Assembly: GCA_022826965.1 (NCBI GenBank)
Contig: JAJDTU010000001.1
Coordinates: forward strand, 310,001 to 374,000
DNA: 64,000 nucleotides
Direction: 5' to 3'
Origin: Dehalococcoidia bacterium
Lineage (GTDB): Bacteria; Chloroflexota; Dehalococcoidia; Bin125
Shown here: in pieces, positions 1 to 64,000 of the stretch
Layout of the letters: every line of letters starts with the position of its first letter
Position numbering within the stretch: the first letter of the stretch is position 1
Made by a program: the position numbers and the translations under genes
Notes under the pieces: model-generated
The model's input: only the letters and a program-made list of their open reading frames with translations
What the model was told of the DNA's origin: nothing
Database searches by the model: none

Positions 1-17
1 CTGAAGCGAGGTGGACG

Positions 18-2060
18 TCAATCCGTGCGATACAGATGGCGAACATCCCACAGGCCGTACAGCGTCGGCGTCGTGTTGCCGAACACGTTTCGCACCGCCG
101 ACAGCCGCTCGGCGTGTGATGTGTAGATCAGCGGCAGGTTCTCGGCCACGAGCTCCTGGGCCCGGTGGTACAGCTCAACCCGCAACTCGCGATCCAACTC
201 CTGGCTGGCGCGGACGTAGAGGTCGTCAAGCTCCGCCTCCCAGTCCGTCGCCGGCTCTGCCTGATTCGGGTACCAGAGGTGCAGATTCTCCGAGCTGTGC
301 CACAGCACGATCCCGCCGTACGGGTCGGGGCCGCCGGTGAAGCCGATCACGATCGCGTCCCAGTCGTACGTGGCGGTGAGCTGCCCAACCAGTACCCCGA
401 AATCGACAACCTGAAACTCCACATTCAGGCCGATCTCGGTCATGCCCTGATGAATGATCTCCGTGACCTGTTCGCGAACCTCGTTGCCCTCGTTGGTCGC
501 CATCGTGAAGGCGATCTCGTTGCCGCCGTCGTCCTCGCGGTAGCCGTTGCCGTCCCGGTCGGTCCAGCCGAGTTCATCGAGGATGGCGCTCGCGCGATCC
601 AGGTCGTACTCGTAGGTCGCGACGTCCGGATTGTGGAATCCACCGGCAGCCGGACTGATCGGCGACCACTGCGGATAGCCAAGTCCGTGCTGAACCTGCT
701 CGATGATCGCGTCTTTGTCGACGACGTGCGCCACGGCGCGCCGGAACTCCAGGTTGCCGAACCAGTGCAGCTTCTCCTCCGAGACGTACGCCTCGCCGGA
801 GTCCGGGTTCACGCCCTGATTCTGATTGAATGTCAGGAACGTCGAGCCGAAGTTAGGTCCGCGGCGGTGAATCGTGAAGTTCTCTGCCTCCTGGAGCGGT
901 TCCAGGTCCGCGTACTCGCGGCCGAGGACTCCATGCACGTCGGCCACGCCTTCGCGAAACGCCTGGAGCTCGCTTTCCAGGTCGGGTACGACCACCTGGA
1001 CGATCCGGTCGAGGTAGGGCAGGTGGTTGCCCTCCGCGTCGGTCTTCCAGTAGTCGGGATTGCGGCGGAACACGACGCGCTCTCCGGCGATGTACTGGTC
1101 GATCAGGAACGGACCGGTGCCGATGATCTCGGCCGGATCAGTGCTCAGGTCCCAGACCTCGTTGAACGTGCCCGCGTCGACGTACGGCTGCAGGATGTGC
1201 TGCGGATAGATCGCCGTCGCCATTGAGCGCAGGAACGGCGCGAACGAGACGGGCAGCACGAACTGAACGGTGTAGTCGTCAATCGCCTCGACCGTCATCG
1301 GGGCGATCTGCCACTCGCCGTTCTCGTCCAGCAGGCGGAAGTTGAATGCGGCGCGAGTAGAGGTTGGGATGTCCGCGTTGTAGATGATCTGGTTGAATGT
1401 GAACTCGACATCGCGGGCCGTGAACGGCTCGCCGTCGTGCCAGCGGACATCGCGGCGCAGGTAGAAGGTCCAGGCCAAGCCGTCGGCAGACACATCCCAT
1501 GACTCGGCCAGGTTCGGTTCCGGCTCGCCGCTGAGCCAGGAGACGTCGGTCAGGCCTTCAAACAGGTAACCAAGCACGCCCGACGACCCGGCATCGTTGG
1601 CCAGCGCGAGGTTGAAGGTCAGCGGTTCCGAAATCGTGGCGAACGTCAGCTCGCCGCCAAACTCGCCGATCTCGTACTCGAACGCATCGGCGCTGGCCCT
1701 GAGCAGCGAGACAGTGTCGCCTCGGCGTTCCTCAACCGGCTGATCCGCCTCGGCCTCCTGAACCGCCTCTGCTTCCTCCGCCTCCTGCGCCTCCTCGACT
1801 TCCTGCATGTCCTCCGCTTGCTGATCCTGCTGATCGTCCTGGACCTGCTGAGCCTGCTGGGCCTGTTGCTCAGCCTCAGCTTCCTGAGGTTCCTCGACGT
1901 CTTCAGTGCTCGACTGTGTCGCGTCCTGGTCAGCACGATCCTGCTGTGCGGCCCTCGGTTCCGGCGTCTCGGGAATGTCATCGCCACAGCCGACCACCAA
2001 CACCGCCGCCAGCAGCAATGCCAGCAATCCTCCGAGCCGCCAGGTACGTATCACGGTCAT
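18..2060 (-). CDS. ABC transporter peptide-type solute-binding lipoprotein (SBP_bac_5)
   Basis: Extracellular substrate-binding component of a Dpp/Opp-type ABC importer, 680 residues. The start at 2060 is chosen because it gives a compact lipoprotein signal (Arg, hydrophobic stretch, lipobox VVGC with Cys25) and has a GGAG-like site just upstream; the frame stays open further upstream but that part is Arg-rich and signal-less. After Cys25 comes a long acidic, Gln/Glu-rich linker (about residues 30-125), then the family-5 fold with typical stretches such as LAESWDVSADGLAWTF and RAVAHVVDKD. No permease or ATPase partner is visible on this side, so the substrate cannot be named. Divergent from the enoyl-CoA hydratase gene. 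Confidence 0.9.
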   Translation of the reverse strand: MTVIRTWRLGGLLALLLAAVLVVGCGDDIPETPEPRAAQQDRADQDATQSSTEDVEEPQEAEAEQQAQQAQQVQDDQQDQQAEDMQEVEEAQEAEEAEAVQEAEADQPVEERRGDTVSLLRASADAFEYEIGEFGGELTFATISEPLTFNLALANDAGSSGVLGYLFEGLTDVSWLSGEPEPNLAESWDVSADGLAWTFYLRRDVRWHDGEPFTARDVEFTFNQIIYNADIPTSTRAAFNFRLLDENGEWQIAPMTVEAIDDYTVQFVLPVSFAPFLRSMATAIYPQHILQPYVDAGTFNEVWDLSTDPAEIIGTGPFLIDQYIAGERVVFRRNPDYWKTDAEGNHLPYLDRIVQVVVPDLESELQAFREGVADVHGVLGREYADLEPLQEAENFTIHRRGPNFGSTFLTFNQNQGVNPDSGEAYVSEEKLHWFGNLEFRRAVAHVVDKDAIIEQVQHGLGYPQWSPISPAAGGFHNPDVATYEYDLDRASAILDELGWTDRDGNGYREDDGGNEIAFTMATNEGNEVREQVTEIIHQGMTEIGLNVEFQVVDFGVLVGQLTATYDWDAIVIGFTGGPDPYGGIVLWHSSENLHLWYPNQAEPATDWEAELDDLYVRASQELDRELRVELYHRAQELVAENLPLIYTSHAERLSAVRNVFGNTTPTLYGLWDVRHLYRTD

Positions 2061-2223
2061 ACTCCGTCTGTTGGCAAATTTGAACCAAGCGTACCAGCGG
2101 ACCGGCGGCACTCGGAGGCGTCTCAAACCCGTCCGGCGCCGCACGGGGAGCGCGCGCGTGCCGGCTCGAGAGCGTCGGATACGATTGGAACGACCTGCAA
2201 CACCACCCCCTGGAGACCAACCC

Positions 2224-3114
2224 ATGTCCCTCCCCACCTTCGAGAACGTCCTGCTCGAGCGGACCGGCACCGACGACCGCATCGGCGTCCTCACCCTCAA
2301 CCGGCCGGAGAAGATGAACGCGCTCTCGCAGGAGCTGATCTACGACTTCCGCGACGCCTGCGAACACTTCGAAGCCGACGACGACGTGCGCGTGATCATC
2401 GTCAAGGGCGCCGGCCGCACCTTCTCGGCCGGCTACGATCTGACCCCCGCCGGCGGTTACGGCGCGGACGCCGTCCACCGCCGTTTCCGCACCGTCGACG
2501 ATGACGGCAACCGCCTGATCATGGGTATCCGCGGCGGCATGGCCCGCGTCACCGACATCTGGCTCTACTTCTGGAACATGCAGAAGATCACGATCGCCCA
2601 GCTCCACGGCTACGCGATCGCCGGCGGCTTCGAGCTCTCGATGATGGCCGACCTCGTCGTCGCGGCTGAGGACACGCAGATCGGCCATCCCGGCCTACGC
2701 TTCGCCGGCTCGCGCACCTCGGCGATCCTGCCTCTGCTGACCAACATGCGCAAGGCCAAGGAGCTCTTCTACACCGGCGACCCGATCCGCGCGACCGAGG
2801 CGGCCGAACTCAACCTGATCAACTACGCCGTCCCGCCCGACGAGCTCGAAGAGAAGACGACGGCGCTGGCCGAGCGGGTCTCGAACCTGCCCGCCGACCA
2901 CCTGGCCCAGCTCAAGGTCCACGTCAATCGCTTCTACGAGAACATGGGCATCTACTCGTCGCTGCGGAGCAGCACCGACCTCGACGCGGTCGGCACCTTC
3001 ACCAGCCAGCACTACGAGTGGTCCCGCCGCATGCGAGACGAAGGCCTCAAGGGAGCCCTCGCCTGGAGAGACGGCCCCTTCGGCGACTACTCCCAGGCCC
3101 CCCGCAACCGCTAG
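2224..3114 (+). CDS. Enoyl-CoA hydratase/isomerase family protein
   Basis: A 296-residue crotonase-fold protein. The start at 2224 matches the normal family N-terminus (MSLPTFENVLLERT); the open frame upstream is non-homologous. Visible motifs are the first oxyanion-hole segment FSAGYDL (67-73) and the second, AIAGGFELSMMADLV (about 121-135), which includes a possible catalytic Glu. Family members hydrate or isomerise enoyl-CoA esters in beta-oxidation-like pathways; the exact substrate cannot be read from sequence. The DUF429 gene starts 3 bases after its stop, but that gene has lower GC and looks unrelated. Confidence 0.9.
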   Translation: MSLPTFENVLLERTGTDDRIGVLTLNRPEKMNALSQELIYDFRDACEHFEADDDVRVIIVKGAGRTFSAGYDLTPAGGYGADAVHRRFRTVDDDGNRLIMGIRGGMARVTDIWLYFWNMQKITIAQLHGYAIAGGFELSMMADLVVAAEDTQIGHPGLRFAGSRTSAILPLLTNMRKAKELFYTGDPIRATEAAELNLINYAVPPDELEEKTTALAERVSNLPADHLAQLKVHVNRFYENMGIYSSLRSSTDLDAVGTFTSQHYEWSRRMRDEGLKGALAWRDGPFGDYSQAPRNR

Positions 3115-3117
3115 GGA

Positions 3118-4143
3118 ATGCCCACATTCATCGGCCTCGACCTCGCCTGGGTCAGCAAGAACCAGAGCGGCATCTGCTGGCTAGAGGGCGACTCGAAGGA
3201 GAATCTGCGTTGCACCCGGCTAGACGTGAGGCCTCGACACACTGAGAGCCTCGCCAACGAGATCGCATCCATTGACGACCAAGTCCTCGTCACGATTGAT
3301 GCGCCAGTCCGCTATACGCCCGAACGCTGGTCTGAGCGAGCGCTCAACAGCCGATTCAATCGCTACAAGGCGGGCGCACATTCAGCACATGCCGCATGGA
3401 AGAATGGCTACCGAGCCGGCATCGACCTCGGCAATGCGCTTGAGTCTCGGGGCTTCACTTGTGATCCCTTTGAGCTGCTGCGCGGCGAACGACCAAAGCG
3501 CTCTGCAGTTGAGGTCTACCCGCATACGATCCATGTACGCCTCTTCGGCCTGGATGAACGGCTGCCGTACAAGAGACGCGGCAATGATCGCCCGGTCGAG
3601 TTTCGCCAGCGAGTGTTCCAGCGCTATCAGCGCTACCTGACTGAGCTCATCGGACGCGAGGCTCCAGGAGTGCTCGATAGTGCGGAGATTCGTCGTTTGC
3701 TCGACCCCGAGAATGTGAAGCAGCGCACTACGCATGTTGAGCTGAACTGGATCGACGACGCACTGGACGGCGTCACTTGCGCCATGTCTGCTTGGATGAT
3801 GTGGAACGAGCCAGAGCGTTGGGAAGGAATCGGCGACCAGAACGGCTGCATCGTGGTTCCGAGAGATCTCGAATGGTCAAAGCCTGACGGTCCTCGGCGT
3901 CAACCAAGGCTCGTCAACGAGGCTCCACCCTCATACCGAGCCAAGATCTATCCGAGAGAGCAACGTCCGGCGCATTCGCAGGATCCGAACTGGTCGGTTC
4001 AACAGACCAAGGACGGACTGGACATTCAGATCACCAGCCCGAACGACGATTCAGGATGGAAAATCCGGGTCAGACTTGAGGGCGATGATCTGTCGCGTGT
4101 GGTCACCGTCGTGGAACGCCTGGAAGAGGGGCCAGGCCATTGA
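3118..4143 (+). CDS. DUF429 family protein (putative RNase H-fold nuclease)
   Basis: A 341-residue protein starting with the DUF429 signature MPTFIGLDLAW, followed by TIDAPVRY (around residue 60), both likely parts of an RNase H-like acidic active site. A central SAVEVYPH segment and a later DDALDGVTCAMSAW segment also fit the family. The biochemical role of DUF429 is not established; the nuclease assignment rests on fold predictions for the family. The ATG is 3 bp after the enoyl-CoA hydratase stop. Base composition is lower in GC than the neighbours, which suggests later acquisition. The 3' end overlaps the convergent DinB gene by 93 bp, a long overlap. Confidence 0.8.
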   Translation: MPTFIGLDLAWVSKNQSGICWLEGDSKENLRCTRLDVRPRHTESLANEIASIDDQVLVTIDAPVRYTPERWSERALNSRFNRYKAGAHSAHAAWKNGYRAGIDLGNALESRGFTCDPFELLRGERPKRSAVEVYPHTIHVRLFGLDERLPYKRRGNDRPVEFRQRVFQRYQRYLTELIGREAPGVLDSAEIRRLLDPENVKQRTTHVELNWIDDALDGVTCAMSAWMMWNEPERWEGIGDQNGCIVVPRDLEWSKPDGPRRQPRLVNEAPPSYRAKIYPREQRPAHSQDPNWSVQQTKDGLDIQITSPNDDSGWKIRVRLEGDDLSRVVTVVERLEEGPGH

Positions 4144-4596
4144 GGGCAGGTCTCCGAAGAAGGCGTGCGGGACCGTCGTCAGGTGATCGACATCCTCCGG
4201 CAACGCGTTGCCGACGCTCAGCAACCGCTCACTCACCGACGTGACCTGCAGGCGCAGATCATCAACGTCCGACGCCGGCGCCGTGATCTGACCAGGCGGT
4301 CCCTTGACCACCGTCTTCCCGTTCGCCGTCGCCGCGATGATCTCCGCGATGTTCGGCGACGCCGTGATCACATGCCGCATCACCTCTGCGATGCTCCACG
4401 TCGACTCGTCCTCGGCGTCCATCGGGCCCGGCGTCCAATCAGCCTGTTCCTGCGTCACGCCCTGAATCGCGTCGATGAGCGCGAACCGGGCGTTGGCCAT
4501 GCGCAGCCAGATCTCGTCCCACGCCAAGGTCCGAGCCCCGTCGATGAACTCCGCGCGCATCCGCTCGCGGAAGTCTTGACTGCGGAAGTCGGCCAT
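4051..4596 (-). CDS. DinB-like domain protein
   Basis: A 181-residue four-helix DinB/DUF664-type protein. Features are an N-terminal helix with repeated hydrophobic heptads, the segment TWSIAEVMRHVITASPNIAEII (a His in the metal-ligand region) and a C-terminal FQAFHDGDHTRQI whose histidines could complete a metal site. These proteins are often thiol-dependent transferases or of unknown function. A strong Shine-Dalgarno (GGAGAT) precedes the ATG at 4596. It lies 24 bp downstream of the LLM oxidoreductase on the same strand and is probably co-transcribed with it. Confidence 0.75.
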   Translation of the reverse strand: MADFRSQDFRERMRAEFIDGARTLAWDEIWLRMANARFALIDAIQGVTQEQADWTPGPMDAEDESTWSIAEVMRHVITASPNIAEIIAATANGKTVVKGPPGQITAPASDVDDLRLQVTSVSERLLSVGNALPEDVDHLTTVPHAFFGDLPSMAWPLFQAFHDGDHTRQIIALKSDPDFPS

Positions 4597-4620
4597 CGCC
4601 GGAATCTCCTCTCAACCAGC

Positions 4621-5532
4621 TCAGCGGAACTCCGGGGCGATCTCCTCGATGAAGCGGTCCATCTGCTCGGTTCTCTGGAAGGCGTTCGAGCCGAGCGTGA
4701 AGTCGGGCAGGATGATCTCGTCGACTCCGGCGTCGATGTAGGCCTGCACCGTCTGTTTGATCTTGTCGTTCGATCCGCCCAGGACCGGTCGACCGCTTGC
4801 CCAGGCAGGTTCAAGGATCTCCTCGTTCTCGGTCATCATCAGCAGCATGCAGGCTGAACGCTCGATCTCGGCCGGGTCTCGGCCGACATCGGCGCAGTGC
4901 GCGTCGAGCACCGACTGCTTGTGAATCAATGTCTCCGGCGTGCCCCAGACGTTCCACTCGTTGGCGTACTGCGCCGTGATCCGCAGGGTGCGCTTCTCGC
5001 CCCCACCGCCGATCATCAGCGGCAGCGGGGTCTGGATCGGCTTGGGTTCCAGCGGCGCGTCGACGAGCTGGTAGTGCTCGCCGGTGAAGTTGGTCTTCTC
5101 GTAGCGGAACATCTCGGTGATGAGCTGGCAAGCCTCCTCGAATCGGTCCATGCGCTCCTTGAGCGTGCCGAAGTGGATGCCGTAGGCATGGTGTTCGTTC
5201 TCCTGCCAGGCGGCGCCCAGCCCGAGGATGAAGCGGCCGCCCGAGATGATGTCGATCTGCGCCGCCATCTTCGCGGTGACCGTCGGGTGCCGGTACGTGT
5301 TACCCGAGACCATGTGTCCCAGCTTGACCCGCGGGATGCGCGAGGCGAAGGCGGCCAGGGTCGTCCACGATTCGTGCACCAGTTCATCCGAGGCGTCCTC
5401 GCCCACCGGCTTGTTGGGCATGAAGTGGTCGGCGAACCAGACCCGGTCCCAGCCGGTGCGTTCCGCGTGTCTGGCGACGGTCAAGACTTCGGCCCAGGGA
5501 TTGGAGGCGCCGGCCCAGAATCCGAAACGCAT
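4621..5532 (-). CDS. LLM class F420-dependent oxidoreductase
   Basis: A 303-residue luciferase-like monooxygenase-fold protein (TIM barrel). Start MRFGFWAGASNPWAEVLTVARHAE, then the classical GWDRVWFADHF, the ISGGRFILGLGAAWQENEHHAYG block (about 97-121) and PLMIGGGGEKRTLR (about 172-185) that lines the flavin/F420 pocket. Family members reduce or oxidise substrates with F420 or FMN; the substrate is not predictable. First gene of a two-gene unit with the DinB protein. No F420-synthesis gene lies in this window, so cofactor preference is inferred from family resemblance only. Confidence 0.88.
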   Translation of the reverse strand: MRFGFWAGASNPWAEVLTVARHAERTGWDRVWFADHFMPNKPVGEDASDELVHESWTTLAAFASRIPRVKLGHMVSGNTYRHPTVTAKMAAQIDIISGGRFILGLGAAWQENEHHAYGIHFGTLKERMDRFEEACQLITEMFRYEKTNFTGEHYQLVDAPLEPKPIQTPLPLMIGGGGEKRTLRITAQYANEWNVWGTPETLIHKQSVLDAHCADVGRDPAEIERSACMLLMMTENEEILEPAWASGRPVLGGSNDKIKQTVQAYIDAGVDEIILPDFTLGSNAFQRTEQMDRFIEEIAPEFR

Positions 5533-5655
5533 GATGACTGTTCCTTCGATTGTCTACCTGTTGTGGCGGCAGGCTAGCGAACGTCGCGGTTAACAGGATC
5601 GCAACCGATAGATCGGTTCCGTCGATAGACTGCCCACGAGTGGAGGAGGACTGCC

Positions 5656-6336
5656 GTGTCGCGCACCGTGTTGGTCGTCGAGGACGAGAGACCGCTGGCA
5701 GAGACGCTGCGCTTCAATCTGGAGATGGAAGGCTACCGAGTCCGTACCGCCGAAGACGGCGTCGAGGGACTTTCGATGGCCCGCGCGCTGCAACCCGATC
5801 TCGTCCTGCTCGATCTGATGCTCCCGCGTCTCGACGGCCTCGACGTGCTGCGCGGCATCCGCGAGCACTCCCAGGCCCCGGTCCTGCTCCTGACCGCCCG
5901 CACCTCCGAAGCCGACCGTGTCAGAGGACTCGACCTCGGCGCCGACGACTACATCACCAAGCCGTTCTCGCTGGCCGAACTCAAGGCCCGCGTCCGCGTC
6001 CACCTGCGGCGCAAGCAGGACGTCACGGTCGAGGAGCGCGAGCTCGAGTTCGGAGAGTTCAAGCTCGACCTCAACCGCCGTCTGCTCAGCAGAGACGGCG
6101 AGCCGATCGCCCTGCGACCCAAGGAGTACGAGCTGCTCGCCTACCTCGCCCAGCGCGACGGCCGCGCCTTCACCCGGGACCAACTACTCAACGATGTCTG
6201 GGACATCTCCTTCGCCGGCGGCACACGAACCGTCGACGTCCACGTACGCTGGTTGCGGAAGAAGATCGAGAAGCCTGAAGGTCCGCCGCGCCACCTGATC
6301 ACGGTGCGGGGAGCGGGGTATCGATTCGAGCGCTAG
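5656..6336 (+). CDS. phoB: Phosphate-regulon-type response regulator (PhoB/OmpR family)
   Basis: A 226-residue OmpR/PhoB-type regulator. The receiver domain covers about residues 1-120 with the acidic pocket VVEDE (7-11), phospho-acceptor Asp53 in LLDLMLP, the LTAR Thr switch and the ITKPF Lys. The C-terminal winged helix includes LRPKEYELLAYLAQ and TVDVHVRWLRKKIE. It starts at GTG 5656 behind a very strong GGAGGAGGA site at 5642-5650. The histidine kinase follows 2 bp later and the pst genes lie downstream, so PhoB is the likely role. A TTAAC motif at 5590 with GCAAC 11 bp on may be a weak Pho half-site for autoregulation. Confidence 0.88.
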   Translation: MSRTVLVVEDERPLAETLRFNLEMEGYRVRTAEDGVEGLSMARALQPDLVLLDLMLPRLDGLDVLRGIREHSQAPVLLLTARTSEADRVRGLDLGADDYITKPFSLAELKARVRVHLRRKQDVTVEERELEFGEFKLDLNRRLLSRDGEPIALRPKEYELLAYLAQRDGRAFTRDQLLNDVWDISFAGGTRTVDVHVRWLRKKIEKPEGPPRHLITVRGAGYRFER

Positions 6337-6338
6337 CC

Positions 6339-7607
6339 GTGCGTACGGTCGCTGTCGGTGTCGCTGGACTCCTCCTCGGGGTCGGGCTGCTCGCCTCTGA
6401 ACTGACGATCACCGGCGGCGCGATCGCCCTGGCAGTCGGCGTCGGATTGTGCGCTCTCGGACTGATCTCCGCCGCCCGTGCAGCGGCCGATCTGCGCGAC
6501 CAATCGGCGAGCCAGTCGCTGACCGCCGAACGATTGCAGGACGAACTCTCGGCCCGGACCGCCGAGCGCGACCAGCTCGAGCGCGCCCTCGCCTCCACCG
6601 GCGACATGGTGATCGCGCTCGACTCCGACGCCAGGATCCAATACCTCAATCCCGCCGCCGAACTCACTCTGCGCTCCGGCGAACGCGAGATGATTGGCTC
6701 GCCGCTGCTCGAAGCGGTCGAGGATCCGGACCTGTACGGCGCGGTGCGAATGGCGATCGACGAGGGCACGCCCGCCGTACTGGTCGTCCTGCGAGCCGAG
6801 AGACGTTTCCGCACCGTGGTTGCGCCGGTCTCGGCGCTCGCCCAGTCCGGACCCTGGTCCGTCGTCCTCGCCATGCACGACCTCTCCGATCTCTACGAGG
6901 CCGAGATCGCACGCCGCGATTTCTTCATCAACGCCTCGCACGAGTTGCGCACCCCGCTCTCCTCGATCTCCGCCGCCGCAGAGACGTTGGAAGTGGTCAG
7001 CAAGCCGAAAGACTCGGAGCGCTTTCGGGCGATCATCCAGTCCGAGGCTGAGCGCATGAGCCAACTGGTCGAGGAGATGCTCGCCCTCGCGCGGCTCGAA
7101 TCGGGCCTGACCGAGCCGGAGATGGAAGTGGTCGGGATGGAATCGCTGCTCCTCGACGCCGTCGAGAGCATCCGGCCGCAGGCCGAGCGCGAAGGCCTCC
7201 TGCTCAGCTACGCAGGATTGAACGGCGGGCCGGAGACGATGATCATGGCCGACCCCGAGTTGGTCGAACGCGCCGTCCTCAACCTCTTGCACAACGCCGT
7301 CAAGTTCACCGATCAAGGCGGCAGGATCGAGGTGCTGTGCGAGGTCGGCGACGAGTCCGATCCTGCTCCGATGGTCTGGATCCGAGTCCGTGACACCGGC
7401 ATCGGGATCGAGCCCGCCGATCAGGCGCGCATCTTCCAGCGCTTCTACCGGGTCGACCGCGCCAGGCAGTCCGGCGGCGGAACGGGTCTCGGCCTCGCCG
7501 TCGTGCGGCATATCGCTGAGGTGCATGGCGGCGCGGTCTCCGTCGAGAGCGCGCCCGGCGCGGGCTCGACCTTCGGCTTCAGTGTGCCGCTCGCGCAACA
7601 GAGCTGA
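6339..7607 (+). CDS. phoR: Phosphate-regulon-type sensor histidine kinase (PhoR-like)
   Basis: A 422-residue membrane histidine kinase. Two hydrophobic segments occupy about residues 3-45 with almost no periplasmic loop, as in PhoR. A PAS domain follows (about 80-185), then HisKA with the H-box FFINASHELRTPLSSI (phospho-acceptor near His201) and the HATPase domain with N-box NLLHNAVKF, G1 DTGIGI and G2 GGGTGLGLAV. It starts at GTG 6339, 2 bp after phoB. The short periplasmic region fits sensing through the Pst transporter and PhoU, both encoded downstream. Confidence 0.87.
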   Translation: MRTVAVGVAGLLLGVGLLASELTITGGAIALAVGVGLCALGLISAARAAADLRDQSASQSLTAERLQDELSARTAERDQLERALASTGDMVIALDSDARIQYLNPAAELTLRSGEREMIGSPLLEAVEDPDLYGAVRMAIDEGTPAVLVVLRAERRFRTVVAPVSALAQSGPWSVVLAMHDLSDLYEAEIARRDFFINASHELRTPLSSISAAAETLEVVSKPKDSERFRAIIQSEAERMSQLVEEMLALARLESGLTEPEMEVVGMESLLLDAVESIRPQAEREGLLLSYAGLNGGPETMIMADPELVERAVLNLLHNAVKFTDQGGRIEVLCEVGDESDPAPMVWIRVRDTGIGIEPADQARIFQRFYRVDRARQSGGGTGLGLAVVRHIAEVHGGAVSVESAPGAGSTFGFSVPLAQQS

Positions 7608-7827
7608 ACTCGGTCTGTGGGCAGGATCGACCGCTGTCGTCGTGGCGCGAAGAGACGGCACCCTGTCATCGTCGTTGCTTCTACGGCACCCAACGTGGCG
7701 GATCTTTGTGGCTGCCGAGATATGCATACGCCCATAGGCAGACTGCATAGAGGGGCGTTCCCCCTGATGACCACCGCGGATGCGCAAGCAATGACCGCTG
7801 CGTGCGTACACCTCAGGGCAGCATCAG

Positions 7828-8061
7828 TCACCCTTCCCGTTTTTTGTCTAGTCTTTGAACCCACCAGATGATTGGGAAACTCACCGCCGAGATCGGCCAG
7901 AACAGGGTCCCGGCGAACCAGAACACGAGAGTGAGCGAGAGGCTCCAAGTGAGGCGGTCGCGTAAGAGCGCCGTCAGGCCGATCCCGAGGACTAGCATTC
8001 CGACCCCGTACGCGACGAAGAAGTGCTCGACCGACAACTGCAGGATTCCGAGGTCAACCAC
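7828..8061 (-). CDS. Small two-helix membrane protein, unknown
   Basis: A 77-residue protein with two hydrophobic helices (about residues 15-33 and 42-66) and a basic C-terminus (RLDKKREG), compatible with a small inner-membrane protein. GTG start at 8061 with only a weak Shine-Dalgarno. No family recognised. It sits alone on the minus strand between phoR and pstS. Clear membrane topology and ORF integrity support it, but a chance ORF cannot be excluded. Confidence 0.5.
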   Translation of the reverse strand: MVDLGILQLSVEHFFVAYGVGMLVLGIGLTALLRDRLTWSLSLTLVFWFAGTLFWPISAVSFPIIWWVQRLDKKREG

Positions 8062-8463
8062 GCTACACCGAGTTGTCGCCGGGCTCTCGACGAGTTCGAT
8101 TCTCGACTTTGATGCTTGTCTGAGCTATGGCGGGCGTGTCGCCGTAGTCGTCGCGCGCCTCCAATTCCAACGGCGTTGACCTGCCCATTGTGAGCGCCTC
8201 CATGATGTGATTCCCAATCGATCAAACCGTATATGACAGAGAGCAGCGCTGCGGCCAGCTAAAGCGTCGCGATGGCGCGCGGGAACGAGCATCAGAAGCG
8301 AATCCAATAACGCCTCTTTAACTCACCGTTATCCGCACGGTTAACGCGCACGCTCCGTATTCGGGAATGCTGTGCATCGCGTACTGAGGCGAGCGCTCAG
8401 GATGGGCGCGCCGCAGCGGGTCGCTCCGGCATCTCGAAATGCCGGGCACCGAGCGAGAGGAGC
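8062..8463. other. Intergenic region upstream of pstS
   Basis: About 400 bp without a convincing gene. It is AT-richer than the neighbours, especially around 8210-8350, and carries the Pho-box-like array described separately. The pstS start follows. Nothing else recognised. Confidence 0.6.
8307..8345 (+). promoter_or_regulatory. Pho-box-like direct-repeat array
   Basis: Four pentamers with near-helical spacing: ATAAC at 8307, TTAAC at 8318, TTATC at 8329 and TTAAC at 8341, giving intervals of 11, 11 and 12 bp. Direct repeats of TTAAC/TTCACC type every 11 bp are the known binding sites of PhoB/PhoP-family regulators. The array lies about 120-160 bp upstream of pstS and downstream of phoB-phoR, so it is the likely activator site for the pst genes. 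The assignment is inference from spacing and context. Confidence 0.6.
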
Positions 8464-10584
8464 GTGATTGCCTTGAACATCACAACGAAGAGGATGACGA
8501 CGCGGCTGCTGCCGCTGTTGATCGTCGCACTGTTGGCGGGCGCCATGGTGCTCGTCGCTTGCGGCGGCGGCGACCAGCAACAGTCGGTCGCTCAGCAGGA
8601 TCAACAGCAGGAGACCGCGCCAGCGCAACAGCGGCAGGACGCGCAGCAGCAGGCCGTCGCCACAGCAGCTCCGACTCAGCAGCAGGAGCAGGAGACCCGC
8701 GAACGTCTGCAAGACATCGAGGGCGAGATCCAGGTCGACGGTTCCTCCACCGTCTTCCCGATCACCGAGGCGATGGCCGAGGAGTTCGGCATTCTGACCG
8801 AGCGCGGCGTGCGCGTGACCGTCGGCGTCTCGGGCACGGGCGGCGGCTTCAAGCGCTTCTGCGCCGGCGAGACCGACATCTCCGACGCCTCGCGCCCGAT
8901 CAAGGAATCTGAAGTCGAGCTCTGCTCCGAGGCCGGAGTTGACTTTATCGAGGTCCCGGTCGCCTTCGACGGTCTGACCGTCGTGATCAACCCCGACAAC
9001 GACTGGGTCGACTTCCTCACCGTGGAAGAGCTCAATCACATCTTCCGCCCGGACGACTTCGCCACCTCCTGGGCCGACGTCCGCGACGGCTTCCCCGACG
9101 TCGAGATCGCGCTCTACGCGCCCGGCGCCGACAGCGGCACCTTCGACTACTTCACCGAAGCCATCAACGGTGACGGCGGCGTTCACCGCTCCGACAACAC
9201 CACCTTCTCCGAGGACGACAATGTCCTCGTTCAGGGCGTATCGGCCGACCGCGGCGGGATTGGCTACTTCGGCTTCAGCTACTACGCCAACAACGCCGAT
9301 GTGCTGAAGGCGGTCCCCGTCGTCAACGACGCCGGTGAGGCGATCACGCCGTCCAACGGGACGATCAACGACGGCTCCTACAACCCGCTCTCGCGGCCGC
9401 TGTTCATCTATGTCTCGGTCGCTTCGCTGGAGCGTGAGGAAGTGGCGGCGTTCGTCGAGTACTTCCTCACCGACGGCGTCTGGCTGGTCGACACGCCTGA
9501 GGTCGGCTACGTGCAGCTGCCCGAGGCCATTTACGCCGCCGCCCTCAAGCGCGTCCACAACGGCGAGACTGGCTCGGCGATCCACAGCGCTCCCGAGGGC
9601 GCCACGCTGGCCCAGATCTTCGGCGCCGCGCCGATGGCAATGGCCATGGATCTCTCCGGACTCGAGGGTGAGATTGCAGTCGACGGTTCTTCGACTGTCT
9701 TCCCGATCACCGAGGCAATGGCCGAGGAGTTCGGCATTCTCACCGACCGCGGCGTCCGCGTGACGGTCGGCGTCTCCGGCACCGGCGGCGGCTTCAAGCG
9801 CTTCTGCGCCGGCGAGACCGACATTTCCGACGCCTCGCGTCCGATCAAGGACGCAGAGGCCGAGTTGTGCGAAGCGGCCGGCATTGACTTCATCGAGGTC
9901 CCGGTGGCGTTCGACGGTCTGACCGTGGTCATCAACCCGGACAACGACTGGGTCGACTTCCTGACGGTGGACGAGCTGAACCACATCTTCCGCCCCGACG
10001 ACTACGCCGTCTCCTGGGCCGACGTTCGCGACGGCTTTCCCGATGTCGAGATCGCGCTCTACGCGCCGGGCGCAGACTCGGGCACGTTCGACTACTTCAC
10101 CGAGGCGATCAACGGCGACAACGGCGTGCACCGGTCCGACAACACGACCTTCTCGGAGGATGACAACGTGCTCGTCCAGGGCGTCTCGAATGACCGCGGC
10201 GGGATCGGCTATTTCGGCTTCAGCTACTACGCCAACAACGCGGATGTGCTGCGGGCCGTTCCGGTGGTCAACGACGCGGGTAACGCCGTGACCCCGTCCA
10301 ACGGCACGATCAACGACGGCTCCTACAACCCGCTCTCGCGGCCGCTGTTCATCTACGTCTCGGTCGCTTCGCTGGAGCGCGAGGAAGTTGCGGCGTTCGT
10401 CGAGTACTTCCTGACGGACGGCGTCTGGCTGGTGGACACGCCCGAGGTTGGCTACGTCCAACTGCCTGAGGCGATCTATGCGGCCGTCCTGTCGCGGGTT
10501 CAGAACACGGTGACCGGTTCCGCCATCGCGGCCGCGTCGGAGGGCGCGACCCTGGCCGAGATATTCGGCGCCGGCGCGGGCTAG
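8464..10584 (+). CDS. pstS: Phosphate-binding lipoprotein PstS with two tandem binding domains
   Basis: A 706-residue lipoprotein. The signal ends in lipobox VAC (Cys33 from the GTG 8464 start); ATG 8494 is an equally good start that still keeps the signal. A Gln-rich linker (about 38-80) leads into two almost identical PBP domains, about residues 85-398 and 400-706. Each has [44 protein letters not shown] and the [11 protein letters not shown] segment typical of PstS phosphate binding. By eye there are roughly 25 differences in about 305 aligned residues, mostly conservative. Usual PstS has one domain of about 300-350 residues. First structural gene of the pst cluster. Confidence 0.92.
8725..10560 (+). 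repeat. Intragenic tandem duplication of the PstS domain
   Basis: Two direct copies of about 900 bp inside pstS, roughly 8725-9610 and 9670-10555, with a period of 945 bp (for example VDGSS codons at 8734 and 9679). The copies differ at many third codon positions but at few amino acids, so both appear to have been kept under selection after duplication. Confidence 0.85.
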
Positions 10585-10984
10585 GCGCCGCACGCCCGGC
10601 TCGCCCGCACCCAGCTTCGATCCCCCCGCTCCCGGTTTCGATCCCCCCGCTCTCCAGGTTCGATCCCCCGTGCTTGACACGGGGGGCTGGACCCCGCGTC
10701 AAGTGCGGGGCATCGGGGAATCGGGTCCCCTTCCCGCGCCCCGGGTTCGATCCCCCAGCGCTCGGCTTCGATCCCCCCGCCCGGCTTCGATCCCCCCGCT
10801 GCTGGCTTCGATCCCCCGTGCTTGACACAGGGGCCAGCGCCTCGCATCAAGTGCGCTGTTTGTCAGAGCGCCGGACGACTTACTCAGTGTTAACCGCCGC
10901 CGCGTTCGTCGCTCCTAGTTTGCCCGCAATGCAATGAAGCTCCGCCGTGAGCCTCCTCCAGTCCGATCAGCGAAGAGTTCCGAT
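10585..10984. repeat. Intergenic cluster of seven TTCGATCCCCC repeats
   Basis: The pstS-pstC gap holds seven copies of TTCGATCCCCC starting at 10616, 10637, 10659, 10746, 10767, 10786 and 10807, with irregular spacing (19-22 bp within two groups). Two copies of GTGCTTGACAC (10670, 10818) and a hairpin CCCCGC-7-GCGGGG at about 10692-10710 lie among them. A TTAACC motif at 10890 precedes pstC. No ORF here has coding character. Confidence 0.7.
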
Positions 10985-11980
10985 ATGGCAGCACAGGCTC
11001 CCCGCGATCCGCGTGGAGGACCGCCACAGGACACCGTCCGATCCCTGCTGGCGGAGCTGTGGCGCGACAAGCTGCAACCGTCGCGGCCGGGCAGCGGTCG
11101 CGAGACGCTGACCGGACGCATAATCCACGGCGCGCTGTTCCTGACGGCGACGCTCTCCGCGTTCGTCACGATCGGCATCGTCCTGGTGCTGATCTTCGAG
11201 ACGGTCGAGTTCTTCCGCGAAGTCCCCTTCATCGACTTCTTCGGTTCGACCAAGTGGTCGGCGCTGTTCGCCGAGAAGCAGTTCGGCGTCTGGGCGCTGG
11301 TCTGGGGCACCGGCATGATCGCCCTGATCGGGCTGGCCGTCGCCATTCCCCTCGGCCTGATGGCGGCCGTCTTCCTCAGCGAGTATTCGCCCCCGCGCGT
11401 TCGCGCGATCATCAAGCCGATCCTCGAGATCCTCGCCGGCGTGCCGACGGTGGTCTTCGGCTACTTCGCCCTGGTCTCGGTCTCGCCGGTGATTCGCGAC
11501 ATCTTCGGCGAGGACGTCGGCATCTACAACGCGCTTTCGGCCGGCATCGTGGTCGGGCTGATGATCGTGCCGATCATCGCCTCGCTGTCAGAGGACGCGA
11601 TGAGAGCCGTCCCGCGCTCGCTGCGCGAGGGCGCGTATGCACTCGGTTCGACGCGGATGGAGGTCTCGCTCCGCGTCGTCTTGCCGGCTGCCTTCTCCGG
11701 GGTCGTCGCCTCGATCATCCTGGCAGCCTCTCGCGCCGTCGGCGAGACGATGGCCGTGACCATCGCCGGCGGCGGCAACCCGCAGTTCGGGGTCAACCCG
11801 CTCGAGGCGGTGCAGACGATGACCGCGATGATCGTCCAGCTCTCGCTGGGCGACACCCCGACGACATCGATCGAGTTCAAGGTGTTGTTCGCCGTCGCGA
11901 TGACGCTGTTCGTGCTCACCCTGGCGATGAACATCGTCGCGCAATGGGTCTCGCAACGCTTCCGGGAGGAGTACGAATGA
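10985..11980 (+). CDS. pstC: Phosphate ABC transporter permease PstC
   Basis: A 331-residue inner-membrane permease of the high-affinity phosphate importer. ATG 10985 is preferred because AAGAG lies 7 bp upstream; an in-frame ATG at 10934 lacks a ribosome site. A long N-terminal cytoplasmic segment precedes the first membrane helix ([24 protein letters not shown]). The family blocks [18 protein letters not shown] and [47 protein letters not shown] (EAA-type loop that contacts PstB) are intact. Its stop overlaps the pstA start by 4 bp. Confidence 0.92.
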
Positions 11981-13347
11981 GCGCCGCCGCACCATCCGCG
12001 CAACTGTCGGCGTTCGCTCCGCGCGTGCGGATTCGTCGCGGCGCGTCGGTTGCCTTCATGGTCGCCGCCTTGCTGGCGATCGCGATCTCGATGATCATGC
12101 TCGGCGCGCTGATTGTCGAGATCGCCGTGGACGGCGCGGCGCGCCTGTTCACCGACGGCGGCGCGGTCGACCGAGAGGCGCGCGGCGGGGGGATCATCAG
12201 CGATCTGCCCACGCCCGCGGGCATGGGCTGGATGACCTGGGCCGTGCCCGTCGCGATCCTCTTCCCCTTCGTCGGTCCGCGCCTGGTCAATGCCCTGGTT
12301 CCCGGTCTGCCCCGACTCGCTGAACGAGCGATGGGTTTCATCGTCGTTGCGCCCGCCGCGATCTTCGTCCACATCCTCTACGTCCGCTTCGAGTCGGCCT
12401 ACTTCGTCGAGTACGCCAAGGCCGTCGGCATCGACGGGGCAAGCGGCAACATCTTCCAGGTCCTCGGCGAGGCCTCGGGGTTCCAGATTGTGCGCCTGCT
12501 GCTGGCCGGCATCCTCGTGCCGCTGGCGATCTTCGCCGCCGGCTGGTTCTGGTCGCACCGCATGCGCAAGCCCAGCCTGATCATCCCCGCGATCATGATC
12601 GCCGGCTGGGTCGTCTACCTGTTCATGGACCCCTGGTTTCTGTCCTCGTTTCCGTCGCGCAAGCCGGCCGAGGCGGGCATCTTCTCGGCCGTCACCGGCA
12701 CGCTCTACATGATGGTGATCACCGCTGCCGTCGCGTTCCCCCTGGGCGTCGGCGCGGCGATCTACCTCGAGGAGTACGCGCGGCGCAACTGGTTCTCGCG
12801 CATGATCCAGGTCAACATCTCCAACCTCGCCGGCGTCCCCTCGATCATCTACGGCTTGCTCGGCCTGCAGGTCTTCGTGCGCGTGCTCGAGTTCGAGCGC
12901 TCCGTGCTCGCCGGGGCCTGCACCATGGCCCTGCTGGTCATGCCGATCATCATCGTCTCCGCCCAGGAGGCCCTGCGCACCGTCCCGCCTTCAATGCGCG
13001 AGGCCGCCTACGCCGTCGGCGCGACGCGCTGGCAGGTGATCCGCTTCCACGTCCTGCCCTACGCCTTCGGCGGCATGCTGACCGGCAACATCCTCGCCAT
13101 GTCCCGCGCGATCGGCGAGACCGCGCCCCTGATCGCGATCGGCGCGCTGACCTTCATCGCCTTCCTCGCCGACTCCCCGACCGACGACTTCACCGTCCTC
13201 CCGATCCAGATCTTCAACTGGGTCGCGCGACCGCAGTCCGGGTTCCACGAGATCGCCGCCTCGGCGATCATCGTGTTGATGGTCATCCTGCTGCTGATGA
13301 ACGCTGCCGCGATCATCATGCGACAGCGAACCCGCACCGATTGGTAG
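11977..13347 (+). CDS. pstA: Phosphate ABC transporter permease PstA, enlarged
   Basis: A 456-residue PstA, well above the usual 280-300. The start ATG 11977 overlaps the pstC stop (ATGA). After the first membrane helix (about 25-48) there is an extra segment to about residue 230 holding roughly four more hydrophobic helices ([69 protein letters not shown]). The standard core then follows: [49 protein letters not shown] and the EAA loop [16 protein letters not shown]. Forms the channel with PstC. The insertion is the odd feature. Confidence 0.92.
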
Positions 13348-13378
13348 ATACTCTGAACGCAGGCAGAGGGAGCCGCCC

Positions 13379-14320
13379 ATGGCACGCAACTTCTTCACCC
13401 TGATGCGGTCCAGCGCACCCGGCGCTACGGCGGCCGCGGAGCCTGACCGCGCGACGGCGCCCCCGCCGCCGCCCAACGTGAAACAGGACGACGCCGGCGG
13501 AGGCGTCCATCTCGACCCCACCCTCGCAGCGGTCCGCCACGAGATCACCGAAGCGGTCGACATGGCGCTGCAACTGCGCAACGTCTCGGCCTTCTACGGC
13601 ACATTCCAGGCCATCGACCGGATGACGATGCCGATCCCGCAGAACCGGGTCACCGCGCTGATCGGACCCTCGGGCTGCGGCAAGTCGACGCTGCTGCGCT
13701 GCTTCAACCGCATGAACGACCTGATCCCCGGCGCGCGCATGGAAGGCGAGATCGAGTTCGAGGGCCGCAATCTGCTGGACCCGAACATCGACGCGGTCGA
13801 GGTGCGACGCCGGATCGGCATGGTCTTTCAGAAGCCCAACCCGTTCCCCAAGTCGATCTACGAGAATGTCGCGTTCGGCGCTCGGATCAACGGCTACTCG
13901 GGCGACATGGACCGGCTCGTCGAGGACGCCCTGCGCCGGGCTGCGCTCTGGGACGAGGTCAAGGACGAGCTCGACAAGTCCGGTTTGGCCCTGTCCGGCG
14001 GTCAGCAGCAGCGACTCTGCATCGCCCGGGCGATCGCCGTCCAGCCCGAGATCATCCTGATGGATGAGCCTGCCTCCGCGCTGGATCCAGTCGCGACGCT
14101 CAAGATCGAAGACCTGATGCGCGAGCTGGCCGAGCACTACACGATCGTCGTCGTGACGCACAACATGCAGCAGGCCGGCCGCGTCTCGGACTACACCGCG
14201 TTCCTACTCGCGGGCGAGGAGCGCGTGGGGCGCCTGGTCGAGTTCGGGCCGACGCAGGAGATTTTCACCAACCCGCTCGACCAGCGGACGGAAGACTACA
14301 TTACGGGGAGGTACGGCTAA
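13379..14320 (+). CDS. pstB: Phosphate ABC transporter ATP-binding protein PstB, N-terminally extended
   Basis: A 313-residue ATPase. The ABC core begins at about residue 62 ([18 protein letters not shown]) with Walker [10 protein letters not shown] (96-104), the PstB-typical Q-loop [19 protein letters not shown], signature LSGGQQQR (about 201) and Walker [12 protein letters not shown], and ends with the family C-terminus [10 protein letters not shown]. Ordinary PstB is about 250-260 residues. The extra N-terminus (Ala/Pro-rich, then [16 protein letters not shown]) seems real because AGAGGGAG sits 6 bp before ATG 13379. Energises the PstCA channel. Confidence 0.92.
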
Positions 14321-14368
14321 CCTGCCGTAGATGGCCGGTTCCAGACTTGCCCGGACTGCGAGGACGAG

Positions 14369-15058
14369 ATGTCAACCGTACGGCTGACGTACTCCTCGGA
14401 TCGGGCCGACATCCTCGACCGCCTGCGCCTCCAGCACGCGCGCGCCGACCGCTCGATCGTCGACGCGATGCAGGCCCTGCTGCGCCGCGACCTCGTGCTC
14501 GCCCGCCGAGTCTGCGAGGCGGACGAGGAAGCCAAGCAGGTGCGCTACGCGATCGAAGAGGCGGTCACCACGATCATCGCACTGCAGCAGCCCGTCGCCG
14601 GCGACCTGCGCGAGCTGTTGTCGGTCGTCGCGATCACGCTCAACCTGGAACGCATCGCCGGGCACGCCGAGGGCATCGCCCGCAACGCGATCTTCCTCGA
14701 GGACAACCCGGTCGCCGCGACCGAACCGGACCTCTGGCGCATGGCCGACGTCGTGCGCGAGATGTTGCAGTCGGCCACGCGGTCCTTCCTCGAACGCGAT
14801 CAGCGTCTCGCCCGGCTGACCATCGGGCAGGATGACGAGGTCGACGAGCTGTACAGCGACATCCACGAACGGCTGATCACGCGGCTGGCGAGCGCGGAGG
14901 GCAACCCCGAGGAGTCGGACGCGATCACCCACGTGCTCTGGTGCTCGCACAACCTCGAGCGGATTGGCGATCGCGCGCTGAACATCTGCGAGCGGACGAT
15001 CTTCCAGGTCACCGGCCGCTTCGAGCGCCAGCACGGCATCGACAACGGCGCCGACTAG
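14369..15058 (+). CDS. phoU: Phosphate signalling protein PhoU
   Basis: A 229-residue all-helical PhoU with two three-helix repeats (about 15-115 and 125-215). Acidic metal-binding positions are visible (EADEEAKQVRYAIEE; QDDEVDELYSDIHE), as is the characteristic HNLERIGDRALNICE helix near the C-terminus. PhoU couples Pst transport to PhoR kinase activity and represses the regulon in high phosphate. Last gene of the pst cluster, 48 bp after pstB, completing the pstSCAB-phoU order. Confidence 0.92.
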   Translation: MSTVRLTYSSDRADILDRLRLQHARADRSIVDAMQALLRRDLVLARRVCEADEEAKQVRYAIEEAVTTIIALQQPVAGDLRELLSVVAITLNLERIAGHAEGIARNAIFLEDNPVAATEPDLWRMADVVREMLQSATRSFLERDQRLARLTIGQDDEVDELYSDIHERLITRLASAEGNPEESDAITHVLWCSHNLERIGDRALNICERTIFQVTGRFERQHGIDNGAD

Positions 15059-15094
15059 CGCGCCCTCGCGGTCCGCGCGACCTAGTCTTCTCCC

Positions 15095-15667
15095 ATGGAA
15101 GCCCTGGTTATCGCCCTGATCCGCGTGGCGGGATCCTTGCCCGTCTTGCGCTGGGCGTTCGTCGGCGGGCTGATCGCGGTCTTCATCGACCTCTCGGACC
15201 TGTTCCTGCGCCAGGCCATCGACCTGGGCGGACTGTCCAACTACCAGGAGTGGGACAAGTGGGTCGACCAGGTGTACATCTGGCTCTTCCTGATCGTCGC
15301 GCTGCGCTGGGGCGGTTGGGAGCGGCGGGTGGCGCTGGGACTGTTCGCCTGGCGACTGATCGGCTTCATCGCGTTCACGGCCGGCGCCGGTCGGGGCATC
15401 CTGATCTACTTCCCGCACGTGTTCGAGTTCTGGTTCCTGTTCGTCGCCGCGCGGCCGCACTGGCCGGCGCGGTTGAGACCGGGTTGGGCCGAGGCGGAGG
15501 ACGGGACGCCCGCGCCGCTCCGAGGGGCTGAGGCCGTGCGCTGGCTGCTCTTCCTGGGCGCGCTCAAGATCTTCCACGAGTACACCCTGCACACCGGCCA
15601 GTGGTTCGACAAGTGCTCACCGATCGAGTTCATCGAGAACATCGCGGACTGCATCGGCCCGGTCTGA
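15095..15667 (+). CDS. Multi-pass membrane protein, unknown
   Basis: A 190-residue protein with about four hydrophobic segments (residues 18-36, 64-80, 84-102, 104-122) and a C-terminal amphipathic region. No family recognised. Aromatic and charged residues in and near the helices (DLSDLFLRQ, WLFLIVALRWGGW, FPHVFEFWFLF, KIFHEYTLHTGQWFDKCSPIEF) suggest an integral-membrane enzyme or structural protein rather than a transporter. It starts 36 bp after phoU and might be transcribed with it. Confidence 0.6.
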   Translation: MEALVIALIRVAGSLPVLRWAFVGGLIAVFIDLSDLFLRQAIDLGGLSNYQEWDKWVDQVYIWLFLIVALRWGGWERRVALGLFAWRLIGFIAFTAGAGRGILIYFPHVFEFWFLFVAARPHWPARLRPGWAEAEDGTPAPLRGAEAVRWLLFLGALKIFHEYTLHTGQWFDKCSPIEFIENIADCIGPV

Positions 15668-15826
15668 GGGCGGGGGGAGAAAAAAAACCGGGTGGTGCGG
15701 GGTTTGGAGGGGGGCTGGTGGGGAGTGAGTGGCTTGGGTTACAGGTGGATGTTGGCGGGGGTTGGACTTGAACATGTGTTCGGGTAGAGTGAGGGTCTGT
15801 GCGGTGGAAGTGAGGGAGGGGGGACG

Positions 15827-16141
15827 GTGAGGCGACCGATGAGTTACCGCGAGGCGATGTGCGACCTTTCGGACATAGCGAAGGATGGGCCGGCGTACGT
15901 GCGGGTCAAGGCACTGGTCACGATTGTGCGGGAGACGTCGCCGAACAACGCGCGTCACGGGGACGTGATGCGCGAGCTGGGGCTGGCGGATGAACTGGCG
16001 GGCGCGTCGGAGCGGATCCGCGGTTGCGCGAAGTGCGGACACGGGAACAAGGCGCTTGAGTCGTTGGACTTCTATGTCCAAGAGGGCGAGCGTGAGGAGG
16101 AGGAAGAGGACGATGGCGCAGATAGTGAGGACCCCCACTGA
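15827..16141 (+). CDS. Small protein upstream of terminase, possibly terminase small subunit-like
   Basis: A 104-residue protein starting at GTG 15827 directly after a GGGAGGGGG site; ATG 15839 is an alternative. The first half is helical (YREAMCDLSDIAKDGPAYVRVKALVTIVR), a central CAKCGHGN looks like half a zinc ribbon, and the C-terminus is strongly acidic (EEEEEDDGADSED). It overlaps the terminase large-subunit gene by 29 bp. That position fits a terminase small subunit, but sequence resemblance is not clear. Confidence 0.5.
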   Translation: MRRPMSYREAMCDLSDIAKDGPAYVRVKALVTIVRETSPNNARHGDVMRELGLADELAGASERIRGCAKCGHGNKALESLDFYVQEGEREEEEEDDGADSEDPH

Positions 16142-17513
16142 GCAGGCAGCGCCGCGGGTGTCGGAGTTCCACGCAGAGCGGAACCTCGAGCTGACGGCGC
16201 GGCAACAGAAACTGTTCCGGGCGGTGCGGGCGGCTCCGAGTCCGGGGCTCGCGCTGGCGGGTTACGGCGGCGCGATGGGCGGCGGCAAGACGAGAGCGAT
16301 CGTCGAACTGGCGATCGATGCGGCGCTGGCGTTTCCGGGCAACAACGTGCTGGTGGCGCGGCAACGCTACACCGATCTGTCGACGACGACGATGAAGGAG
16401 TTCTACGCGGCCTGTCCGCCGGAGTACGTGCGGCAACGGGTGAGCGCGCCGACGCCGCAGGCCCTGTTGGGCGAGACGGGCGCGCCGACTTCGGAGTGGT
16501 CGACGGTCAACTTCCGGCATCTCTCCGACTGGCAGGGTCTGGGCTCGCAGGAGTACGGATCGGTGCTGATCGACGAGGCCGGACAGGTGGAGGAGGAAGC
16601 GGCGTTGATGCTGCTTACGCGTCTGCGCCATCCGGCCCAGCCGCAGCGCTGGTTCGTGGCCGCCTCGAACCCCTGGCCGGGCTGGTTCCAGCGCTGGTTC
16701 GTGCGGCGCGAGTTGCCCGAGGACGTGCTGCGTGACGCGCGGGGGCAGGTCAGCTTCATCCGCGCCCGGATTCAGGACAACCCGCATCTGCCAGAGAACT
16801 ACGCCGAGCTGAACCACGCGTTGATGCCGCCGCGCTGGCGCGAGCGCTTCATCGAGGGCCGCTTCGACGCGTTGATGGGCCGCGTCTACCCCGACTTCGA
16901 TCCGGACCGCCAGCGCTGGGAGCGGCCGCTACCGGAGTTCGGGCGCTACATCGGCGGGCTCGACTTCGGCGGCCAGACCGATACGGCCCACTACAGCGCG
17001 GGAATCGTGGCGGGCCTCGCCGGCACGCACCCCTACACCCTGATCCGCGTGGCCGAGTTCGAGGATCGCGGACCCGGCGTCATCCAGCGGCTCGAGCAGT
17101 GGCAGCGCCGCTGCCGGCAGCGCTTCGGACCGATCCGCTGGGCCGCGGATCGCTCGCAATCGGCCTGGATCGACCACCAGCGCCGCCAGGGCATCGACAT
17201 CGAGCCCGCCGCGGGTGGTCCCGGCTCGGTGCTCTACGGGATCAACCTCGTCCACGAGCGTGTTGCGTCGGACCCGCCCGCGTCGTTCTACGTGCCCGAG
17301 CTCACGCAGTTCCCGCTGCGGATGAGCGAGTACGTCTGGGAGCAGCGCGAAGACGACCCGGACCCGAAGCCGCGCAAGCGCAACGACGACCTGCTCGACG
17401 CCGACCGCTACATGCACGAACTGCTGCAGCAGACGCCGCGCTCCACCAAGCTGCAATGGGTTCGGCCCGGGCACGTATCGAGAGGCAAGATGGCGCACTG
17501 GCCGGGTCGGTGA
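16113..17513 (+). CDS. Phage-type terminase large subunit
   Basis: A 466-residue DNA-packaging ATPase/nuclease. ATG 16113 follows a GAGGAGGAGGAAGAGGA stretch. The ATPase half has Walker A GAMGGGKT (about 53-60) and Walker B VLIDEAGQ (about 150-157). The RNase H-like nuclease half has its acidic set: GLDFGGQTD (about 282-290), AADRSQS and DDLLDADRY near residue 430, so both activities look intact. No portal, capsid or tail gene follows; the next sequence is a palindromic repeat. It could be a prophage remnant, a gene-transfer-agent component or a domesticated gene. Confidence 0.82.
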   Translation: MAQIVRTPTEQAAPRVSEFHAERNLELTARQQKLFRAVRAAPSPGLALAGYGGAMGGGKTRAIVELAIDAALAFPGNNVLVARQRYTDLSTTTMKEFYAACPPEYVRQRVSAPTPQALLGETGAPTSEWSTVNFRHLSDWQGLGSQEYGSVLIDEAGQVEEEAALMLLTRLRHPAQPQRWFVAASNPWPGWFQRWFVRRELPEDVLRDARGQVSFIRARIQDNPHLPENYAELNHALMPPRWRERFIEGRFDALMGRVYPDFDPDRQRWERPLPEFGRYIGGLDFGGQTDTAHYSAGIVAGLAGTHPYTLIRVAEFEDRGPGVIQRLEQWQRRCRQRFGPIRWAADRSQSAWIDHQRRQGIDIEPAAGGPGSVLYGINLVHERVASDPPASFYVPELTQFPLRMSEYVWEQREDDPDPKPRKRNDDLLDADRYMHELLQQTPRSTKLQWVRPGHVSRGKMAHWPGR

Positions 17514-17529
17514 GGGTCGTATGCACGGG

Positions 17530-17690
17530 CTGCGGAAGGCCCTCACCCCGGCCCTCGCATCAAGTGCGGGGCAGGCCTCTCCGTCGGGGAGAGGGGGCCG
17601 GAGGGGAGCCCCCCTCTGCCTGCGGCATCTCCCCCCGCCTGATGGCGGGGGGAGAGGGGAGCGGCGGGGTGAGGGCCCGGTGGAGATGGG
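17530..17690. repeat. GC-rich palindromic interspersed repeat, copy 1
   Basis: Starts with CCCTCACCCC, then GCATCAAGTGCGGGGCAGGC, GGGGAGAGGGGGCC, CCCCCCTCTGCCTGCGGCAT, and an inverted CTCCCCCCGCC...GGCGGGGGGAG, ending GGGGTGAGGGCCC, which is the complement of the beginning. The whole can fold into one large stem. A very similar copy lies at about 18455-18605, and related pieces at 23890-24050 and 56943. Non-coding. Confidence 0.75.
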
Positions 17691-17735
17691 ATCGGATTGG
17701 GGGGACGGGTTGCGAGGGGCACAGACGGGCCGGCG

Positions 17736-18104
17736 TCAGCGAGCCTCAATAGCGACGCGTCCGCCATCTTCGACTTCCACGTACAGGCTGTGGCCCTCAA
17801 GCATGGACATCCCGATCAGGGGCGTCGTGTCGGCCGCGTAGGCGACGATCTCCCTCGGCCGACCATCCCAGAGGACCGTCGCAGCGTATGCCTCGAGCGC
17901 CACTTCGCTACCGTCGGCGAGAATCACCAGGCGCGCACCGGCAAAGGGCAATCCCAACTCCCGCACTACCGACGGCGGCAGCGTCAGAAAGCGGCTGAAA
18001 CCAGTGTCCACTACGGCATCCACGTAGCGGGCCTGACCTGTCGGGCCGCGCAAGTCGAGCGCGACGACCGACTCGAGGCTTGCGTTGACCGAGCCTTCGA
18101 TCAC
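17736..18104 (-). CDS. Clan AA (retropepsin-like) aspartic protease-fold protein
   Basis: A 122-residue protein with the retropepsin-type active-site motif VDAVVDTGFSRFLTLP (catalytic Asp at about residue 33, hydrophobic-hydrophobic-D-T-G) and a later hydrophobic stretch TPLIGMSMLEG, the second conserved region of the fold. Such proteins work as homodimers. It starts inside the stop of the upstream 89-residue gene (4-bp overlap, 18101-18104), so the two are translationally coupled. The pair recalls toxin-antitoxin-like two-gene modules, but no function is established. The module is bracketed by two palindromic repeats. Confidence 0.75.
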   Translation of the reverse strand: MIEGSVNASLESVVALDLRGPTGQARYVDAVVDTGFSRFLTLPPSVVRELGLPFAGARLVILADGSEVALEAYAATVLWDGRPREIVAYAADTTPLIGMSMLEGHSLYVEVEDGGRVAIEAR

Positions 18105-18370
18105 CTGTGGGCCCGGAGGGAGCCGCCGCCGATGCTGGCGATCGCGCGGTAGCCGATCCGCAGCAGCCAGACATTGAGCGCGTCCGGCTGACGCTCGCGC
18201 AGGCGCACCATTGCGTCAAGCTCGTTCCCGGCGAGGGTCCAGTTCCCGCTTTCGACATCGATGGCGACGAACGCTCCGTCGTGGACGTCCTCAACCTGCG
18301 CGCGGATGTCGCGCTCGTAGATGCGGTCGCCGAGGCGGGCGATCTCGTCGGCGGGACGGCGCGCGGTCAT
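18101..18370 (-). CDS. Small protein paired with the aspartic protease-like protein
   Basis: An 89-residue protein. ATG 18370 is preferred over an upstream in-frame ATG because a GAGGAG site lies 7 bp before it. The sequence runs from a helical, charged N-terminus (ADEIARLGDRIYERDIRAQVE) through an apparent beta-rich part (GAFVAIDVESGNWTLAGNELDAM) to LNVWLLRIGYRAIASIGG. Looks like the conserved partner often found before small clan AA protease genes. Function unknown; an antitoxin-like or substrate/regulator role is inference. Confidence 0.65.
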   Translation of the reverse strand: MTARRPADEIARLGDRIYERDIRAQVEDVHDGAFVAIDVESGNWTLAGNELDAMVRLRERQPDALNVWLLRIGYRAIASIGGGSLRAHR

Positions 18371-18700
18371 CGGCGGTCTCCTCAAGCCAAGCTCGGGATC
18401 TCAGGATAGCGAGGCTGTGGAGGTACCTGTGTATGCCATCCCGGCGAAGGCGGAGGGGGCCCTCACCCCAGCCCCCCGCATCAAGTGCGGGGCAGGCTTC
18501 TCCCTCGGGGAGAGGGGGCCGAAACGGGGGGAGCGGAAGGGAGCCCCCCTCTGCCTTCGGCATCTCCCCCCCACCTGACGGCGGGGGGAGAGGGGAACGA
18601 GGGCTCGGACGTTGCATCGCCGGTACGTGGGTTGTGGGGGTATCCTGCTCATGTTGTGCTTTGGACGGCTCCGAGTTTCCGCGACAGGTTGAGGTAACCG
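18371..18700. repeat. Intergenic region with palindromic interspersed repeat, copy 2
   Basis: From about 18455 to 18605 a second copy of the repeat seen at 17530-17690, in the same orientation: CCCTCACCCC, CCCCGCATCAAGTGCGGGGC, GGGGAGAGGGGGCC, CCCCCCTCTGCCTTCGGCAT, and the inverted CTCCCCCCC/GGCGGGGGGAG end. The remaining bases up to the ABC gene at 18701 carry a GGTTGAGG-like ribosome site and no other gene. Confidence 0.75.
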
Positions 18701-19645
18701 ATGACGACCAATGCGGCGGTTCCGCCGATTCGTCCGGACGAGATGCTGGCCGAGCAGCACGTTATTTGCCGCGACCTGTTCAAGATCTACAAGATTGCCG
18801 ACCTTGAGGTGGTGGCGCTGCGCGGGCTCGATCTGACCGTCGGGCGGGGCGAGGTGCTGGCGATCGTCGGCGCGTCCGGATCGGGCAAGTCGACGCTGCT
18901 CAACGTGCTTGCCGGGCTCGACGTGCCCTCGGCCGGCCAGGCCTACGTGAACAAGGCCGACCTGCTGGCGCTGACTGAACAGGAACTGGTCGACTACCGG
19001 CGCGAAGAGGTCGGATTCGTCTGGCAGCAGACCGGACGCAACCTGATCCCGTACCTGAACGCGCAGCAGAACATTGAAGTGCCGATGATCCTCGCCGGGC
19101 GTTCGCGCAAGCACGCGCGGGAGCGGGCGATGCAGTTGCTGCAGGCGGTCCAACTCCTGGACAAACGCAAGCAGCGCCCGGACCAGCTCTCGGGCGGGGA
19201 GCAGCAGCGGGTGTCGATCGGCGTTGCCCTGGCCAACGATCCTCCGCTGCTGCTGGCCGATGAACCGACCGGTGAGTTGGACACGCACACCTCGGAGGAG
19301 ATTTTCCACCTCTTCCGCAGTCTCTCGAATCAGTTCGGGCTGACGATCATCATCGTCACCCACGACCCGGCGATCGCGGCGCGCGTCGACCGCGTCGTGG
19401 CGATTCGCGACGGCACGATTGCGACCGAGACGGTGCGGCGGGTGGAGAATCCGGGCACGGAGATCGCCGAGGTCGTGCACGAAGAGTTCGCCGTGGTTGA
19501 CGGCGCCGGCCGACTGCAGATTCCCAAACCGCTGCTCGACCAGGTCGCCCTGGGCCGGCGCGCCTACGTCGATTCGAGGGACGGTCGGATTGTGATCACC
19601 CCGGCCCACGAGGCCGATGCCGGAGATGAAGAGGCCGAGCGATGA
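18701..19645 (+). CDS. ABC transporter ATP-binding protein (MacB/LolD type) with AbrB-like tail
   Basis: A 314-residue ATPase. Core: Walker A GASGSGKST (57-65), signature LSGGEQQRVSIG, Walker B LLLADEPTGELD, and the H-loop IVTHDP, all typical of the MacB/LolD/FtsE group. The C-terminal part (about 262-302), with FAVVDGAGRLQIPKPLLDQV, RRAYVDSRDGRIVITP, resembles a SpoVT/AbrB swapped-hairpin domain, normally a DNA-binding or dimerisation unit. The next ATPase gene starts within its last codons (4-bp overlap). MacB-type ATPases pair with FtsX-like permeases, but none is encoded next to these genes. Confidence 0.87.
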   Translation: MTTNAAVPPIRPDEMLAEQHVICRDLFKIYKIADLEVVALRGLDLTVGRGEVLAIVGASGSGKSTLLNVLAGLDVPSAGQAYVNKADLLALTEQELVDYRREEVGFVWQQTGRNLIPYLNAQQNIEVPMILAGRSRKHARERAMQLLQAVQLLDKRKQRPDQLSGGEQQRVSIGVALANDPPLLLADEPTGELDTHTSEEIFHLFRSLSNQFGLTIIIVTHDPAIAARVDRVVAIRDGTIATETVRRVENPGTEIAEVVHEEFAVVDGAGRLQIPKPLLDQVALGRRAYVDSRDGRIVITPAHEADAGDEEAER

Positions 19646-20766
19646 CCACCGTCCGCACGATTAACGGCGTCACGGCCCGCGGCGAGCAGGACCTCGTCGT
19701 TGATGTCCACAACGTTTCGCGCCGGTTCGTGGTCGGCGGCGAGGAGATCTGGGCTGTCCGCGATGTCTCGCTGCAGGTCGCGCCGGGCGAGTTCGTGGCC
19801 TTGATTGGTCGATCGGGCTCGGGTAAGACCACGTTGCTCAACCTGATCGCGGGGCTCGATGCGCCGACCTCGGGCCACGTCATGATCGACGGCGAGAACA
19901 TCACCGAGTATTCCGAGCGCCAGTTGACGCAACTCCGGCGCCATCGGGTGGGCTTCGTCTTCCAGTCGTTCGGCCTGCTGCCCTTGCTTTCGGCGTACGA
20001 GAACGTCGAGCTCTCACTCAGGATCGCCGGCGCGGGCATCCGCGAGCGGCGTCGACGCGCGGACGAGTTGCTGGAAGCGGTTGGGCTCGCCGGCCGCGCG
20101 CGGCACCGCCCGTACGAACTGTCCGGCGGCGAGCAGCAGCGGGTGGCGATCGCCCGGGCGCTGGCCAACTCGCCGGCGCTGATTCTCGCGGACGAGCCGA
20201 CGGGTGAATTGGACTCGACGACCGCCGTCTCGATCTTCCGCCTGTTGCACGACCTTGTGGTCGAGCAGGGCGTCACGATCATCACGACGACCCACGACCG
20301 CACGGTGATGGAGCTGGTGCCTCGGGTCGAAGAGATGAAGGATGGGCGGCTGCTGGAGCCAGATGAGCAGGAACTGTTCCGCTACACCGTTCGGGACGAG
20401 CGATCACGTTTCGCCGCTGAACTGCCGACCGATGTGCAGGACGAGGTCTCGGCCGTCCGTACGCACGCGGCCGACTTCGCTCCGACGATGGATGAGCGGA
20501 TCGCCGCCGAGCGCGCCGCTCACCCCGAGCTGAGCGAAGAACAGGCGCGCCAGGTCTTCGGCGGCGCTCGCAGCGCGCCGCCGGAGCCCGAACCGGAGCC
20601 GGTTGGCGCCGCGGCCGCGACGCAGGCCGAGGAATCCGGCGATGACGCCGACGGCATCTGGCGACCAGAGATTCCGGAGGTGGAGGCGCCGTCCGAGGAC
20701 GAAGCAACCTTCGCTCCGCCCGCCGGAGTCGAGCGCCCAACCTGGGCCCGGCCGCGCGACGAGTGA
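19642..20766 (+). CDS. ABC transporter ATP-binding protein (MacB/LolD type) with acidic C-terminal extension
   Basis: A 374-residue ATPase: Walker A GRSGSGKTT (56-64), Q-loop FVFQSFGLLPLLSAYENVE, signature LSGGEQQRVAIARAL, Walker B LILADEPTGELDSTT and TTTHD. After the ABC core (to about residue 240) come roughly 130 residues rich in Glu, Pro and Ala (for example PPEPEPEPVGAAAATQAEE), probably disordered. The ATG overlaps the stop of the previous ATPase, so the two form a coupled pair, perhaps a heterodimer serving a permease encoded elsewhere. Its 3' end nearly abuts the convergent lipoprotein gene. Confidence 0.87.
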   Translation: MTTVRTINGVTARGEQDLVVDVHNVSRRFVVGGEEIWAVRDVSLQVAPGEFVALIGRSGSGKTTLLNLIAGLDAPTSGHVMIDGENITEYSERQLTQLRRHRVGFVFQSFGLLPLLSAYENVELSLRIAGAGIRERRRRADELLEAVGLAGRARHRPYELSGGEQQRVAIARALANSPALILADEPTGELDSTTAVSIFRLLHDLVVEQGVTIITTTHDRTVMELVPRVEEMKDGRLLEPDEQELFRYTVRDERSRFAAELPTDVQDEVSAVRTHAADFAPTMDERIAAERAAHPELSEEQARQVFGGARSAPPEPEPEPVGAAAATQAEESGDDADGIWRPEIPEVEAPSEDEATFAPPAGVERPTWARPRDE

Positions 20767-20769
20767 ACG

Positions 20770-21609
20770 TCAGGGTTCGGTTTCGATCCTGGTCAGGATG
20801 AATCGGCGCGGCTGCTGATCCCAGCGCACCAGTCGGTGCGGCGGGTCGATCTCGTACCAGGCTCGCGAAACCTCGACGCCCGGGGTCGCGACGACCTGCC
20901 AGACCACCACGTCGCCCTGCGGTCCGCGCAGAGTGTCCTGTCCGCGCACAGCGACCTGGACCAGCTGGCTGCGCCGCTGGACGACGTTGACGGAGCGGTA
21001 GGTGAGCTCGAGGTCCTGTTCGAAGGCCAGCGTCCGCCAGAGCCAGGCGGACGAGTCGTTGTCGAAGGCGAACACGCCCGCCTCGACGGTCTCTCCGGTG
21101 ATCTCGCCGTCGTCATTGAGGACGATGTCGGCGGAGACCTCGCCGTCGGAGTTGATCCGGTAATCGGCTTCGGCGGTGACGGTCTTCTCGGACGACACGG
21201 CGCGGCGTTCGTAGCGAATGGGTCGCAGGGATTCGTCCTCGACCCAGACGGTGACGTTGTCGGTGACGACTTCGCCGGACTCGGTGTCGAGGCGGAAGCG
21301 CAGCGAGACCTGGTAGAGATCCTCCTGGCGGATGGTCTCCAGCACGAGCGTGCCACGCTTGACGTCGGTCTGGTCGAGGATGTCGTAGTGGAGGCGCTCG
21401 AAGTCGGGCCAGGCAATTTGGGCGACGGGGTTCTCGGGGTCGTCGAAGTTGCTCTCGGAGCCGCAGGCGGCGGCGAGCGCTGCAAGCAGTCCGACGGCGA
21501 CAAGCAACGTCAGCAGACGAACGGGTCCCCGCACTAAAGCGTAGGCGCGAGCGGGTCCCCGCTCGGGGGCGGGGACGGGGAGACTCGAGTCGGTCTGAGT
21601 GACGTTCAC
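20770..21609 (-). CDS. Lipoprotein, unknown
   Basis: A 279-residue secreted lipoprotein. A signal of about 48 residues ends in lipobox AAAC. The mature part is predicted mostly beta (VSLRFRLDTESGEVVTDNVTVWVEDESLRPIRYERR; DYRINSDGEVSADIVLNDDGEI), reminiscent of DUF3108/LolA-like lipid-handling folds but not clearly assigned. The GTG start overlaps the end of the threonine aldolase gene by 4 bp (21606-21609). Part of the signal region (about 21545-21580) coincides with a repeat also seen near 34308. Confidence 0.7.
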   Translation of the reverse strand: MNVTQTDSSLPVPAPERGPARAYALVRGPVRLLTLLVAVGLLAALAAACGSESNFDDPENPVAQIAWPDFERLHYDILDQTDVKRGTLVLETIRQEDLYQVSLRFRLDTESGEVVTDNVTVWVEDESLRPIRYERRAVSSEKTVTAEADYRINSDGEVSADIVLNDDGEITGETVEAGVFAFDNDSSAWLWRTLAFEQDLELTYRSVNVVQRRSQLVQVAVRGQDTLRGPQGDVVVWQVVATPGVEVSRAWYEIDPPHRLVRWDQQPRRFILTRIETEP

Positions 21610-22691
21610 GCGGCGGGGCCGACCTCGGCCTCAGCCATGCGGCGCAGCGCCTCGGCGCAGTCTTCGCTGGACAGGTCGGCGTGGGTGACGAGTCGGATTT
21701 TGGCTCGGTCCGGGGTCGTGACCAGCACACCGATCTGCTTGAGTTGGGCCTGGAGCTTCGGCGAGGGCGTTGGGTCGTTGGACGTGTCGAGCTGGACGAT
21801 GACGATGTTGGTCTGGACGCTCTCGGGGTTGATGTTGAAGCCGAGCTCGGCGAGACCGCGCGCGAGCTGACGCGCGTTGGCGTGGTCGTCGTGGAGGCGG
21901 TCGACCATCTGATCGAGCGCGACGAGTCCGGCGGCGGCGATGATTCCGGCCTGGCGCATGCCGCCGCCGACCAGCTTGCGGGTGCGGCGGGCCTCGGCGA
22001 TGAACGCCTCGTCGCCGCAGATCAGGGAGCCGACGGGTGCGCCGAGTCCCTTGGAGAGGCAAAAGGCGACGCTGTCGGCGGGGCCGGCCAGCTCGGCGAC
22101 GCTGTGTCCGGACGCGGCGGCGGCGTTGAAGATGCGCGCGCCGTCGAGGTGGACGCGCAGACCGTGTTCGCGGGCGGCGTCGGCGATCTCCTGCGTCCGC
22201 TCGAGTGAGACGACCGTGCCGCCGCAGAAGTTGTGGGTGTTTTCGAGGGCGAGCAGCGTCGTGCGCGGTTGGTGCATGTCGTCGGGGCGGACGGCGGCGG
22301 GAATGAGTTCGGGGTCGAGTCCGCCGTCGGGCTGGTTGGGCAGGGTGGTGGCGAGGACGCCGCCGAGGCGGGAAACGCCGCCGGCCTCGGCGCGGACGAT
22401 GTGGGCGCGGTCGCCGACGAGGAGCTCGTCGCCGGCGCGGGTCTGGGAGAGCAGCGAGACAAGGTTGGCCATCGTGCCGCTGGAGACGAACAGTGCGGCG
22501 TCCTTGCCGGTGCGCTCGGCTGCGGTCTCTTCGAGCTTCGTGATTGTCGGATCCTCGCCGAAGACGTCGTCCCCGACCTCGGCTTCGAACATCGCCTCGC
22601 GCATGGCGGGCGTCGGGCGGGTCACGGTGTCGGAGCGCAGATCGATCAGCGGCAACTTGGAGTTCTGCTCGAGGTTGTGTTGGGCGGTCAC
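21606..22691 (-). CDS. ltaE: Low-specificity L-threonine aldolase family
   Basis: A 361-residue fold-type I PLP enzyme cleaving L-threonine or allo-threonine to glycine and acetaldehyde. Motifs are IDLRSDTVTRPTPAMREAM (16-34), VGDDVFGEDPT, the stacking segment ENTHNFCGGTV, HLDGARIFNA (191-200) and the PLP lysine in CLSKGLGAPVGS (Lys214). GTG start at 22691, overlapping the upstream gene by 4 bp (GTGA), and overlapping the lipoprotein gene at its stop, so it lies in a coupled three-gene operon. Other beta-hydroxy amino acids are possible substrates. Confidence 0.9.
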   Translation of the reverse strand: MTAQHNLEQNSKLPLIDLRSDTVTRPTPAMREAMFEAEVGDDVFGEDPTITKLEETAAERTGKDAALFVSSGTMANLVSLLSQTRAGDELLVGDRAHIVRAEAGGVSRLGGVLATTLPNQPDGGLDPELIPAAVRPDDMHQPRTTLLALENTHNFCGGTVVSLERTQEIADAAREHGLRVHLDGARIFNAAAASGHSVAELAGPADSVAFCLSKGLGAPVGSLICGDEAFIAEARRTRKLVGGGMRQAGIIAAAGLVALDQMVDRLHDDHANARQLARGLAELGFNINPESVQTNIVIVQLDTSNDPTPSPKLQAQLKQIGVLVTTPDRAKIRLVTHADLSSEDCAEALRRMAEAEVGPAA

Positions 22692-23134
22692 TCGGCGGGT
22701 CCGTTCGATCGTTCCCAGATGGTGCGGAAGCCCTCACCGCCGGTGATGGCGGCGATGGTGACGGCGCGTTCGCCATCGAGGAGTTGTTGTTGGATGCTCT
22801 GGATGTGGTCGGGATCGGCGCCGAGGCTGATGAGGCGCTCGGCGATCTTCTCCCAGATGCCGGACTCGTCGAAGGCTCGGATGGCGCGGGGCCAGGGGAA
22901 AGAAAGAATGCGCTCGGGGAGCGGGAGCTTGGGGCGCAGCGACTTGAGGTGGCGGAAGCGCTCCTCGGCGGAGTTGACGCGGTCGACGAGCTGGATGATG
23001 GGCAGATCGGGCGGGTCGGCGCGGAAGTCGACGAGCAGGCGGGGTTCGAGCACTTCGAAGCGCACGATCAGGACGGCGGCGCGGTCGATCACGCGCAGGA
23101 TTTCGTCCAGGTCGACGCCGTAGTCGTCGCTCAT
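22688..23134 (-). CDS. Conserved-looking hypothetical protein
   Basis: A 148-residue soluble protein of mixed alpha/beta composition with no recognised motif. Notable runs are AAVLIVRFEVLEPRLLVDF and RFRHLKSLRPKLPLPERI. It starts at ATG 23134 and its stop overlaps the ltaE start (GTGA), so it is co-translated with ltaE. Coupling and codon pattern support a real gene. Function unknown. Confidence 0.65.
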   Translation of the reverse strand: MSDDYGVDLDEILRVIDRAAVLIVRFEVLEPRLLVDFRADPPDLPIIQLVDRVNSAEERFRHLKSLRPKLPLPERILSFPWPRAIRAFDESGIWEKIAERLISLGADPDHIQSIQQQLLDGERAVTIAAITGGEGFRTIWERSNGPAE

Positions 23135-23187
23135 TGAACTTTCCAGCCGCTGCCCGTCGAAGCGCCGAGCCGGGCCGGCGCCCCCCT

Positions 23188-23520
23188 TCAGTCCCTACGG
23201 GACAGCTTCCCCCCAGAGGGGGGAAGCGGGGCCTCCTGGGCGGAGCCCGCCGCTGACCCTGAGTCTATGGACGCTTCGGGAGAGCGTCCAATCGTGCGGC
23301 CGGTAGGGGCGGGCGGCAGTGCGCCGATGCCGAGGAGGGCGTCTCGGGCGGCGTCGTAGCGCTGTTTGGCGCGGGCTTCGCGGTTGAGCAGGCCCTTGAG
23401 TTTGGGCGGCTCGAGCGGCTCGCCGTCGAGGAAGATGTCGTGCAGTCGTTTGAGCTGCTTCTGCCAGGCGTCGTAGGCGTCGCGGTAGTCGGCCTGGCGT
23501 TGGGGGTCGACTCGGACCAT
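23188..23520 (-). CDS. Short hypothetical protein with repeat-derived C-terminus
   Basis: A 110-residue protein. The first 65 residues are helical and charged (RQADYRDAYDAWQKQLKRLHDIFL ... NREARAKQRYDAARDALLGIG). The last 35 or so (GSAQEAPLPPSGGKLSRRD end) are encoded by two GC-rich palindromes at about 23190-23230, so the original stop may have been replaced by repeat insertion. ATG 23520 has GAGGA upstream. Unknown function; likely in one transcript with the gene upstream. Confidence 0.55.
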   Translation of the reverse strand: MVRVDPQRQADYRDAYDAWQKQLKRLHDIFLDGEPLEPPKLKGLLNREARAKQRYDAARDALLGIGALPPAPTGRTIGRSPEASIDSGSAAGSAQEAPLPPSGGKLSRRD

Positions 23521-23548
23521 GGTTGTGGTGTCCTCAATCAGTACGGGT

Positions 23549-23860
23549 TCAGACGAGGTTGCGGTAGATGTTGATCTCGGCGGAGTCGAAGACCATGGCT
23601 TCGCGGACGGCGCGGCGCAGCTTGGCGAACTCCTGGTCCTGCGCGGCGAGCTCTTCGAACTGTTCGAGTTCCCTGAGGTCCTCGAACTCGGCGACGATCT
23701 CGACGGTCGAGGCCTGGCCGGTGATCGCGTCCCAAACGGAGAACTGGGCCTCGATCCCGCGTGCGGCCTGGTAGTCGAGCGCGGCTTCGACGGCGCGCAG
23801 GAATTCTCCGTGCTTGCCCGGCGCTACGCGGCCGGTGAGGACTCGTCGGAACATCGGCAT
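23549..23860 (-). CDS. Small ferredoxin-like-fold protein (NIPSNAP/ABM-like), unknown
   Basis: A 103-residue protein. The long frame continues upstream, but ATG 23860 has an AAGGGA site and fits the natural start MPMFRRVLTGRVAPGKHGEF. The pattern beta-strand, helix with EFLRAVEAALDY, STVEIVAEFEDL, and REAMVFDSAEINIYR resembles dimeric alpha/beta-barrel (NIPSNAP or ABM) domains. Role unknown. A repeat block (23885-24050) separates it from the mobA-like gene. Confidence 0.65.
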   Translation of the reverse strand: MPMFRRVLTGRVAPGKHGEFLRAVEAALDYQAARGIEAQFSVWDAITGQASTVEIVAEFEDLRELEQFEELAAQDQEFAKLRRAVREAMVFDSAEINIYRNLV

Positions 23861-23884
23861 CGGATCGTCCCTTCTGCTGTGCGG

Positions 23885-24055
23885 TCTACTCAGATGGGGC
23901 TGTGGGGGAAGCCCCCCTCTGCCTTCGGCATCTCCCCCCGCGGAGCGGGGGGAGAGGGGAAGAGGGTTGCGGCATCTCCCCCTTCGGAGCGGGAGGGAGA
24001 AAGGGAGTTGAGTATCGCTTCCCCCTGGGGAGCGGGCGGGAGAGGGGAGGTGAGG
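23885..24055. repeat. GC-rich palindromic repeat block, three units
   Basis: Contains AGCCCCCCTCTGCCTTCGGC followed by CTCCCCCCGCGGAGCGGGGGGAG, then CTCCCCCTTCGGAGCGGGAGG and a third CCCCTGGGGAGCGGGCGGGAG unit. Shares the GCCCCCCTCTGCCTTCGGCAT core with the repeats at 17530 and 18455. Overlaps the 3' end of the mobA-like gene. Confidence 0.75.
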
Positions 24056-24648
24056 ATCGCTTTCTCGACATGTTCGAGGTCTTCGGGGTGGTTGACGTTG
24101 GTGAACGATTGGAGTTGCGGGTCGTGGCGGCGGAGTTCGTCGGCTTCGAGGATGCGGTGCTCGACGAGGGGTAGGAGGGCTCGGATTCGGCCGTCGCCGT
24201 CGTCCAGCAGTTGCGTCGCCTCGGGGACGATGGAGGGTCGGTAGGCGGCGAGCAGGGGCTGGGCGACGCCGTCGATGCGGGGCATGGCGATTTCGACGCC
24301 TGCGCAGGCTGCGGCGACGGCGCAGAGGAGCTGCGGCCGGAGGAAGGGCATGTCGCAGGCGACGGCGACGGCGAGGTCGTGTTCGATCAGGGGGAGCGCG
24401 GCCTCGAGGCCGGCAAGCGGGCCGCGGTCGTGGCGGTGATCGACGGCCTCGCGCCAGGCGACGCCGGGCAGCGGCGGGAACTGCTGGTCGGGGCGCTGGG
24501 CGACGACGATGTCGTCGGTTGTGTCGGACGCGGCGAGGGCGCTCCAGTGCAGCAGGGGGCGGCCGGCAGCCTCGGTGGTGGCCTTGTCGCGGCCCAGGCG
24601 GCGTCCGAATCCACCGGCGAGGATGATGACGGAGAACGATTCTTGCAT
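23890..24648 (-). CDS. MobA-like nucleotidyltransferase (Mo cofactor guanylyl/cytidylyltransferase)
   Basis: A 252-residue protein whose first 200 residues are a MobA/MocA-type NTP transferase: N-terminal LAGGFGRRLGRDKA (10-23), DRGPLAGLEAAL, and AVACDMPFLRP for metal/NTP binding. It would attach GMP or CMP to molybdopterin. The last 50 residues (LTSPLPPAPQGEA...) are encoded by three palindromic repeat units at about 23890-24055 and are not family-like, so the gene appears to run into inserted repeats. Divergent from yqeC, 34 bp apart, which supports a role in molybdo/seleno-hydroxylase maturation. No clear Shine-Dalgarno. Confidence 0.78.
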   Translation of the reverse strand: MQESFSVIILAGGFGRRLGRDKATTEAAGRPLLHWSALAASDTTDDIVVAQRPDQQFPPLPGVAWREAVDHRHDRGPLAGLEAALPLIEHDLAVAVACDMPFLRPQLLCAVAAACAGVEIAMPRIDGVAQPLLAAYRPSIVPEATQLLDDGDGRIRALLPLVEHRILEADELRRHDPQLQSFTNVNHPEDLEHVEKAILTSPLPPAPQGEAILNSLSPSRSEGGDAATLFPSPPAPRGEMPKAEGGFPHSPI

Positions 24649-24682
24649 GGGTTGAGTTTAGGCTGCGGGCTGGAGGCGACGC

Positions 24683-25432
24683 GTGGATCTGCCGTTGCAC
24701 GAGGCGTTGGGGATTACGCGGCCGGCGGTCTTCGCAACGGTCGGCGGCGGGGGCAAGACGACGGTGCTGTTCGCGCTGGCGGCGGAGTGGGAGGCGGCTG
24801 GGGGTGAGGGCCTGACCGTGCTGACGACGACGACGAGGATGACGATCCCTCGGGAAGGGCAGACGCTGCCCTTGGCGATCGGCCGGGACGACGCCTTCCG
24901 GGCCGGGGCGCTGGACGACATCCGCTCGCGCGGGCTGTCGTCGGCCGTGGTCGGGTCGGGCCGGGGGGACCGCGAGCGGGTGCTGGCCGTCGACGCGTCC
25001 TGGCCGCGTCAGGCGGTCGACGCGGGGCTGGCCAGCCTGGTGGGGGTTGAGGCGGACGGCTCGCGGGGTCGGCCGTTCAAAGCCCCGGCCCTGCACGAGC
25101 CGATCATCCCTGAGCGGGTTGACGTGGTTGCCGCGGTGATCGGGGCCGGGGTGCTGGGTCGGCCACTGGACGAGCGGTCGGTGCATCGGCCGGAGATCGT
25201 GGCGCAGGTCGCGGGAGCGGCGATTGGGGATGAGGTGACGCCGGAGCTGGCCGCGCGGGTGTTGACGTCGGCGGAGGGCGGTCGGAAGGGGGTGCCGGAG
25301 TCGGCGGAGTTCGTGGTGCTGGTGTCGGGGGCGGGGCGGGATCTGGAGGGGTCGAGGTTGTTGGCGTCGGCGGTGGGGGGTCGGGTGGTGTTGTGGGATG
25401 TGGGGTCGGGGGTTTTGGAGGCAGTTGGGTAG
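24683..25432 (+). CDS. yqeC: YqeC-like selenium-dependent hydroxylase accessory protein
   Basis: A 249-residue protein with the YqeC N-terminus: FATVGGGGKTTVLFALAAEW (P-loop-like GGGGKTT, 21-27), VLTTTTRMTIP, VGVEADGSRGRPFKAPALHEPIIP (about 142-165) and DVVAAVIGAGVLGRPLDERSVHRPE. This family is linked by gene neighbourhood to selenium-dependent molybdenum hydroxylases. GTG 24683 has GGAGG 6 bp upstream. Divergent with the mobA-like gene, consistent with a joint role in cofactor finishing. No hydroxylase subunit lies in this window. Confidence 0.82.
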   Translation: MDLPLHEALGITRPAVFATVGGGGKTTVLFALAAEWEAAGGEGLTVLTTTTRMTIPREGQTLPLAIGRDDAFRAGALDDIRSRGLSSAVVGSGRGDRERVLAVDASWPRQAVDAGLASLVGVEADGSRGRPFKAPALHEPIIPERVDVVAAVIGAGVLGRPLDERSVHRPEIVAQVAGAAIGDEVTPELAARVLTSAEGGRKGVPESAEFVVLVSGAGRDLEGSRLLASAVGGRVVLWDVGSGVLEAVG

Positions 25433-25553
25433 GATCCCAGGCTAGGTCGCGCTCTTGGTGGCATCGGTGAAGGCTTCGAGTAGCAGGCGGCGAACTGGCT
25501 CATGCGGCGTGCCGGTGACATCACTCCTGGGTTTACAGAGATTGACCCACCAG
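25433..25553. other. Short intergenic gap with a possible gene-tail remnant
   Basis: On the minus strand a frame ending at a TAG (25442-25444) reads VTGTPHEPVRRLLLEAFTDA and resembles the tail of a protein, but has no start and is cut after about 25 residues. It may be a remnant. Nothing else seen. Confidence 0.3.
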
Positions 25554-26504
25554 CTAGCGCTGGCTGATCTCCCGCCAGCTCTCTTCCCACTTGCTGGGTG
25601 AGACGTCGAAGCGAGTCAGGAACTCGTCGGCACAGCGCGCCTCGTCTGACTCCCAGAACGTGACTGCGCTGCGACCGTGCAAGCGCACCAGCGCAGCCAA
25701 GGCCTGGGCGCCATCCTCGTAGATGTGGTAGCGCTGCCAATCCAGCCTGGACACGAGGTCGCTCAGCAGGTCGCGGGAGCGTAGCTGGCCCCATGCGTAG
25801 TGCTGGCCAAAGAACTCCGCGCTGCCTTCGACCATGTGCAGACCGCACCGGCCCGGACCGCCATACGACAGCTCGTAATCCTCGTATTCCCACTCGGCGT
25901 TGGCCTGTAGCACGTGGAAGTACTCGTGCGCTAGCAGCCAACGGAACTCGCCTTCCTGTAGCGCAGCGTCACGGTCTTCATCCAGCCGCACGCAGACCAG
26001 AATGACCTGCTCCCCGCTGGGGCCGATGCCCGGAGTGGCATAACCCAGCACCTCCGAGTAGCCATCCGGATTGCATTCCGGCTCAAAGCTGATGATGGAC
26101 GGCACCTCGGCGACCAGGCCAATCTCGTTCTGGTACCACAGCGCAACCTCAGCCACTGCCTGCTCGACTGCGTGCAAGCTGATGTCGTCATACCGAGAAT
26201 TGAGCTGGATGCTGATGTAGGCGGGAAGGCTGAGCGGAGGAGGCGGAGGGGTGGGTTCGGGAGCGGGCTCTGGTTCCGGCGTTGGTTCTGTTTCGGTGGC
26301 GGTGCGTGTGGGTGTCGTTGCGGTCGGTTCAGGAGGCGGTCTCGGCGTGCTGGTTGTGGGTTCTGCGGGCGGTGGCCGCAGAGGTGGGCGCTGGACTTCT
26401 GGCTCAGCTTCTCCCGGAGCAATGACGGCGAGGATGATGCCCAGCAGAATCAGAGCTCCGAACCCAATGCCGAGCCAGCTGGCGATGCGTTTGAGGGTCG
26501 CCAT
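25554..26504 (-). CDS. Membrane-anchored putative zinc metallopeptidase
   Basis: A 316-residue protein. One N-terminal membrane helix (about 10-30, GIGFGALILLGIILAVIA) is followed by a Pro/Thr/Glu-rich stalk (33-92). The extracellular domain holds LLAHEYFHVLQ (HExxH, about residues 190-195), with VEGSAEFFGQHYA about 35 residues later giving a Glu suited as third zinc ligand, as in gluzincins. Two extra Cys (GRCGLH, EARCAD) may form a disulfide. Catalytic activity and substrate are inferred from the motif only. Composition is less GC-rich than neighbours. Confidence 0.72.
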   Translation of the reverse strand: MATLKRIASWLGIGFGALILLGIILAVIAPGEAEPEVQRPPLRPPPAEPTTSTPRPPPEPTATTPTRTATETEPTPEPEPAPEPTPPPPPLSLPAYISIQLNSRYDDISLHAVEQAVAEVALWYQNEIGLVAEVPSIISFEPECNPDGYSEVLGYATPGIGPSGEQVILVCVRLDEDRDAALQEGEFRWLLAHEYFHVLQANAEWEYEDYELSYGGPGRCGLHMVEGSAEFFGQHYAWGQLRSRDLLSDLVSRLDWQRYHIYEDGAQALAALVRLHGRSAVTFWESDEARCADEFLTRFDVSPSKWEESWREISQR

Positions 26505-26701
26505 ATGACCCCCTCCCTGGCAGCGGGACTGCTCCGATGCCAGTCGAGAGCGCGCCGCAGGGAATCCACGGAGGGGGCATGCGCAGAGCTAGTCCCTCGG
26601 TGTGGACATGCCCCTGAGACTCTCGACTGGCAAGGGAAAGGGTAACGGGTAGCGAAAACCTATTGCCTATGATAATCAGGATACAGACGGAGGAGGTGCA
26701 T

Positions 26702-26731
26702 ATGCCAAATTGCGGAATTTTCATTGTATGA
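26702..26731 (+). CDS. Possible 9-residue leader peptide
   Basis: ATG 26702 is 5 bp after a perfect AGGAGG (26691-26696) and is followed by codons for MPNCGIFIV and TGA. The stop overlaps another ATG (26728) that starts a 4-codon ORF. Hairpins lie 30 bp downstream. The strong ribosome site on such a short ORF suggests a translated leader or regulatory element, but it may be fortuitous. Confidence 0.35.
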   Translation: MPNCGIFIV

Positions 26732-26759
26732 TGAACCCATAAGGGAGGGTCTCAACAAC

Positions 26760-26879
26760 ATGTTGGAAAGTTCTCCAACAGAAACGCCCAGCCGTGGAAG
26801 CTGGGCGCTCTTGCAACGACAGGGTGGTGGCAGGCACTGCTTGGCGAATATTCGCCGAAACTGTATTCCTATCTCCTAA
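26760..26879 (+). CDS. Possible small protein (39 residues), unknown
   Basis: ORF starting MLESSPTETPSRGSWALL and ending before a TAA at 26877. GGGAGG lies 11 bp upstream, slightly far. Both hairpins described here fall in its first 50 bases, which could sequester the start. No family recognised. Real translation is uncertain. Confidence 0.3.
   Translation: MLESSPTETPSRGSWALLQRQGGGRHCLANIRRNCIPIS
26761..26807 (+). other. Two adjacent RNA hairpins
   Basis: Hairpin 1: TGTTGGA-AAGTTC-TCCAACA (26761-26780). Hairpin 2: CGCCCAGC-CGTGGAA-GCTGGGCG (26785-26807). They are 4 bases apart, both perfect, with no U-run after the second, so a classical terminator is unlikely and an attenuator or structured leader is possible. 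Confidence 0.5.
26843..26856. promoter_or_regulatory. Perfect 14-bp palindrome, possible operator
   Basis: GGCGAATATTCGCC, a fully symmetrical site about 94 bp before the tRNA gene. It could bind a dimeric regulator. No matching copy was noticed elsewhere in the window. Confidence 0.3.
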
Positions 26880-26949
26880 TCTGACTCAGGTCGTTGCGCG
26901 GTCAGCGAATAGCGGGTTAGCAGTCCGCAATTCCTGGCCAATGTTCTTG

Positions 26950-27039
26950 GGGGGCGTGGCGGAATGGTAGACGCTGCGGTCTAGCACACCGTTGTGAGGA
27001 CACTCTCACGTGCAGGTTCAAGTCCTGTCGCCCCTACCA
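26950..27039 (+). tRNA. Class II tRNA, anticodon position AGC (leucine-like body)
   Basis: A complete cloverleaf of 90 nt including encoded CCA. Acceptor GGGGGCG (26950-26956) pairs with CGCCCCT (27029-27035; G1-U72 wobble), then discriminator A and CCA. D-arm GCG/CGC with GG in the loop; anticodon stem GCGGT/ACCGT with 7-nt loop CTAGCAC (26981-26987); long variable arm with GTGAG/CTCAC stem; T-arm GCAGG-TTCAAGT-CCTGT. The long arm, TGGCGGAATGGTAGACGC start and A73 resemble tRNA-Leu, but U33 is followed by AGC, nominally an alanine anticodon. There is no G3-U70 pair, the usual alanine identity. Specificity is therefore unresolved. Confidence 0.8.
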
Positions 27040-27146
27040 AGACAAGGCAGCCGTGGAGTCACTGGCTGTTGCCTCCTGTAACAAGCGTACTGTATATCTG
27101 CTCACGCAACCAAATCAGCCCTCCGCAGCCGCTTGCCCACCAAGCC

Positions 27147-27329
27147 CTAAGCCAGCGCCAACATCTGTTCCGGCGTGCCCAACTCCCGCAGGTTCTGGCG
27201 CCCAGCGAATTCCGCCACGTACCTGTGGAGATGCATGAGGCTCCAGGTGTGGTAGGTCCCGATGTAGCCACGCTTGAGCATCGACCAGAAGCTCTCAATG
27301 CCCTGGGTGTGCACTTCGCCTCTGAAGTT
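27147..27329 (-). pseudogene. IS1595-family transposase, C-terminal remnant
   Basis: On the minus strand a 60-residue open stretch contains GIESFWSMLKRGYIGTYH and WSLMHLHRYVAEFAGRQN, the conserved C-terminal part of ISXO2/IS1595-like transposases, ending at a TAG at 27147. It is closed upstream by an in-frame TGA at 27330-27332 and lacks the rest of the transposase and any start. No flanking terminal inverted repeats were found. A dead fragment next to a frameshifted gene. Confidence 0.7.
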
Positions 27330-27399
27330 TCACCGTGTGAGTGAGTGACCGTCTGCCTGCGCGGTGTCGAGGGTGACATACAGGTATGCCCTTGCTGTA

Positions 27400-27687
27400 G
27401 GCGACATAGATTGGTCTTCTGCGTTGCTCAACTGCCTTGCGAGAGCAGAGGTTCTTGAAGTCGGTGTCGATGACCAGGTCGAGAGGCGGTCGAGAGGCGG
27501 TGGTAGGCGCCGATGTGGGTGGCGTTGGGTTCGGGGCAGAAGGTGACGGGAAGTTGAGGTCGCTGGAGTCGGGGTCGAAGTGGCCGGTGGCGGCGGAGCC
27601 GAAGAGGTCGAGGCGCGGGACCTGGTGTTTGCGGCAGAGGTCGGCGATCTCTTTGGATCGTTCGGCGACCAGGGGAATGGGGGCCAT
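27400..27687 (-). pseudogene. MNT-type nucleotidyltransferase, frameshifted
   Basis: Starts at 27687 with IADLCRKHQVPRLDLFGSAA and FDPDSSDLNF, the minimal nucleotidyltransferase GS(x)9-12DxD-type region. The frame then slips: the next family-like piece VTFCPEPNATHIGAYHRL is in another frame, and LDLVIDTDFKN...RRRPIYVA returns to the first. Two frameshifts (about 27550 and 27490) are needed to restore an intact protein. Such proteins usually serve as the antitoxin-side partner of HepT/HEPN genes, but no HEPN gene is seen here. Confidence 0.7.
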
Positions 27688-28025
27688 GGTCTCGGTCTCT
27701 CAGTAGGGTCCTCAGTTCAGAGTAGCTAACGGGTTGGTGCGCGGAATGTTGGGGAGCCCTCACCCGCCGCCTACGCGGGGGCAGGGTCTAGCCCTCTTCC
27801 CGAGGAGACCTGTGCGCAAATCATTGATCGGCGGGATTCGATAGGTTTCGATGCTTGCTGAGCAGATAGCCGAATGGATTCCCGCCTGCGCGGGAATGAC
27901 GGTATCTGGGATTACGCGCAGGTCTCGAGACGGAGAGGGGCTTTTGAGTGCTCTCGCAGCGGGGGATGGGGCTGGTTTCGGGCCGTGGGCGGAGCGCGTA
28001 GGCTCGGAGGACGACGCGGTGAGCG
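27688..28025. repeat. Intergenic region with two palindromic repeats
   Basis: At about 27758-27812 lies a CCCTCACCCGCCGCCTACGCGGG-type repeat related to those at 17530 and 18455, and at 27879-27903 an ATTCCCGCCTGCGCGGGAAT palindrome followed by GACGG. Otherwise nothing supports a gene. Confidence 0.65.
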
Positions 28026-28823
28026 ATGGTGGTTCTGATGGCGAACACCCTTGAAGTCAGTGGTGGGCGGTTGGTGTATGACTCGTTCGGGACGGGGGCG
28101 GAGACGATTGTCTTCGTGCATGACGCCGGGGGGAACCGGCTGAGCTGGTGGCAGCAGATTCCGGTGTTTCGGGAGCACTTCCGGTGTGTTGCGTACGAGG
28201 TTCGGGGTTGGGGACAGAGCAAGGACCTGTCGGGGGAAGGTGTGACGGCGTTCGCGCGTGACCTGGGCGAGCTGATGGACGGGCTCGGGATTGAGCGGGC
28301 GACGCTGGTTGGTCAGTCGATGGGCGGGTTCACGGTGCTGCCCTATGCGGCGCGCAACGCGGAGCGCGTGGACGCGTTGATGATGGCGGACACGGTGGTG
28401 GGGATCGGCGATGCGGCTGTGCTTCGCGGCCTGGAGGAGTCGCTGGAGGCGGCCGGCTCGGCGACCCCGGAGGAATGGGAAACCCAGATGTTTGGGTCGG
28501 CTTACGTGGAGCGCTCGCCCGAGGGCGTGTTTCTGTACAACCATATCCGCGGGCTGAACTCGCCTCCGGAGCAGTTCGCGGGGTACGGAATCGAGCAGGG
28601 CGCCGTCGGCAACGACGAACTTGCCAACCTGACGATGCCGGTGGTGTTCGTGGCCGGGTCGGAAGACGTGCTGATCCCGCCGCGGCTGATCAAACGGGCG
28701 GCCGAGCTGATTCCTCATGCGCGGTACGTCGAGGTGGCGACCTGCGGCCACTCGGTGTACTGGGAGTTGCCGGACAGATTCAATGCGATCCTGGACGAGC
28801 TGCTGGCCGAGGCGTACGGCTAG
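28026..28823 (+). CDS. Alpha/beta hydrolase
   Basis: A 265-residue alpha/beta-hydrolase. Nucleophile elbow GQSMGG (Ser98), acid residue in GSEDVLIPP, and catalytic His in ATCGHSVYWE. The HD segment in FVHDAGGNRLSWWQQIP shapes the oxyanion hole. ATG 28026 is annotated; ATG 28038 is also possible and neither has a strong ribosome site. Substrate unknown; lactone, ester or C-C cleavage are typical for the family. Followed 43 bp later by another hydrolase of a different subfamily. Confidence 0.85.
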   Translation: MVVLMANTLEVSGGRLVYDSFGTGAETIVFVHDAGGNRLSWWQQIPVFREHFRCVAYEVRGWGQSKDLSGEGVTAFARDLGELMDGLGIERATLVGQSMGGFTVLPYAARNAERVDALMMADTVVGIGDAAVLRGLEESLEAAGSATPEEWETQMFGSAYVERSPEGVFLYNHIRGLNSPPEQFAGYGIEQGAVGNDELANLTMPVVFVAGSEDVLIPPRLIKRAAELIPHARYVEVATCGHSVYWELPDRFNAILDELLAEAYG

Positions 28824-28866
28824 CGTTCGTTCCAGAAGCGGACTAGAAGCGGGCTAGGAGCGGACA

Positions 28867-29904
28867 ATGAGCCGGATGACTGAGGACCCTCGGATTGACC
28901 CTCGGCTGAAGGAGAAGTTCGGCGAGCTGCCTGCGTTTCCGTTGCCGAGCTTCGACTCGCGTGACGAGTTGGTCGCGGCGATGAACGCCCCGGAGGTGCT
29001 CGAGGCGCTGAACGCAGCGACGGGGGTCTCGAAGGAAGAAGCGGAGGCCGTGGCCCCGTCCACGGGATTGACGATCACGACCGAGGCGTTCGTCTCGGAG
29101 CCGGACGGGAACACGATCAAGGTCTCGCTGATGCGGCCGCAGACCGGTGAGTCGGACGATCCATTGCCCTGCGTCTACTACATCCACGGCGGGGGCATGG
29201 CGCTGCTGTCCGCGTTCGACGTCAACTATCAGGCGTTGGGCCGGATGATCGCGCATCGGGGCGTGGTGGTGGCGCTGGTCGACTTCCGCAACTGCGTCGT
29301 GCCCTCGTCGGCGCCGGAGGTCGCGCCGTACCCGGCCGGACTCAACGACTGCACCTCCGGCCTGCGCTGGTTGATCTCGCAGGCGGACGAGTTCGGCATC
29401 GATGCGAGTCGGATCCTCGTCTCGGGTTCGAGCGGCGGCGGCAATCTGACGCTCGCGCTGGGACTGCGCCTGACCCGTGAGGGCCATGCTGGGCTGGTCA
29501 AGGGGCTCTACGCCATGTGCCCCGACATTGCCGGGAGCAGGCCATGTGACGACCTGCCGTCCTCGATCGAGAACAACGAAGTCTGGCTCGATGCGCACAG
29601 CAACTTCGGGGCCATGGGCTATGGGATAGAAGCGTTCGAGGCGCAGGATCCCGAGGCCTGGCCGCTGTTCGCTACTGAGGAGCATGTCCAGGGCTTTCCC
29701 GAGACGGTGATCAGCGTGAACGAGTGCGATCCGCTGCGCGACGAGGGGATTGCGTTCTACCGGCTGCTGCTGCGGGCTGGTCAGCGGGCTCGCTGTCGGC
29801 AGGTGATGGGGACGATCCACGGGGGTGACAACATGGTGTTGCCTTGCACGGATCTGGCGTTGGCCACGGCTCGGGATGTGGCGGCGTTTTGCCGGGAGAC
29901 CTAG
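28867..29904 (+). CDS. Alpha/beta hydrolase fold-3 (HSL-type esterase)
   Basis: A 345-residue esterase/lipase of the hormone-sensitive-lipase group: oxyanion motif HGGG (107-110), nucleophile in VSGSSGGGN (Ser189), acid in NECDPLRDEG and His in GTIHGGD. An AGGAG site precedes ATG 28867. The stop overlaps the convergent CoA-transferase gene by 4 bp. Role probably hydrolysis of small acyl esters during catabolism; substrate unknown. Confidence 0.87.
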   Translation: MSRMTEDPRIDPRLKEKFGELPAFPLPSFDSRDELVAAMNAPEVLEALNAATGVSKEEAEAVAPSTGLTITTEAFVSEPDGNTIKVSLMRPQTGESDDPLPCVYYIHGGGMALLSAFDVNYQALGRMIAHRGVVVALVDFRNCVVPSSAPEVAPYPAGLNDCTSGLRWLISQADEFGIDASRILVSGSSGGGNLTLALGLRLTREGHAGLVKGLYAMCPDIAGSRPCDDLPSSIENNEVWLDAHSNFGAMGYGIEAFEAQDPEAWPLFATEEHVQGFPETVISVNECDPLRDEGIAFYRLLLRAGQRARCRQVMGTIHGGDNMVLPCTDLALATARDVAAFCRET

Positions 29905-31172
29905 CGCCGGCGACTCCGGGAGCGGCGTGACATGGGTTGGCGGGGGTTTTTCTGGGCTTCGACGTTGGCGATTTCGGTGTCGTTGAAGCCGAGTTCGGAC
30001 ATGACCTCGGCGGTGTGCTGGCCGAGTTCGGGGAACCAGGGCTTGGCGCTGGCGGGGGTCTTGTTGAACTGGGCGAAGTTTCCGGCCATCGGTTTCTTGC
30101 CGACGCCGGGGACGTCCTTCTCGACGATGTAGCCGTTCTGGAGGGCCTGCGGGTCGGCGATGACGTCCTCGTAGTCGAAGACGCGCTGGTACATGATGAA
30201 GTCGCGGCGCTCGTCGAAGAACTGCTCCCATTCATCGGTGGTCCGGTTCTTCATGGCGCGGGCCATGTGGGGTCGCAGGAGTTTCGCCTGCTCGACCCAG
30301 CGGAAGTCGCTGAGGGGCGAGCGCTTCTGGCTGGCGCTCCAGCGCGGATCGGTAGCGATTTCGGGGATGCCGCCGAACTCGCAGAAGTCCTGCCAGGCTT
30401 CGTCGCCCTGGACGTCGACGTGGAATGCGCCGCCGTCGGCGGTGAGGTAGGTGCCGGCGCTGCCGGGGACGTTGGGGTGATGCGGTCCCTCGCGGGAGAG
30501 CAGGGTGCCGGAGATCGAGGAGTGGTTGAGCTCCCAGCCCTGCATCCAGACCATGACGCCGTAGGCGGAGGTGCGGACTTTCTGTCCGACGCCGTGGAGT
30601 TCGCGGGCGGCGAGGGCGGTCATAATGGCGAGGGTGAGGCCCATCGCGCCGGAGGTGTCGCCGATGACGGAGCCGGCGATCATCGGTTGGGTTTCGGGGT
30701 CGCCGACCATGTTGGCGATGCCGCTGCGGACCTGGGCGTACTGGTCGGTCATGCGCTTGTTGCGGTCGGGGCCTTCGTGTCCGAAGCCGTTGGCGATGCC
30801 GTAGACGAGGCGGTCGTTGCGCTTGGCCAGTTCGTCGTAACCGAGGCCTATGCGCTCGAGCGAGTCCTCGCGGAAGTTGCTGACGAAGACGTCGGCGCGG
30901 TCGACGAGGCGCAGCAGGACTTCTCGGCCGAGCTCGGTGTGGACGTCGAGGGCGATCGAGCGTTTGCCATGCGAGACGGAGAGGAACTGCGCGCCCGGGG
31001 TTTCGGTCGGGGCGGTCCAGTTGACGCCGGTGTGCCAGCGGTTGGGGTCGCCGCCGGGCGGCTCGACCTTGACGACGTCGGCGCCCATGTCGGCGAGGAA
31101 TCCGCCGACGAGCGGTCCCTGGATGGCGATGGCGAATTCGACGACGCGCAGGCCCTGGAGTGGTTCCGGCAT
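29901..31172 (-). CDS. CaiB/BaiF family III CoA-transferase
   Basis: A 423-residue CoA-transferase: N-terminal LQGLRVVEFAIAIQGPLVGGFLADMGADVVKVEPPGGD, then HGKRSIALDVHTELGREVLLRLVDRADVFVSNFREDSLERIGLGYDEL, and the GFGHEGPDRNKRMTDQYAQVRSG stretch with the likely catalytic Asp. These enzymes move CoA between carboxylic acids through an aspartyl-CoA thioester. The C-terminus has an odd Arg-rich tail (RRSRSRRR). One of three such genes in the window; here next to two esterases, consistent with activation of acids released by hydrolysis. Confidence 0.9.
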   Translation of the reverse strand: MPEPLQGLRVVEFAIAIQGPLVGGFLADMGADVVKVEPPGGDPNRWHTGVNWTAPTETPGAQFLSVSHGKRSIALDVHTELGREVLLRLVDRADVFVSNFREDSLERIGLGYDELAKRNDRLVYGIANGFGHEGPDRNKRMTDQYAQVRSGIANMVGDPETQPMIAGSVIGDTSGAMGLTLAIMTALAARELHGVGQKVRTSAYGVMVWMQGWELNHSSISGTLLSREGPHHPNVPGSAGTYLTADGGAFHVDVQGDEAWQDFCEFGGIPEIATDPRWSASQKRSPLSDFRWVEQAKLLRPHMARAMKNRTTDEWEQFFDERRDFIMYQRVFDYEDVIADPQALQNGYIVEKDVPGVGKKPMAGNFAQFNKTPASAKPWFPELGQHTAEVMSELGFNDTEIANVEAQKNPRQPMSRRSRSRRR

Positions 31173-31233
31173 AGGGCACCTCGGCTCTCCGTGGCGATGA
31201 TAGGCAGGCGGGGGCCGTGGTGTCGGAGCGGTT

Positions 31234-31842
31234 TCAGGCGTCGAGGGATTGCTGGACGCCCTGTTGGCGCTTGCGTCGTGGGGCTCTGCGGAAGGTCTGG
31301 GGGGCGGCGAAGCGGGGGTAGTCGGGCTGGTCTCCGTTGAGCAGTTGCTCGATGGTGAGGATCTGGACCCTGGGGTATTGGTTGCCGGGCAGGGCGTCGG
31401 GCTCGTAGAAGCCGGCGGCGATCGCTTCCTGGTTCATGGGGTTGGTCGGCTCCTCGAGGGTGATGAAGATGGCGACGGCGGTGTCCTGGGGCAGCCCGAT
31501 GACGGTGTGGTCGGAGAGTTCGGCGGGGCGCTAGGCCATCATGTCGTTCTGGCCGAGGAACTCGCGCATGGCCTGGAGCAGCTTGCCCAGCTTGTCGGGG
31601 CCGTCGGTGACGACCTCCTGGTAGGCGCGCTCGGAGTCCATGGTCCAGTGCCACGAGTCGTCGAAGGCGGTGATCTGAGCGGCGGAATCCTCGCCGGAGC
31701 GCTCCTTGAAGAGGACGTTGTACGTGGCGTTGGAGTTGAAGGGCGGGTCGAGGTAGATGAGGTCGACTGACTCGTTGGGGATGTGTTCGCGGAGGACGGA
31801 GAGGTTGTCGCCGAAGTACAGCTGGCTGGTCCAGGGGGTCAT
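31234..31842 (-). pseudogene. Site-specific DNA methyltransferase, internally deleted
   Basis: Two pieces of one N6-adenine/N4-cytosine-type methyltransferase in the same frame. The 5' piece (31842-31531) has LYFGDNLSVLREHIPNESVDLIYLDPPFNSNATYNVLF with catalytic DPPF and ends NDMMA-stop. The 3' piece (to 31234) begins just after with TVIGLPQDTAVAIFITLEEP and NQEAIAAGFYEPD, typical of the far C-terminus of this family. Hundreds of residues between them, including the SAM-binding FxG region, are missing, and a TAG sits at the junction. No cognate restriction gene is present. Non-functional. Confidence 0.75.
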
Positions 31843-32031
31843 TGGGGCACCCTACCGGGTAACAAGGACCTCCCACTTTGAAGGTGGTGTCGCGCAGCGA
31901 CAGAGGGAGGTGCGCAATTCCGCTCAGTCTGGGCACTGCTTCAAGGGCAGAGCGACTTGGTCTCCGCTGCAGAGGAAATCGAGGCGGAACCGATCTGAGA
32001 GCATTCCGCACCGCCTGCAGGATTCGATGGA
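31843..32031. repeat. Intergenic inverted repeat
   Basis: ACCTCCC at 31868 and GGGAGGT at 31905 form a 7-bp outer stem, and an inner GTCGC-GCA-GCGAC hairpin lies between them. It resembles dispersed palindromic elements rather than a terminator. The rest has no recognisable feature. Confidence 0.45.
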
Positions 32032-32682
32032 CTAGGCAGAGCGACTAACGCGAGGGACATAGTCGTCACTCGTCCAAGAGCGAAACATCTGCCAACCGTG
32101 TATCGATAACTCCTCTTCCGATAGCTCGCAGGAAAGCACCTCTTCAGATTGCTGAATCTCGTCCGGTCGATCCAGTTGGTCAGACGGCCGAGTGGGATGG
32201 TGTTCAATACGGACTGTAATGCCGAGGTGCGCAGGATTCGCCCGGCTAGGTCCCCAGTCCAGCGCAAACGTACCCTCTGAGTGTCGAAGCGCGATTGGCG
32301 GAACCAAGGCATGTCCCCCTGTGATTTCGACACCCTCTGACTTCAGCTTCTCGACTGTGGCGCTCTTGCAGCGGGCCTTCCGCCGATTCCGTTCAGCATT
32401 GTGATACCGGCCGTTCGACCTTTCTAGTTCGCGGAGATGCAGAACGGATTCGAAGAACTCGGAATCCACACTCAGTCGTCTCTGAAGCCGTGCGTCCTTG
32501 TCACGACGGCGGCGCTCAGCTGTCGCCATAGCCTCGCGCCTCTTCTTCTGCTCACGCATCGACTGGCGTCCGCGACGGATCCCACGGAAAAGGAGAGGGA
32601 TCATGTCTCGTACGACTTCCCACACCAATGCTAGGAAGCCAGCCATTGCGCCTAGCAGGGTGACCAATTCCAGATTCGTCAT
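32032..32682 (-). CDS. Single-pass membrane protein with coiled coil, unknown
   Basis: A 216-residue protein from ATG 32682, chosen for its GGAGAG site and because a membrane helix (about 5-25, LVTLLGAMAGFLALVWEVV) then begins the protein. A long basic helical stretch follows (residues 35-120, many Arg/Lys/Glu) and a beta-rich C-terminus. No family recognised. Lower GC than the neighbours. The upstream ORF's stop overlaps this start (ATGA), indicating a two-gene unit. Confidence 0.55.
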   Translation of the reverse strand: MTNLELVTLLGAMAGFLALVWEVVRDMIPLLFRGIRRGRQSMREQKKRREAMATAERRRRDKDARLQRRLSVDSEFFESVLHLRELERSNGRYHNAERNRRKARCKSATVEKLKSEGVEITGGHALVPPIALRHSEGTFALDWGPSRANPAHLGITVRIEHHPTRPSDQLDRPDEIQQSEEVLSCELSEEELSIHGWQMFRSWTSDDYVPRVSRSA

Positions 32683-32921
32683 GCGGGTCTCTCCTCGTCC
32701 GGCCCATATGGGCGAAATCGGAATTCTGTGGCTGGGGACGACGCCACCCAAGGCGGAACCTCGCCCAGCTTCATGGTTGAGATTCTGAACACGGGCGTCA
32801 CTCCGGCTCCAGTGGTGCCACCATCGCCTGTTGATGACTTCGACTCCAATCTAGGCAACCGATAAGGCAGCTGATCCATTCCCGTCCACAACTTCAACAG
32901 AACCTCGTGGACAGTGGGCAA
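32679..32921 (-). CDS. Small hypothetical protein upstream of the membrane protein
   Basis: An 80-residue ORF with TTG start at 32921 and no known motif (LLKLWTGMDQLPYRLPRLES ... VTPVFRISTMKLGEVP). Its support is the ATGA overlap with the following membrane-protein gene. A different start or a chance ORF is possible. Confidence 0.35.
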   Translation of the reverse strand: MPTVHEVLLKLWTGMDQLPYRLPRLESKSSTGDGGTTGAGVTPVFRISTMKLGEVPPWVASSPATEFRFRPYGPDEERPA

Positions 32922-33074
32922 AGCCCATTCGATTCGTCAAGTAGTTCTCGCCGCCGCCGCCGCGGTGTCCTCGATGTTGGCCTGGGCTCGTGCGGTGTCA
33001 AGTCGGCTGCCGAAAGTGTGGGGACCGCTCAGTCCCTGTAAACTGGCTCTACAGCGAGCGGAGAGGACTGCGGG

Positions 33075-33275
33075 ATGGCGGACGAGGAAAGGCGCCTGAC
33101 CGTCGGTCAGGCCGTGCGTGGCGGTGGACCGCCGATGGACCCGGAAGAGGCCCGCAAGCTCCGCGAGCGCGTCTCCGGGAGCTGGGAGAAGTACTTCCGC
33201 AAGAGTCCGGCGCTCGAGGAAGCGTACGGACAGCGCGAGTCTTCCTGTTGCGCGAGCGACGACGCCGACACGTAA
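33075..33275 (+). CDS. Putative antitoxin of a VapBC-type pair
   Basis: A 66-residue charged protein (MADEERRLTVGQAV, then PMDPEEARKLRERVSGSWEKYF) placed 3 bp before a PIN-domain gene, the standard antitoxin position. It lacks an obvious ribbon-helix-helix or AbrB signature, so the assignment rests on size, charge and position. A Cys-Cys pair is near the C-terminus. Start ATG 33075 follows a GAGAGGAC site. Confidence 0.6.
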   Translation: MADEERRLTVGQAVRGGGPPMDPEEARKLRERVSGSWEKYFRKSPALEEAYGQRESSCCASDDADT

Positions 33276-33278
33276 TCC

Positions 33279-33680
33279 GTGCGCTATCTCCTTGACACCG
33301 ACTGGGTGATCGACGCCCTCAGAGGCCGACGCGCCTCCGCGCAGGCTCGCCATCGCATTGATCAGCTTGCCCCACGGGGCATCGCAATCAGCGTGATCTC
33401 CTTGGCCGAGCTATCGGTCGGGCCCAATCTGGTGGAGCCTTCAGTGCAGTCGCGCACGGAGATGCTCAGCTTCATCGAGGAGTTCACGTTGCTGGCGGTC
33501 GACGCGACCACCTGCGAGATCTTCGGAAGAGTCAAGGCCAACCTGCAACTGCGCGGGCAACTGATCGACGACTTCGACACCATGATTGGCGCGACCGCGC
33601 TTCAGCACGACCTTACTCTGCTGACCAACAACATCCGCCACTTTGAGCGCATCGATGGGCTGCGGTTCGAAACCCTGTGA
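33279..33680 (+). CDS. vapC: PIN-domain toxin (VapC family)
   Basis: A 133-residue PIN-domain ribonuclease. Acidic residues are in place: YLLDTDWVIDAL (first Asp), SLAELSVG (Glu), LIDDFDTMIGATAL (Asp) and LLTNNIRHFERI near the end. VapC toxins cleave tRNA or rRNA when freed from antitoxin. GTG start at 33279, 3 bp after the presumed antitoxin stop. The family's usual length of about 130 residues is kept, so it is likely functional. Confidence 0.82.
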   Translation: MRYLLDTDWVIDALRGRRASAQARHRIDQLAPRGIAISVISLAELSVGPNLVEPSVQSRTEMLSFIEEFTLLAVDATTCEIFGRVKANLQLRGQLIDDFDTMIGATALQHDLTLLTNNIRHFERIDGLRFETL

Positions 33681-34273
33681 CGCGCTCGGCGGTGCTCTTG
33701 CCTGACGGCGAAACGGTGCTGACGGAATTCATCGACGGAAGGTTCAGGCCGTGAATCGGATTTGCTCCAAGGACACCGACACGTTCCTGTTCGTCTTCTC
33801 CGACGAACGCATTGCCGATGTGATCGATCTTGATTACCAGACGCTGTTCGAACTGGACTGCGACGGCAACCCGGTCGCTCTGACCATCGAGCACGCGCGC
33901 GAGCGCGACGTATGGCCCGAGGTCGAAATCGAACGGCTTCCCGCCTGACTGAAGCGCGGCAGGCCGCGGCCTGCCGCTGAGCTCGCACCGATCTCCGCAC
34001 GTGCTCGCGGAGGGCTAGGTTGATGTTGGTCTGGTAGCCCCGACCCCCGGGCGCCTGAGACTTGATCCAGGCGATTACGTCGGCGTCGATTCTGAGGGTG
34101 ATCTGCTGCTTGACGGGCCGATAGAACTTGCCGCGCACGGCGCCGGTCCATTTGGTGATCTCAGGAATGTCGCTCAGGTCGATGTCTTGGTCAGCCAGCT
34201 CGTCAAGAGCCTTTAGGTGCTCCTGAGCCTCCGGCGGCAACGCATCGAATGGCTTCGTCGTAACTACGGACAC
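33602..34273 (-). CDS. BrnA-like antitoxin with run-on C-terminus
   Basis: From GTG 34273 the frame reads SVVTTKPFDALPPEAQEHL, then DIDLSDIPEITKWTGAVRGKFYRPVKQQITLRIDADVIAWIK and GYQTNINLALREHV, a clear BrnA-type ribbon-helix-helix antitoxin of about 100 residues. No stop follows: the frame continues Arg-rich for a further 120 residues, antisense to the DUF2283 and vapC genes and through the palindrome. The natural stop was probably lost, or the true end is near 33960. No BrnT toxin gene lies upstream, so it is an orphan. Confidence 0.6.
   Translation of the reverse strand: MSVVTTKPFDALPPEAQEHLKALDELADQDIDLSDIPEITKWTGAVRGKFYRPVKQQITLRIDADVIAWIKSQAPGGRGYQTNINLALREHVRRSVRAQRQAAACRASVRREAVRFRPRAIRRARARARWSERPGCRRSPVRTASGNQDRSHRQCVRRRRRTGTCRCPWSKSDSRPEPSVDEFRQHRFAVRQEHRRARHRVSNRSPSMRSKWRMLLVSRVRSC
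33751..33948 (+). CDS. DUF2283-like small protein
   Basis: A 65-residue protein: TDTFLFVFSDERIADVIDLDYQTLFELDCDGNPVALTIEHARE resembles DUF2283, which has the form of an alternating-strand domain found beside toxin-antitoxin genes. GTG start at 33751. A perfect 22-bp palindrome just after the stop (33956-33977) could end its transcript. It lies antisense to the tail of the BrnA-like frame. Confidence 0.6.
   Translation: MNRICSKDTDTFLFVFSDERIADVIDLDYQTLFELDCDGNPVALTIEHARERDVWPEVEIERLPA
33956..33977. terminator. Perfect palindrome after the DUF2283-like gene
   Basis: Two 11-bp arms, GCGGCAGGCCG and CGGCCTGCCGC, meeting without a loop, 7 bp after the stop. Could act as a transcript end for the plus-strand genes. 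No T-run follows. Confidence 0.4.
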
Positions 34274-34562
34274 GTAGCTACAGCAGTGGTCGTCGTCGAG
34301 AAGGACGAGCGGGTCCCCGAACGAGTCGGGGACGGGGAGGGGGGTGCTGTGGGAGGGGCCTGCCCCCGCCTGCGCGGGGGCGACTTTAGTTTGGGCGAGG
34401 GGGTGATCGTCGTCTGCGGGAGGGGCCCTCCCCCCGCCTGCGCGGGGGCGACTTTGGTTTGGGCGGGGGTGTGATCGGAGGTGCTGGGCGGGGGCTCTTA
34501 TTCTGTTTGGGTGCGGTCGGCTTGGGTTGATCGGGTCGGCTGGGGTTTGAGGATTTTGGGCT
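34274..34562. repeat. Intergenic tandem GC-rich repeats
   Basis: Two copies of a 67-bp unit start at 34351 and 34418. Each has GGGAGGGGCC, CCCGCCTGCGCGGG, GCGACTTT(A/G)GTTTGGGCG and GTGATCG. A GCGGGTCCCCG...CGGGGACGGGGA element at about 34308-34340 matches one at about 21550. The rest leads into the ABC exporter. Confidence 0.65.
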
Positions 34563-37500
34563 ATGACTTTCTCGTGGGAGCTGTGGGAGTTTACTCGGGG
34601 GGTTCGCTGGCGGATTGGGTTGTCGGTGTCGGTTGGGTTGCTGGCGGTGGCGGCGGGGGTGGCTCGGCTGGCGTTGCTGGGCTGGATCGGGGCGCGGATC
34701 TTTGAGGGCGACAGCTTTGGCGACCTGGTTCCGCTGATCATTGCGACGGCGGCGTCGATCGCGGCGCGCTCGGTCTTCCTGTACGCGAAGGAAGAGGTGG
34801 CGAACGGCACGGCGCTGCAGGTCCAGTTTGCCTTGCGGCAGCGGCTGTTCGACCAGGTCGTGCGGCTCGGACCGTCGCACTTCGATCGGAAGCGGACCGG
34901 CGACGTCACGGTCGGTGTAATCGAGGGGGTCGAGCAACTAGAGACGTTCTTCGGGCAGTACCTGCCGCAGCTGATCGTGGCGGCGCTGGCGCCGATCGGG
35001 ATCTTCATCTTCATGGGTTGGCTCGACCTGCCGGTGGCGGCGATCTACTTCGGATTCGCGCTGGTCACGCTGCTGCTGCCGCAGTTGCTGAAGCAGAAGA
35101 ATGCGGAAGCATCGTTGCGGCGGCGGGACGCGTACGGATCGTTCGCGGCGGACTTCCTCGATTCGGTGCAGGGTCTGGCGACGCTGAAGGCGTTCGGTCA
35201 GAGCGGGCGTCGCGGGTCGGAGTTGGCGGAGCGGGCGCAGGTGGTCTTCCGCACGACGATGGGCGTGCTGTTCCACAACGCGATCGCGCAGGGTCTGACG
35301 ATCCTGGCGATCACAGTGGGGGCGGCGGTGGCGCTGTATGTCGGCGCGCTTCGGGTCGAGGCGGGGGCGATGGAGCTGGCGGAGCTGCTGGTGGTGCTGA
35401 TGCTCGGGGTGGAGGTGTTCCGTCCGCTGCGCGAGCTGAGCCAGCTCTTCCACCAGGGACTGCTGGGCATGGCGGCGACGCAGAGCGTGCTGGATATCGA
35501 GCAGGCGCAACCGCTGACGCCGGACGCCGAGGCGGCGCCGGCGGAGGTGGTCGAGCCGCGGATCGAGTTTGAGCACGTGACGTTCAGCTACCCAACCGGG
35601 CGTCGAGCGGCGTTGAACGACGTCAGCTTCACTGTCGAGCCGGGCAAGCGGATCGGCGTGGTTGGACGCTCGGGGTCGGGCAAGTCGACGCTCGTGTGGT
35701 TGCTGCAGCGTCTGTACACGCCGCAGGAGGGGACGATCCGGCTGGGCGGGCGCGACGTCAACGAGCTGCGCTTCGCCGACATTCGCTCGCAGATGGCGGT
35801 CGTCTTGCAGGACACGTATCTGTTCCACGGTTCGGTGCTGGCCAACCTGCGGTTCGCCAAGCCGGACGCGAGCGAGGACGAGATCCGGGCCGCGGCGGAG
35901 GCGGCGAACGCGCACGAGTTCATCAACTCGTTGCCGGAGGGGTATGGGACCGTGATCGGCGAGCGGGGACACCGGTTGTCGGGCGGCGAGCGTCAGCGGA
36001 TCGCGATTGCGCGCGCGCTGCTGCGCGATGCGCCGATGCTGATCCTGGACGAGGCGCTGTCGAGCGTCGACGCGGAGAACGAGGCGACGATCCAGGGGGC
36101 GCTGGATCGGCTGATGCAGGGTCGGACGACGCTGATCATGGCGCACCGGCTGTCGAGCGTGCGCGACTGCGACGAGATCCTGGTGCTGGATGAGGGTCGG
36201 CTGGTCGAGCGCGGCGACCACGAGACGTTGCTGCGCGAAGGGGGCGTTTACGACTGGCTAATGCAGGGTCAGATGACCGACCCGAGCCTCGACGGGTTCG
36301 TCGACGATGCTCCGCCGGCGGAACGGGCAGCGGCTGAACGTGCGGCCGCCGCCGGGGCGAGTGGTTCGCTGGCGATGCAGGACTACGGGGGCGGGGCGAC
36401 GGAAGCGATCATCCGGGCGGAGGGGATGGGTTGGCGGGAGACGTCGGCGCGGTTGCTGGCGATGGCGGCTCCGTACTGGTTCAAGACCAGCCTGTCGTTT
36501 GGGACCGGGGTAATGCACTTCTTCGGCGCGATTGCGGTTGGCGTGATCGGCGCGTTCATGGTCGCCAATGTGCGGGACGGCGAGTCGATCACTTCGCTGG
36601 CTGCGTTGTTGATCGTTGTGGCCGTGTTGACCGGCCTGTTCCGCTTCCTCGAGAACTGGGTCTCGCATGACATGGCGTTCCGGTTGCTGGCGGATATGCG
36701 GATCGCGCTGTTCCGCAAGCTTGATCAGATTGCTCCCGCGTATCTGTTGCGGCGCCGATCAGGCGACCTCGTCTCGATGGCGACACAGGATGTGGAGACG
36801 GTGGAGTACTTCTTCGCGCACACGATCGCGAACGCGTTCGTCAGCGTGGTGATTCCGGGCGCGGCGCTGATCACGTTGTTCGTCGTGGACTGGCGACTGG
36901 GCATCGGACTGGCGCCACTGCTGATTCTGGCCGGACTGAGCCCGCTGTTTACGCGGCGGATCGTGGATCGACTGGGCTCGCGATCGCGCGACCACCTGGG
37001 CGCGCTGAACGCTCACATGGTGGACACGCTGCAGGGTCTGCGCGAGGTGACGGCATTCCAGCGCGAACCGGAGCGGAAGACAGAGTTCGAGGGTCTGATG
37101 CGGGAGTACATGCCGATTCGGGGTGGGTTCAACCGCCAGATCTCGGCGCAGCGCACGCTGCTTGAGGGCCTGACCGGCTACGGCGGTCTGGCAGTGCTGA
37201 CGATCGGCGGGGTGCTCGCGGTGCGGGGCGATATCGATTCGGCGCTGGCGCCGCTGTTGACGTTGCTGGCGATGGGGGCGTTCATGCCTGTGGCGGAGCT
37301 GGCCCAGGTCGGTCGGCGGCTGGGCGACACGCTGGGCGCGACCAGGCGGTTGACGGCTGTGCATAGCGAACCGGTGGCGGTGCTGGATGGTCCGGGCGCG
37401 TCGACCAACGGTGAGGCGGGGGACGGGGTTGGCGTGTCGGAGGGTGCGTTCGCGTCGGTCGGGTTCACGTACGAAGACACGCCCCGGGCGGCGCTGGACG

Positions 37501-38174
37501 AGGTGTCGTTCGACCTCAAGCCGGGCGGCACGGTGGCGCTGGTCGGCCCGTCGGGCGCGGGCAAGACGACGGCGGCTCATCTGCTGCTGCGCTTCTGGGA
37601 TCCGCAGGATGGCAAGATCACGCTGGAGGACTCGGATCTGCGCACGTATCGGCTCGATGAGCTGCGCGGGCAGGTAGCGCTGGTCGCGCAGGACACGTAC
37701 CTGTTCAACGCGTCGATTCGGGCCAACCTGCAGGTGGCGAAGCCGGATGCGAGGGAAGACGAACTGCGGCTGGCGATCGAGCGGGCCGGGCTGTCGGACT
37801 TCGTCGAGTCGCTGCCGGACGGCCTCGACACGCCGGTCGGAGAGCGGGGCGCGCAGCTCTCGGGCGGCCAGCGGCAGCGGGTCGCGATCGGGCGGGCGCT
37901 GCTCAAGGATGCTCCGGTGCTGATCCTGGATGAGGCGACATCGCATCTCGACGGCCTGAACGAGCGCCTGGTGCGAGATGCCCTGGACGAGCTGATGTCG
38001 GATCGAACGACGCTGGTGATCGCCCACCGGCTCTCAACCGTCAGAGACGCGGATCAGATTGTCGTGCTGGACGAGGGTCGGGTGGTGGAGATTGGGACGC
38101 ACGAGGAACTGGCGTCGGAGGATGGATTGTATTCGAGGTTGGTGCGTCGACAGTTGTCGGCGGCCCGACGGTAA
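34563..38174 (+). CDS. Fused double ABC exporter (TMD-NBD-TMD-NBD)
   Basis: A 1203-residue single-chain ABC exporter. Half 1: membrane domain about 15-320; NBD with Walker A GRSGSGKST (about 368-376), signature LSGGERQR and Walker B MLILDEALSSVD. An Ala-rich linker (about 580-620) leads to half 2: membrane domain about 640-930; NBD with GPSGAGKTT, LSGGQRQR and VLILDEATSHLD. Both catalytic Glu are present, so both sites look competent. Each half resembles a lone exporter subunit, with some likeness to CydD and CydC. Substrate unknown. Usual relatives are two separate genes of about 550-600 residues. Confidence 0.9.
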   Translation: MTFSWELWEFTRGVRWRIGLSVSVGLLAVAAGVARLALLGWIGARIFEGDSFGDLVPLIIATAASIAARSVFLYAKEEVANGTALQVQFALRQRLFDQVVRLGPSHFDRKRTGDVTVGVIEGVEQLETFFGQYLPQLIVAALAPIGIFIFMGWLDLPVAAIYFGFALVTLLLPQLLKQKNAEASLRRRDAYGSFAADFLDSVQGLATLKAFGQSGRRGSELAERAQVVFRTTMGVLFHNAIAQGLTILAITVGAAVALYVGALRVEAGAMELAELLVVLMLGVEVFRPLRELSQLFHQGLLGMAATQSVLDIEQAQPLTPDAEAAPAEVVEPRIEFEHVTFSYPTGRRAALNDVSFTVEPGKRIGVVGRSGSGKSTLVWLLQRLYTPQEGTIRLGGRDVNELRFADIRSQMAVVLQDTYLFHGSVLANLRFAKPDASEDEIRAAAEAANAHEFINSLPEGYGTVIGERGHRLSGGERQRIAIARALLRDAPMLILDEALSSVDAENEATIQGALDRLMQGRTTLIMAHRLSSVRDCDEILVLDEGRLVERGDHETLLREGGVYDWLMQGQMTDPSLDGFVDDAPPAERAAAERAAAAGASGSLAMQDYGGGATEAIIRAEGMGWRETSARLLAMAAPYWFKTSLSFGTGVMHFFGAIAVGVIGAFMVANVRDGESITSLAALLIVVAVLTGLFRFLENWVSHDMAFRLLADMRIALFRKLDQIAPAYLLRRRSGDLVSMATQDVETVEYFFAHTIANAFVSVVIPGAALITLFVVDWRLGIGLAPLLILAGLSPLFTRRIVDRLGSRSRDHLGALNAHMVDTLQGLREVTAFQREPERKTEFEGLMREYMPIRGGFNRQISAQRTLLEGLTGYGGLAVLTIGGVLAVRGDIDSALAPLLTLLAMGAFMPVAELAQVGRRLGDTLGATRRLTAVHSEPVAVLDGPGASTNGEAGDGVGVSEGAFASVGFTYEDTPRAALDEVSFDLKPGGTVALVGPSGAGKTTAAHLLLRFWDPQDGKITLEDSDLRTYRLDELRGQVALVAQDTYLFNASIRANLQVAKPDAREDELRLAIERAGLSDFVESLPDGLDTPVGERGAQLSGGQRQRVAIGRALLKDAPVLILDEATSHLDGLNERLVRDALDELMSDRTTLVIAHRLSTVRDADQIVVLDEGRVVEIGTHEELASEDGLYSRLVRRQLSAARR

Positions 38175-38185
38175 GGTGGCTTGGC

Positions 38186-39907
38186 CTAGCCGCCCGCACG
38201 GTCTTCGATGCTGCGCATGAGACTTCTCAGCACTCCCGCCACCACGAGATTCGAGTCGGGTTGATCCCGATCCAATTCGGAGTAGGGCACGTCCAAGTGC
38301 AGCTCAGGGATTGGGTCACCGTCAATGGAAACGGTGCGGATCATCCTCGACGATGTCAGCGTCCAGGCAAGCGATAGCGCGATCCGAAAACCCCGCCTTC
38401 CCATGCCGTTGTATCCACTGAAGTTGTATTGCCTCGATAGCTCAACAGGGCCGTCGTCGCTCAGCGAGAATCCTGAAGTGGCGACATAGGAGTCCCGCGT
38501 CGCTTGCCAGTGCTCAGGATCCAAGACATGGTTGCCGCTTACGCCCGGGGTGTCGCCACGTGCAGAGGTCACCTCGTGATACGAAGCAAACAGTGCAGTT
38601 CCTATCGGCTGGCACGAGGAGGAGACTGCCTCGAGGATTGGCTGGACGTGGTCGAGATGAACTTGATCGAGCGTAGCCACATCTGATTCTCGAGCGTTCT
38701 GACTGCGCCTAGCGTGAAGGAACGCCTCTACCTCCCCTCCGACTTCAAGACGCTCCAGCAGCCCACTCAGGCCGAAGAGAGGCACGACGTCGCAATCGGA
38801 GCGGGCTTGCCGCTGCAAGCCGCCGTAGACAATCGCCTTGGCGGCGACTTCCGGTACAACTGCTTCAACGCGATTGAGCGTGGCGATGAACTCGGAGGAC
38901 ACGGTTGCCCCCGATTTGATCTCAATGGCGGCCAGTCCATGTCCGGTTTCGTAGATCAAGTCGCACTCCAGTCCCTTGGAGTCACGCAAGAATGAGAGGT
39001 TGGCGGGTTGTGCTCGGTTGAAACGGTGTTTCATTGCCTCCGTCACCACCAGGTTTTCAAACAGAGCTCCGCGCAAGGGATGAGTCGCGACCTGCTCGGC
39101 TCGTTCGATTCCTAGCAAGTAGCTGGCCAGCCCGACATCGTGGAAATACAGCTTCGGGGACCGGATCAAGCGCTTCCCAAGATTGGCGTGAAATGGCGGC
39201 AACTGGAACACGACGTAGCTGGCTTCGAGGATGTTTAGCCACTCGCGAATGGTCGGATGCTTGACCCCGACATCGGAACCCAGGGAGCTCAGATTGACCA
39301 GTTGCCCGACCCGGCCGGCGCAAAGTCGCACGAATCGGCGAAAGGTGCTCAGGTCACGTACGCCACCCAATCGGCGGACATCGCGCTCAACGTAGGTTTC
39401 GAAATAGTCGCCGAGCGCCTGTCGAGGTTCCAGCTTCCGGTCGAGCAATCGAGGATAGAAACCGGCGAAGATCATCTCGTCGATTTCCAAACTCGCTCCG
39501 ATACGTTCACGTTCGGCGATTGAGAAGGGCAGGAGACGCAGGAGGGCTGTTCGGCCCGCGAGTGACTGGTTGATGGCGTCGGAAAGGCGAAACTGTTCAC
39601 TTCCCGTCAACACGTAGAGCCCCGCACCGCCGGTTTCGTCCGCCATGACCTGCAGATAGGACAACAGCTCCGGCACGTGCTGGATCTCATCGATGATGGC
39701 ACCTTGACCTAGTTGCGCCAAAAAGCCGCGAGGATCCCGCTCAGCAAAGTCGCGTTGGTCGGGCGCTTCGAGGTTTGCATAGTTGAGGTCTGGAAAGACT
39801 GATCGACACAGGGTGGTCTTGCCCGACTGCCTCGGGCCTGTCACGGTCACGAAGGGATACTGTTCGAAGAGCCCCTTGAGCCTCGGTGAGATGTCTCGCT
39901 CGATCAT
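38186..39907 (-). CDS. AAA_14/DUF4143 ATPase with extra C-terminal domain
   Basis: A 573-residue protein. The N-terminal ATPase has Walker A GPRQSGKTT (about 24-32), Walker B GAIIDEIQHVPELL (about 69-82) and the sensor stretch YVLTGSEQF. The middle DUF4143 region has FETYVERDVRRLGG, the winged-helix-like part TIREWLNILEASYVVFQLPP, and the PD-(D/E)xK-like ECDLIYE...AAIEIKSG. Typical members end near 390-400 residues; this one carries about 175 further residues of unknown fold. GC is lower than in its neighbours. Upstream lie two matching palindromes. Confidence 0.85.
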   Translation of the reverse strand: MIERDISPRLKGLFEQYPFVTVTGPRQSGKTTLCRSVFPDLNYANLEAPDQRDFAERDPRGFLAQLGQGAIIDEIQHVPELLSYLQVMADETGGAGLYVLTGSEQFRLSDAINQSLAGRTALLRLLPFSIAERERIGASLEIDEMIFAGFYPRLLDRKLEPRQALGDYFETYVERDVRRLGGVRDLSTFRRFVRLCAGRVGQLVNLSSLGSDVGVKHPTIREWLNILEASYVVFQLPPFHANLGKRLIRSPKLYFHDVGLASYLLGIERAEQVATHPLRGALFENLVVTEAMKHRFNRAQPANLSFLRDSKGLECDLIYETGHGLAAIEIKSGATVSSEFIATLNRVEAVVPEVAAKAIVYGGLQRQARSDCDVVPLFGLSGLLERLEVGGEVEAFLHARRSQNARESDVATLDQVHLDHVQPILEAVSSSCQPIGTALFASYHEVTSARGDTPGVSGNHVLDPEHWQATRDSYVATSGFSLSDDGPVELSRQYNFSGYNGMGRRGFRIALSLAWTLTSSRMIRTVSIDGDPIPELHLDVPYSELDRDQPDSNLVVAGVLRSLMRSIEDRAGG

Positions 39908-39935
39908 GGATTCAGAATATCAGCATGCGGGACAG

Positions 39936-39956
39936 ATTGAAAGCGTCACCTTCAAT
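39936..39956. promoter_or_regulatory. Palindromic operator-like site 1 of the DUF4143 ATPase
   Basis: ATTGAAAG-CGTCA-CCTTCAAT, one mismatch from full symmetry, 28 bp upstream of the ATPase start on the minus strand. Matches the site at 40042. Confidence 0.55.
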
Positions 39957-40041
39957 CGGCGCGACAAGTTTGCGCCAATTGTGGCCGAACCAACCTCGAT
40001 TTCACATTTCGGGCGATATTCGAGCCCAAGAGTTCGTGCAT

Positions 40042-40062
40042 ATTGAAAGTGTCTCTTTCAAT
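40042..40062. promoter_or_regulatory. Palindromic operator-like site 2
   Basis: ATTGAAAG-TGTCT-CTTTCAAT, perfectly symmetrical, 106 bp from site 1 and 75 bp upstream of the divergent EEP-family gene, so it could control either gene. Conserved arms and a similar 5-bp spacer support a shared regulator. Confidence 0.55.
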
Positions 40063-40137
40063 CTGTACAGCCGGTCGACGAGGGTGCCCGAATCGCCGAC
40101 CGCACGACAACCCACACCGAGGTACCTTCGGCTGTGA

Positions 40138-42036
40138 GTGACTAGACCCTCAACCTCCGCGGCTCCGTTCATCCCGCTACTGATCTCGGCCCTTGCCTTC
40201 GTCGCCGGGCTTCAGTTGTTGCGGAGCCTGGTGTCGGGGCTTGCGGTGTATCTGGGGCAGGTGCAGGATGTGTCGCCGGGGCATCTGGCGATCCTGATCT
40301 TTGCGATCTTCGCGACGGCGCTCGCGGCTCCGGTGGTGCGGCGCAGTCTGGGAGCACGGCGCGCGTTCATGAGCCTCGTGGTTGTGCTGGGGCTCTTGCG
40401 GCTGTCGGAGCAGTTTGCGTCGGAGCCCGACGCGCGACTGGGGATCGCTATTGCGGGGGTGGTGGTCTGGCTGTGGTTGATTCCGTTGTTGTTCTTGCGT
40501 GGTCTTGGCGATGGGTCGCGGTGGGCGCCGACGGGCGTGTTGGCGCTGCTGCTGGGGCTGGCGGTGGATACGGGGATTAAGGGTGCGTTTGGCACGCTTG
40601 ACCTCGGCTCGGCGGCCGGACTTGCGCCGCAGCTCTTGACGATTGCTCTGACGGTTGGTGTGCTCTCGTTGGTGGTGTGGTTGGGCCGCTCTTCGGACGA
40701 TGTGGTCACCGATGTGGTGAACGGCGGTTCGGAGCCGGGGTCGGCGTTCGTGGTTGGGCCCGCGATCGCATTGCACCTGTTGATCTTCCAGAATCTTGGG
40801 CATCATGCGGCGGTGATCGGCTGGTCGTTGCCGGCGGTATTCGCCTGGACGACGCTGGCAAACGTAGCGGCGCTGTGGGTCGTGGTTGCATTCGGGCGGC
40901 AAGGTTTGGGTCAACAGCGTTGGATGCGCGTGGCTGCGGCGGCGGCGCTGATCGTGGCGGTGGCTCCGACTCCTCCGGTGTGGCTGGCCGCGCTGGGCGC
41001 GTTGCTCGGGCCGGCCGCGATCTCGCTGTTCTTTGTGGCCGGCCTCGGTGGCCGCGCTGACGGTCGCAGAGGTTGGCTGAGCATGGCGCTCGGGATGATG
41101 GCCATACCTGTTGTCCTGTTCGGTTGGTACGCGCACTATGAAATCGACATCCGGATTCCTCAGTGGGTGCTGCCGCTGGCGGCGGCGGCAGTCGTCGCTG
41201 TGCCGGCGCTGGCGTCGGCTGGCGGCACTGCAGCGACCGATTGGTCGGGAGCGAAGTGGGTCGGCGTTGCTGCGTTGCTGCTGCTCCTGCTGCCGCTGCA
41301 CCAGGTGTTGACCTGGAACGAACCGGCCGGTCCGCCGGACGAGGATCGGTTGCGGGTCGCCACGTACAACATTCACCAGGGATTCGACCTATACGGCCGG
41401 CACGACCTGGAGGGGATCGCGCTCGCGATCGAGGAGTCGCAGGCCCAGGTTGTTGCGCTGCAGGAGGTGCCGCGCGGCTGGGTTGTGAACGGGTCTGTCG
41501 ATGCGCTGAGCTGGCTGGCTCAGCGTCTCCGGATGCATTCTGCGTGGGGTCCTGCGGCGGATCCGAACTGGGGCAACGCGATTCTGAGCCGGTACCCGAT
41601 TCTCGATGTTGTCAATCGGCCGATGCCCAACAACGACGATCTGCTATTCGAGCGGGCGTACATGGTGGCCAGGATTGATTTGGGTGAGCGAGACGTGCAG
41701 GTGGTCGCGACTCACCTGCACCACGTTGAGCGTGAGTCTCGGCATCGGCTGCCCCAGGTCCGGGCGCTGATTGCGGGTGTCGACTGGGCTCAGCCGACGA
41801 TCCTGCTCGGCGACCTCAACGCCCAGCCGCATCATGAGGAGCTCCGGCTGCTGAGATCGGCCGGGCTGTCGACGGTGCAGCCGCCGGTAGCCACCTACCC
41901 GGCGGACGGAGCGAGGCGTCAGATTGACTACGTGCTGACGACCTCGCACTTTTCGTTCGTCGATGTGTATGCGCCTGCCACGACGGCGAGCGATCACCTG
42001 CCCCTTGTGGCGACGCTTGAGTCATCGCTTGAATAG
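40138..42036 (+). CDS. Membrane protein with C-terminal endonuclease/exonuclease/phosphatase domain
   Basis: A 632-residue fusion. About residues 10-390 form roughly ten membrane helices. From about 400 on is an EEP-fold domain: LRVATYNIHQGFD, VVALQEVPRG (metal-binding Glu), NAILSRYPI, VVATHLHHVERE, TILLGDLNAQPHHEEL and ATTASDHLPLVA (catalytic His). EEP domains hydrolyse phosphodiesters of DNA, phosphoinositides or sphingomyelin; with the membrane half, a lipid-linked or extracellular substrate is likely. GTG start at 40138 has no clear ribosome site. Confidence 0.8.
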   Translation: MTRPSTSAAPFIPLLISALAFVAGLQLLRSLVSGLAVYLGQVQDVSPGHLAILIFAIFATALAAPVVRRSLGARRAFMSLVVVLGLLRLSEQFASEPDARLGIAIAGVVVWLWLIPLLFLRGLGDGSRWAPTGVLALLLGLAVDTGIKGAFGTLDLGSAAGLAPQLLTIALTVGVLSLVVWLGRSSDDVVTDVVNGGSEPGSAFVVGPAIALHLLIFQNLGHHAAVIGWSLPAVFAWTTLANVAALWVVVAFGRQGLGQQRWMRVAAAAALIVAVAPTPPVWLAALGALLGPAAISLFFVAGLGGRADGRRGWLSMALGMMAIPVVLFGWYAHYEIDIRIPQWVLPLAAAAVVAVPALASAGGTAATDWSGAKWVGVAALLLLLLPLHQVLTWNEPAGPPDEDRLRVATYNIHQGFDLYGRHDLEGIALAIEESQAQVVALQEVPRGWVVNGSVDALSWLAQRLRMHSAWGPAADPNWGNAILSRYPILDVVNRPMPNNDDLLFERAYMVARIDLGERDVQVVATHLHHVERESRHRLPQVRALIAGVDWAQPTILLGDLNAQPHHEELRLLRSAGLSTVQPPVATYPADGARRQIDYVLTTSHFSFVDVYAPATTASDHLPLVATLESSLE

Positions 42037-42123
42037 CTGTTGTGCGATTGCGATCGCGCATACTGATCGGCAGAATCAACGCAGTTTCGGGGCGGGCACG
42101 GCGGACAGGACGGGAGGCCGGCG

Positions 42124-43035
42124 ATGGTGTTCGGCAGCGGACGACGGGCGAAGATTGCGGCGTTGAACGCTGCATCCGAGGTCGTCGACACGTCGCGTGG
42201 ACCGGTCGAGTTCGCTCGCCACGGCGGGCCGCCCTATGTGCTGATCATGCACGGCACGCCGCAGGGACACAACGCGAGTTTCATCGGCGCACCGTTGGAG
42301 GAGGCGGGGTTCGGCACGATCACGCCGTCGCGGCCGGGATATCTGCGGACGCCGCTGGCGAGCGGGCGGACATTCGGTGAACAGGCCGACGCGGCGGCCG
42401 CGTTGCTTGATGCGCTGGAGATCGACGCGGTCGCTGTGTACGGGATCTCCGGCGGGGGACCGAGCAGCATCGAATTTGCTGCGCGCCATCCGGAACGGAC
42501 CAAGGCACTGATCCTCGAGGTTGCGATTTCGCAGCGATACACGCCGGCGGTCTCGGATCTGACCGTCGCGCTGACCATGAACTCGTTCGTGTTCTGGCTT
42601 CAGGGTCTGCTGATGCGATTCGCGCCGCGCTTCGCGGTCAGTCAGTTTGTCAGGATCGAGAGCACGCTTGACCCGGCCGATCAGTCGCGGATTGCAGACG
42701 ATGTGCTCGCCAGTCCGCGCAAGATGGAGCTGCTGCGGCTGTTGTCGGCCAATGCGCCGTTCGATCTATTGCGCTCTGGATTCGAGAACGACATGGAGCA
42801 GTTCGCCGCGATCGACCGGCTGCCGCTCGAGCGGGTGCGTTGTCCCGCGCTGATCGTGCACGGCACACACGACGGCGATGTCCCCTATCGTCACGCCGAG
42901 GAGGCGGCTTCTGCGATTGCCGGGGCGGAGCTGTTCACGGTGGCGAAGGGCTGGCATTTGCTCGCGCTGAGCGACGGCGACGACGCGTACAAGCGGGCGG
43001 AGGTTGACTTCCTCAAGGAGCACCTCCACGCATAA
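42124..43035 (+). CDS. Alpha/beta hydrolase
   Basis: A 303-residue hydrolase with oxyanion HGTPQGH (43-49), nucleophile elbow GISGGG (Ser109), Asp in VHGTHDGDVPY and His in AKGWHLLAL. A mid-protein helical cap (about 140-215) is visible. Substrate unknown. ATG 42124 follows a GGAGG-like site (ACGGGAGGCC). It stands 112 bp before the MFS exporter gene. Confidence 0.85.
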   Translation: MVFGSGRRAKIAALNAASEVVDTSRGPVEFARHGGPPYVLIMHGTPQGHNASFIGAPLEEAGFGTITPSRPGYLRTPLASGRTFGEQADAAAALLDALEIDAVAVYGISGGGPSSIEFAARHPERTKALILEVAISQRYTPAVSDLTVALTMNSFVFWLQGLLMRFAPRFAVSQFVRIESTLDPADQSRIADDVLASPRKMELLRLLSANAPFDLLRSGFENDMEQFAAIDRLPLERVRCPALIVHGTHDGDVPYRHAEEAASAIAGAELFTVAKGWHLLALSDGDDAYKRAEVDFLKEHLHA

Positions 43036-43147
43036 GGGTGGCAACCGCGTGCGGTCGAGTGCAACATCGGATCGGATCGCGGTTTTGATCTGGTGATATG
43101 TTCGACGCTGGTCTGGGCTTCGCCGAGACCGTGTCGTTGGACCCCTG

Positions 43148-44890
43148 ATGAGCCACGTCGACACCCACGCTCCGACAGCCGCCACGGTCGGCTTCGCGCT
43201 GCCGCATCGCACCAAGATGCTGATTCTCGGCAGCGCTGTCGTGGCGATGTTCCTCTCGGCAGTGCAGCATTCGATCGTCGCGACGGCGACGCCGGTGATC
43301 GCGGCGGACCTGGGCCGCTTCGATCTGATCGCGTTCATGGAGTCGGCCTTCATGGCGACGTCCATGCCTGCGGTGGCGATCGCGGGGCGGTTGTCGGATG
43401 TCTATGGTCGCAAGCCGTTCCTGCTCGGCGGACTGGTGATCTTCGCGGGCGCGACGGCGTTGGCCGGGATTGCCACCTCGATGGAGATGCTGATCGGATT
43501 TCGGGCGCTGCAGGGTATCGGCGGCGGGATCCTGATGGGCAACTCGTTCTCGATCTCGGGCGATCTGTTCCCGCCCGCCGAGCGAGCCAAGTACATGGGC
43601 ATCTTCGCGGCCGTGTTCGGAGTCGGCGGCCTGGTCGGGCCGCTGCTGGGTGGGCTGATCGTCGACGCGCTGAACTGGCGTTGGGTGTTCTGGTCGATCC
43701 TGCCGCTCGCGGCGCTGGCCTTCGCCTCGATCGCGTTCATCATGCCCTGGCTGCGTCCGCCGCCGCGCAAGGTGATCATCGACTGGCTGGGTATCGCGGC
43801 GATGCTGCTGATGTTGATGCCGGCGATGCTGGCGCTGGCCCTGGTTTCGACGGGGACCGCGTGGCTCGACCTGAAGACGCTGGCGCTGTTCGGGCTGTCG
43901 CTTGTCGGAGTACTTGCCTTCGCGGCTGCCGAGCGTGCCGCGAAAGAACCAATCTTGCCGGGGACGCTGTTCCGCGATCACACGTTCCGGGTGGCGGCGA
44001 TCGTGATGATGGCTACCGGCGGCGGTCTGTTCGGGGTGGCGTTCTTTCTCGCGTACTTCATGCAGGGAGTACTCGGTTACTCGCCGACGGCCTCGGGGTT
44101 GCTGTTGAGCACAGAGATCGTATCGATGGTGGTGATGGCCTCGCTCGCCGGGCAGGTCATGTCACGTACCGGTCGGTACAAGATCCTCGCGATCATCGCC
44201 AGTGTGGTGATCGCCGTCGGCGCCTGGTTGATGACGCAGCTCAGCGCCGAGTCGGGCGCCGTTGACGTGGTCTGGCGGCTGATGCTGTTCGGCAGCGGGC
44301 TGGGATTGCTCTTCCCGTCGGTGATGACCGCGGCGCAGAACGCGCTGCCTCAGAGAATGCTCGGCACAGTTTCGGGGGCGACGCAGTTCTTCCAGGAGAT
44401 CGGCGGGATCATCGGCGTGACCCTGATTGGCGCGCTGGTTACGGGGCGGCTGACGAGCGAACTGGCCGCACGGCTGCCCGCCGACCTGGCCGCGCACGCG
44501 GATCCGACGCAGCTTCTGAACGAGGAAGCCCGGGCGGGTCTGCTGGCGGAGATCGGCGAAGCTGGTGTGGTCCAGATCCTGACCACGCTGCCCGAGGCGC
44601 TGGCTGTCGCGATTACCAACAACTTCTGGATCTCGGTCGGCGTCGGCGCGATCTCATTGGTCGCCGTGTTGACCCTGCGAGAGAAGCGGCTGCGCACCGG
44701 CGAACACGACTTGCCCGAGGTGCCGGAAGGCGCGCTCGGACCGCTGCCTGACGCTGCGCCGATCGCCAACGGCGCCGGGGGGAACGGCACACTGCGTGTG
44801 GGCTGGGCGGACGATCCCGCACCGGTAGCCCGAATCCGGCCTCAACGTTCCGCTGTCGGCAATCGCGGCGCAGGCCAACGCAGGTTGTGA
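43148..44890 (+). CDS. MFS drug exporter, DHA2 (EmrB/QacA) family
   Basis: A 580-residue transporter with 14 predicted helices, as in DHA2 proteins. Motif A GRLSDVYGRKP (between helices 2 and 3), motif C GIFAAVFGVGGLVGPLLGG and the N-terminal LSAVQHSIVATATPVIAADLG pattern are present. Proton-coupled efflux of toxic compounds is the family role. C-terminal tail acidic and Gly-rich. Starts at ATG 43148 without a strong ribosome site. No TetR/MarR regulator gene is adjacent. Confidence 0.88.
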   Translation: MSHVDTHAPTAATVGFALPHRTKMLILGSAVVAMFLSAVQHSIVATATPVIAADLGRFDLIAFMESAFMATSMPAVAIAGRLSDVYGRKPFLLGGLVIFAGATALAGIATSMEMLIGFRALQGIGGGILMGNSFSISGDLFPPAERAKYMGIFAAVFGVGGLVGPLLGGLIVDALNWRWVFWSILPLAALAFASIAFIMPWLRPPPRKVIIDWLGIAAMLLMLMPAMLALALVSTGTAWLDLKTLALFGLSLVGVLAFAAAERAAKEPILPGTLFRDHTFRVAAIVMMATGGGLFGVAFFLAYFMQGVLGYSPTASGLLLSTEIVSMVVMASLAGQVMSRTGRYKILAIIASVVIAVGAWLMTQLSAESGAVDVVWRLMLFGSGLGLLFPSVMTAAQNALPQRMLGTVSGATQFFQEIGGIIGVTLIGALVTGRLTSELAARLPADLAAHADPTQLLNEEARAGLLAEIGEAGVVQILTTLPEALAVAITNNFWISVGVGAISLVAVLTLREKRLRTGEHDLPEVPEGALGPLPDAAPIANGAGGNGTLRVGWADDPAPVARIRPQRSAVGNRGAGQRRL

Positions 44891-44985
44891 CGCTGCGAAC
44901 CTCCATACAAACCGGTGGAGCAAGGGGCCTATTGGCTACATTGCGGGAGTCAAGCGATCAGATTTGGGAATGAGGGCTCGCACCG

Positions 44986-45870
44986 ATGGCAGAACGCACG
45001 AACGCTTTTCCCGAACTGCAACGCGACCTACGGTTCTTCCCCCTGGGCGTCAACGAGCCGACGCACCTGACGGCTGCACAGATCGAGCAGTACAACGAGA
45101 AGGGCTATGTCTTTCCGATCGATATCTTCTCGCAGTCGGAGATCGAGTCAATCCGCGGATACTTCGACGATCTGCTGCCCAGGGCGCTGGAGGCTGGCTG
45201 GAACAGCTACGAGCTGACCAACTGGCACAAGCACTGCCAGGGTGTGTGGGACATCGTCACGGACAGCCGGATTATCGACATCATGGAAGACATGCTGGGC
45301 GAAACGGTGATCCTGCGGCACAGTCATTTCTTCGCCAAACTGCCGGGCGACGGGATGCGGGTGAGTTGGCATCAGGACGCGTCGTACTGGCCGTTGACAC
45401 CGAGCAAGGTCGTCTCGGCCTGGTTGGCGATCGACGACTCGGATGTCGGGAACGGGGCGATGCAGGTGATTCCCGGGTCACACCTCAACGCGCAGGTGGG
45501 ATTCCGGGACAGCACGGCCGAGGAACACAACGTGCTCAACCAGACCGTCGACAACCCCGAGGATTACGGTGACCCGCCGGTCGCGCTGGAGTTGAAGGCC
45601 GGGCAGATTTCATTGCACAGCGACTGGGCACTGCACGGCTCGGACCCGAACGAGTCGAACCGCCGGCGCTGCGGCCTGGCGATGCGCTATCTGTCGAAGG
45701 ATGTGCGCGCGTACAACGGCTGGAACGAGAACTCGATCATCTGCCGAGGGTCGGAGCCGACCGGCCACTGGGTCCATCATCCGCGCCCGGACGGGGAGCT
45801 GATTCCGGTCAAGGAAGGCGTCGAGGACCCGACCTCCGTGAGCTTTGAGCTGCGCAACGGCGACGACTAA
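44986..45870 (+). CDS. Phytanoyl-CoA dioxygenase (PhyH) family protein
   Basis: A 294-residue Fe(II)/2-oxoglutarate oxygenase: HxD in SWHQDASYWPLTP (His about 129, Asp 131), distal His in SDWALHGSDPNESNRRR, and the Arg for 2-oxoglutarate in RRRCGLAMRYLS. N-terminal NEKGYVFPIDIFSQSEIESIRGYFDDLL is family-typical. Likely hydroxylates an organic substrate next to a carbonyl or in a small metabolite. Convergent with the Gfo/Idh/MocA gene, overlapping by 4 bp. Confidence 0.88.
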   Translation: MAERTNAFPELQRDLRFFPLGVNEPTHLTAAQIEQYNEKGYVFPIDIFSQSEIESIRGYFDDLLPRALEAGWNSYELTNWHKHCQGVWDIVTDSRIIDIMEDMLGETVILRHSHFFAKLPGDGMRVSWHQDASYWPLTPSKVVSAWLAIDDSDVGNGAMQVIPGSHLNAQVGFRDSTAEEHNVLNQTVDNPEDYGDPPVALELKAGQISLHSDWALHGSDPNESNRRRCGLAMRYLSKDVRAYNGWNENSIICRGSEPTGHWVHHPRPDGELIPVKEGVEDPTSVSFELRNGDD

Positions 45871-46970
45871 GCGAGTCGGACGATCCGGCCGGTCGCGTTT
45901 GATTCCCGCATCGCCTCGATCGCGATCTGGGATTGCAGTCCGTCCTGGAAGTTCGGTGACGGTGACCGGCCGCTGTCGATGCCCTCGGCGAACGCGTCGA
46001 TCAGCCGTGCCGAGGTGGTGATGGCTCCACCGGCGGCGAATGCCGGCTGATCGACCGGAGGCTCGACGGGACTCATACCGTCCTCGCCGGATCGGCCGAG
46101 GAAGACTTCGCCGTCCGACAGCATCATGCCCGGCGATGTCGCCAAGATGGTTCCGTCAGAACCGGCGATGACGATGCGCATGCCCTGGGGCGGGTTGGTG
46201 ACCCATGACATCGAGAGGGTTGCGATGGCGCCGTTGGCGAATTCGAAGGTGGCGCTGATGTGGTCCTCGCTGGTGAACTGTGGATCCAACTCCTGCTCGG
46301 GAAAGGAGTCCATTCGCGCAGAGACCGCGGCCAGTTCGCCGAACCACTGGCGGAGGCGATCGATGGCGTGCGACCCGAGCTCGTTGACGAGCCCGCCGCC
46401 GTGCGCGGGGTCGAGCCGCCAGGGACGTTGGAACTCGAGCATCGGGTTTGTGGTTTGCAGGTCGTGGCTAACGTGGCGGACGTCGCCGATTTCGCCATCG
46501 GCGATCAGGCGTTGAATCTGCTGACGCAGCGGCGCGAAGCGGAACTCGTAGTTGACCATTGCGGTGAGACCCGATGCTTCGGCTGCCTGGAGCATCGCTT
46601 CGGCATCGGGGATGTTGGTCGCGAAGGGCTTGTCGCAGAGCACGTGCTTGCCGGCGTCGAAGGCGGCTCGACAGAGGTCGAGGTGCATATGTGGCGGCGT
46701 GTGGATTGCGAGCGCGTCGATCTCGGGTCGCTCGATGAGCGCCTGCGCATCTCCCGTGGCGTAGGGAATCTGCAGCCGCTCGGCGAAGTGGGCGGCACGG
46801 TCAGGCCGGCGGCTCCAGAGGCCGGCCACTTCCCAGCCGGCTTCGCGGAAGGCGGGCACGGAGACGCGCGTGCCCCAGCCCGTCCCGAATATCCCGACTC
46901 GACGTGTGGAACCTACAGGCATCGGTGTTTGCGGCCGCCAATCGGCGCGAGTATAGGGCGGCTGCGGCAC
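45867..46970 (-). CDS. Gfo/Idh/MocA family oxidoreductase
   Basis: A 367-residue NAD(P)-dependent dehydrogenase. The Rossmann motif RRVGIFGTGWGTRV (about 23-36), IDALAIHTPPHMHLDLCRAAFDAGKHVLCDKPFA (family HxxH and usually EKP, here DKP) and the C-terminal domain with GGGLVNELGSHAIDRLRQWFG (catalytic His) are clear. Typical substrates are sugars or inositol derivatives. GTG start at 46970 follows GGAG; ATG 46922 is the alternative. Confidence 0.88.
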   Translation of the reverse strand: MPQPPYTRADWRPQTPMPVGSTRRVGIFGTGWGTRVSVPAFREAGWEVAGLWSRRPDRAAHFAERLQIPYATGDAQALIERPEIDALAIHTPPHMHLDLCRAAFDAGKHVLCDKPFATNIPDAEAMLQAAEASGLTAMVNYEFRFAPLRQQIQRLIADGEIGDVRHVSHDLQTTNPMLEFQRPWRLDPAHGGGLVNELGSHAIDRLRQWFGELAAVSARMDSFPEQELDPQFTSEDHISATFEFANGAIATLSMSWVTNPPQGMRIVIAGSDGTILATSPGMMLSDGEVFLGRSGEDGMSPVEPPVDQPAFAAGGAITTSARLIDAFAEGIDSGRSPSPNFQDGLQSQIAIEAMRESNATGRIVRLA

Positions 46971-47037
46971 CGGAGTCTCCGGGCCGCCGAGAACGTTAGT
47001 CTCGGATGGCGCGAAGAGCGTCTAGGAGGAGCCGAAC

Positions 47038-48654
47038 ATGGAACTGCTGTTCACCGGTGGACGAGTGCTGACGATCGATGCCATGGATCGGATCGCCTCC
47101 GGCGTCGCCGTGCGCGATGGACGGATCGTGGCGGTCGGCGACAGCGCTGAGGCTCGCAACGCGGTCGGCCCCGATGCAACTCACGTCGATCTGAGGGGGC
47201 GGTCGCTGGTTCCGGGGTTCTGCGATCCGCACAACCACTTCTCGATGACGACGTTTGAGCCGCGATCGGTCGACTGCCGCCGGCCGCCGCTGGCGAACAA
47301 GGCTGCGGTGCTCGACGCGCTCGCGGCGGCGGCTTCGGGCAGCCCGGAGGGTCAGTGGATCTGGGGACTCGGGTTCTCGCAGACCGAACCCGGCGTTGTG
47401 AGCGACGACGTGCTGTTCCGGCACGAGCTGGACGAGGTCGCGCCGCACAATCCGGTCTGCGTGATGGATTCGTCGTATCACGCCTGCTACGCGAACTCGG
47501 CGGCGCTGGCTCTGGTGGGCATTGATCGCGACACGCCCGATCCGCGGGGTGGGAACATTCTTCATGACGACAGCGGGGAGCCGAACGGCGTGCTCTGGGA
47601 GCGTGCGATGGACCCGGTTCATCATGCGACGATGCGCTCGTACATCGACACGTTCGGGCCCGACGTGGTGGCGGGACTAGTGGAACAGAACTCGTTGCGT
47701 CACCTTTCGCACGGGATCACGAGCGTGGGAGATGCGCTGGTGATGCCCGAGAGCGCGGAGATCTATCGGCTGACGGACGAGCGCGGCCAGTTGCCGATCG
47801 CCATTCACCAGATGCGCGGCGGTCCCGGATTCTTCGCGGCACCGGAGGACGCCGCTGGCGGCGCGTACATGGAAGACGACGTCTCGGACCGTCTACGCGG
47901 CGGGATTGTCAAGATCTTCATGGATCCGGTCTGGCCCTCTCCGGCGATGGAGCTCTGCCATCCCGACGGTACGACCGAGCCCGTGGGCGAGCCCTACTAC
48001 GGGCAGGAAGAGGTCGATCACCTCGTACTCGATGCGGCGTCGCGCGGACTGCAGGTGGCGATTCACTGTATTGGAAACCGGGCGGTCGAACAGGGGTTGA
48101 ACGCATTCGAGCGGGCGCTGCGAGAGACGCCGGGGGACGATCGCCGCTTCCGGATTGAACACTTCATGTTCGCGACGAATGAGCAGATCGAGCGTGCCCA
48201 GTCACTTGGCGTGATGATCTCGCATCAGCCACCGTTCCTGCATCTGATTGGCGACTACTTCGAGCAGATGACCGCACAGCCCGGGATTGACTCGGTCCCG
48301 ATGCCATATCGGTCCATGTTGGATGCCGGAGTCCACGTCGCATCGGGGTCCGATTTCCCCTGCGCGCCGGTGCCCCCGTTGCTCGGGCTGTATGGACTGA
48401 CAACGCGAACATCGCACGACGGCACGGTGATCGCGGCCGATCAGGCGATCTCAGCGCTCGATGCGCTGCGCACCTACACGTTGAACTCGGCCGCAGCGAT
48501 GTTCCGTGAGCACGAAGTGGGATCGATCGAGGTCGGCAAGCACGCGGATATGGTCGTGCTGAGCCACGATCCGACGCTGGTCGACTCGACTTACATCCGG
48601 GAGATCGTTGTGCAGCAGACCTACGTCGATGGGGAACTGCTGTATTCGGTGTAG
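47038..48654 (+). CDS. YtcJ-type amidohydrolase, paralog A
   Basis: A 538-residue amidohydrolase (TIM barrel plus small beta domain). Start MELLFTGGRVLTIDAMDRIASG, metal site HNH (65-67) in FCDPHNHFSM, then AIHCIGNRAVEQ, FRIEHFMFATNEQIERA and SGSDFPCAP (Asp metal ligand). ATG follows AGGAGGA, a strong site. Closely resembles the gene at 50982 (long identical blocks such as DPHNHFSMTTFEPRSVDCR). Substrate unknown; YtcJ-like enzymes act on aryl or cyclic amides. Confidence 0.88.
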   Translation: MELLFTGGRVLTIDAMDRIASGVAVRDGRIVAVGDSAEARNAVGPDATHVDLRGRSLVPGFCDPHNHFSMTTFEPRSVDCRRPPLANKAAVLDALAAAASGSPEGQWIWGLGFSQTEPGVVSDDVLFRHELDEVAPHNPVCVMDSSYHACYANSAALALVGIDRDTPDPRGGNILHDDSGEPNGVLWERAMDPVHHATMRSYIDTFGPDVVAGLVEQNSLRHLSHGITSVGDALVMPESAEIYRLTDERGQLPIAIHQMRGGPGFFAAPEDAAGGAYMEDDVSDRLRGGIVKIFMDPVWPSPAMELCHPDGTTEPVGEPYYGQEEVDHLVLDAASRGLQVAIHCIGNRAVEQGLNAFERALRETPGDDRRFRIEHFMFATNEQIERAQSLGVMISHQPPFLHLIGDYFEQMTAQPGIDSVPMPYRSMLDAGVHVASGSDFPCAPVPPLLGLYGLTTRTSHDGTVIAADQAISALDALRTYTLNSAAAMFREHEVGSIEVGKHADMVVLSHDPTLVDSTYIREIVVQQTYVDGELLYSV

Positions 48655-48726
48655 TCGCCAGGGACCTGCCGATCAGAGCGCAGTCTGCGCGTGTTGCGAG
48701 GCTGCCGTCTGGTGACTGGGCCCGTC

Positions 48727-49020
48727 TCAGGTGTTGTAGCCCTCGAGCACGAGCACCTTCGAACGGAGGGCTCGCTGGCGGAGCTCCTGAAGCGCTGTGT
48801 AGTCGCTTGAGCGAACGAACTCGCGGGCGCCGTCGTCGTTGTCGAAGGCCATGACCACGATCCGTTGCGGGGTCCAATCGCCCTCAATGACGTCAATATT
48901 GCCGCCGCGCACCAGGAAAGTGCCTCCGTTGGAGGTGACGGCATCGTAGATCTTGGCTGCGAACTCGGAGAACGCCTCCTCGTCCAATACTTCGGTGTCA
49001 ATGACGACGTAACTGCTCAT
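48727..49020 (-). CDS. DUF1330 family protein
   Basis: A 97-residue protein with the DUF1330 ferredoxin-like pattern: VVIDTEVLDEEAFSEFAAKI, FLVRGGNIDVIEGDWTPQRIVVMAFDNDDGAREF and DYTALQELRQRAL. Usually small dimeric enzymes or stress proteins of unclear function. ATG 49020, separate from the following permease gene. Confidence 0.75.
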   Translation of the reverse strand: MSSYVVIDTEVLDEEAFSEFAAKIYDAVTSNGGTFLVRGGNIDVIEGDWTPQRIVVMAFDNDDGAREFVRSSDYTALQELRQRALRSKVLVLEGYNT

Positions 49021-49095
49021 TGTCGCGAGCCCTCTCTCTTTGCATTCGTGAGTCTACTGCGCGGTCTATCGACACATGTATCGAAAGCGTGTCGA

Positions 49096-50838
49096 TCAGC
49101 CCCGCGAGCCCTCGATTTCGACGGTGACAATGTCGATACCGTAGTACTTGCGGTGTCGCACAGACGAGGCGTAGAAACGCAACAGGCGGAACGAGATATC
49201 GCCCACATCCGGCTCCTCGGCCTGCTCGCTCAGATAGGCGACTCGGTCCTCAAGGTTCTCCTCGGAGAACAGCGCCAGGAACTCCAGCTCGACCGAGCCG
49301 ATGCCGGGTCGCGCGATCAGCACCAGTCGGGGCGGCTCGTCCGATTCGTAGTCGTCGCGCAGATTCAGCATGGCGGAGAGGGTTTCCTCGCCGGCCGCGT
49401 GCAGTCGGTCGATTGATTCCGTGTCCCAACGCAAATCGGCGCCGAGCTTGCGCAGGAACGCCTCGATGTCGGGCAAGGCTGAGACGTCCAGTTCGGTCTC
49501 CAATCGCCGAGGCCGAGGACGGGAACCAGCCAGCTCGAGAACGATGGTCAGCAGGACCGCAGCGGAGACGCCGAAGACCACGCCGTTGCCGAGGGTGGCT
49601 CCCCAGGTTCCGCCGATCACGTCGGCCAGGATGTTCTGGCTCTGCAGGCCGACCGCGATCGCGAGCGAGGTCCCGACAATCGCGGCTCGCTGCCGGTTTA
49701 GCCCTTCGCGCATGACCGCGCGCATGCCTTCGACAAAGAGCAGACCCATGATGACCATCAAGAGGGCCCCGCTGACCGGTCGCGGAATCGTGAGCAGCAA
49801 GGCAACGACCTTGGGCAGCAGCGCCGCCACGACCAGGAGCGCGCCCATGGTGACACCGACACGGCGAGCGGCGACACCAGTGAACTCGATGAGCGAAATC
49901 GTGGTGGGCAGATAGGCGATCGTTGGCGGCGTGCCTGCAAGCCCGGAGAGGAAGATGGCGATTCCACCGACGTTCAGCGTTCGCTGCACGCCGCGGAAGT
50001 CGATGCTGCGCTGTTCCCGTCTGGAGGCTTGTTGAATCGCCGCTCCCTCGCTGCTGGAACGGACCGCGACCACAGCGCTGACCACGAGGAAGACGAGCAG
50101 CAGCGCCCAGAAGTCTTGATCCAGGACCGAGCCGAACCCGGGCCAGCCCGAGACGCTCGGGAGATCGAACCAGGGCGCGTCGAGCACTCGCTGGATGTCG
50201 TACACACCGAGCGGTATTGCGATGACGCAGCCCGCAACGAGCGAGATCGGCAGGGCCCAGAGGCTCCAAAGGCCGGTCCCGAGCAACCTCAGCAACGCCG
50301 TGATGGTCAGCGTCGCCAGTCCGACTACGGGGCCGGCAGCGTCGCCAACGCCGGCGGGAACGTCATCCAGACGGCCAAGCGCGATCGGCATCGCGGAGAG
50401 GGCGATCATCATGAAGGCGACGCCGGAGACGACCGGAGTGATCAGTCTGCGTAGCTGGGCGAGTCGAGCGGCCACCACGAACTGAATCAGCGAGGACGCG
50501 ATTACCAGGCTCGACATTAGTGCGAGGCCGCCTTGCTCGACGGCCAGGACGCAGGCCGCCAGAAACGGCACGCCCGATCCCATCAGCAGGATGTGTCCCG
50601 GTCCCAGGCGGCCGATCCTTGATGCGTGCAGCCCGGTGGAGATTCCGGCAATTAGCAGTGCGCCGACGATGGCCCAGGTCATGTAGCTGCCGTCGTCGTT
50701 GAAGGCCGCCGAGAAGATGACCACGAATGTGACCACGTTGGAGACGATCAGGACCATGCCCTGGAATGCGACGTTGAGCGTCAGGAGCGGCGGGACCGGC
50801 TCTTCGGGTTCGTAACGAATATGGTCGTTGGTCGCCAT
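49096..50838 (-). CDS. NCS2-like purine/xanthine permease with C-terminal kinase-like domain
   Basis: A 580-residue protein. The first 430 or so residues form about 12-13 helices and look like the nucleobase:cation symporter-2 fold, with features such as RLGPGHILLMGSGVPFLAACV, ITPVVSGVAFMMIALSAMPIALG and GLAGTPPTIAYLPTTISLIEFTGVAARRVGV. From about residue 440 comes a soluble domain with ALPDIEAFLRKLGADLRWDTESIDRLHAAGEETLSAML, reminiscent of an RsbW-type HATPase but lacking an obvious G-box set. ATG 50838 is chosen over an upstream in-frame ATG (50877) because the family N-terminus follows it. Flanked by two amidohydrolase paralogs. Confidence 0.75.
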   Translation of the reverse strand: MATNDHIRYEPEEPVPPLLTLNVAFQGMVLIVSNVVTFVVIFSAAFNDDGSYMTWAIVGALLIAGISTGLHASRIGRLGPGHILLMGSGVPFLAACVLAVEQGGLALMSSLVIASSLIQFVVAARLAQLRRLITPVVSGVAFMMIALSAMPIALGRLDDVPAGVGDAAGPVVGLATLTITALLRLLGTGLWSLWALPISLVAGCVIAIPLGVYDIQRVLDAPWFDLPSVSGWPGFGSVLDQDFWALLLVFLVVSAVVAVRSSSEGAAIQQASRREQRSIDFRGVQRTLNVGGIAIFLSGLAGTPPTIAYLPTTISLIEFTGVAARRVGVTMGALLVVAALLPKVVALLLTIPRPVSGALLMVIMGLLFVEGMRAVMREGLNRQRAAIVGTSLAIAVGLQSQNILADVIGGTWGATLGNGVVFGVSAAVLLTIVLELAGSRPRPRRLETELDVSALPDIEAFLRKLGADLRWDTESIDRLHAAGEETLSAMLNLRDDYESDEPPRLVLIARPGIGSVELEFLALFSEENLEDRVAYLSEQAEEPDVGDISFRLLRFYASSVRHRKYYGIDIVTVEIEGSRG

Positions 50839-50981
50839 CCTGCTCCGCTTGGTTCGTGCAGCGTCTGCGCCCGCCACAGGCTACGGCTTTGCACGGCGGG
50901 ATGACCGGCGCGCTTGCCGCCGTCTCCGGGCGAGTCGTTAGTCTCTGACCGATTGAGCATGCAGGCGGGGAGGGAACCGAG

Positions 50982-52589
50982 ATGGAACTGCTATTCACCG
51001 GCGGACGCGTGTTGACGATGGATGGGCTGGACCGGATCGCGTCGGGGGTTGCGGTGCGGGACGGCAAGATTGTTGCGGTCGGTCAGAGCGACGAGGCGCG
51101 GAGCGCGGTGTCTGCCGACGCCACGCATGTCGACCTGCGCGGCCGGGCGCTGATCCCCGGCTTCTGCGATCCGCACAATCACTTCTCGATGACGACATTC
51201 GAGCCTCGCTCGGTTGATTGCCGGGTACCTCCGCTGTCGGGCAAGCCGGCGGTCCTGGATGCGCTCGCGGCGGCCGCGGATGCGGCTCCGGCAGGGCAGT
51301 GGATCTGGGGATTGGGGTATGGGGCGCGGCATGCGAACGGCGGCTGGCTGACGCGGGCGGAGCTGGACGACGTGGCGCCCGAAAACCCTGTGTGCGTGAT
51401 GGACTTCTCCTATCACGCCAGCTACGCGAACTCCGAGGCAATGGCGATCGCGGGGATCAACTTCGAGACTCCCGATCCGCGCGGCGGTCAGATCCTGCGC
51501 GACGAGAGCGGCGAAGCGACAGGGATGCTCTATGAGCGGGCGTCGGACCTGGTGCACCACGCGTCGATGCGCGCGCATATCGACACTCTGGGTCCAGAGA
51601 TCGTGGCGGATCTCGTTGAGCAGAATGCGCTGCGCCACCTCTCGCACGGTGTGACCAGTGTTGGGGATGCGGTCGTGATGCCGGAGAGCGCCGAGATGTA
51701 TCGGCTCGCCGACGAACGCGGCAAGCTTCCGATCATGATCCACCAGATGCGCGGGGGCAACGGCTTCTTCGCCGCGCCCGAGGCGGCCGCGAACGGCGCG
51801 TTTCTCCAGGACGATGTCTCGGACCGGCTGCGGGGCCGGATCGTCAAGCTGTTCATGGATCCGGTCTATCCATCGAATGCGCTGCGCAAGTGCCACGCCG
51901 ACGGCACGTTCGAGGACGTCGGCGAGCCGTACTACAACCAGGACGAGGTCGACCAACTCGTGCTCAATGCGGCCTCGCACGGGCTGCAGACGGCAATTCA
52001 CTGCCTCGGCAACCGCGCGATCGAGCAGGCGTTGAACACGTACGAGCGAGTGCAGCGCGAGATTCCGCGCGGCGACGCTCGGTACCGGATTGAGCACTTC
52101 TTCTTCGCCGATCCCGGTCAGATGGAGCGGGCCGCCTCGCTGGGGGTGATCATCTCGCACCAGCCGGCGTTCCTGTACTCGGTCGGGCAGGGGTTCGTCG
52201 ATTTCATCGCCGAGGCCGGCCTGACGATCCCGCCGCTTCCCTACCGCTCGTTCCTCGATGCGGGAGTGACGGTCGCATCCGGATCCGACTTCCCCTGTGC
52301 GCCGGTCGAGCCGCTGATTGGGCTGTATGGTCTGACCGCGCGCCGCTCGCGGGAGGGCGACCTGATCGCGGAGGAGGAGACGCTCTCAGCGCTCGAAGCG
52401 TTGCGTACGCAGACGATCAACTCGGCGGTCGCGATGTTCCGCGACGACGAGGTGGGATCGATCGAGGTGGGTAAGCGGGCGGACCTGGTCGTGCTGAGTC
52501 ACGATCCGACGCTGGTCGATCCTGAGGCGATCCGCGACATCGTGGTGCAGCGGACGTATGTGGATGGGGAGCTGTTGTACTCGGTGTAA
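50982..52589 (+). CDS. YtcJ-type amidohydrolase, paralog B
   Basis: A 535-residue amidohydrolase, clearly paralogous to the gene at 47038, with the same HNH metal motif (FCDPHNHFSM), AIHCLGNRAIEQA, YRIEHFFFADPGQMERA and SGSDFPCAP. Both end with VDGELLYSV. Differences cluster in loops such as GLGYGARHANGGWLTRAEL, suggesting different substrates. ATG 50982 has AGGGA upstream. Divergent from the permease gene, sharing the intergenic promoter region. Confidence 0.88.
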   Translation: MELLFTGGRVLTMDGLDRIASGVAVRDGKIVAVGQSDEARSAVSADATHVDLRGRALIPGFCDPHNHFSMTTFEPRSVDCRVPPLSGKPAVLDALAAAADAAPAGQWIWGLGYGARHANGGWLTRAELDDVAPENPVCVMDFSYHASYANSEAMAIAGINFETPDPRGGQILRDESGEATGMLYERASDLVHHASMRAHIDTLGPEIVADLVEQNALRHLSHGVTSVGDAVVMPESAEMYRLADERGKLPIMIHQMRGGNGFFAAPEAAANGAFLQDDVSDRLRGRIVKLFMDPVYPSNALRKCHADGTFEDVGEPYYNQDEVDQLVLNAASHGLQTAIHCLGNRAIEQALNTYERVQREIPRGDARYRIEHFFFADPGQMERAASLGVIISHQPAFLYSVGQGFVDFIAEAGLTIPPLPYRSFLDAGVTVASGSDFPCAPVEPLIGLYGLTARRSREGDLIAEEETLSALEALRTQTINSAVAMFRDDEVGSIEVGKRADLVVLSHDPTLVDPEAIRDIVVQRTYVDGELLYSV

Positions 52590-52618
52590 AGTGGCCACCC
52601 AGAGTTGACGGTTTGCGC

Positions 52619-53182
52619 ATGTTCCTGCGTTTGGTGGTGGTCGGAGTTCTCGTTGTCGGTTCGTTGGCTACGTTCCCGGCTCAGACAAGCGCCTGTAGCT
52701 GTGGGGGACCACCTTCGCCGGCTGACGAGTTCAACTGGGCGGGATCGGTCTTTCGCGGCATAGCAACATCGATTGATGATGGTGACCTAAATCGAGAAAT
52801 TCGAGTCAAGTTTGCCGTCTTGTCCGTCTGGAAGGGTGAGATCGCCGAGGAACTCACGGTCATCACCGGCCATGGCGGTGGAGATTGCGGCTATCGCTTT
52901 CACGAAGGAGTCGAGTACATCGTGTATGCCGACAGAGAGACGAATGGCGTCGGGATCTGCGGCCGAACGGCTCCAGTGGCGCTGGCGGGCGTGGACCTGA
53001 AGGAACTCGGACCCGGCACGGATATCGATTACGGCGGCAATCCGCCAACTCCTTATGACCCAGCGGATCGAACGCCGCTGGGGGAGAAGACCTGGATTAT
53101 TCCGATTGTTGCCACACTGCTAGCTAGCTTCGTCGGGCTCATATGGGTAGTGATGAATCGGCTGGGTCCAAGACTGGGCTGA
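52619..53182 (+). CDS. Secreted TIMP/netrin-like protein with C-terminal helix, copy 1
   Basis: A 187-residue protein. Signal peptide (about 1-27) ends before CSCGGPPSPADEF; an N-terminal Cys-x-Cys right after cleavage is the TIMP/NTR pattern. An OB-like beta region (VFRGIATSID, VKFAVLSVWKGEIAEELTVITG) with paired Cys (DCGYRF, GICGRT) follows, then a membrane helix (IIPIVATLLASFVGLIWVV) near the end. ATG 52619 (a TTG lies 6 bp upstream). Similar to the gene at 53825, but without an LPxTG. Confidence 0.7.
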   Translation: MFLRLVVVGVLVVGSLATFPAQTSACSCGGPPSPADEFNWAGSVFRGIATSIDDGDLNREIRVKFAVLSVWKGEIAEELTVITGHGGGDCGYRFHEGVEYIVYADRETNGVGICGRTAPVALAGVDLKELGPGTDIDYGGNPPTPYDPADRTPLGEKTWIIPIVATLLASFVGLIWVVMNRLGPRLG

Positions 53183-53200
53183 GCACCCGTTCCCGCGGAG

Positions 53201-53665
53201 TCACTTTGCGAGTAGTGTGGCCCGTCGCAGGGGCTCGATCTCGATCTTGCCCATCTTGAGCAGCGCGTCCATCACTGCAACCGGCGCCGCTTTGGTGAGC
53301 TCCGACAGCTCCGCTGGCACGATCTGCCAGGAGAGACCGTACGGGTCCTTCAGCCACCCGCACTGCTGCTGCTCGCCGCCTTCTGACAGCCCGTACCAGT
53401 AGTGGTCAATCTCCTCTTGTGTCTCGCACGAGACGACGAACGACACCGCTTCCGAGAACTTGAATATCGCTCCGCCGTCTACGGCGCTCATTCGTTGACC
53501 GTCCAACTCGAACTCGACGATCGCGCCGTCTTCGCCTGGTCCAGAGGGAATCTTCACGACGCTGATAACTCGCGAGCTGGGGAACAGCGAGACGTAAAGC
53601 TCGACCGCGGCTTCGGCATGGTGGTCGAACCAGAGAGACGGGGTGATCTTCTGAATCTCACTCAT
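53201..53665 (-). CDS. VOC-family PhnB-like protein
   Basis: A 154-residue vicinal-oxygen-chelate-fold protein of the PhnB/3-demethylubiquinone-methyltransferase-like group: PSLWFDHHAEAAVELYVSLFPSSRVISV, IVEFELDGQRMSAVDGG, FKFSEAVSFVVSCETQEEID and GWLKDPYGLSWQIVP are diagnostic. Metal-binding and small-molecule roles are known for the fold; here unassigned. Overlaps no neighbour. Confidence 0.82.
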   Translation of the reverse strand: MSEIQKITPSLWFDHHAEAAVELYVSLFPSSRVISVVKIPSGPGEDGAIVEFELDGQRMSAVDGGAIFKFSEAVSFVVSCETQEEIDHYWYGLSEGGEQQQCGWLKDPYGLSWQIVPAELSELTKAAPVAVMDALLKMGKIEIEPLRRATLLAK

Positions 53666-53824
53666 CGCTGCTTTCCTTCAGAGTGTGTTGATCGAGTCCT
53701 CCTGGATTGTCGCCGATCGTGAAATCTGCCGCATCGGCCGTGACAGCCGCTCCAGGAAACGTCGTGTCGCCATACAGTGACCGCGTTGGCGCGGGAGGGT
53801 CTGGCGGTCGTTGAGGGCTGCGCC

Positions 53825-54418
53825 ATGGGCTTGCGTGTGTTGCTGGTCGTGTCGATGATCGGTCTCTGGTTTGTCGTGTCTCCAACGAGTGGCTACGCGT
53901 GTTCGTGTGCGCCTCCGGGAACGCCAGCGGAGGCGCTGGCGGAGTCGGAGTTGGTCTTCCGGGGGACGGTGACGTCGATTCTGCCGGCGGACGAAGCAGG
54001 CTTGCTGGCGGTGGACTTCGACATCGAGACGGTCTGGAAGGGTCCGGACGCGGAAACTTTCTCGTTGACCACGCAGCAGGACACGGCGGCCTGCGGTTAT
54101 CCATTCGAGGAGCGGGTCGAGTACGTGGTCTACTCCTGGAACGGTGTCGATGTGGCGCGCTGCGGACGGACCGCGCCGGTCGAGTTCGCCGGCGAGGATC
54201 TGACCGCCTTCGCGGGCAGCGTGCAGACCGGAGGCGGCGTCGGCCTGCCGAACACCGGCAGCGGCGGTCTCGTTGAGGCTGAAGCGGGGGAAGACCGGCT
54301 GGCGGCAATCGCCGTGGTGGCGGTGGTGGACGCGATGCTGCTGGGGTTCGTTGGAGCGCGGATGTACGTTCGTCGACAGGACGCAAGGCAGCGGGAGACT
54401 AGGGTTGATGGCACCTGA
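53825..54418 (+). CDS. Secreted TIMP/netrin-like protein with LPxTG sorting signal, copy 2
   Basis: A 197-residue protein starting at ATG 53825 (MGLRVLLVVSMIGLWFV signal). Cleavage leaves CSCAPPGTPAEAL. The domain shares VFRGTVTSI, VDFDIETVWKGPDAETFSLTTQQ and CGYPFEERVEYVVYSW with the gene at 52619, showing paralogy. Near the C-terminus LPNTG is followed by a hydrophobic helix (AAIAVVAVVDAMLLGFVGA) and a basic tail (RRQDARQR), a complete sortase-type sorting signal. No sortase gene is in the window. Confidence 0.75.
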   Translation: MGLRVLLVVSMIGLWFVVSPTSGYACSCAPPGTPAEALAESELVFRGTVTSILPADEAGLLAVDFDIETVWKGPDAETFSLTTQQDTAACGYPFEERVEYVVYSWNGVDVARCGRTAPVEFAGEDLTAFAGSVQTGGGVGLPNTGSGGLVEAEAGEDRLAAIAVVAVVDAMLLGFVGARMYVRRQDARQRETRVDGT

Positions 54419-54439
54419 GTAGTCAATGCAGGAGGAAAC

Positions 54440-54883
54440 GTGGCGGCAAGGGATCTTGGCGGGTCAAGCAATGCGGAGTCGACCGAGCGGCTGAGGGCGC
54501 TCGTCGAACGGCTCGGCGAGGCGGAAGACGAGGCGGAACTGGAGCGGTCACTCGGCGGCGGCTGGACGGTCGGGTTTGCGCTGGCCCACCTGGCGTTCTG
54601 GGACGCTCGGCAGGTCGCGGCCTTGCAGCGATTCGTGCGAGGCGAGCCGTTCCCCTCGGAGGATCTCGCGACCAACGATGCGCTGCAACTGGTAGCTGCG
54701 GCATTTGATCCGACCACGGTCGGCGACGCCGCTGTTGCGGCCGCGGAGGAGCTCGACCGGATTGTCGAGCGCCTGTCTGCCCAACAGATTGATGCACTCC
54801 GAGCCTCGGGCAAGAGCTATGCCATCGAGCGTGCACCACATCGCGAGGAACACATGCGTCAGATCGAGGACGTGATCGGCTGA
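54440..54883 (+). CDS. DinB-like protein
   Basis: A 147-residue four-helix DinB/mycothiol-dependent type protein: ERLRALVERLGEAEDEAELERSL, GGWTVGFALAHLAFWDARQVAAL (His and Asp in the metal-ligand region) and YAIERAPHREEHMRQIEDVI (third His). GTG 54440 has AGGAGGAAAC directly upstream. Unrelated in detail to the DinB protein at 4051. Confidence 0.75.
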   Translation: MAARDLGGSSNAESTERLRALVERLGEAEDEAELERSLGGGWTVGFALAHLAFWDARQVAALQRFVRGEPFPSEDLATNDALQLVAAAFDPTTVGDAAVAAAEELDRIVERLSAQQIDALRASGKSYAIERAPHREEHMRQIEDVIG

Positions 54884-54887
54884 ACGT

Positions 54888-55568
54888 TCATCGTCGCCAG
54901 ATCGTCCCCAGACACTGTTTCCCGCGCCAAGACTCGACGGAGGTGACGAAGCGCCAGGCGCCAGGCGCGGCGTAGTCCACGGTGAGCTCGGCGAGGCCGC
55001 TCAAGCCCTCGGTCTCTGCACGATGCTCGATGGTTTGAAAGGTCTCGAAGGATCGCGGTGTCACCTTGCCGAACATCGGCATGGCGAAGCCGGAGTTGAT
55101 CGGGCAGACCGCGATGCGATCCACGTATTCGCCGACGAACGCTCGAGTGTCCAGGATGAGGACGTCGTGGGCGGTAGCCCGGTACGGCCGGGCGCTGAGC
55201 ATTCGGATCAGGCGATCCTCGGAAAGCCAGAGGAACGTCTTGCGATTGAGAAACTCGTACCACTGCTGCGGCGCAATGCCGTTCAGACCGGCCGCCAAGT
55301 GCCCGGGCGGCATTGGCCATTGATCGCGGATCACGGCGGTTCCGTGGATCGGATGGCTGATCGGGACGCCGGTCGGACGCCACTGGGATTCGATTTCGCG
55401 CCGCGTCGAGCCTGTGACCTCGAACAGGTCGAGGAGCGCGGTGGTGCTGAGCAGACCGCGCTCGCGGATGCTGGGCCAACTGCCCGACTGGGCCATGTGG
55501 TAGAGGCGCGGGTAGCGCTTCGAGAAGTGCGCCAGCAGGTCGGTGCTCGACGCGGCGGCTCCGATCAC
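54888..55568 (-). CDS. DUF7002-type protein of unknown function
   Basis: A 226-residue protein. The body begins DLLAHFSKRYPRLYHMAQSGSWPSIRERGLLSTTALLDLFEV, and includes KTFLWLSEDRLIRMLSARPYR, and DVLILDTRAFVGEYVDRIAVCPINSGFA; this arrangement recalls DUF7002/DarT-like ADP-ribosyl-type folds only loosely. GTG 55568 is the best start; the in-frame stretch upstream is non-homologous. 3' end abuts the DinB gene end. Function unknown. Confidence 0.65.
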   Translation of the reverse strand: MIGAAASSTDLLAHFSKRYPRLYHMAQSGSWPSIRERGLLSTTALLDLFEVTGSTRREIESQWRPTGVPISHPIHGTAVIRDQWPMPPGHLAAGLNGIAPQQWYEFLNRKTFLWLSEDRLIRMLSARPYRATAHDVLILDTRAFVGEYVDRIAVCPINSGFAMPMFGKVTPRSFETFQTIEHRAETEGLSGLAELTVDYAAPGAWRFVTSVESWRGKQCLGTIWRR

Positions 55569-55710
55569 TGGAGAGTGTGTTTCGTCAGAGACGGGGTATT
55601 GCGGTGGGTTGAGGGACGGTGAGGGCGACGTCGTTGCTGATGAATTGCGATCACCATATCGCCCTCCGCTAGGCTCGGAGCAGTTGAGACTCGGTACGAA
55701 GGGAGCGGGT

Positions 55711-56928
55711 GTGAGCACTGAACAGGCGACCGCGACGCCGTTGCTCAAGGGGCTGAAGATCGTGGAGATGGCGACTTGGCTGTTTGGGCCGATGAGCGCT
55801 TGCGTCTTGAGCGAGATGGGCGCCGAAGTGGTCAAGGTCGAGCCGCACGAGGGCGACCCGATGCGGGGGCTGATTCATCGGTTGCATGACGGGGTCGACT
55901 GGGTCTTCGAGATTCCCAATCGGAACAAGCGTAGCGTGGCGCTCAATGTGCGAACGCCGGACGGCATCGAGGCTCTGCGGCGACTGCTGGCCGACGCGGA
56001 TGTATTCATCGTCAACCTGCGCCGCGGCGCGCTCGAACGGTTGGGTATCGACTATGCGTCGATCAAGGCAGAGCACCCACGCCTGATCTACGCGCACGCC
56101 ACCGGCTACGGCACCGAGGGTCCAGATATCGATCGTCCGGCCTTCGACGAACTGGCTTACTGGGCGCGCGGGGGCTTCATGGAGACGCTGGGTCCCGCGG
56201 ACAGCGAGCCGATCCGGCTGGTCGGGGCGATGGGGGACCTGCCCAGCGCGATGAACCTGTCGGCGGCGATCTTTGCCGCGCTGTATCAGCGCGAGCTGAC
56301 CGGCGAAGGGCAATTCGTCACCTGCTCGCTCTACGGGGGCGGGATCTGGGCGAACGGCTTCGCGATCCAGGGCGCGCTGGCGACCGGCCAGAACTTCCCC
56401 CGCAGCGACCGTTACAGCGCCTTCAATCCGCTCTACAACTCGTACCGCTCGTCGGACGGGAAGTGGATGCAGCTGGCGATGATCCAGGAGGAGCGATTCT
56501 GGGGACCGTTCGCGGAGGCGATTGGCGAGCCGATCCTGACCGAGGATCCGCGCTTTGCCGAGGCCTCGGTGCGTCGTAAGCACATCCGCGAGGCGGTCGA
56601 AGTGATCGAGCAGCGAATCGGCGAGGAACCCAGGGACCATTGGGCGGCGATCTTCGACGCCAGGGATTTCCCCTGGGCGCCGGCTGCGGACTCGGTCGAG
56701 ATTGCCAACGATCCGCAGGCGGCGGCCAACGGTTACGTGCGCACGATGCAGCATCGAACGGCGGGGGAGTTCAAGATCTTCGGCCTGCCGTTTGAACTCG
56801 AACGGGCGCCGACGGAGACGCGCAGCAGCGCTCCGGAACTGGGCGAGCACACCGAGGTTGTGCTGGAAGAGTTGGGCTATAGCTGGGACGAGATTGCGGG
56901 GATGAAGCAGTCGGGTGTGATTCCATAG
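55711..56928 (+). CDS. CaiB/BaiF family III CoA-transferase
   Basis: A 405-residue CoA-transferase from GTG 55711 (GGGAG 6-7 bp upstream): LLKGLKIVEMATWLFGPMSACVLSEMGAEVVKVEPHEGD, RNKRSVALNVRTPDGIEALRRLLADADVFIVNLRRGALERLGIDY, GYGTEGPDIDRPAFDELAYWARGG with the likely catalytic Asp. Acts in CoA activation of carboxylic acids. Stands next to an amidohydrolase-2 gene, possibly one pathway. Repeat sequence lies between the two. Confidence 0.9.
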   Translation: MSTEQATATPLLKGLKIVEMATWLFGPMSACVLSEMGAEVVKVEPHEGDPMRGLIHRLHDGVDWVFEIPNRNKRSVALNVRTPDGIEALRRLLADADVFIVNLRRGALERLGIDYASIKAEHPRLIYAHATGYGTEGPDIDRPAFDELAYWARGGFMETLGPADSEPIRLVGAMGDLPSAMNLSAAIFAALYQRELTGEGQFVTCSLYGGGIWANGFAIQGALATGQNFPRSDRYSAFNPLYNSYRSSDGKWMQLAMIQEERFWGPFAEAIGEPILTEDPRFAEASVRRKHIREAVEVIEQRIGEEPRDHWAAIFDARDFPWAPAADSVEIANDPQAAANGYVRTMQHRTAGEFKIFGLPFELERAPTETRSSAPELGEHTEVVLEELGYSWDEIAGMKQSGVIP

Positions 56929-56937
56929 CCGCGAGAA

Positions 56938-57010
56938 TGGTCGGGCCCCTCACCCCGGCCCTCTCCCTCAGCGAGAGTGGGTGGGAGGACTGGTTCGCAA
57001 CCAGTTCCCT
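56938..57010. repeat. Repeat fragment and hairpin between CoA-transferase and amidohydrolase
   Basis: CCCCTCACCCCGGCCCTCTCCC is a fragment of the dispersed palindromic repeat, followed by hairpin ACTGGTT-CGC-AACCAGT (56989-57005). May influence the downstream gene's transcript. Confidence 0.55.
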
Positions 57011-57039
57011 CTCGATGGACAACGAAGGAAGGTGTCCCG

Positions 57040-57927
57040 ATGCCTGAGATCATTGATTTCCGAGTCACCCTGCCTCCGCGCGAGTACGCCGATCCGTCCG
57101 GCGACGGCGACGAGCGCTTCAGTGACCGCAGTTACCTGTCGAACTACAACCGGATCTACACGCGAGAACGTGGAGGCGGCGCTGACGCACAGGCGATGGT
57201 TGCCGCGATTGCAGAGGCCGGCATCGACCGTGCCGTGCTGCAGGCCGAGTGGGGCGCGGGGGACTATCGGGCGATGAACGACGCCGTGCATCGGATTGTG
57301 GCCGGCTATCCCGACGTGCTGACCGGCTACGTCACGGTGAATCCGGCAGCGGGCGACAACATGGCCGCGGTCGTTGAGGCCGAGGTGCGGGAACGTGGCG
57401 CGAAGGGCGTCAACCTACAGCCGTTTTCGTACCAGGTGTTGGCCAACGACAAGCGGTTCTACCCGCTTTACTCGAAGTGCCAGGAGCTCGGCGTTCCCGT
57501 GACGATTCACTCATCGATCAACTTCTCCAACGACCGCTCGATCGCGTACGGTCGTCCGCTCGCTCTTGACGAGATCGCGTGCGACTTTCCCGACCTCACC
57601 ATCGTGGCCAATCATGGCGGCTGGCCGTGGGTCAACGAGCTGGTCGCGGTCGCCTGGAAGCACCGCAACGTCTACATCGAGATCGGAGCGGTCGCGCCGA
57701 AGTACATCGGCACGCCGGGCACCGGCTGGGAGACGCTGATGCACTACGGCAACACGTCGCTGCTGAGCGATCGGGTGCTGTTCGCGACCGACAACATGAT
57801 TCCCTACCAGCGGGCGGTGTCGGAGCTGCAGGAGTTGCCGCTCAAGGACCATGTCAAGGAAGCCTGGCTGGGGGAGAATGCGGCGCGGTTGTTGGCTCAG
57901 GTGGAGGAGCGTCTGTCGGGTGTCTGA
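57040..57927 (+). CDS. Amidohydrolase-2 family protein lacking the first HxH
   Basis: A 295-residue TIM-barrel protein of the amidohydrolase-2/decarboxylase-like group. The first motif, normally DxHxH, reads IIDFRVTLP, so both N-terminal metal-binding His are missing. Later features are retained: VTIHSSIN, LTIVANHGGWPW, VLFATDNMIPY. ATG 57040 has AAGGAAGG upstream. Either it uses another metal arrangement or acts without that metal; function unknown. Confidence 0.78.
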   Translation: MPEIIDFRVTLPPREYADPSGDGDERFSDRSYLSNYNRIYTRERGGGADAQAMVAAIAEAGIDRAVLQAEWGAGDYRAMNDAVHRIVAGYPDVLTGYVTVNPAAGDNMAAVVEAEVRERGAKGVNLQPFSYQVLANDKRFYPLYSKCQELGVPVTIHSSINFSNDRSIAYGRPLALDEIACDFPDLTIVANHGGWPWVNELVAVAWKHRNVYIEIGAVAPKYIGTPGTGWETLMHYGNTSLLSDRVLFATDNMIPYQRAVSELQELPLKDHVKEAWLGENAARLLAQVEERLSGV

Positions 57928-57982
57928 CTTGGCCACGCCGACGAGCGCTGTTGGTTACCGTTGTCGGCAGGCGGTGATCGCG

Positions 57983-58462
57983 ATGGTTTTCGAGCGGCGG
58001 TGGAGCGTGCGGTTGATTCTCGTGTCTGCTCTGGCCATCTGCATCGCCCTGTTGTCGGCGGCGTGTGGTGGTCAGGGCGAGGAGGACTACCAAGCGTCGC
58101 AGCAGCATGAGGAGCACGACCCGGCGCCGTCCTCGGTCATCGAGGGCGCGCATTCAGCGGCCGGACTGGCGGGCAAGCGGCTGTTTGCGGCCAACTGTTC
58201 ACAGTGCCATGGCGAAAATGCGTCGGGTACGAACCAGGGTCCACCGCTCGTGCATCAGATCTACGAGCCGGGGCATCATGGCAACGCCAGTTTCGTGATC
58301 GCGGTCGCCCGCGGGGTCCGGGCGCATCACTGGGATTTCGGCAACATGCCGGCCGTGGCGGGCCTGGAGATCGACGAGATTCACCAGGTGATCTGCTATG
58401 TGCGCGAACTGCAACTCGCGAACGAGATCATCGACGAAATCCCGTCATCGACTCCGTGTTAG
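57983..58462 (+). CDS. Cytochrome c lipoprotein
   Basis: A 159-residue protein. A signal with lipobox SAAC (about residue 28) leads to an acidic, His-rich stretch (QQHEEHDPAPSS) and a single c-type haem domain with CSQCH (haem attachment), distal Met in NMPAVAG. ATG 57983; a GTG at 57974 is also possible. Likely a small electron carrier on the outer face of the cytoplasmic membrane. It follows the amidohydrolase gene after 55 bp. Confidence 0.85.
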   Translation: MVFERRWSVRLILVSALAICIALLSAACGGQGEEDYQASQQHEEHDPAPSSVIEGAHSAAGLAGKRLFAANCSQCHGENASGTNQGPPLVHQIYEPGHHGNASFVIAVARGVRAHHWDFGNMPAVAGLEIDEIHQVICYVRELQLANEIIDEIPSSTPC

Positions 58463-58469
58463 CGGGTTC

Positions 58470-59669
58470 TTAGCCGACCACCCCGGACTCGCGTAGCTGG
58501 GCAATCGCTTCCGGGGCACAGCCGATCTCCTGCAAGAGCGCGTGGGTGTCCTGGCCGAGTTCGGGGCCGAGGGATTTGACCTGGCCCTGGACTCCGTTGG
58601 CGCGGATTGGGGAGCCGACGGTTGTCAGCGTGCCGAAGCGGGAGTCCTCGTACCGGATGATGTACTCGTTGGCGGCGGCTTGCTCGTCCTCGGCGATCAT
58701 CGGGTAGTCCTGGATGAGAGTGCTGGGCACTTCTTCCGTGTCGAACCGAGGCGGCCAATCGGCGGCCGGTCGGGCGGCGATGGTCGTTGCTACCTCGCCT
58801 CTGAGTTCTTCGCGGTTGGCGTTGCGGTCGGCGAGGGTGCTGAATCGTGGGTCAGTGACCAGGTCTTCGCGCTCGAGCGCGCGGCACATGGGAACCCAGC
58901 GGTCGGTGATGTAACCGAGGAATAGCCAGTCGCCGTCCGAGCCCCGGGCCTGGAGCGTGAACATGTTGGAGATGGGCATGTTCTTGGCTGAGGGGACGAT
59001 GTTGCCGTTGGCGATCGCGTTGATGGCGGGCGCGCGACCCCAGATCTGGCTGCCGTAGAGCGAAGTCTGGACGAGCTGTCCCTCGCCAGTGCGCTCGCGC
59101 GCGACCAGCGCGCTGGAGATCGCGAAGGCGAAGATCATGCCGCCGGTCTGGTCGGGATCGGGCGCAGCGACGTTCGCAAAGGGCTGCGTGCCGTTCTCGC
59201 CGCGGACGCCGTTGGGCCACATGCCGCCGCCGGCCGCGCCGGCGACTGAAGCCCATGAGGTTGCATTCGCACGGGGTCCCTTCGGTCCGAATCCGCTCGC
59301 GCTCGCATAGACGAGCCTCGGGTTGCGCTGCTTGAGGTCGTCCCAGCCGAGGCCGAGTCGATTCATCACGCCAGGCTTGAAGTTTTCGGTGACGACGTCG
59401 ACGCGCTTGACCAGTTCGTAGACGATGTCGCGTCCCTCAGCGGAGCGCAGGTCGACGGCGATGCTGCGCTTGCCTCGGTGGTGGGTGTGGAAGTACTGAG
59501 AGAAGCCGTCCTTGCGCCTTCCGACGTGGCGTGACGGGTCGCCGACATTGAGGCGCTCTACCTTGATGACCTCGGCGCCGAGGTCGGACAGGAGCACCGT
59601 CGCCGAGGGGCCCTGCTGGAACTGGGTGAAGTCGAGCACGCGAATGCCGTCGAGGAGTGGGCGGGTCAT
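58470..59669 (-). CDS. CaiB/BaiF family III CoA-transferase
   Basis: A 399-residue CoA-transferase: LLDGIRVLDFTQFQQGPSATVLLSDLGAEVIKVER, HHRGKRSIAVDLRSAEGRDIVYELVKRVDVVTENFKPGVMNRLGLG and ASGFGPKGPRANATSWASVAGAAGGG. The usual Asp-containing patch reads NATSWASVAG, without an obvious Asp, so catalytic competence should be checked. Convergent with the cytochrome gene; divergent from the enolase-superfamily gene. Confidence 0.88.
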   Translation of the reverse strand: MTRPLLDGIRVLDFTQFQQGPSATVLLSDLGAEVIKVERLNVGDPSRHVGRRKDGFSQYFHTHHRGKRSIAVDLRSAEGRDIVYELVKRVDVVTENFKPGVMNRLGLGWDDLKQRNPRLVYASASGFGPKGPRANATSWASVAGAAGGGMWPNGVRGENGTQPFANVAAPDPDQTGGMIFAFAISSALVARERTGEGQLVQTSLYGSQIWGRAPAINAIANGNIVPSAKNMPISNMFTLQARGSDGDWLFLGYITDRWVPMCRALEREDLVTDPRFSTLADRNANREELRGEVATTIAARPAADWPPRFDTEEVPSTLIQDYPMIAEDEQAAANEYIIRYEDSRFGTLTTVGSPIRANGVQGQVKSLGPELGQDTHALLQEIGCAPEAIAQLRESGVVG

Positions 59670-59749
59670 AGCTCTTGCCTCCGGATCAAGGATCAGATAG
59701 TGCGAATATACGCGCCGCTAGTCTCTCTTGACGTGGAGAGGTCAACGCT

Positions 59750-60856
59750 ATGCAAATCACCGACATCACCTGCACGCCGCTGACAATCGGCAAGAGCCTG
59801 CTGCGGATTGTCACCAACGCCGGACTTGAAGGCTGGGCCGAGGTTCCGGGCGGGAACTACAACCTGAGCTCGAAGGCGGCGGTGTTCCAGGCGTATCTGG
59901 AGACTGACATCAAAGGGGAACTTCTAGGCGAGGATCCGCTGCTGATCGACCGGCACTGGGAGACCCTGGCCCTGGGCCGCGGCGAGCGGATGTACAAGTT
60001 GCCCGGGTGGGTCGTCGGCGTCGTCGATGTGGCGCTGTGGGATCTGATGGGCAAGGAGACCGGACTGCCGGTGCATACGTTGATGGGCGGGGCACGGCGC
60101 ACCGATATCCCGCTGTACTGGAGCACTGGATCGGGTTGGCGGATGCAGCCGGAGGAGATGCTCGAGTTGGTCCAGCAGGGCAAGGAGAAGGGCTACCGGT
60201 CGTTCAAGATTCGTATGGACTGGCGCGGCTGGCGGCAGGATATCGACCCGGAGAAGGACTTCCAGATCCTCAAGCTGGTGCGTGAGTACCTGGACGAGGG
60301 ACAGTACCTGGGATTCGACGCCAACAACGGGTATTCGGTCTCGACGGCGATCCAGCAGGGTCGTCGGTTCGAAGAGCTTGGCATCGACCATTTCGAGGAG
60401 CCGATTCCGCACTATGACTTGCCCGGCCTAAAGCAGATCGCAGATGCGCTGGATGTGGCGGTTTCGGCCGGTGAACAGGATGCGTTTCGCTGGTGGTTCG
60501 AGCACCTGATCCTGCTCGGCGACATCGATATCCTGCAGCCCGACATCCTCAACGCCGGCGGTCCGAGCGAGGTTAAGCGCATCTTCGAGATGGCGACAGT
60601 GTTGAACAAGCCGGTGATGCCGCACAGCCCGCAGGCGGGGATCAACTCGATGGCGTCACTGCACGTCTACGCGACCGTGCAGAATGCAACCCGGCCGCAC
60701 GAATACTCGGAGGAATTCTCAGGCCCGATCGACGACGTCGCCGAGCTGTACGGGGAGTCGGTGATACCGAAGGACGGGTGCATCGTGCTGAGCGACAAGC
60801 CGGGTTACGGGATCGAGTTGAATGAGGCTGCGGTGGAGCGATTGACGGAGCGTTAG
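59750..60856 (+). CDS. Mandelate racemase/muconate lactonizing enzyme family protein
   Basis: A 368-residue enolase-superfamily protein. Capping domain about 1-120; barrel with SFKIRMDWRG (catalytic-strand Lys), FDANNGY and FEEPIPHYD (metal ligands), VSAGEQDAFRW (third metal ligand) and MPHSPQAG (His). Sugar-acid dehydratase or racemase activity is typical. Stop overlaps the convergent vapC gene by 4 bp. Confidence 0.88.
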   Translation: MQITDITCTPLTIGKSLLRIVTNAGLEGWAEVPGGNYNLSSKAAVFQAYLETDIKGELLGEDPLLIDRHWETLALGRGERMYKLPGWVVGVVDVALWDLMGKETGLPVHTLMGGARRTDIPLYWSTGSGWRMQPEEMLELVQQGKEKGYRSFKIRMDWRGWRQDIDPEKDFQILKLVREYLDEGQYLGFDANNGYSVSTAIQQGRRFEELGIDHFEEPIPHYDLPGLKQIADALDVAVSAGEQDAFRWWFEHLILLGDIDILQPDILNAGGPSEVKRIFEMATVLNKPVMPHSPQAGINSMASLHVYATVQNATRPHEYSEEFSGPIDDVAELYGESVIPKDGCIVLSDKPGYGIELNEAAVERLTER

Positions 60857-61278
60857 GTCGTTTCGTAGTCCCACGGATTGATGATCTCTACGCCTAATCC
60901 GCTGAAATCCTGCACATCTCGAGTGACGACGGGAAGCGTATTGGCAATCGCTGTTCCCGCGATGAGAGCGTCTGCGAGCTTGAGCGCCCGCCCCCGCCTT
61001 CTGGCATCGGCTCGGAGTCGCGCAGCCCATTCAGCGGCGGATCGACTCAGGGGTAGAACGCGTTCGCCGAGAACGGACATGATGCGTGAGTGTGCCAGCA
61101 ACAGTCGATCGCGGCGCCGCCCCGACGGCACTAGGTTCACTCCGAACTCCAGTTCGTAGACGACGACTGAGGCGAGCCACAGGTCATCCTGCGTGACGAA
61201 GAACGCGGTCACGCTCGGATGAGGTGCAGGGCGGGTCAGCTCTGAAATGACATTGGTGTCCAGGAGGTAGGCGGTCAC
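60853..61278 (-). CDS. vapC: PIN-domain toxin (VapC family)
   Basis: A 141-residue PIN-domain protein: AYLLDTNVISELTR (first Asp), VYELEFGVNL (Glu), ALKLADALIAGTAIANTLPVVTRDVQDFSGLG (Asp, C-terminal Asp). GTG 61278 overlaps the antitoxin stop (GTGA). Likely ribonuclease toxin. Convergent overlap with the enolase-superfamily gene. Confidence 0.85.
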   Translation of the reverse strand: MTAYLLDTNVISELTRPAPHPSVTAFFVTQDDLWLASVVVYELEFGVNLVPSGRRRDRLLLAHSRIMSVLGERVLPLSRSAAEWAARLRADARRRGRALKLADALIAGTAIANTLPVVTRDVQDFSGLGVEIINPWDYETT

Positions 61279-61616
61279 TGGAGGTCCGGATCGCTCGCGT
61301 CGAACTCTGCCCACTCCTCTTCTGTCCAGTCGGCGTATGGAATCCGGCGTTCGGAGTCATCCTCGCTCCGGTCGGGCAGCTCCAATGGTCCAAGCCCGCG
61401 TAGATTCTCAACCAGCCACTGCCCCATCGGCATTCGGGGTTCTGGCTCGTGCTTGACCCAGACCTCCTCGGGCACGACGACAAAACTCTTTCTCGTACCG
61501 ATGCGTTGCGGTCCCTCGCTCTCGGCCAGACGCAGGATCTCGGAGAGCCTGGCCTTCGCCTCGGCGATTGTCCACACCTTGCCTTGCTCACCGCGGTCGA
61601 AGCGGTGCGTAGCCAT
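61275..61616 (-). CDS. Phd/YefM-type antitoxin
   Basis: A 113-residue protein with the Phd/YefM N-terminal DNA-binding pattern VWTIAEAKARLSEILRLAESEGPQRI (about 14-39) and KSFVVVPEEVW. A C-terminal acidic tail (WTEEEWAEFDASDPDLQ) probably binds the toxin. ATG 61616, translationally coupled to vapC. Its family differs from the classical VapB, which is common for VapC partners. Confidence 0.8.
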   Translation of the reverse strand: MATHRFDRGEQGKVWTIAEAKARLSEILRLAESEGPQRIGTRKSFVVVPEEVWVKHEPEPRMPMGQWLVENLRGLGPLELPDRSEDDSERRIPYADWTEEEWAEFDASDPDLQ

Positions 61617-61734
61617 CGCCGGCTCCTTTGTGCACTAGTCTAGATTAGTTTATAAGGGAGTCCTCTGGCGCTGACAAGGCCGCAAGCCCCGTCCTCGAGA
61701 CAGGGCAAGGCAGCAGGTGGGACGGAAGACTTCG

Positions 61735-63369
61735 CTAGTCGGCCAGGACTGGTTCCCTGGCTTCGCTCTGGATGTAGCCGGGGTAGTCGGTCGACGCGAT
61801 TTCTTCGCAGCGCTCCCGGTAGACTCCGACGCCTCCGGCGTAGGGCATGAAGACCCTGGGCTTGCCGGGGATGTTGGCTCCGAGGTACCAGGAGTCGGCG
61901 AGCATGTACATGGTCTGCTCGGCGACGTCGTTGACGTGCTGGACCCAGTCGTCTTCGGCGGCAGGATCGACGTCGACCGTGTCGACGCCGCGCTCGCGGA
62001 GGTACTCGATGAAGTCGGCGACGAATTCGACGTGCTGTTCGATCGAAACCGGCATGTTGCTCAGCACCGAGGGCGAGCCGGGGCCGGTGATCATGAACAA
62101 GTTGGGGAAGTCGGTGGTGGAGAGGCCGAGGTAGGTTTTGGGCCCGTCGCTCCACTTGTCCCTGAGTGCGACGCCGTTGCGGCCGGTGAAGTCGATCTTG
62201 AAGAAGGTGCCGGTCATCGCGTCGTAGCCGGTGGCGAAGACGATGACGTCGAACTCGTACTCTTCCCCGTCCGCGGTGCGCAGGCCGGTCGGCGTGATCT
62301 CTTCGATCGGGAAGTGGCGGATGTCGACGAGGTCGACGTTGTCGCGGTTGTAGGTGTCGAAGTAGTTGGTGTCGATCAGCGCGCGCTTGGAGCCGAAGGG
62401 GTGGTCGCGTGGAAGCAACTTTTCGGCGGTTGCGGGGTCGTTGACGATCTCACGGATTTTGCTGCGGATGAACTCCGAGGCGGTGTCGTTGGCACGTCGG
62501 TCAACGGCGATGTCGCCGTAGGACTGGAAGAGGAAACGGAACCCGCCGACCTCCCAGAGTTCCTCGAACTTCGCCCGTCGTTCCTCATCGCTCACCTCAA
62601 GGGCGGATTCTTCCGTGAATTCGACGGGGAAGCCGGCGAAGGAGACCTTCGACTGCTGCATGATCTCCGTGTAGTTGGCCTTGACCTCTTTGAGGAAGGC
62701 CTGGTCCACGTTCTCGTGCCGAGCCGGGATTGTGTACTGCGGCGTGCGCTGAAACACGGTCAGGTGCTTGGACTCGCGGGCGATCACGGGGATTGACTGG
62801 ACGCCGCTGGAGCCGGTGCCGACCACGGCAACCTTCTTGCCCTCGAAGTCAACGCCGTCGTGCGGCCAGGCGCCAGTGTGGTGCATTTCTCCCTCGAACG
62901 AGTCGAGGCCGGGGATCTGGGGAATCTGGCCAGTGGAGATGCAACCGATCGCGGTGACGACATAATTCGCGGTGACGCGGTCGCCCTGGTCGGTCTCGAC
63001 CTCCCAGAGCTGGGTGTCATCGTTGAAGTGTGCGGCGGTGACGCTGGTGTTGAACTGGATGCCGCTGCGAAGATCGAAGCGGTCGGCGACGTGGTTGAGG
63101 TACTCGAGGATCTCGGGCTGCTCGGGATACTTGCCGCTCCAGTTCCACTCTTGCAGCAGGTCGTCGTCGAAGGAGAAGCAGTAGATGTAACTCTCGGAGT
63201 CGCAGCGCGCACCGGGGTAGCGGTTCCAGAACCAGGTGCCGCCGACGCCACTGCCGCGCTCATAGACCTGGATGTTCATGCCCAGGTCATCGCGCAGCTT
63301 CTTGAGCATGTACATCCCGGCAAAGCCGGCCCCGATCACGACGGCGTCGTAGTGAGTGGTGTCAGACAT
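61735..63369 (-). CDS. FAD/NAD(P)-binding monooxygenase, Baeyer-Villiger type
   Basis: A 544-residue flavoprotein. FAD motif VVIGAGFAGMYML (10-22), ERGSGVGGTWFWNRYPGARCD, the Baeyer-Villiger signature FEGEMHHTGAWPHD, NADP motif VAVVGTGSSGVQ, and VFATGYDAMTG are all present. It would insert oxygen next to ketones, or hydroxylate. Ends in DYPGYIQSEAREPVLAD. Upstream (divergent edge) lies an esterase, which could cleave the esters produced. Confidence 0.9.
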   Translation of the reverse strand: MSDTTHYDAVVIGAGFAGMYMLKKLRDDLGMNIQVYERGSGVGGTWFWNRYPGARCDSESYIYCFSFDDDLLQEWNWSGKYPEQPEILEYLNHVADRFDLRSGIQFNTSVTAAHFNDDTQLWEVETDQGDRVTANYVVTAIGCISTGQIPQIPGLDSFEGEMHHTGAWPHDGVDFEGKKVAVVGTGSSGVQSIPVIARESKHLTVFQRTPQYTIPARHENVDQAFLKEVKANYTEIMQQSKVSFAGFPVEFTEESALEVSDEERRAKFEELWEVGGFRFLFQSYGDIAVDRRANDTASEFIRSKIREIVNDPATAEKLLPRDHPFGSKRALIDTNYFDTYNRDNVDLVDIRHFPIEEITPTGLRTADGEEYEFDVIVFATGYDAMTGTFFKIDFTGRNGVALRDKWSDGPKTYLGLSTTDFPNLFMITGPGSPSVLSNMPVSIEQHVEFVADFIEYLRERGVDTVDVDPAAEDDWVQHVNDVAEQTMYMLADSWYLGANIPGKPRVFMPYAGGVGVYRERCEEIASTDYPGYIQSEAREPVLAD

Positions 63370-63447
63370 CTTCGTTCTTCTCTCCGGTCCGTTCCGTCTG
63401 TTGGAACGGCCTTCTCTGGCAGTGTGAGCGACCCGATTACGGCGAGT

Positions 63448-64000
63448 CTACCGGTTGGCGTGCGCGTAGCGCACGACGTGCCGGCGTATGGCCTTGACGA
63501 CCTGCTGGAAGCCGCGCTCGCTCCCGGGCAGCATCAGCAGCGCGAAGAAGGCGTGCATCTGGCCCTTGTGACGTTGCAGGTCGACATCAACGCCAGCGTC
63601 AACGAGCCGCTGCGCATACTCTTCACCCTCGTCGCGGAGCGGATCGTGTTCGGCGGTCAGAACCACCGCGGGCGGTAGTCCGCTGAGGTCCTCGGCGTGA
63701 AGCGGTGAGGCTTCTGGCTCGGTACGCCGCGCGACATCGGGAATGTAGTGGTCGAAGAACCAGATCATCGAGTTCCGGGTGAGCAGCAGCTGATTCTCAG
63801 GGTCCAGATACGAGGGTCGGTCGAAGTTGGCGTCGGTGACGGGATAGACGAGCACTTGCATCGCAATCGCGGGGCCGTTGCGGTCACGCGCGCGAAGGGC
63901 CATCACGGCCGACAGATTGCCGCCCGCGCTGTCGCCGGCGACGATCAGCGGCACTTCCCGTCCGGCGATTTCCGTCATGTGCTCGGCGGTCCACTCGAGC
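63448..64000 (-). CDS. Alpha/beta hydrolase (HSL-type), cut by window end
   Basis: The visible 184 residues run from the window edge (frame still open, LEWTAEHM...) to the stop at 63448. Nucleophile VAGDSAGGN, acid in LTAEHDPLRDEG and His in GQMHAFF place it in the hormone-sensitive-lipase group. The 5' part with HGGG is beyond the window. Same strand as and upstream of the Baeyer-Villiger-type gene, 79 bp apart; the pairing suits ketone-to-ester-to-acid degradation. Confidence 0.85.
   Translation of the reverse strand, partial: LEWTAEHMTEIAGREVPLIVAGDSAGGNLSAVMALRARDRNGPAIAMQVLVYPVTDANFDRPSYLDPENQLLLTRNSMIWFFDHYIPDVARRTEPEASPLHAEDLSGLPPAVVLTAEHDPLRDEGEEYAQRLVDAGVDVDLQRHKGQMHAFFALLMLPGSERGFQQVVKAIRRHVVRYAHANR

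Follow-up and report, generated by a model that had tools for sequence, protein, structure and literature searches.

The stretch of DNA analyzed here, hereafter the window, is 64,000 nucleotides long and contains a single tRNA gene according to ARAGORN, which lies on the plus strand and carries an AGC anticodon. The gene is flanked by one hairpin on each side and is followed by a remnant of a transposase gene of the IS1595/ISXO2 type. The features of the locus are collected in Table 1.

Table 1. Features around the window tRNA gene.
Position	Strand	Feature	Basis or remark
26950..27039	+	Class II tRNA with a leucine-type body, AGC anticodon, A73 and encoded CCA	ARAGORN, Rfam, arm layout, masked-isotype comparison
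26983..26985	+	AGC anticodon, positions 34-36, within loop CUAGCAC	
27150..27386	-	3' remnant of IS1595/ISXO2-type transposase gene, C-terminal part of the DDE domain	PF12762
26861..27088	+	Block homologous to the flanks of the G008 GUC tRNA	76%, 228 bp
26900..26939	+	Upstream hairpin, loop UUAGCAG	Repeats the core of the tRNA's anticodon loop
27046..27074	+	Downstream imperfect hairpin AGGCAGCC...GGCUGUUGCCU	Conserved in G008

A leucine-type tRNA with an AGC anticodon

The acceptor stem of the window tRNA reads GGGGGCG/CGCCCCU with a G1-U72 end and is followed by U8 and G9. The D stem consists of three pairs, and the D loop contains the GG pair of residues at G18G19. The anticodon stem, GCGGU/ACCGU, closes a 7-base loop (26981-26987) and is followed by a variable arm of 19 nt and a T arm with the stem GCAGG/CCUGU and the loop UUCAAGU. 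The gene therefore has U8, A14, G18G19, U33, A73, an encoded CCA, and a long variable arm. The Rfam tRNA model RF00005 matches it over the full length (positions 1-71) with 50.7 bits and an E value of 6.4e-08, above the gathering score of 29 bits; in that search, the class II tRNAs of the host itself reach about 49-59 bits. When the anticodon loops were masked and the gene was compared with a reference set from its own genome and relatives, the nearest isotype was Leu, far ahead of the others. A preliminary description, made from the sequence alone, had called a complete class II leucine-like cloverleaf with A73 and CCA, and the ARAGORN call, the RF00005 score, and the masked isotype bear this out. 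It had also placed AGC at positions 34-36. Because the stem permits no other 7-base loop, the anticodon is indeed AGC.

Comparison with the tRNA sets of the host returned a Leu-type body and a non-Ala 3-70 pair. As had been noticed before, a G3-U70 pair is lacking; the pair at 3-70 is G-C, whereas the three tRNA-Ala genes of the host (UGC, GGC, and CGC) all have G3-U70 together with a short variable loop. Measured against the features of tRNA-Leu, the window tRNA has A73, the large variable arm, U8, and A14 but departs from them in its anticodon, which is neither NAG nor YAA and has G35 in place of A35. Of the features of tRNA-Ala, it has neither the G3-U70 pair nor the short class I variable loop. 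The ordinary tRNA-Leu set of the host (UAA, CAA, UAG, GAG, and CAG) is complete, and so is its tRNA-Ala set. The preliminary description was also right to regard A34 as unusual, for the host tRNA-Arg that reads CGN codons has GCG, not ACG, and a search with the deaminase family PF14437 found no TadA in the host genome. Formation of inosine at A34 by TadA was considered and rejected, as the sole PF14437 match in the genome is a RibD-like protein. Based on the anticodon of the tRNA-Arg and this single match, A34 of the window tRNA is likely unmodified. Within the long open reading frames of the window, GCU accounts for 11% of the alanine codons.

Probable remains of a transposon beside the window gene

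The transposase remnant is convergent with the tRNA gene, as in the intact ACC element of the host described below, and ends about 110 bases downstream of it. It consists of an open piece (27150-27329) and a longer match (27192-27386, PF12762 E value of 2.1e-11) with one TGA inside; a second PF12762 match covers positions 111-153 of the family (E value of 1.7e-11). Genomes of the genus have 0-3 IS1595 matches each; the genome of the window (3.0 Mb) has three, and two of these loci adjoin its two chimeric tRNAs. A genome of the same genus, G008, holds a homologue of the window tRNA that is 78% identical and has a GUC anticodon. Homology between the two loci ends on both sides of the 228-bp block, the transposase piece excepted, and this points to the window and G008 copies being independently inserted relatives. 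Three scans around the window tRNA gave no terminal inverted repeats and no 8-bp duplication, and neither inverted repeats nor a target duplication were found around the G008 tRNA. As no ends were found, the window copy is assigned to an element from its transposase remnant, its common layout with the ACC element, and its homology to G008. On these grounds we infer that it is most likely a tRNA that has outlived the decay of its element.

The hairpin upstream of the tRNA has a homologue in G008 (L068, ∼10110, minus strand), which has UUGUCAAG and repeats the GUC of that genome's own tRNA. The outer stems of the two hairpins differ by compensatory changes (GGUCAG/CUGGCC versus GGGUAG/CUACCC). 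This upstream anticodon hairpin could reflect partial duplication or co-selection, and it follows no clear rule in the other elements. Strong hairpins are found close upstream of most chimeric tRNAs; a special upstream hairpin was rejected as a family feature, as such hairpins are also common before the ordinary tRNAs of the host (p = 0.09). The hairpin downstream of the window tRNA is a possible terminator or processing site.

An open reading frame on the minus strand (27295-27687) overlaps the edge of the transposase remnant. It has a weak, below cut-off match to the nucleotidyltransferase family PF01909 and possibly marks the cause of the truncation. Inspection by eye suggested a PIN-domain (VapC-like) open reading frame (33279-33680, plus strand) and a fragment that resembles an adenine or cytosine-N4 DNA methylase (31531-31842, minus strand), both within a few kilobases of the tRNA.

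Chimeric tRNAs in related genomes and their IS1595 elements

The second chimeric gene of the host, a class II gene on contig 13 that ARAGORN calls tRNA-Gly(ACC), shares its leucine-type body and its acceptor ends with the window tRNA. The class to which the host belongs is probably Dehalococcoidia (Chloroflexota): in one of its families, complete genomes of 1.4-1.9 Mb each contain 19-30 reductive dehalogenase matches, a pattern that points to Dehalococcoides and Dehalogenimonas, and the genome of the window contains none. We scanned 393 genomes of the class, without regard to gene context, with a leucine-body pattern that requires a non-A at position 35. The scan returned seven genes, namely the window AGC gene, the ACC gene, the GUC gene, two identical CGC genes in G011, a CGC gene in G217, and a UGG gene in G171, and the reversed control pattern gave zero matches in the 393 genomes. 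The complementary pattern, with A35 within a non-leucine anticodon, was run on the same genomes in the same context-free manner and added a single gene, with UAC, in G083. A phylum-wide sample contained two more chimeras outside the class, with AUC in G454 and UGG in G475. With the loop masked, Leu was the nearest isotype for all seven leucine-body chimeras.

The two scans of the class thus gave eight leucine-body chimeras, six of which are in or beside IS1595 elements, at most 1.7 kb from the transposase. About 0.1-0.2% of the DNA lies that close, with ∼80 IS1595 matches in the 148 genomes of the class sample, and our estimate from these counts is a chance of ∼1e-12 for five of seven (the G011 pair being counted once). 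No IS1595 transposase was found beside the G217, G171, G454, and G475 chimeras on the stretches examined. The G475 tRNA (UGG, leucine-type body) lies close inside a 3.2-kb inverted-repeat pair, TGTGAAATTCTGGCC / TGTGAATTACTGGCC (L333, ∼7900-11100), which comes without a matching duplication and is possibly another type of mobile element. Two further leads were abandoned. The G1-U72 acceptor end is not a mark of the family, as it occurs in at least 135 ordinary Leu(UAA/CAA/UAG) tRNAs elsewhere; among the matches listed, from bacteria outside the lineage and from viruses, 135 of 135 tRNAs that share these acceptor ends carry a normal Leu anticodon. A phage origin was likewise dropped, as the 16 matches of the acceptor-end pattern in IMG/VR are all ordinary Leu.

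The host ACC tRNA lies inside an intact 3680-bp element with near-identical terminal inverted repeats, an exact 8-bp target duplication (AACACGCG), and a transposase with zinc-ribbon and DDE_Tnp_IS1595 domains. G011 has a full-length element of 3118 bp, with transposase and CGC tRNA (duplication ACCCGAAA), and a 407-bp derivative that has lost the transposase and kept the identical tRNA (duplication TTTCTTTC). These two copies are on different contigs, both have the 24-bp terminal repeats GGGGATTACAGGGCTGAGTAACCA with one mismatch, and their tRNA has no encoded CCA. In G083, the UAC tRNA is inside a 3469-bp element alongside an irregular tRNA-like gene with U73. The intact 2904-bp element of G014 contains two class I tRNAs on the minus strand, one with GAC (L291, 3570-3645) and one with ACC (3722-3798); the body of each is of the arginine type (A20), and their anticodon stems have mismatches. 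Exact duplications flank the G083 and G014 elements (TTAAAAAG and CAGAGCTT, respectively). Enclosing terminal repeats with an exact 8-bp duplication are therefore present for the host ACC, G011, G014, and G083 tRNAs; a tRNA with U73 and a UGC anticodon in G069 lies in a less certain element. Similar ends (GGGGATTATAT...) and exact 8-bp duplications are found at many IS1595 loci of the class. Every tRNA found within a delimited element is odd in the match between body and anticodon. Ordinary tRNAs were not found inside the delimited elements, and the ordinary tRNAs nearby lie outside wherever the ends were located.

The other cargo varies. The G011 element encodes a C5-methyltransferase and a GIY-YIG nuclease, and secreted and coiled-coil proteins occur elsewhere. 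No partner protein common to all elements was found, and because the cargo differs between elements, no shared partner explains the tRNAs. Eight other IS1595 loci were searched with Rfam for tRNA-like cargo that might have been overlooked, and none gave a match. Directly downstream of the CGC tRNA in L214 (G011), and likewise in L213, is a 72-base tRNA-like sequence, GGGGCGUG...CACGCUCCACCA, with the loop CUUCCGA and a reduced D arm. ARAGORN calls it Gly(UCC) at a lowered threshold only, and with it this transposon carries an additional tRNA of irregular form.

In the seven distinct leucine-body sequences, each of the 140 stem pairs scored is a standard one, A73 and U33 never vary, and each sequence has a 7-bp acceptor stem and a 5-bp T stem. 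The acceptor, anticodon, and T stems nevertheless differ greatly from one sequence to another, and in many pairs, those of the anticodon stem included, both partners have changed. Simple decay is unlikely because the pairs are intact despite so many compensatory changes. The covariation argues against neutral decay and is evidence of selection on the cloverleaf; it does not reveal which function is selected, and part of the signal must predate the insertions. The same pairing and covariation weaken the suggestion in the preliminary description that the gene may be a pseudo-tRNA.

A possible function and its alternatives

The reading that we favor, with moderate confidence, is that the window gene encodes a tRNA carried as cargo by an IS1595-family transposon, with a Leu body and a replaced anticodon, which is leucylated and could in principle misread GCU. 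The preliminary description had already proposed misreading of GCU in the event of leucylation, and this is still the likeliest guess at a function. A leucine tRNA body would have been given a foreign anticodon, AGC here and ACC, GUC, CGC, or UAC in the sister elements, and the cargo tRNA would be transcribed and matured. The host LeuRS would then charge it with leucine by reading A73 and the core, not the anticodon, and the charged tRNA, on entering the ribosome, would insert leucine at GCU (alanine) codons. The charging, the decoding, and the benefit to element or host are steps that we infer. A swapped anticodon need not block leucylation, because the determinants of leucine identity in bacteria are A73, features of the core, and the large variable arm, with none in the anticodon (PMC9976931). 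Charging, in turn, need not mean decoding, because the nev-tRNAs of nematodes are leucylated in vitro and are mature in vivo yet cause no detectable misincorporation (PMC4300185). Other points that count against this reading are the stem mismatches of the G014 tRNAs, the missing CCA in G011, the failure to find ends around the window and G008 copies, and the four chimeras with no IS1595 transposase on the stretches examined. A bolder proposal, which we put forward only tentatively and consider rather doubtful, is that a lineage of IS1595 transposons keeps tRNAs whose anticodons are selected to mismatch their bodies, so that the host would misincorporate amino acids at particular sense codons, as an addiction, competition, or defense device; codon-specific mistranslation would then be spread by transposition.

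One alternative is that the tRNA genes were captured by accident, that their anticodons drifted once redundant, and that the window copy is a dying pseudogene. The decay of the window element, with its truncated transposase and missing ends, fits such a history, as do the irregular tRNAs among the sisters, and in eukaryotes, tRNA-derived repeats that are decaying typically show disagreement between isotype and anticodon (PMC8450103). We nonetheless regard a neutral relic as unlikely. Drift would break stems before it yielded seven clean 7-base loops and would leave ordinary tRNAs in some elements, whereas the stem pairs are all intact with compensation, U33 and the T loop are kept, and the anticodons are without exception non-leucine. 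A role outside translation, in which the RNA would lure anticodon-cutting toxins, donate aminoacyl groups, or act in regulation while decoding is incidental or prevented, would agree with the diversity of the anticodons, the irregular second tRNA-like sequences in the G011, G014, and G083 elements, the anticodon hairpin repeated upstream of the tRNA in both the window and G008, and the methyltransferase and nuclease of G011. Irregular, inactive allo-tRNAs are also reported on in a review (PMC7609411). Such a role seems improbable to us, as the elements share no partner protein and the tRNA, with U33 and in most cases CCA, is competent for decoding and conserved beyond the needs of a decoy.

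That the gene is a true alanine tRNA, a substrate of AlaRS whose variable arm has lengthened, is very improbable. AGC does pair with GCU and A73 is common to Ala and Leu, but G3-U70, the main determinant for AlaRS and present in the three tRNA-Ala of the host, is absent, and the leucine-type body is the same one that bears Gly, Asp, Val, and Pro anticodons in the sisters. The least credible reading, to be discounted almost entirely, is an error of sequencing or assembly or a chance cloverleaf. The assembly is a draft of 14 contigs, yet the E value of the Rfam match, the homologues in several genomes, whose non-leucine anticodons differ from one another and whose stems show compensation, and the two identical G011 copies on different contigs all contradict it. 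The loop-shifting sequencing error that the preliminary description had named as a refutation is very unlikely because the homologue in G008 has another non-leucine anticodon at that place. As a whole, the observation in that description is confirmed and its interpretation is partly supported; what it missed is the family link, visible through other genomes, that makes the gene one of the chimeric tRNAs borne by IS1595-type transposons.

The elements resemble the IS1595 family in their transposase (Zn-ribbon and DDE_Tnp_IS1595), GG-ended repeats, 8-bp duplications, and extra cargo genes. Siguier et al. reportedly described IS1595-family elements with additional genes in 2009 (cited in PMC12561309 and PMC8101967). 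The 8-bp duplications and GG-ended inverted repeats are given as family traits in two papers (PMC8101967, PMC12561309). In the open-access literature, we found no description of tRNA genes as IS1595 cargo. The closest relatives of the window tRNA are the allo-tRNAs and the nev-tRNAs, and it belongs to neither. The allo-tRNAs of Mukai et al. (2017), as a review presents them, are likewise bacterial class II tRNAs with anticodons foreign to the body, for 35 of 64 codons, and an identity set by the body (PMC7609411). According to the same review, they are serine-type (G73) with a 12-bp acceptor branch of 8/4 or 9/3, whereas the window tRNA is leucine-type with A73 and 7/5; moreover, the sister chimeras here sit within delimited IS1595 elements. 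One allo-tRNA pseudogene is said there to overlap a transposon-related open reading frame, and a link to transposons or toxin-antitoxin systems is suggested (PMC7609411). The nev-tRNAs share the long variable arm, the leucine type, a foreign Gly (CCC) or Ile (UAU) anticodon, and leucylation in vitro but are a nuclear family of nematodes not known as transposon cargo, whereas the window gene is bacterial (PMC4300185). The isotype-anticodon test of tRNAscan-SE 2.0 should flag the window tRNA, although such a flag is an annotation mark rather than a family and gives no bacterial mobile context (PMC8450103).

Provided that the charging of each tRNA follows its body, these transposons would carry portable missense suppressors, a mobile cargo class of which we found no description in the open-access literature. 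This raises the possibility that mobile DNA makes its host misread the genetic code. The system would then offer a direct test of how cells tolerate codon ambiguity and of its exploitation by selfish DNA, and it would bear on whether allo-tRNA-like genes are linked to transposable elements, as has been suggested but not demonstrated. For genetic-code work, the chimeras provide natural leucine-tRNA scaffolds whose anticodons have been rewritten. They also carry a warning, as annotation that relies on the anticodon labels them wrongly as Ala, Gly, Asp, or Val tRNAs.

Two minor observations concern partial copies of tRNA genes. At G000:C4:491232-492248, a partial copy of tRNA-Arg(UCU) (492191-492248) lies about 900 bases past an intact tRNA-Arg(UCU) and resembles what remains after an element has integrated into a tRNA gene. 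At G000:C4:678415-678598, the 5' part of a tRNA-Gly(UCC), its 3' half degenerate, lies immediately before an intact tRNA-Gly(UCC), forming a tandem partial duplication.

Follow-up and report, generated by a model that had tools for sequence, protein, structure and literature searches.

The closest described relatives of the two enzymes studied here are the YtcJ-like amidohydrolases (PF07969), which include the solved structures 3icj and 3igh, the Bilophila metallo-BSH and the Streptomyces epsilon-lysine acylases. The available excerpts of PMC13081902 report a YtcJ-like enzyme whose substrates are taurine-conjugated bile salts; it cleaves other N-acyl taurines less efficiently. The epsilon-lysine acylase is another YtcJ-like enzyme of known activity (PMC10699109), and in the accessible portions of both papers the enzymes act on linear amides.

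The NCS2/NAT transporters UapA, UraA and PbuX share a 7+7 fold. Nucleobase-binding members of this family have a TM10 motif of the Q/E-N-x-G type at the substrate. Glu356 in TM8 of UapA hydrogen-bonds xanthine, according to the accessible part of PMC4837479. The anti-sigma factors RsbW, SpoIIAB and UsfX belong to the GHKL fold (HATPase_c_2). The nucleotide motifs of this fold are the N-box Asn and DxGxG. SLC26/SulP-STAS transporters combine a membrane fold related to that of NCS2 with a C-terminal cytoplasmic domain of the partner-switching family, and this domain resembles SpoIIAA.

We analysed a stretch of 64,000 nucleotides from a Dehalococcoidia bacterium (the window), in which a permease gene stands between two amidohydrolase genes, A and B. 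The features are as follows.

47038..48654, plus strand: gene A, YtcJ-like metal-dependent amidohydrolase (Amidohydro_3), 538 aa; Pfam PF07969, 293.5 bits against a cut-off of 29.7
48727..49020, minus strand: small DUF1330 (PF07045) protein, 97 aa; 84.7 against 23 bits
49096..50838, minus strand: NCS2-family permease with a C-terminal anti-sigma-like domain, 580 aa; PF00860; model pLDDT 77.6; UapA Z 41.5, UraA Z 40.7
49528..50838, minus strand: permease transmembrane domain with NCS2/UapA-UraA fold, residues 1-437; model, fold comparison and profile alignment
50059..50061, minus strand: permease Arg260 codon, aligned to UapA Glu356; profile alignment to UapA and column counts
49099..49527, minus strand: permease C-terminal domain, residues 438-580, predicted GHKL fold of RsbW/SpoIIAB/UsfX type with degenerate nucleotide motifs; model pLDDT 81.1, Foldseek and VIA
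50982..52589, plus strand: gene B, YtcJ-like amidohydrolase (Amidohydro_3), 535 aa, paralog of A; Pfam 297 against 29.7 bits, and tree

We tentatively interpret the locus as two ancient linear-amide amidases next to a probable anion transporter of NCS2 fold that bears an RsbW/SpoIIAB-like protein-protein tail. Our confidence in this interpretation as a whole falls a little short of even.

The amidohydrolases A and B

A sequence-only reading of this DNA had described two paralogous amidohydrolases with long identical blocks and differing loops, enclosing an NCS2-like permease. This description is confirmed. A and B lie on the same strand, both pass the gathering score of Amidohydro_3, and they are 71% identical (384/538 columns, 3 gap positions). 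A block of 23 residues, PGFCDPHNHFSMTTFEPRSVDCR, is identical between them; around residues 115-130 of A lies the gap, and with it a large part of the differences. The enclosed permease passes PF00860 (Xan_ur_permease) with 125.6 against 27 bits. Its gene is opposite in strand to A and B; it runs towards A and away from B, from which it is separated by 143 bp, and this arrangement rules out a single operon of A, permease and B. The DUF1330 gene is also enclosed; it lies between A and the permease, on the permease strand and 75 bp downstream of the permease. The permease start is the ATG at 50836-50838; with an alternative GTG further upstream, at 50877, the protein would be 13 aa longer.

The same reading had suggested that A and B were duplicated in place, and this suggestion must be abandoned. 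In our tree A and B form two ortholog clades (support 100/97 and 97/90), and their split is older than the branching of G017, which is in the same family but in another genus. The similarity of A to B within one genome is about the same as that between genomes: in 26 windows, the codon identity of within-genome pairs (9 genomes) and of between-genome pairs differed by at most 0.04. The codon windows and the two-clade tree together rule out gene conversion or recent tandem duplication. Thus, the pair is anciently diverged and is not a recent tandem copy. Paralogs lying far apart in relatives had been named as evidence against the proposed unit. They are found in two genomes, G008 and G017; in the latter, A and B are on different contigs.

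The predicted metal ligands of A are H65, H67, K292, H343, H375 and D439, and H148 is a further conserved residue. These roles were assigned by the motif order given for the YtcJ-like enzyme in the excerpts of PMC13081902. All seven catalytic-type positions are invariant in 26/26 aligned rows of A, B and outgroups, from which the A fragments of G003 and the B fragment of G007 were excluded. In an alignment of B, the HxH, K, H, H and D positions coincide with those of 3igh and 3icj. A and B therefore share with the described YtcJ-like enzymes the fold family, the HxH-Lys-His-His-Asp metal site and the extra His. They differ in that the two most similar solved structures match them with no more than about 80-92 bits, and in that, in one lineage, each genome has a pair of paralogs.

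Ring opening by A and B had also been proposed. For the NCBIfam dihydropyrimidinase and allantoinase models (cut-offs 393 and 358 bits), A scored 28.3 and 27.9 bits and B scored 28.7 and 30.4 bits. Among the best 25 families for each protein, both were far below the cut-offs of the hydantoinase, allantoinase and guanine/adenine deaminase models. These scores rule out a cyclic-amidohydrolase identity, and the YtcJ-like enzymes described in the accessible text of the two papers cut linear amides, so the proposal of ring opening is not retained. A and B probably cut amide bonds. They would be dinuclear-metal amidases of the YtcJ-like group, probably cytosolic, and each may hydrolyse linear substrates of the N-acyl type with a different fine specificity.

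The permease and its C-terminal domain

The membrane domain of the permease is similar to UapA, UraA and PbuX in its 7+7 fold (Z about 41), and the model also matches SLC26Dg (Z 29.6). For the NCBIfam models pbuX and ncs2, the scores of the protein (176.8 and 133.4) fall short of the cut-offs (414 and 291.8). We examined the substrate site in an alignment of 73 permease proteins, which covers 72 of the 79 relatives' loci; L088 (stop or unclear base) and the near-duplicates L077, L078, L079, L080, L083 and L124 were left out. In a profile alignment at about 20% identity, the position of UapA Glu356 is occupied by Arg260 in the window permease. The corresponding column contains K in 41 proteins, E in 25, R in 5 and M in 2, and the E-type proteins are all on one side of a single branch (SH-aLRT 100, quick tree). 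The TM10 stretch that contains UapA Gln408 is also lost, with TTIS replacing QNNG. The nucleobase-permease signature (TM8 Glu and TM10 Q/E-N-x-G) is thus absent from the window permease, and the nucleobase substrate of the sequence-only reading is not upheld.

We place the permease in an undescribed subfamily of transporters with the NCS2 fold. Because its binding-site carboxylate has given way to Arg, and to Lys in most relatives, it is likely to be an organic-anion carrier; the basic TM8 residue suggests an anionic substrate. Judged from these residues, a small organic anion is most likely carried rather than a nucleobase. The switch from Glu to Lys/Arg, a single change on the tree, would predict that the NCS2 fold handles a further, new class of substrates.

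It may instead be supposed that the permease imports a heterocycle such as a purine, a pyrimidine or a hydantoin, and that A and B then open its ring. The NCS2 family and UapA/UraA fold of the permease agree with this explanation, as do the membership of hydantoinases in the amidohydrolase superfamily of A and B and the adjacency kept in 7/14 other genus members. However, it has to accommodate the replacement of Glu by Arg, the lost TM10 motif, the 28-30 bits of A and B against cut-offs of 358-393 and the opposite strands, together with four genus members in which A and/or B stand without an adjoining permease and one (G002) in which the permease stands without A and B. We regard it as improbable. 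What persists of the proposed uptake-and-ring-opening unit is the paralogs, the NCS2 family and gene surroundings shared by half of the genus members examined; ring opening, the nucleobase and in-place duplication do not.

The permease also differs from UapA, UraA and PbuX in its added C-terminal domain. We modelled this tail alone, using 68 of the 73 alignment rows; residues 102-108 of its 143 were modelled poorly (pLDDT <50). Foldseek ranks 1-21 were all anti-sigma entries (E 1.5e-7 to UsfX). The 10 best VIA entries were RsbW, UsfX, SpoIIAB and Rv1364c RsbU-RsbW structures (Z 14.0-16.7), led by RsbW 6m37_C with Z 16.7 and an rmsd of 1.9 over 112 residues. SiaB (11.8) and LvrC (11.6) followed, and histidine kinases reached at most 7.5; VIA lists only chains ranked high by Foldseek, so that the lack of other folds there is uninformative. 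The window permease had no match to PF13581 (HATPase_c_2) even at E 10, and searches of the PDB with tail sequences gave no significant anti-sigma structure (best E 0.038, with the paralog profile A6). Therefore, the assignment of the window tail rests on its predicted fold and on paralogs. PF13581 exceeds its gathering score of 27.4 in the paralogs L059 (39.4) and L060 (45.2) and in a further permease paralog (37.2), of the E type, that the genome of the window itself encodes.

According to the model, the tail is a GHKL fold of the RsbW/SpoIIAB/UsfX type with degenerate nucleotide motifs. The likeness covers the whole domain, and Glu485, which we take to lie in the N-box-bearing helix, is kept in 73/73 tails. 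Unlike in the anti-sigma factors, the domain is fused to a transporter, DxGxG occurs in 0/73 tails and Asn at Glu485+4 in only 2/73. Since the usual nucleotide-binding motifs are missing, the tail is most likely to act in protein-protein contacts. As STAS does on SLC26 transporters, it may promote dimerisation, let a partner gate the transporter, or do both. We infer that the window permease could be a transporter of organic anions whose own tail serves regulation or dimerisation. It would be a counterpart of SLC26-STAS in which a SpoIIAB-like partner, instead of a SpoIIAA-like one, is borne by an NCS2/SLC23-type core.

STAS on SLC26 poses the question of why a fold from sigma-factor regulation is found on a membrane transporter. 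A sister family of transporters with the SpoIIAB/RsbW fold has the other half of the regulatory pair, and offers an independent case for testing this question. A bolder and rather doubtful idea is that such proteins are transceptors: substrate movement through the core would change the state of the fused domain, making it bind or let go of a sigma factor or a free STAS protein, and transport would in this way control gene expression directly. If true, this would be the reciprocal of SLC26-STAS, in expanded paralog sets of bacteria from several phyla. The genome of the window encodes two short STAS proteins (C4:251224 and C12:129244). The significance would fall sharply if the permease carried ordinary purines and the tail merely glued a dimer. 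Proteins that join NCS2 to an anti-sigma-like domain were found in several phyla, with up to 6 per genome. Our literature searches of open-licence papers gave no description of this fusion. The domain was also absent from the sequence-only reading.

Gene neighbourhood in relatives

The order A-permease-B is found in 7/14 other genomes of the genus, including G003, in which A is split into two frames; therefore, it is not due to chance. Among same-genus permeases of at least 85% identity, 7/8 stand between A and B. In G002 a close permease is accompanied by DUF1330, sterol methyltransferase and Rieske genes with neither A nor B adjacent, which rules out that a close permease always stands between the two. 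A and/or B occur without an adjoining permease in G005, G008, G012 and G013. We also searched 79 permease-relative loci with up to 10 kb of flank on each side, and A- or B-like genes were present at only 6, all of the same genus (tblastn E 1e-10). A joint pathway of the permease with A and B is weakly supported, because of these 6/79 loci, the G002 permease and the lack of one operon.

What lies between A and the permease varies. Relatives have a sterol methyltransferase there, alone or together with a Rieske oxygenase, and G004 has a second NCS2-DUF1330 copy; the window has none of these additions. Together with the 6/79 loci and with G002, which raises this view slightly, such variability would be expected if the permease and A/B had no joint function and lay side by side in a variable accessory region for historical reasons alone. 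The flanking of 7/8 close permeases by A and B speaks against it. We consider this explanation possible, although it is not the one we prefer.

A sterol methyltransferase of the locus type is found at the same place in 8/14 other genus members, and Rieske oxygenase genes are at the locus or at most two genes from B in seven (G001, G002, G009, G011, G014, G005 and G008). PF08498 and PF19298 were above cut-off in the members scanned. This could mean that amide conjugates of steroid-like compounds are processed by A and B together with two enzymes of relatives, the sterol methyltransferase and the KshA-type Rieske oxygenase, and that the anion, released or still conjugated, is carried by the permease; the taurine-conjugate cleavage reported in the excerpts of PMC13081902 gives a precedent. 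However, both genes are missing at the window locus, the L077 Rieske protein has no match in the window genome at E 1e-20, and in G002 the sterol genes accompany the permease without A and B. Judged by offset from the metal ligands and not by alignment, two of the four sulfonate contacts (Ser, Gln, Asn, His) that the available text proposes for the metallo-BSH also appear to be changed in A and B (Gln381 to Pro, Asn443 to Ile/Leu); Ser is kept in A, and the His was not located. A role in steroid conjugates thus seems unlikely to us.

We also took a census of the neighbours of NCS2 relatives, in which 107/146 selected frames (150-900 aa) were scanned and 17 near-duplicate loci were skipped; the frames came from a simple longest-ORF script and some are spurious. 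Within the top 25 of 109 families, the commonest were Abhydrolase_6 (7), ACPS (5) and Peptidase_S15 (4). Creatininase, Hydantoinase_B and Amidase appeared in one or two cases each, and no shared substrate emerges from the 107 frames. DUF1330 adjoins the permease in 25/79 relatives' loci, downstream in 21 and upstream in 4. Judged by isolate names, most organisms of the 79 loci are presumably sponge-associated.

Two amidohydrolases around a permease

The gene layout of the window around the permease, based on Pfam (for the DUF1330 gene, on reading frame and Pfam), was as follows.

47038-48654, + strand: gene A, Amidohydro_3 protein
48727-49020, - strand: DUF1330 gene, 75 bp downstream of the permease
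49096-50838, - strand: NCS2-family permease, between A and B
50982-52589, + strand: gene B, Amidohydro_3 protein

The sequence-only reading of two paralogous amidohydrolases around an NCS2-family permease was confirmed, with Amidohydro_3 in both proteins, 71% identity between A and B in pairwise protein comparison, and the permease in between. The permease gene diverges from B, with 143 bp between the two, and converges with A; thus, gene orientation rules out a single operon of the three. The window lies within contig C14 of a 3.0-Mb genome that is 97% complete.

The duplication is judged to be old. In the tree, A orthologs formed one clade (support 100/97) and B orthologs another (97/90); the outgroup fell outside both. 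One A and one B were found on separate contigs of G017, a genome of a different genus in the same family. With the two clades separate and already split there, the proposal that the genes were duplicated in place is not demonstrable. A-B identity inside genomes was 71.2-74.8% (nine genomes), compared with a mean of 72.5% across genomes, and codon-level windows concurred; thus, no sign of gene conversion between A and B was seen by either measure in these nine genomes. Among the rows compared, 18 positions were fixed differently in A and B, which is compatible with different specificity.

Seven catalytic-type positions (H65, H67, H148, K292, H343, H375 and D439 in A numbering) were invariant in all 26 aligned rows (10 A, 13 B-type and 3 outgroup). 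Six of them match the metal ligands of the Bilophila metallo-BSH, as judged by order and motif rather than by direct alignment. That Amidohydro_3/YtcJ-like enzyme is reported to cut taurine-conjugated bile salts and, less well, other N-acyl taurines, and alanine mutants of its metal ligands are inactive (PMC13081902). Another enzyme placed in the YtcJ-like group is epsilon-lysine acylase (PMC10699109). Dihydropyrimidinase and allantoinase models scored far under the cut-off against A and B, with the best stretch within the first 80 residues, which speaks against the ring opening proposed earlier. Based on the catalytic positions, the activities of YtcJ-like enzymes and these low scores, we read A and B as putative hydrolases of linear amides. 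Both are probably cytosolic because no obvious signal peptide was seen by eye in either.

Two small proteins next to B (52613-53182 and 53777-54418, both + strand) have an N-terminal hydrophobic stretch and a CSCxxP motif by eye; a Pfam scan of them gave no match. Similar genes lie near B in several relatives.

Permease core and anti-sigma-like tail

The AlphaFold model of the permease (73 sequences, pLDDT 77.6) matched UapA (Z 41.5, 2.6 Å over 423 residues) and UraA (Z 40.7). UapA holds xanthine by Glu356 (TM8) and Gln408 (TM10), among others (PMC4837479). In our profile alignment of 73 proteins, the Glu356 column contained Lys (41), Glu (25), Arg (5) and Met (2); the window permease has Arg260 there, and TTIS where UapA has QNNG. 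A basic residue replacing the substrate-holding carboxylate suggests an anionic substrate. In a quick tree of 78 proteins, the 30 Glu types lay on one side of a single branch (SH-aLRT 100, no bootstrap), so that a single switch would account for the loss of Glu; Arg and Met types were nested among Lys types. Glu is likely the older state, since UapA itself has it.

The tail (residues 438-580) was modelled alone (68 sequences, pLDDT 81.1). Foldseek ranks 1-21 were all UsfX, SpoIIAB, RsbW or the Rv1364c RsbU-RsbW protein (E 1.5e-7 to 4.1e-4). By VIA, the tail model matched RsbW (Z 16.7, 1.9 Å over 112 residues), UsfX (16.2) and SpoIIAB (14.4-14.7), followed by SiaB (11.8), LvrC (11.6) and then histidine kinases (at most 7.5). 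A Pfam scan of the window permease tail gave no match. Two of six relatives scanned, both more distant paralogs, passed the Pfam HATPase_c_2 cut-off there (39.4 and 45.2 bits vs 27.4); a third gave a weak match (E 0.0056) and the remaining three none. A window-genome paralog also passed the cut-off (37.2 bits). Across 73 proteins, Glu485, Asn528, Asp531, Ser549 and His562 were invariant, DxGxG was found in none, and the N-box Asn in only two. The tail is probably not a working kinase.

SLC26 transporters carry a STAS tail, whereas the window protein joins an SLC23-type core to the opposite, anti-sigma-like partner. Literature searches aimed at such a fusion found no description of an NCS2 permease with this kind of tail; Pfam architecture tables may list it.

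Distribution and possible partners

The search of genome_contigs gave at least 466 candidate stretches, of which the best 80 were retained, representing 79 loci. Within this best 80, matches at all 79 loci covered the tail, reaching at least query residue 575; the taxa named were Chloroflexota, Acidobacteria, Acidimicrobiia, Actinomycetes, Gemmatimonadota, Latescibacterota, Nitrospirales, Opitutales and Alphaproteobacteria, and the named relatives of highest identity were Chloroflexota/Dehalococcoidia metagenome-assembled genomes. In the same best 80, a window-like DUF1330 gene directly adjoined the permease at 25 of 79 loci, and an A- or B-like gene occurred anywhere in the DNA examined at 6.

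The tail domain was found in 29 of 301 genomes of the phylum (123 matches, up to six copies each), and 116 matches lay within open frames of at least 500 aa. An NCS2 core was upstream of the tail in 20/20 loci fetched from this search, the window's own included, although L182 carries the core from its residue 275 onward only. Three NCS2 proteins of the window genome have this architecture.

Four STAS matches above the cut-off indicate that predicted partner-switching-type proteins exist in the window genome; none of these is linked to the permease. Two of the matches are in short frames.

C4:251224: STAS frame, 137 aa
C12:129244: STAS frame, 115 aa, lying roughly 100 bp from a high-scoring HATPase_c_2 domain (82.4 bits)

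At eight loci of relatives (L104, L106, L117, L118, L123, L124, L134 and L139), very long open frames of some 2500-3000 codons (simple ORF calls) lie no more than four called genes away from the NCS2-GHKL permease. ACPS-type phosphopantetheinyl transferases were among the commonest neighbours of NCS2 relatives (5 of 107 neighbouring frames scanned).

Conservation in the genus and sterol-type genes

The order A, permease, B was retained in 7 of 14 other same-genus genomes (G001, G003, G004, G009, G010, G011 and G014), with A broken in G003. In G005 and G013, B occurred without the permease alongside, and so did A, B and an additional B-type gene in G008; in these three genomes the nearest permease, 76-77% identical, is located on another contig. 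No permease matched in G012, which has A. G007 lacks a close permease and carries a fragment of B where a contig ends. Neither A nor B was found in G002 and G006 at E 1e-100. Close permeases thus lie between A and B in seven of eight cases, the exception being G002. Its permease (89% identical) shares a 6.9-kb contig with genes for DUF1330, a sterol methyltransferase and a Rieske protein (L079 621-4874); there is no A past the Rieske gene, and a small secreted-type protein takes B's place before the permease. The permease and sterol-type genes can therefore occur together without the amidases.

A sterol methyltransferase was found at the locus, in the gap between A and DUF1330 of relatives, in G001, G002, G003, G004 (with an internal stop), G009, G011 and G014; it adjoins B in G013, giving 8/14 genomes in total. 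Five of these (G001, G002, G009, G011 and G014) also have a Rieske oxygenase there, and further Rieske genes lie beside A (G014), between two B-type genes (G008) and two genes from B (G005). The two methyltransferases scanned matched PF08498 at 80.0-81.6 bits (cut-off 21.7), and the five Rieske proteins scanned (G001, two of G014, G008 and G005) were above the Pfam cut-off for the C-terminal family of KshA (3-ketosteroid 9alpha-hydroxylase). The window locus has neither gene. Elsewhere in its genome are two Sterol_MT_C genes above the cut-off, 40-43% identical paralogs of the locus type; the L077 Rieske protein had no match in that genome at E 1e-20.

L077:12011-14301: sterol methyltransferase and KshA-type Rieske genes in the A-permease gap of a Chloroflexota relative
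L082:11818-13977: the same pair in another relative
G000:C10:20789-20983: Sterol_MT_C gene of the window genome
G000:C2:581948-582121: Sterol_MT_C gene of the window genome

Bacterial sterol methyltransferases from sponge symbionts have already been published (PMC10070321); by word search, the main text of that paper does not contain "Chloroflex", "Dehalococcoidia" or "SAR202".

Downstream of B, the window region 55630-60856 contains two CoA-transferase-family genes, which score below formyl-CoA-transferase cut-offs, one enolase-superfamily gene and, on visual inspection, an amidohydrolase-like and a cytochrome c-like gene; this order is conserved among several genus members. In G004, a tandem second NCS2-GHKL permease copy (73% identical to the window permease) with its own DUF1330 gene lies between A and the first copy (L030 7847-12268).
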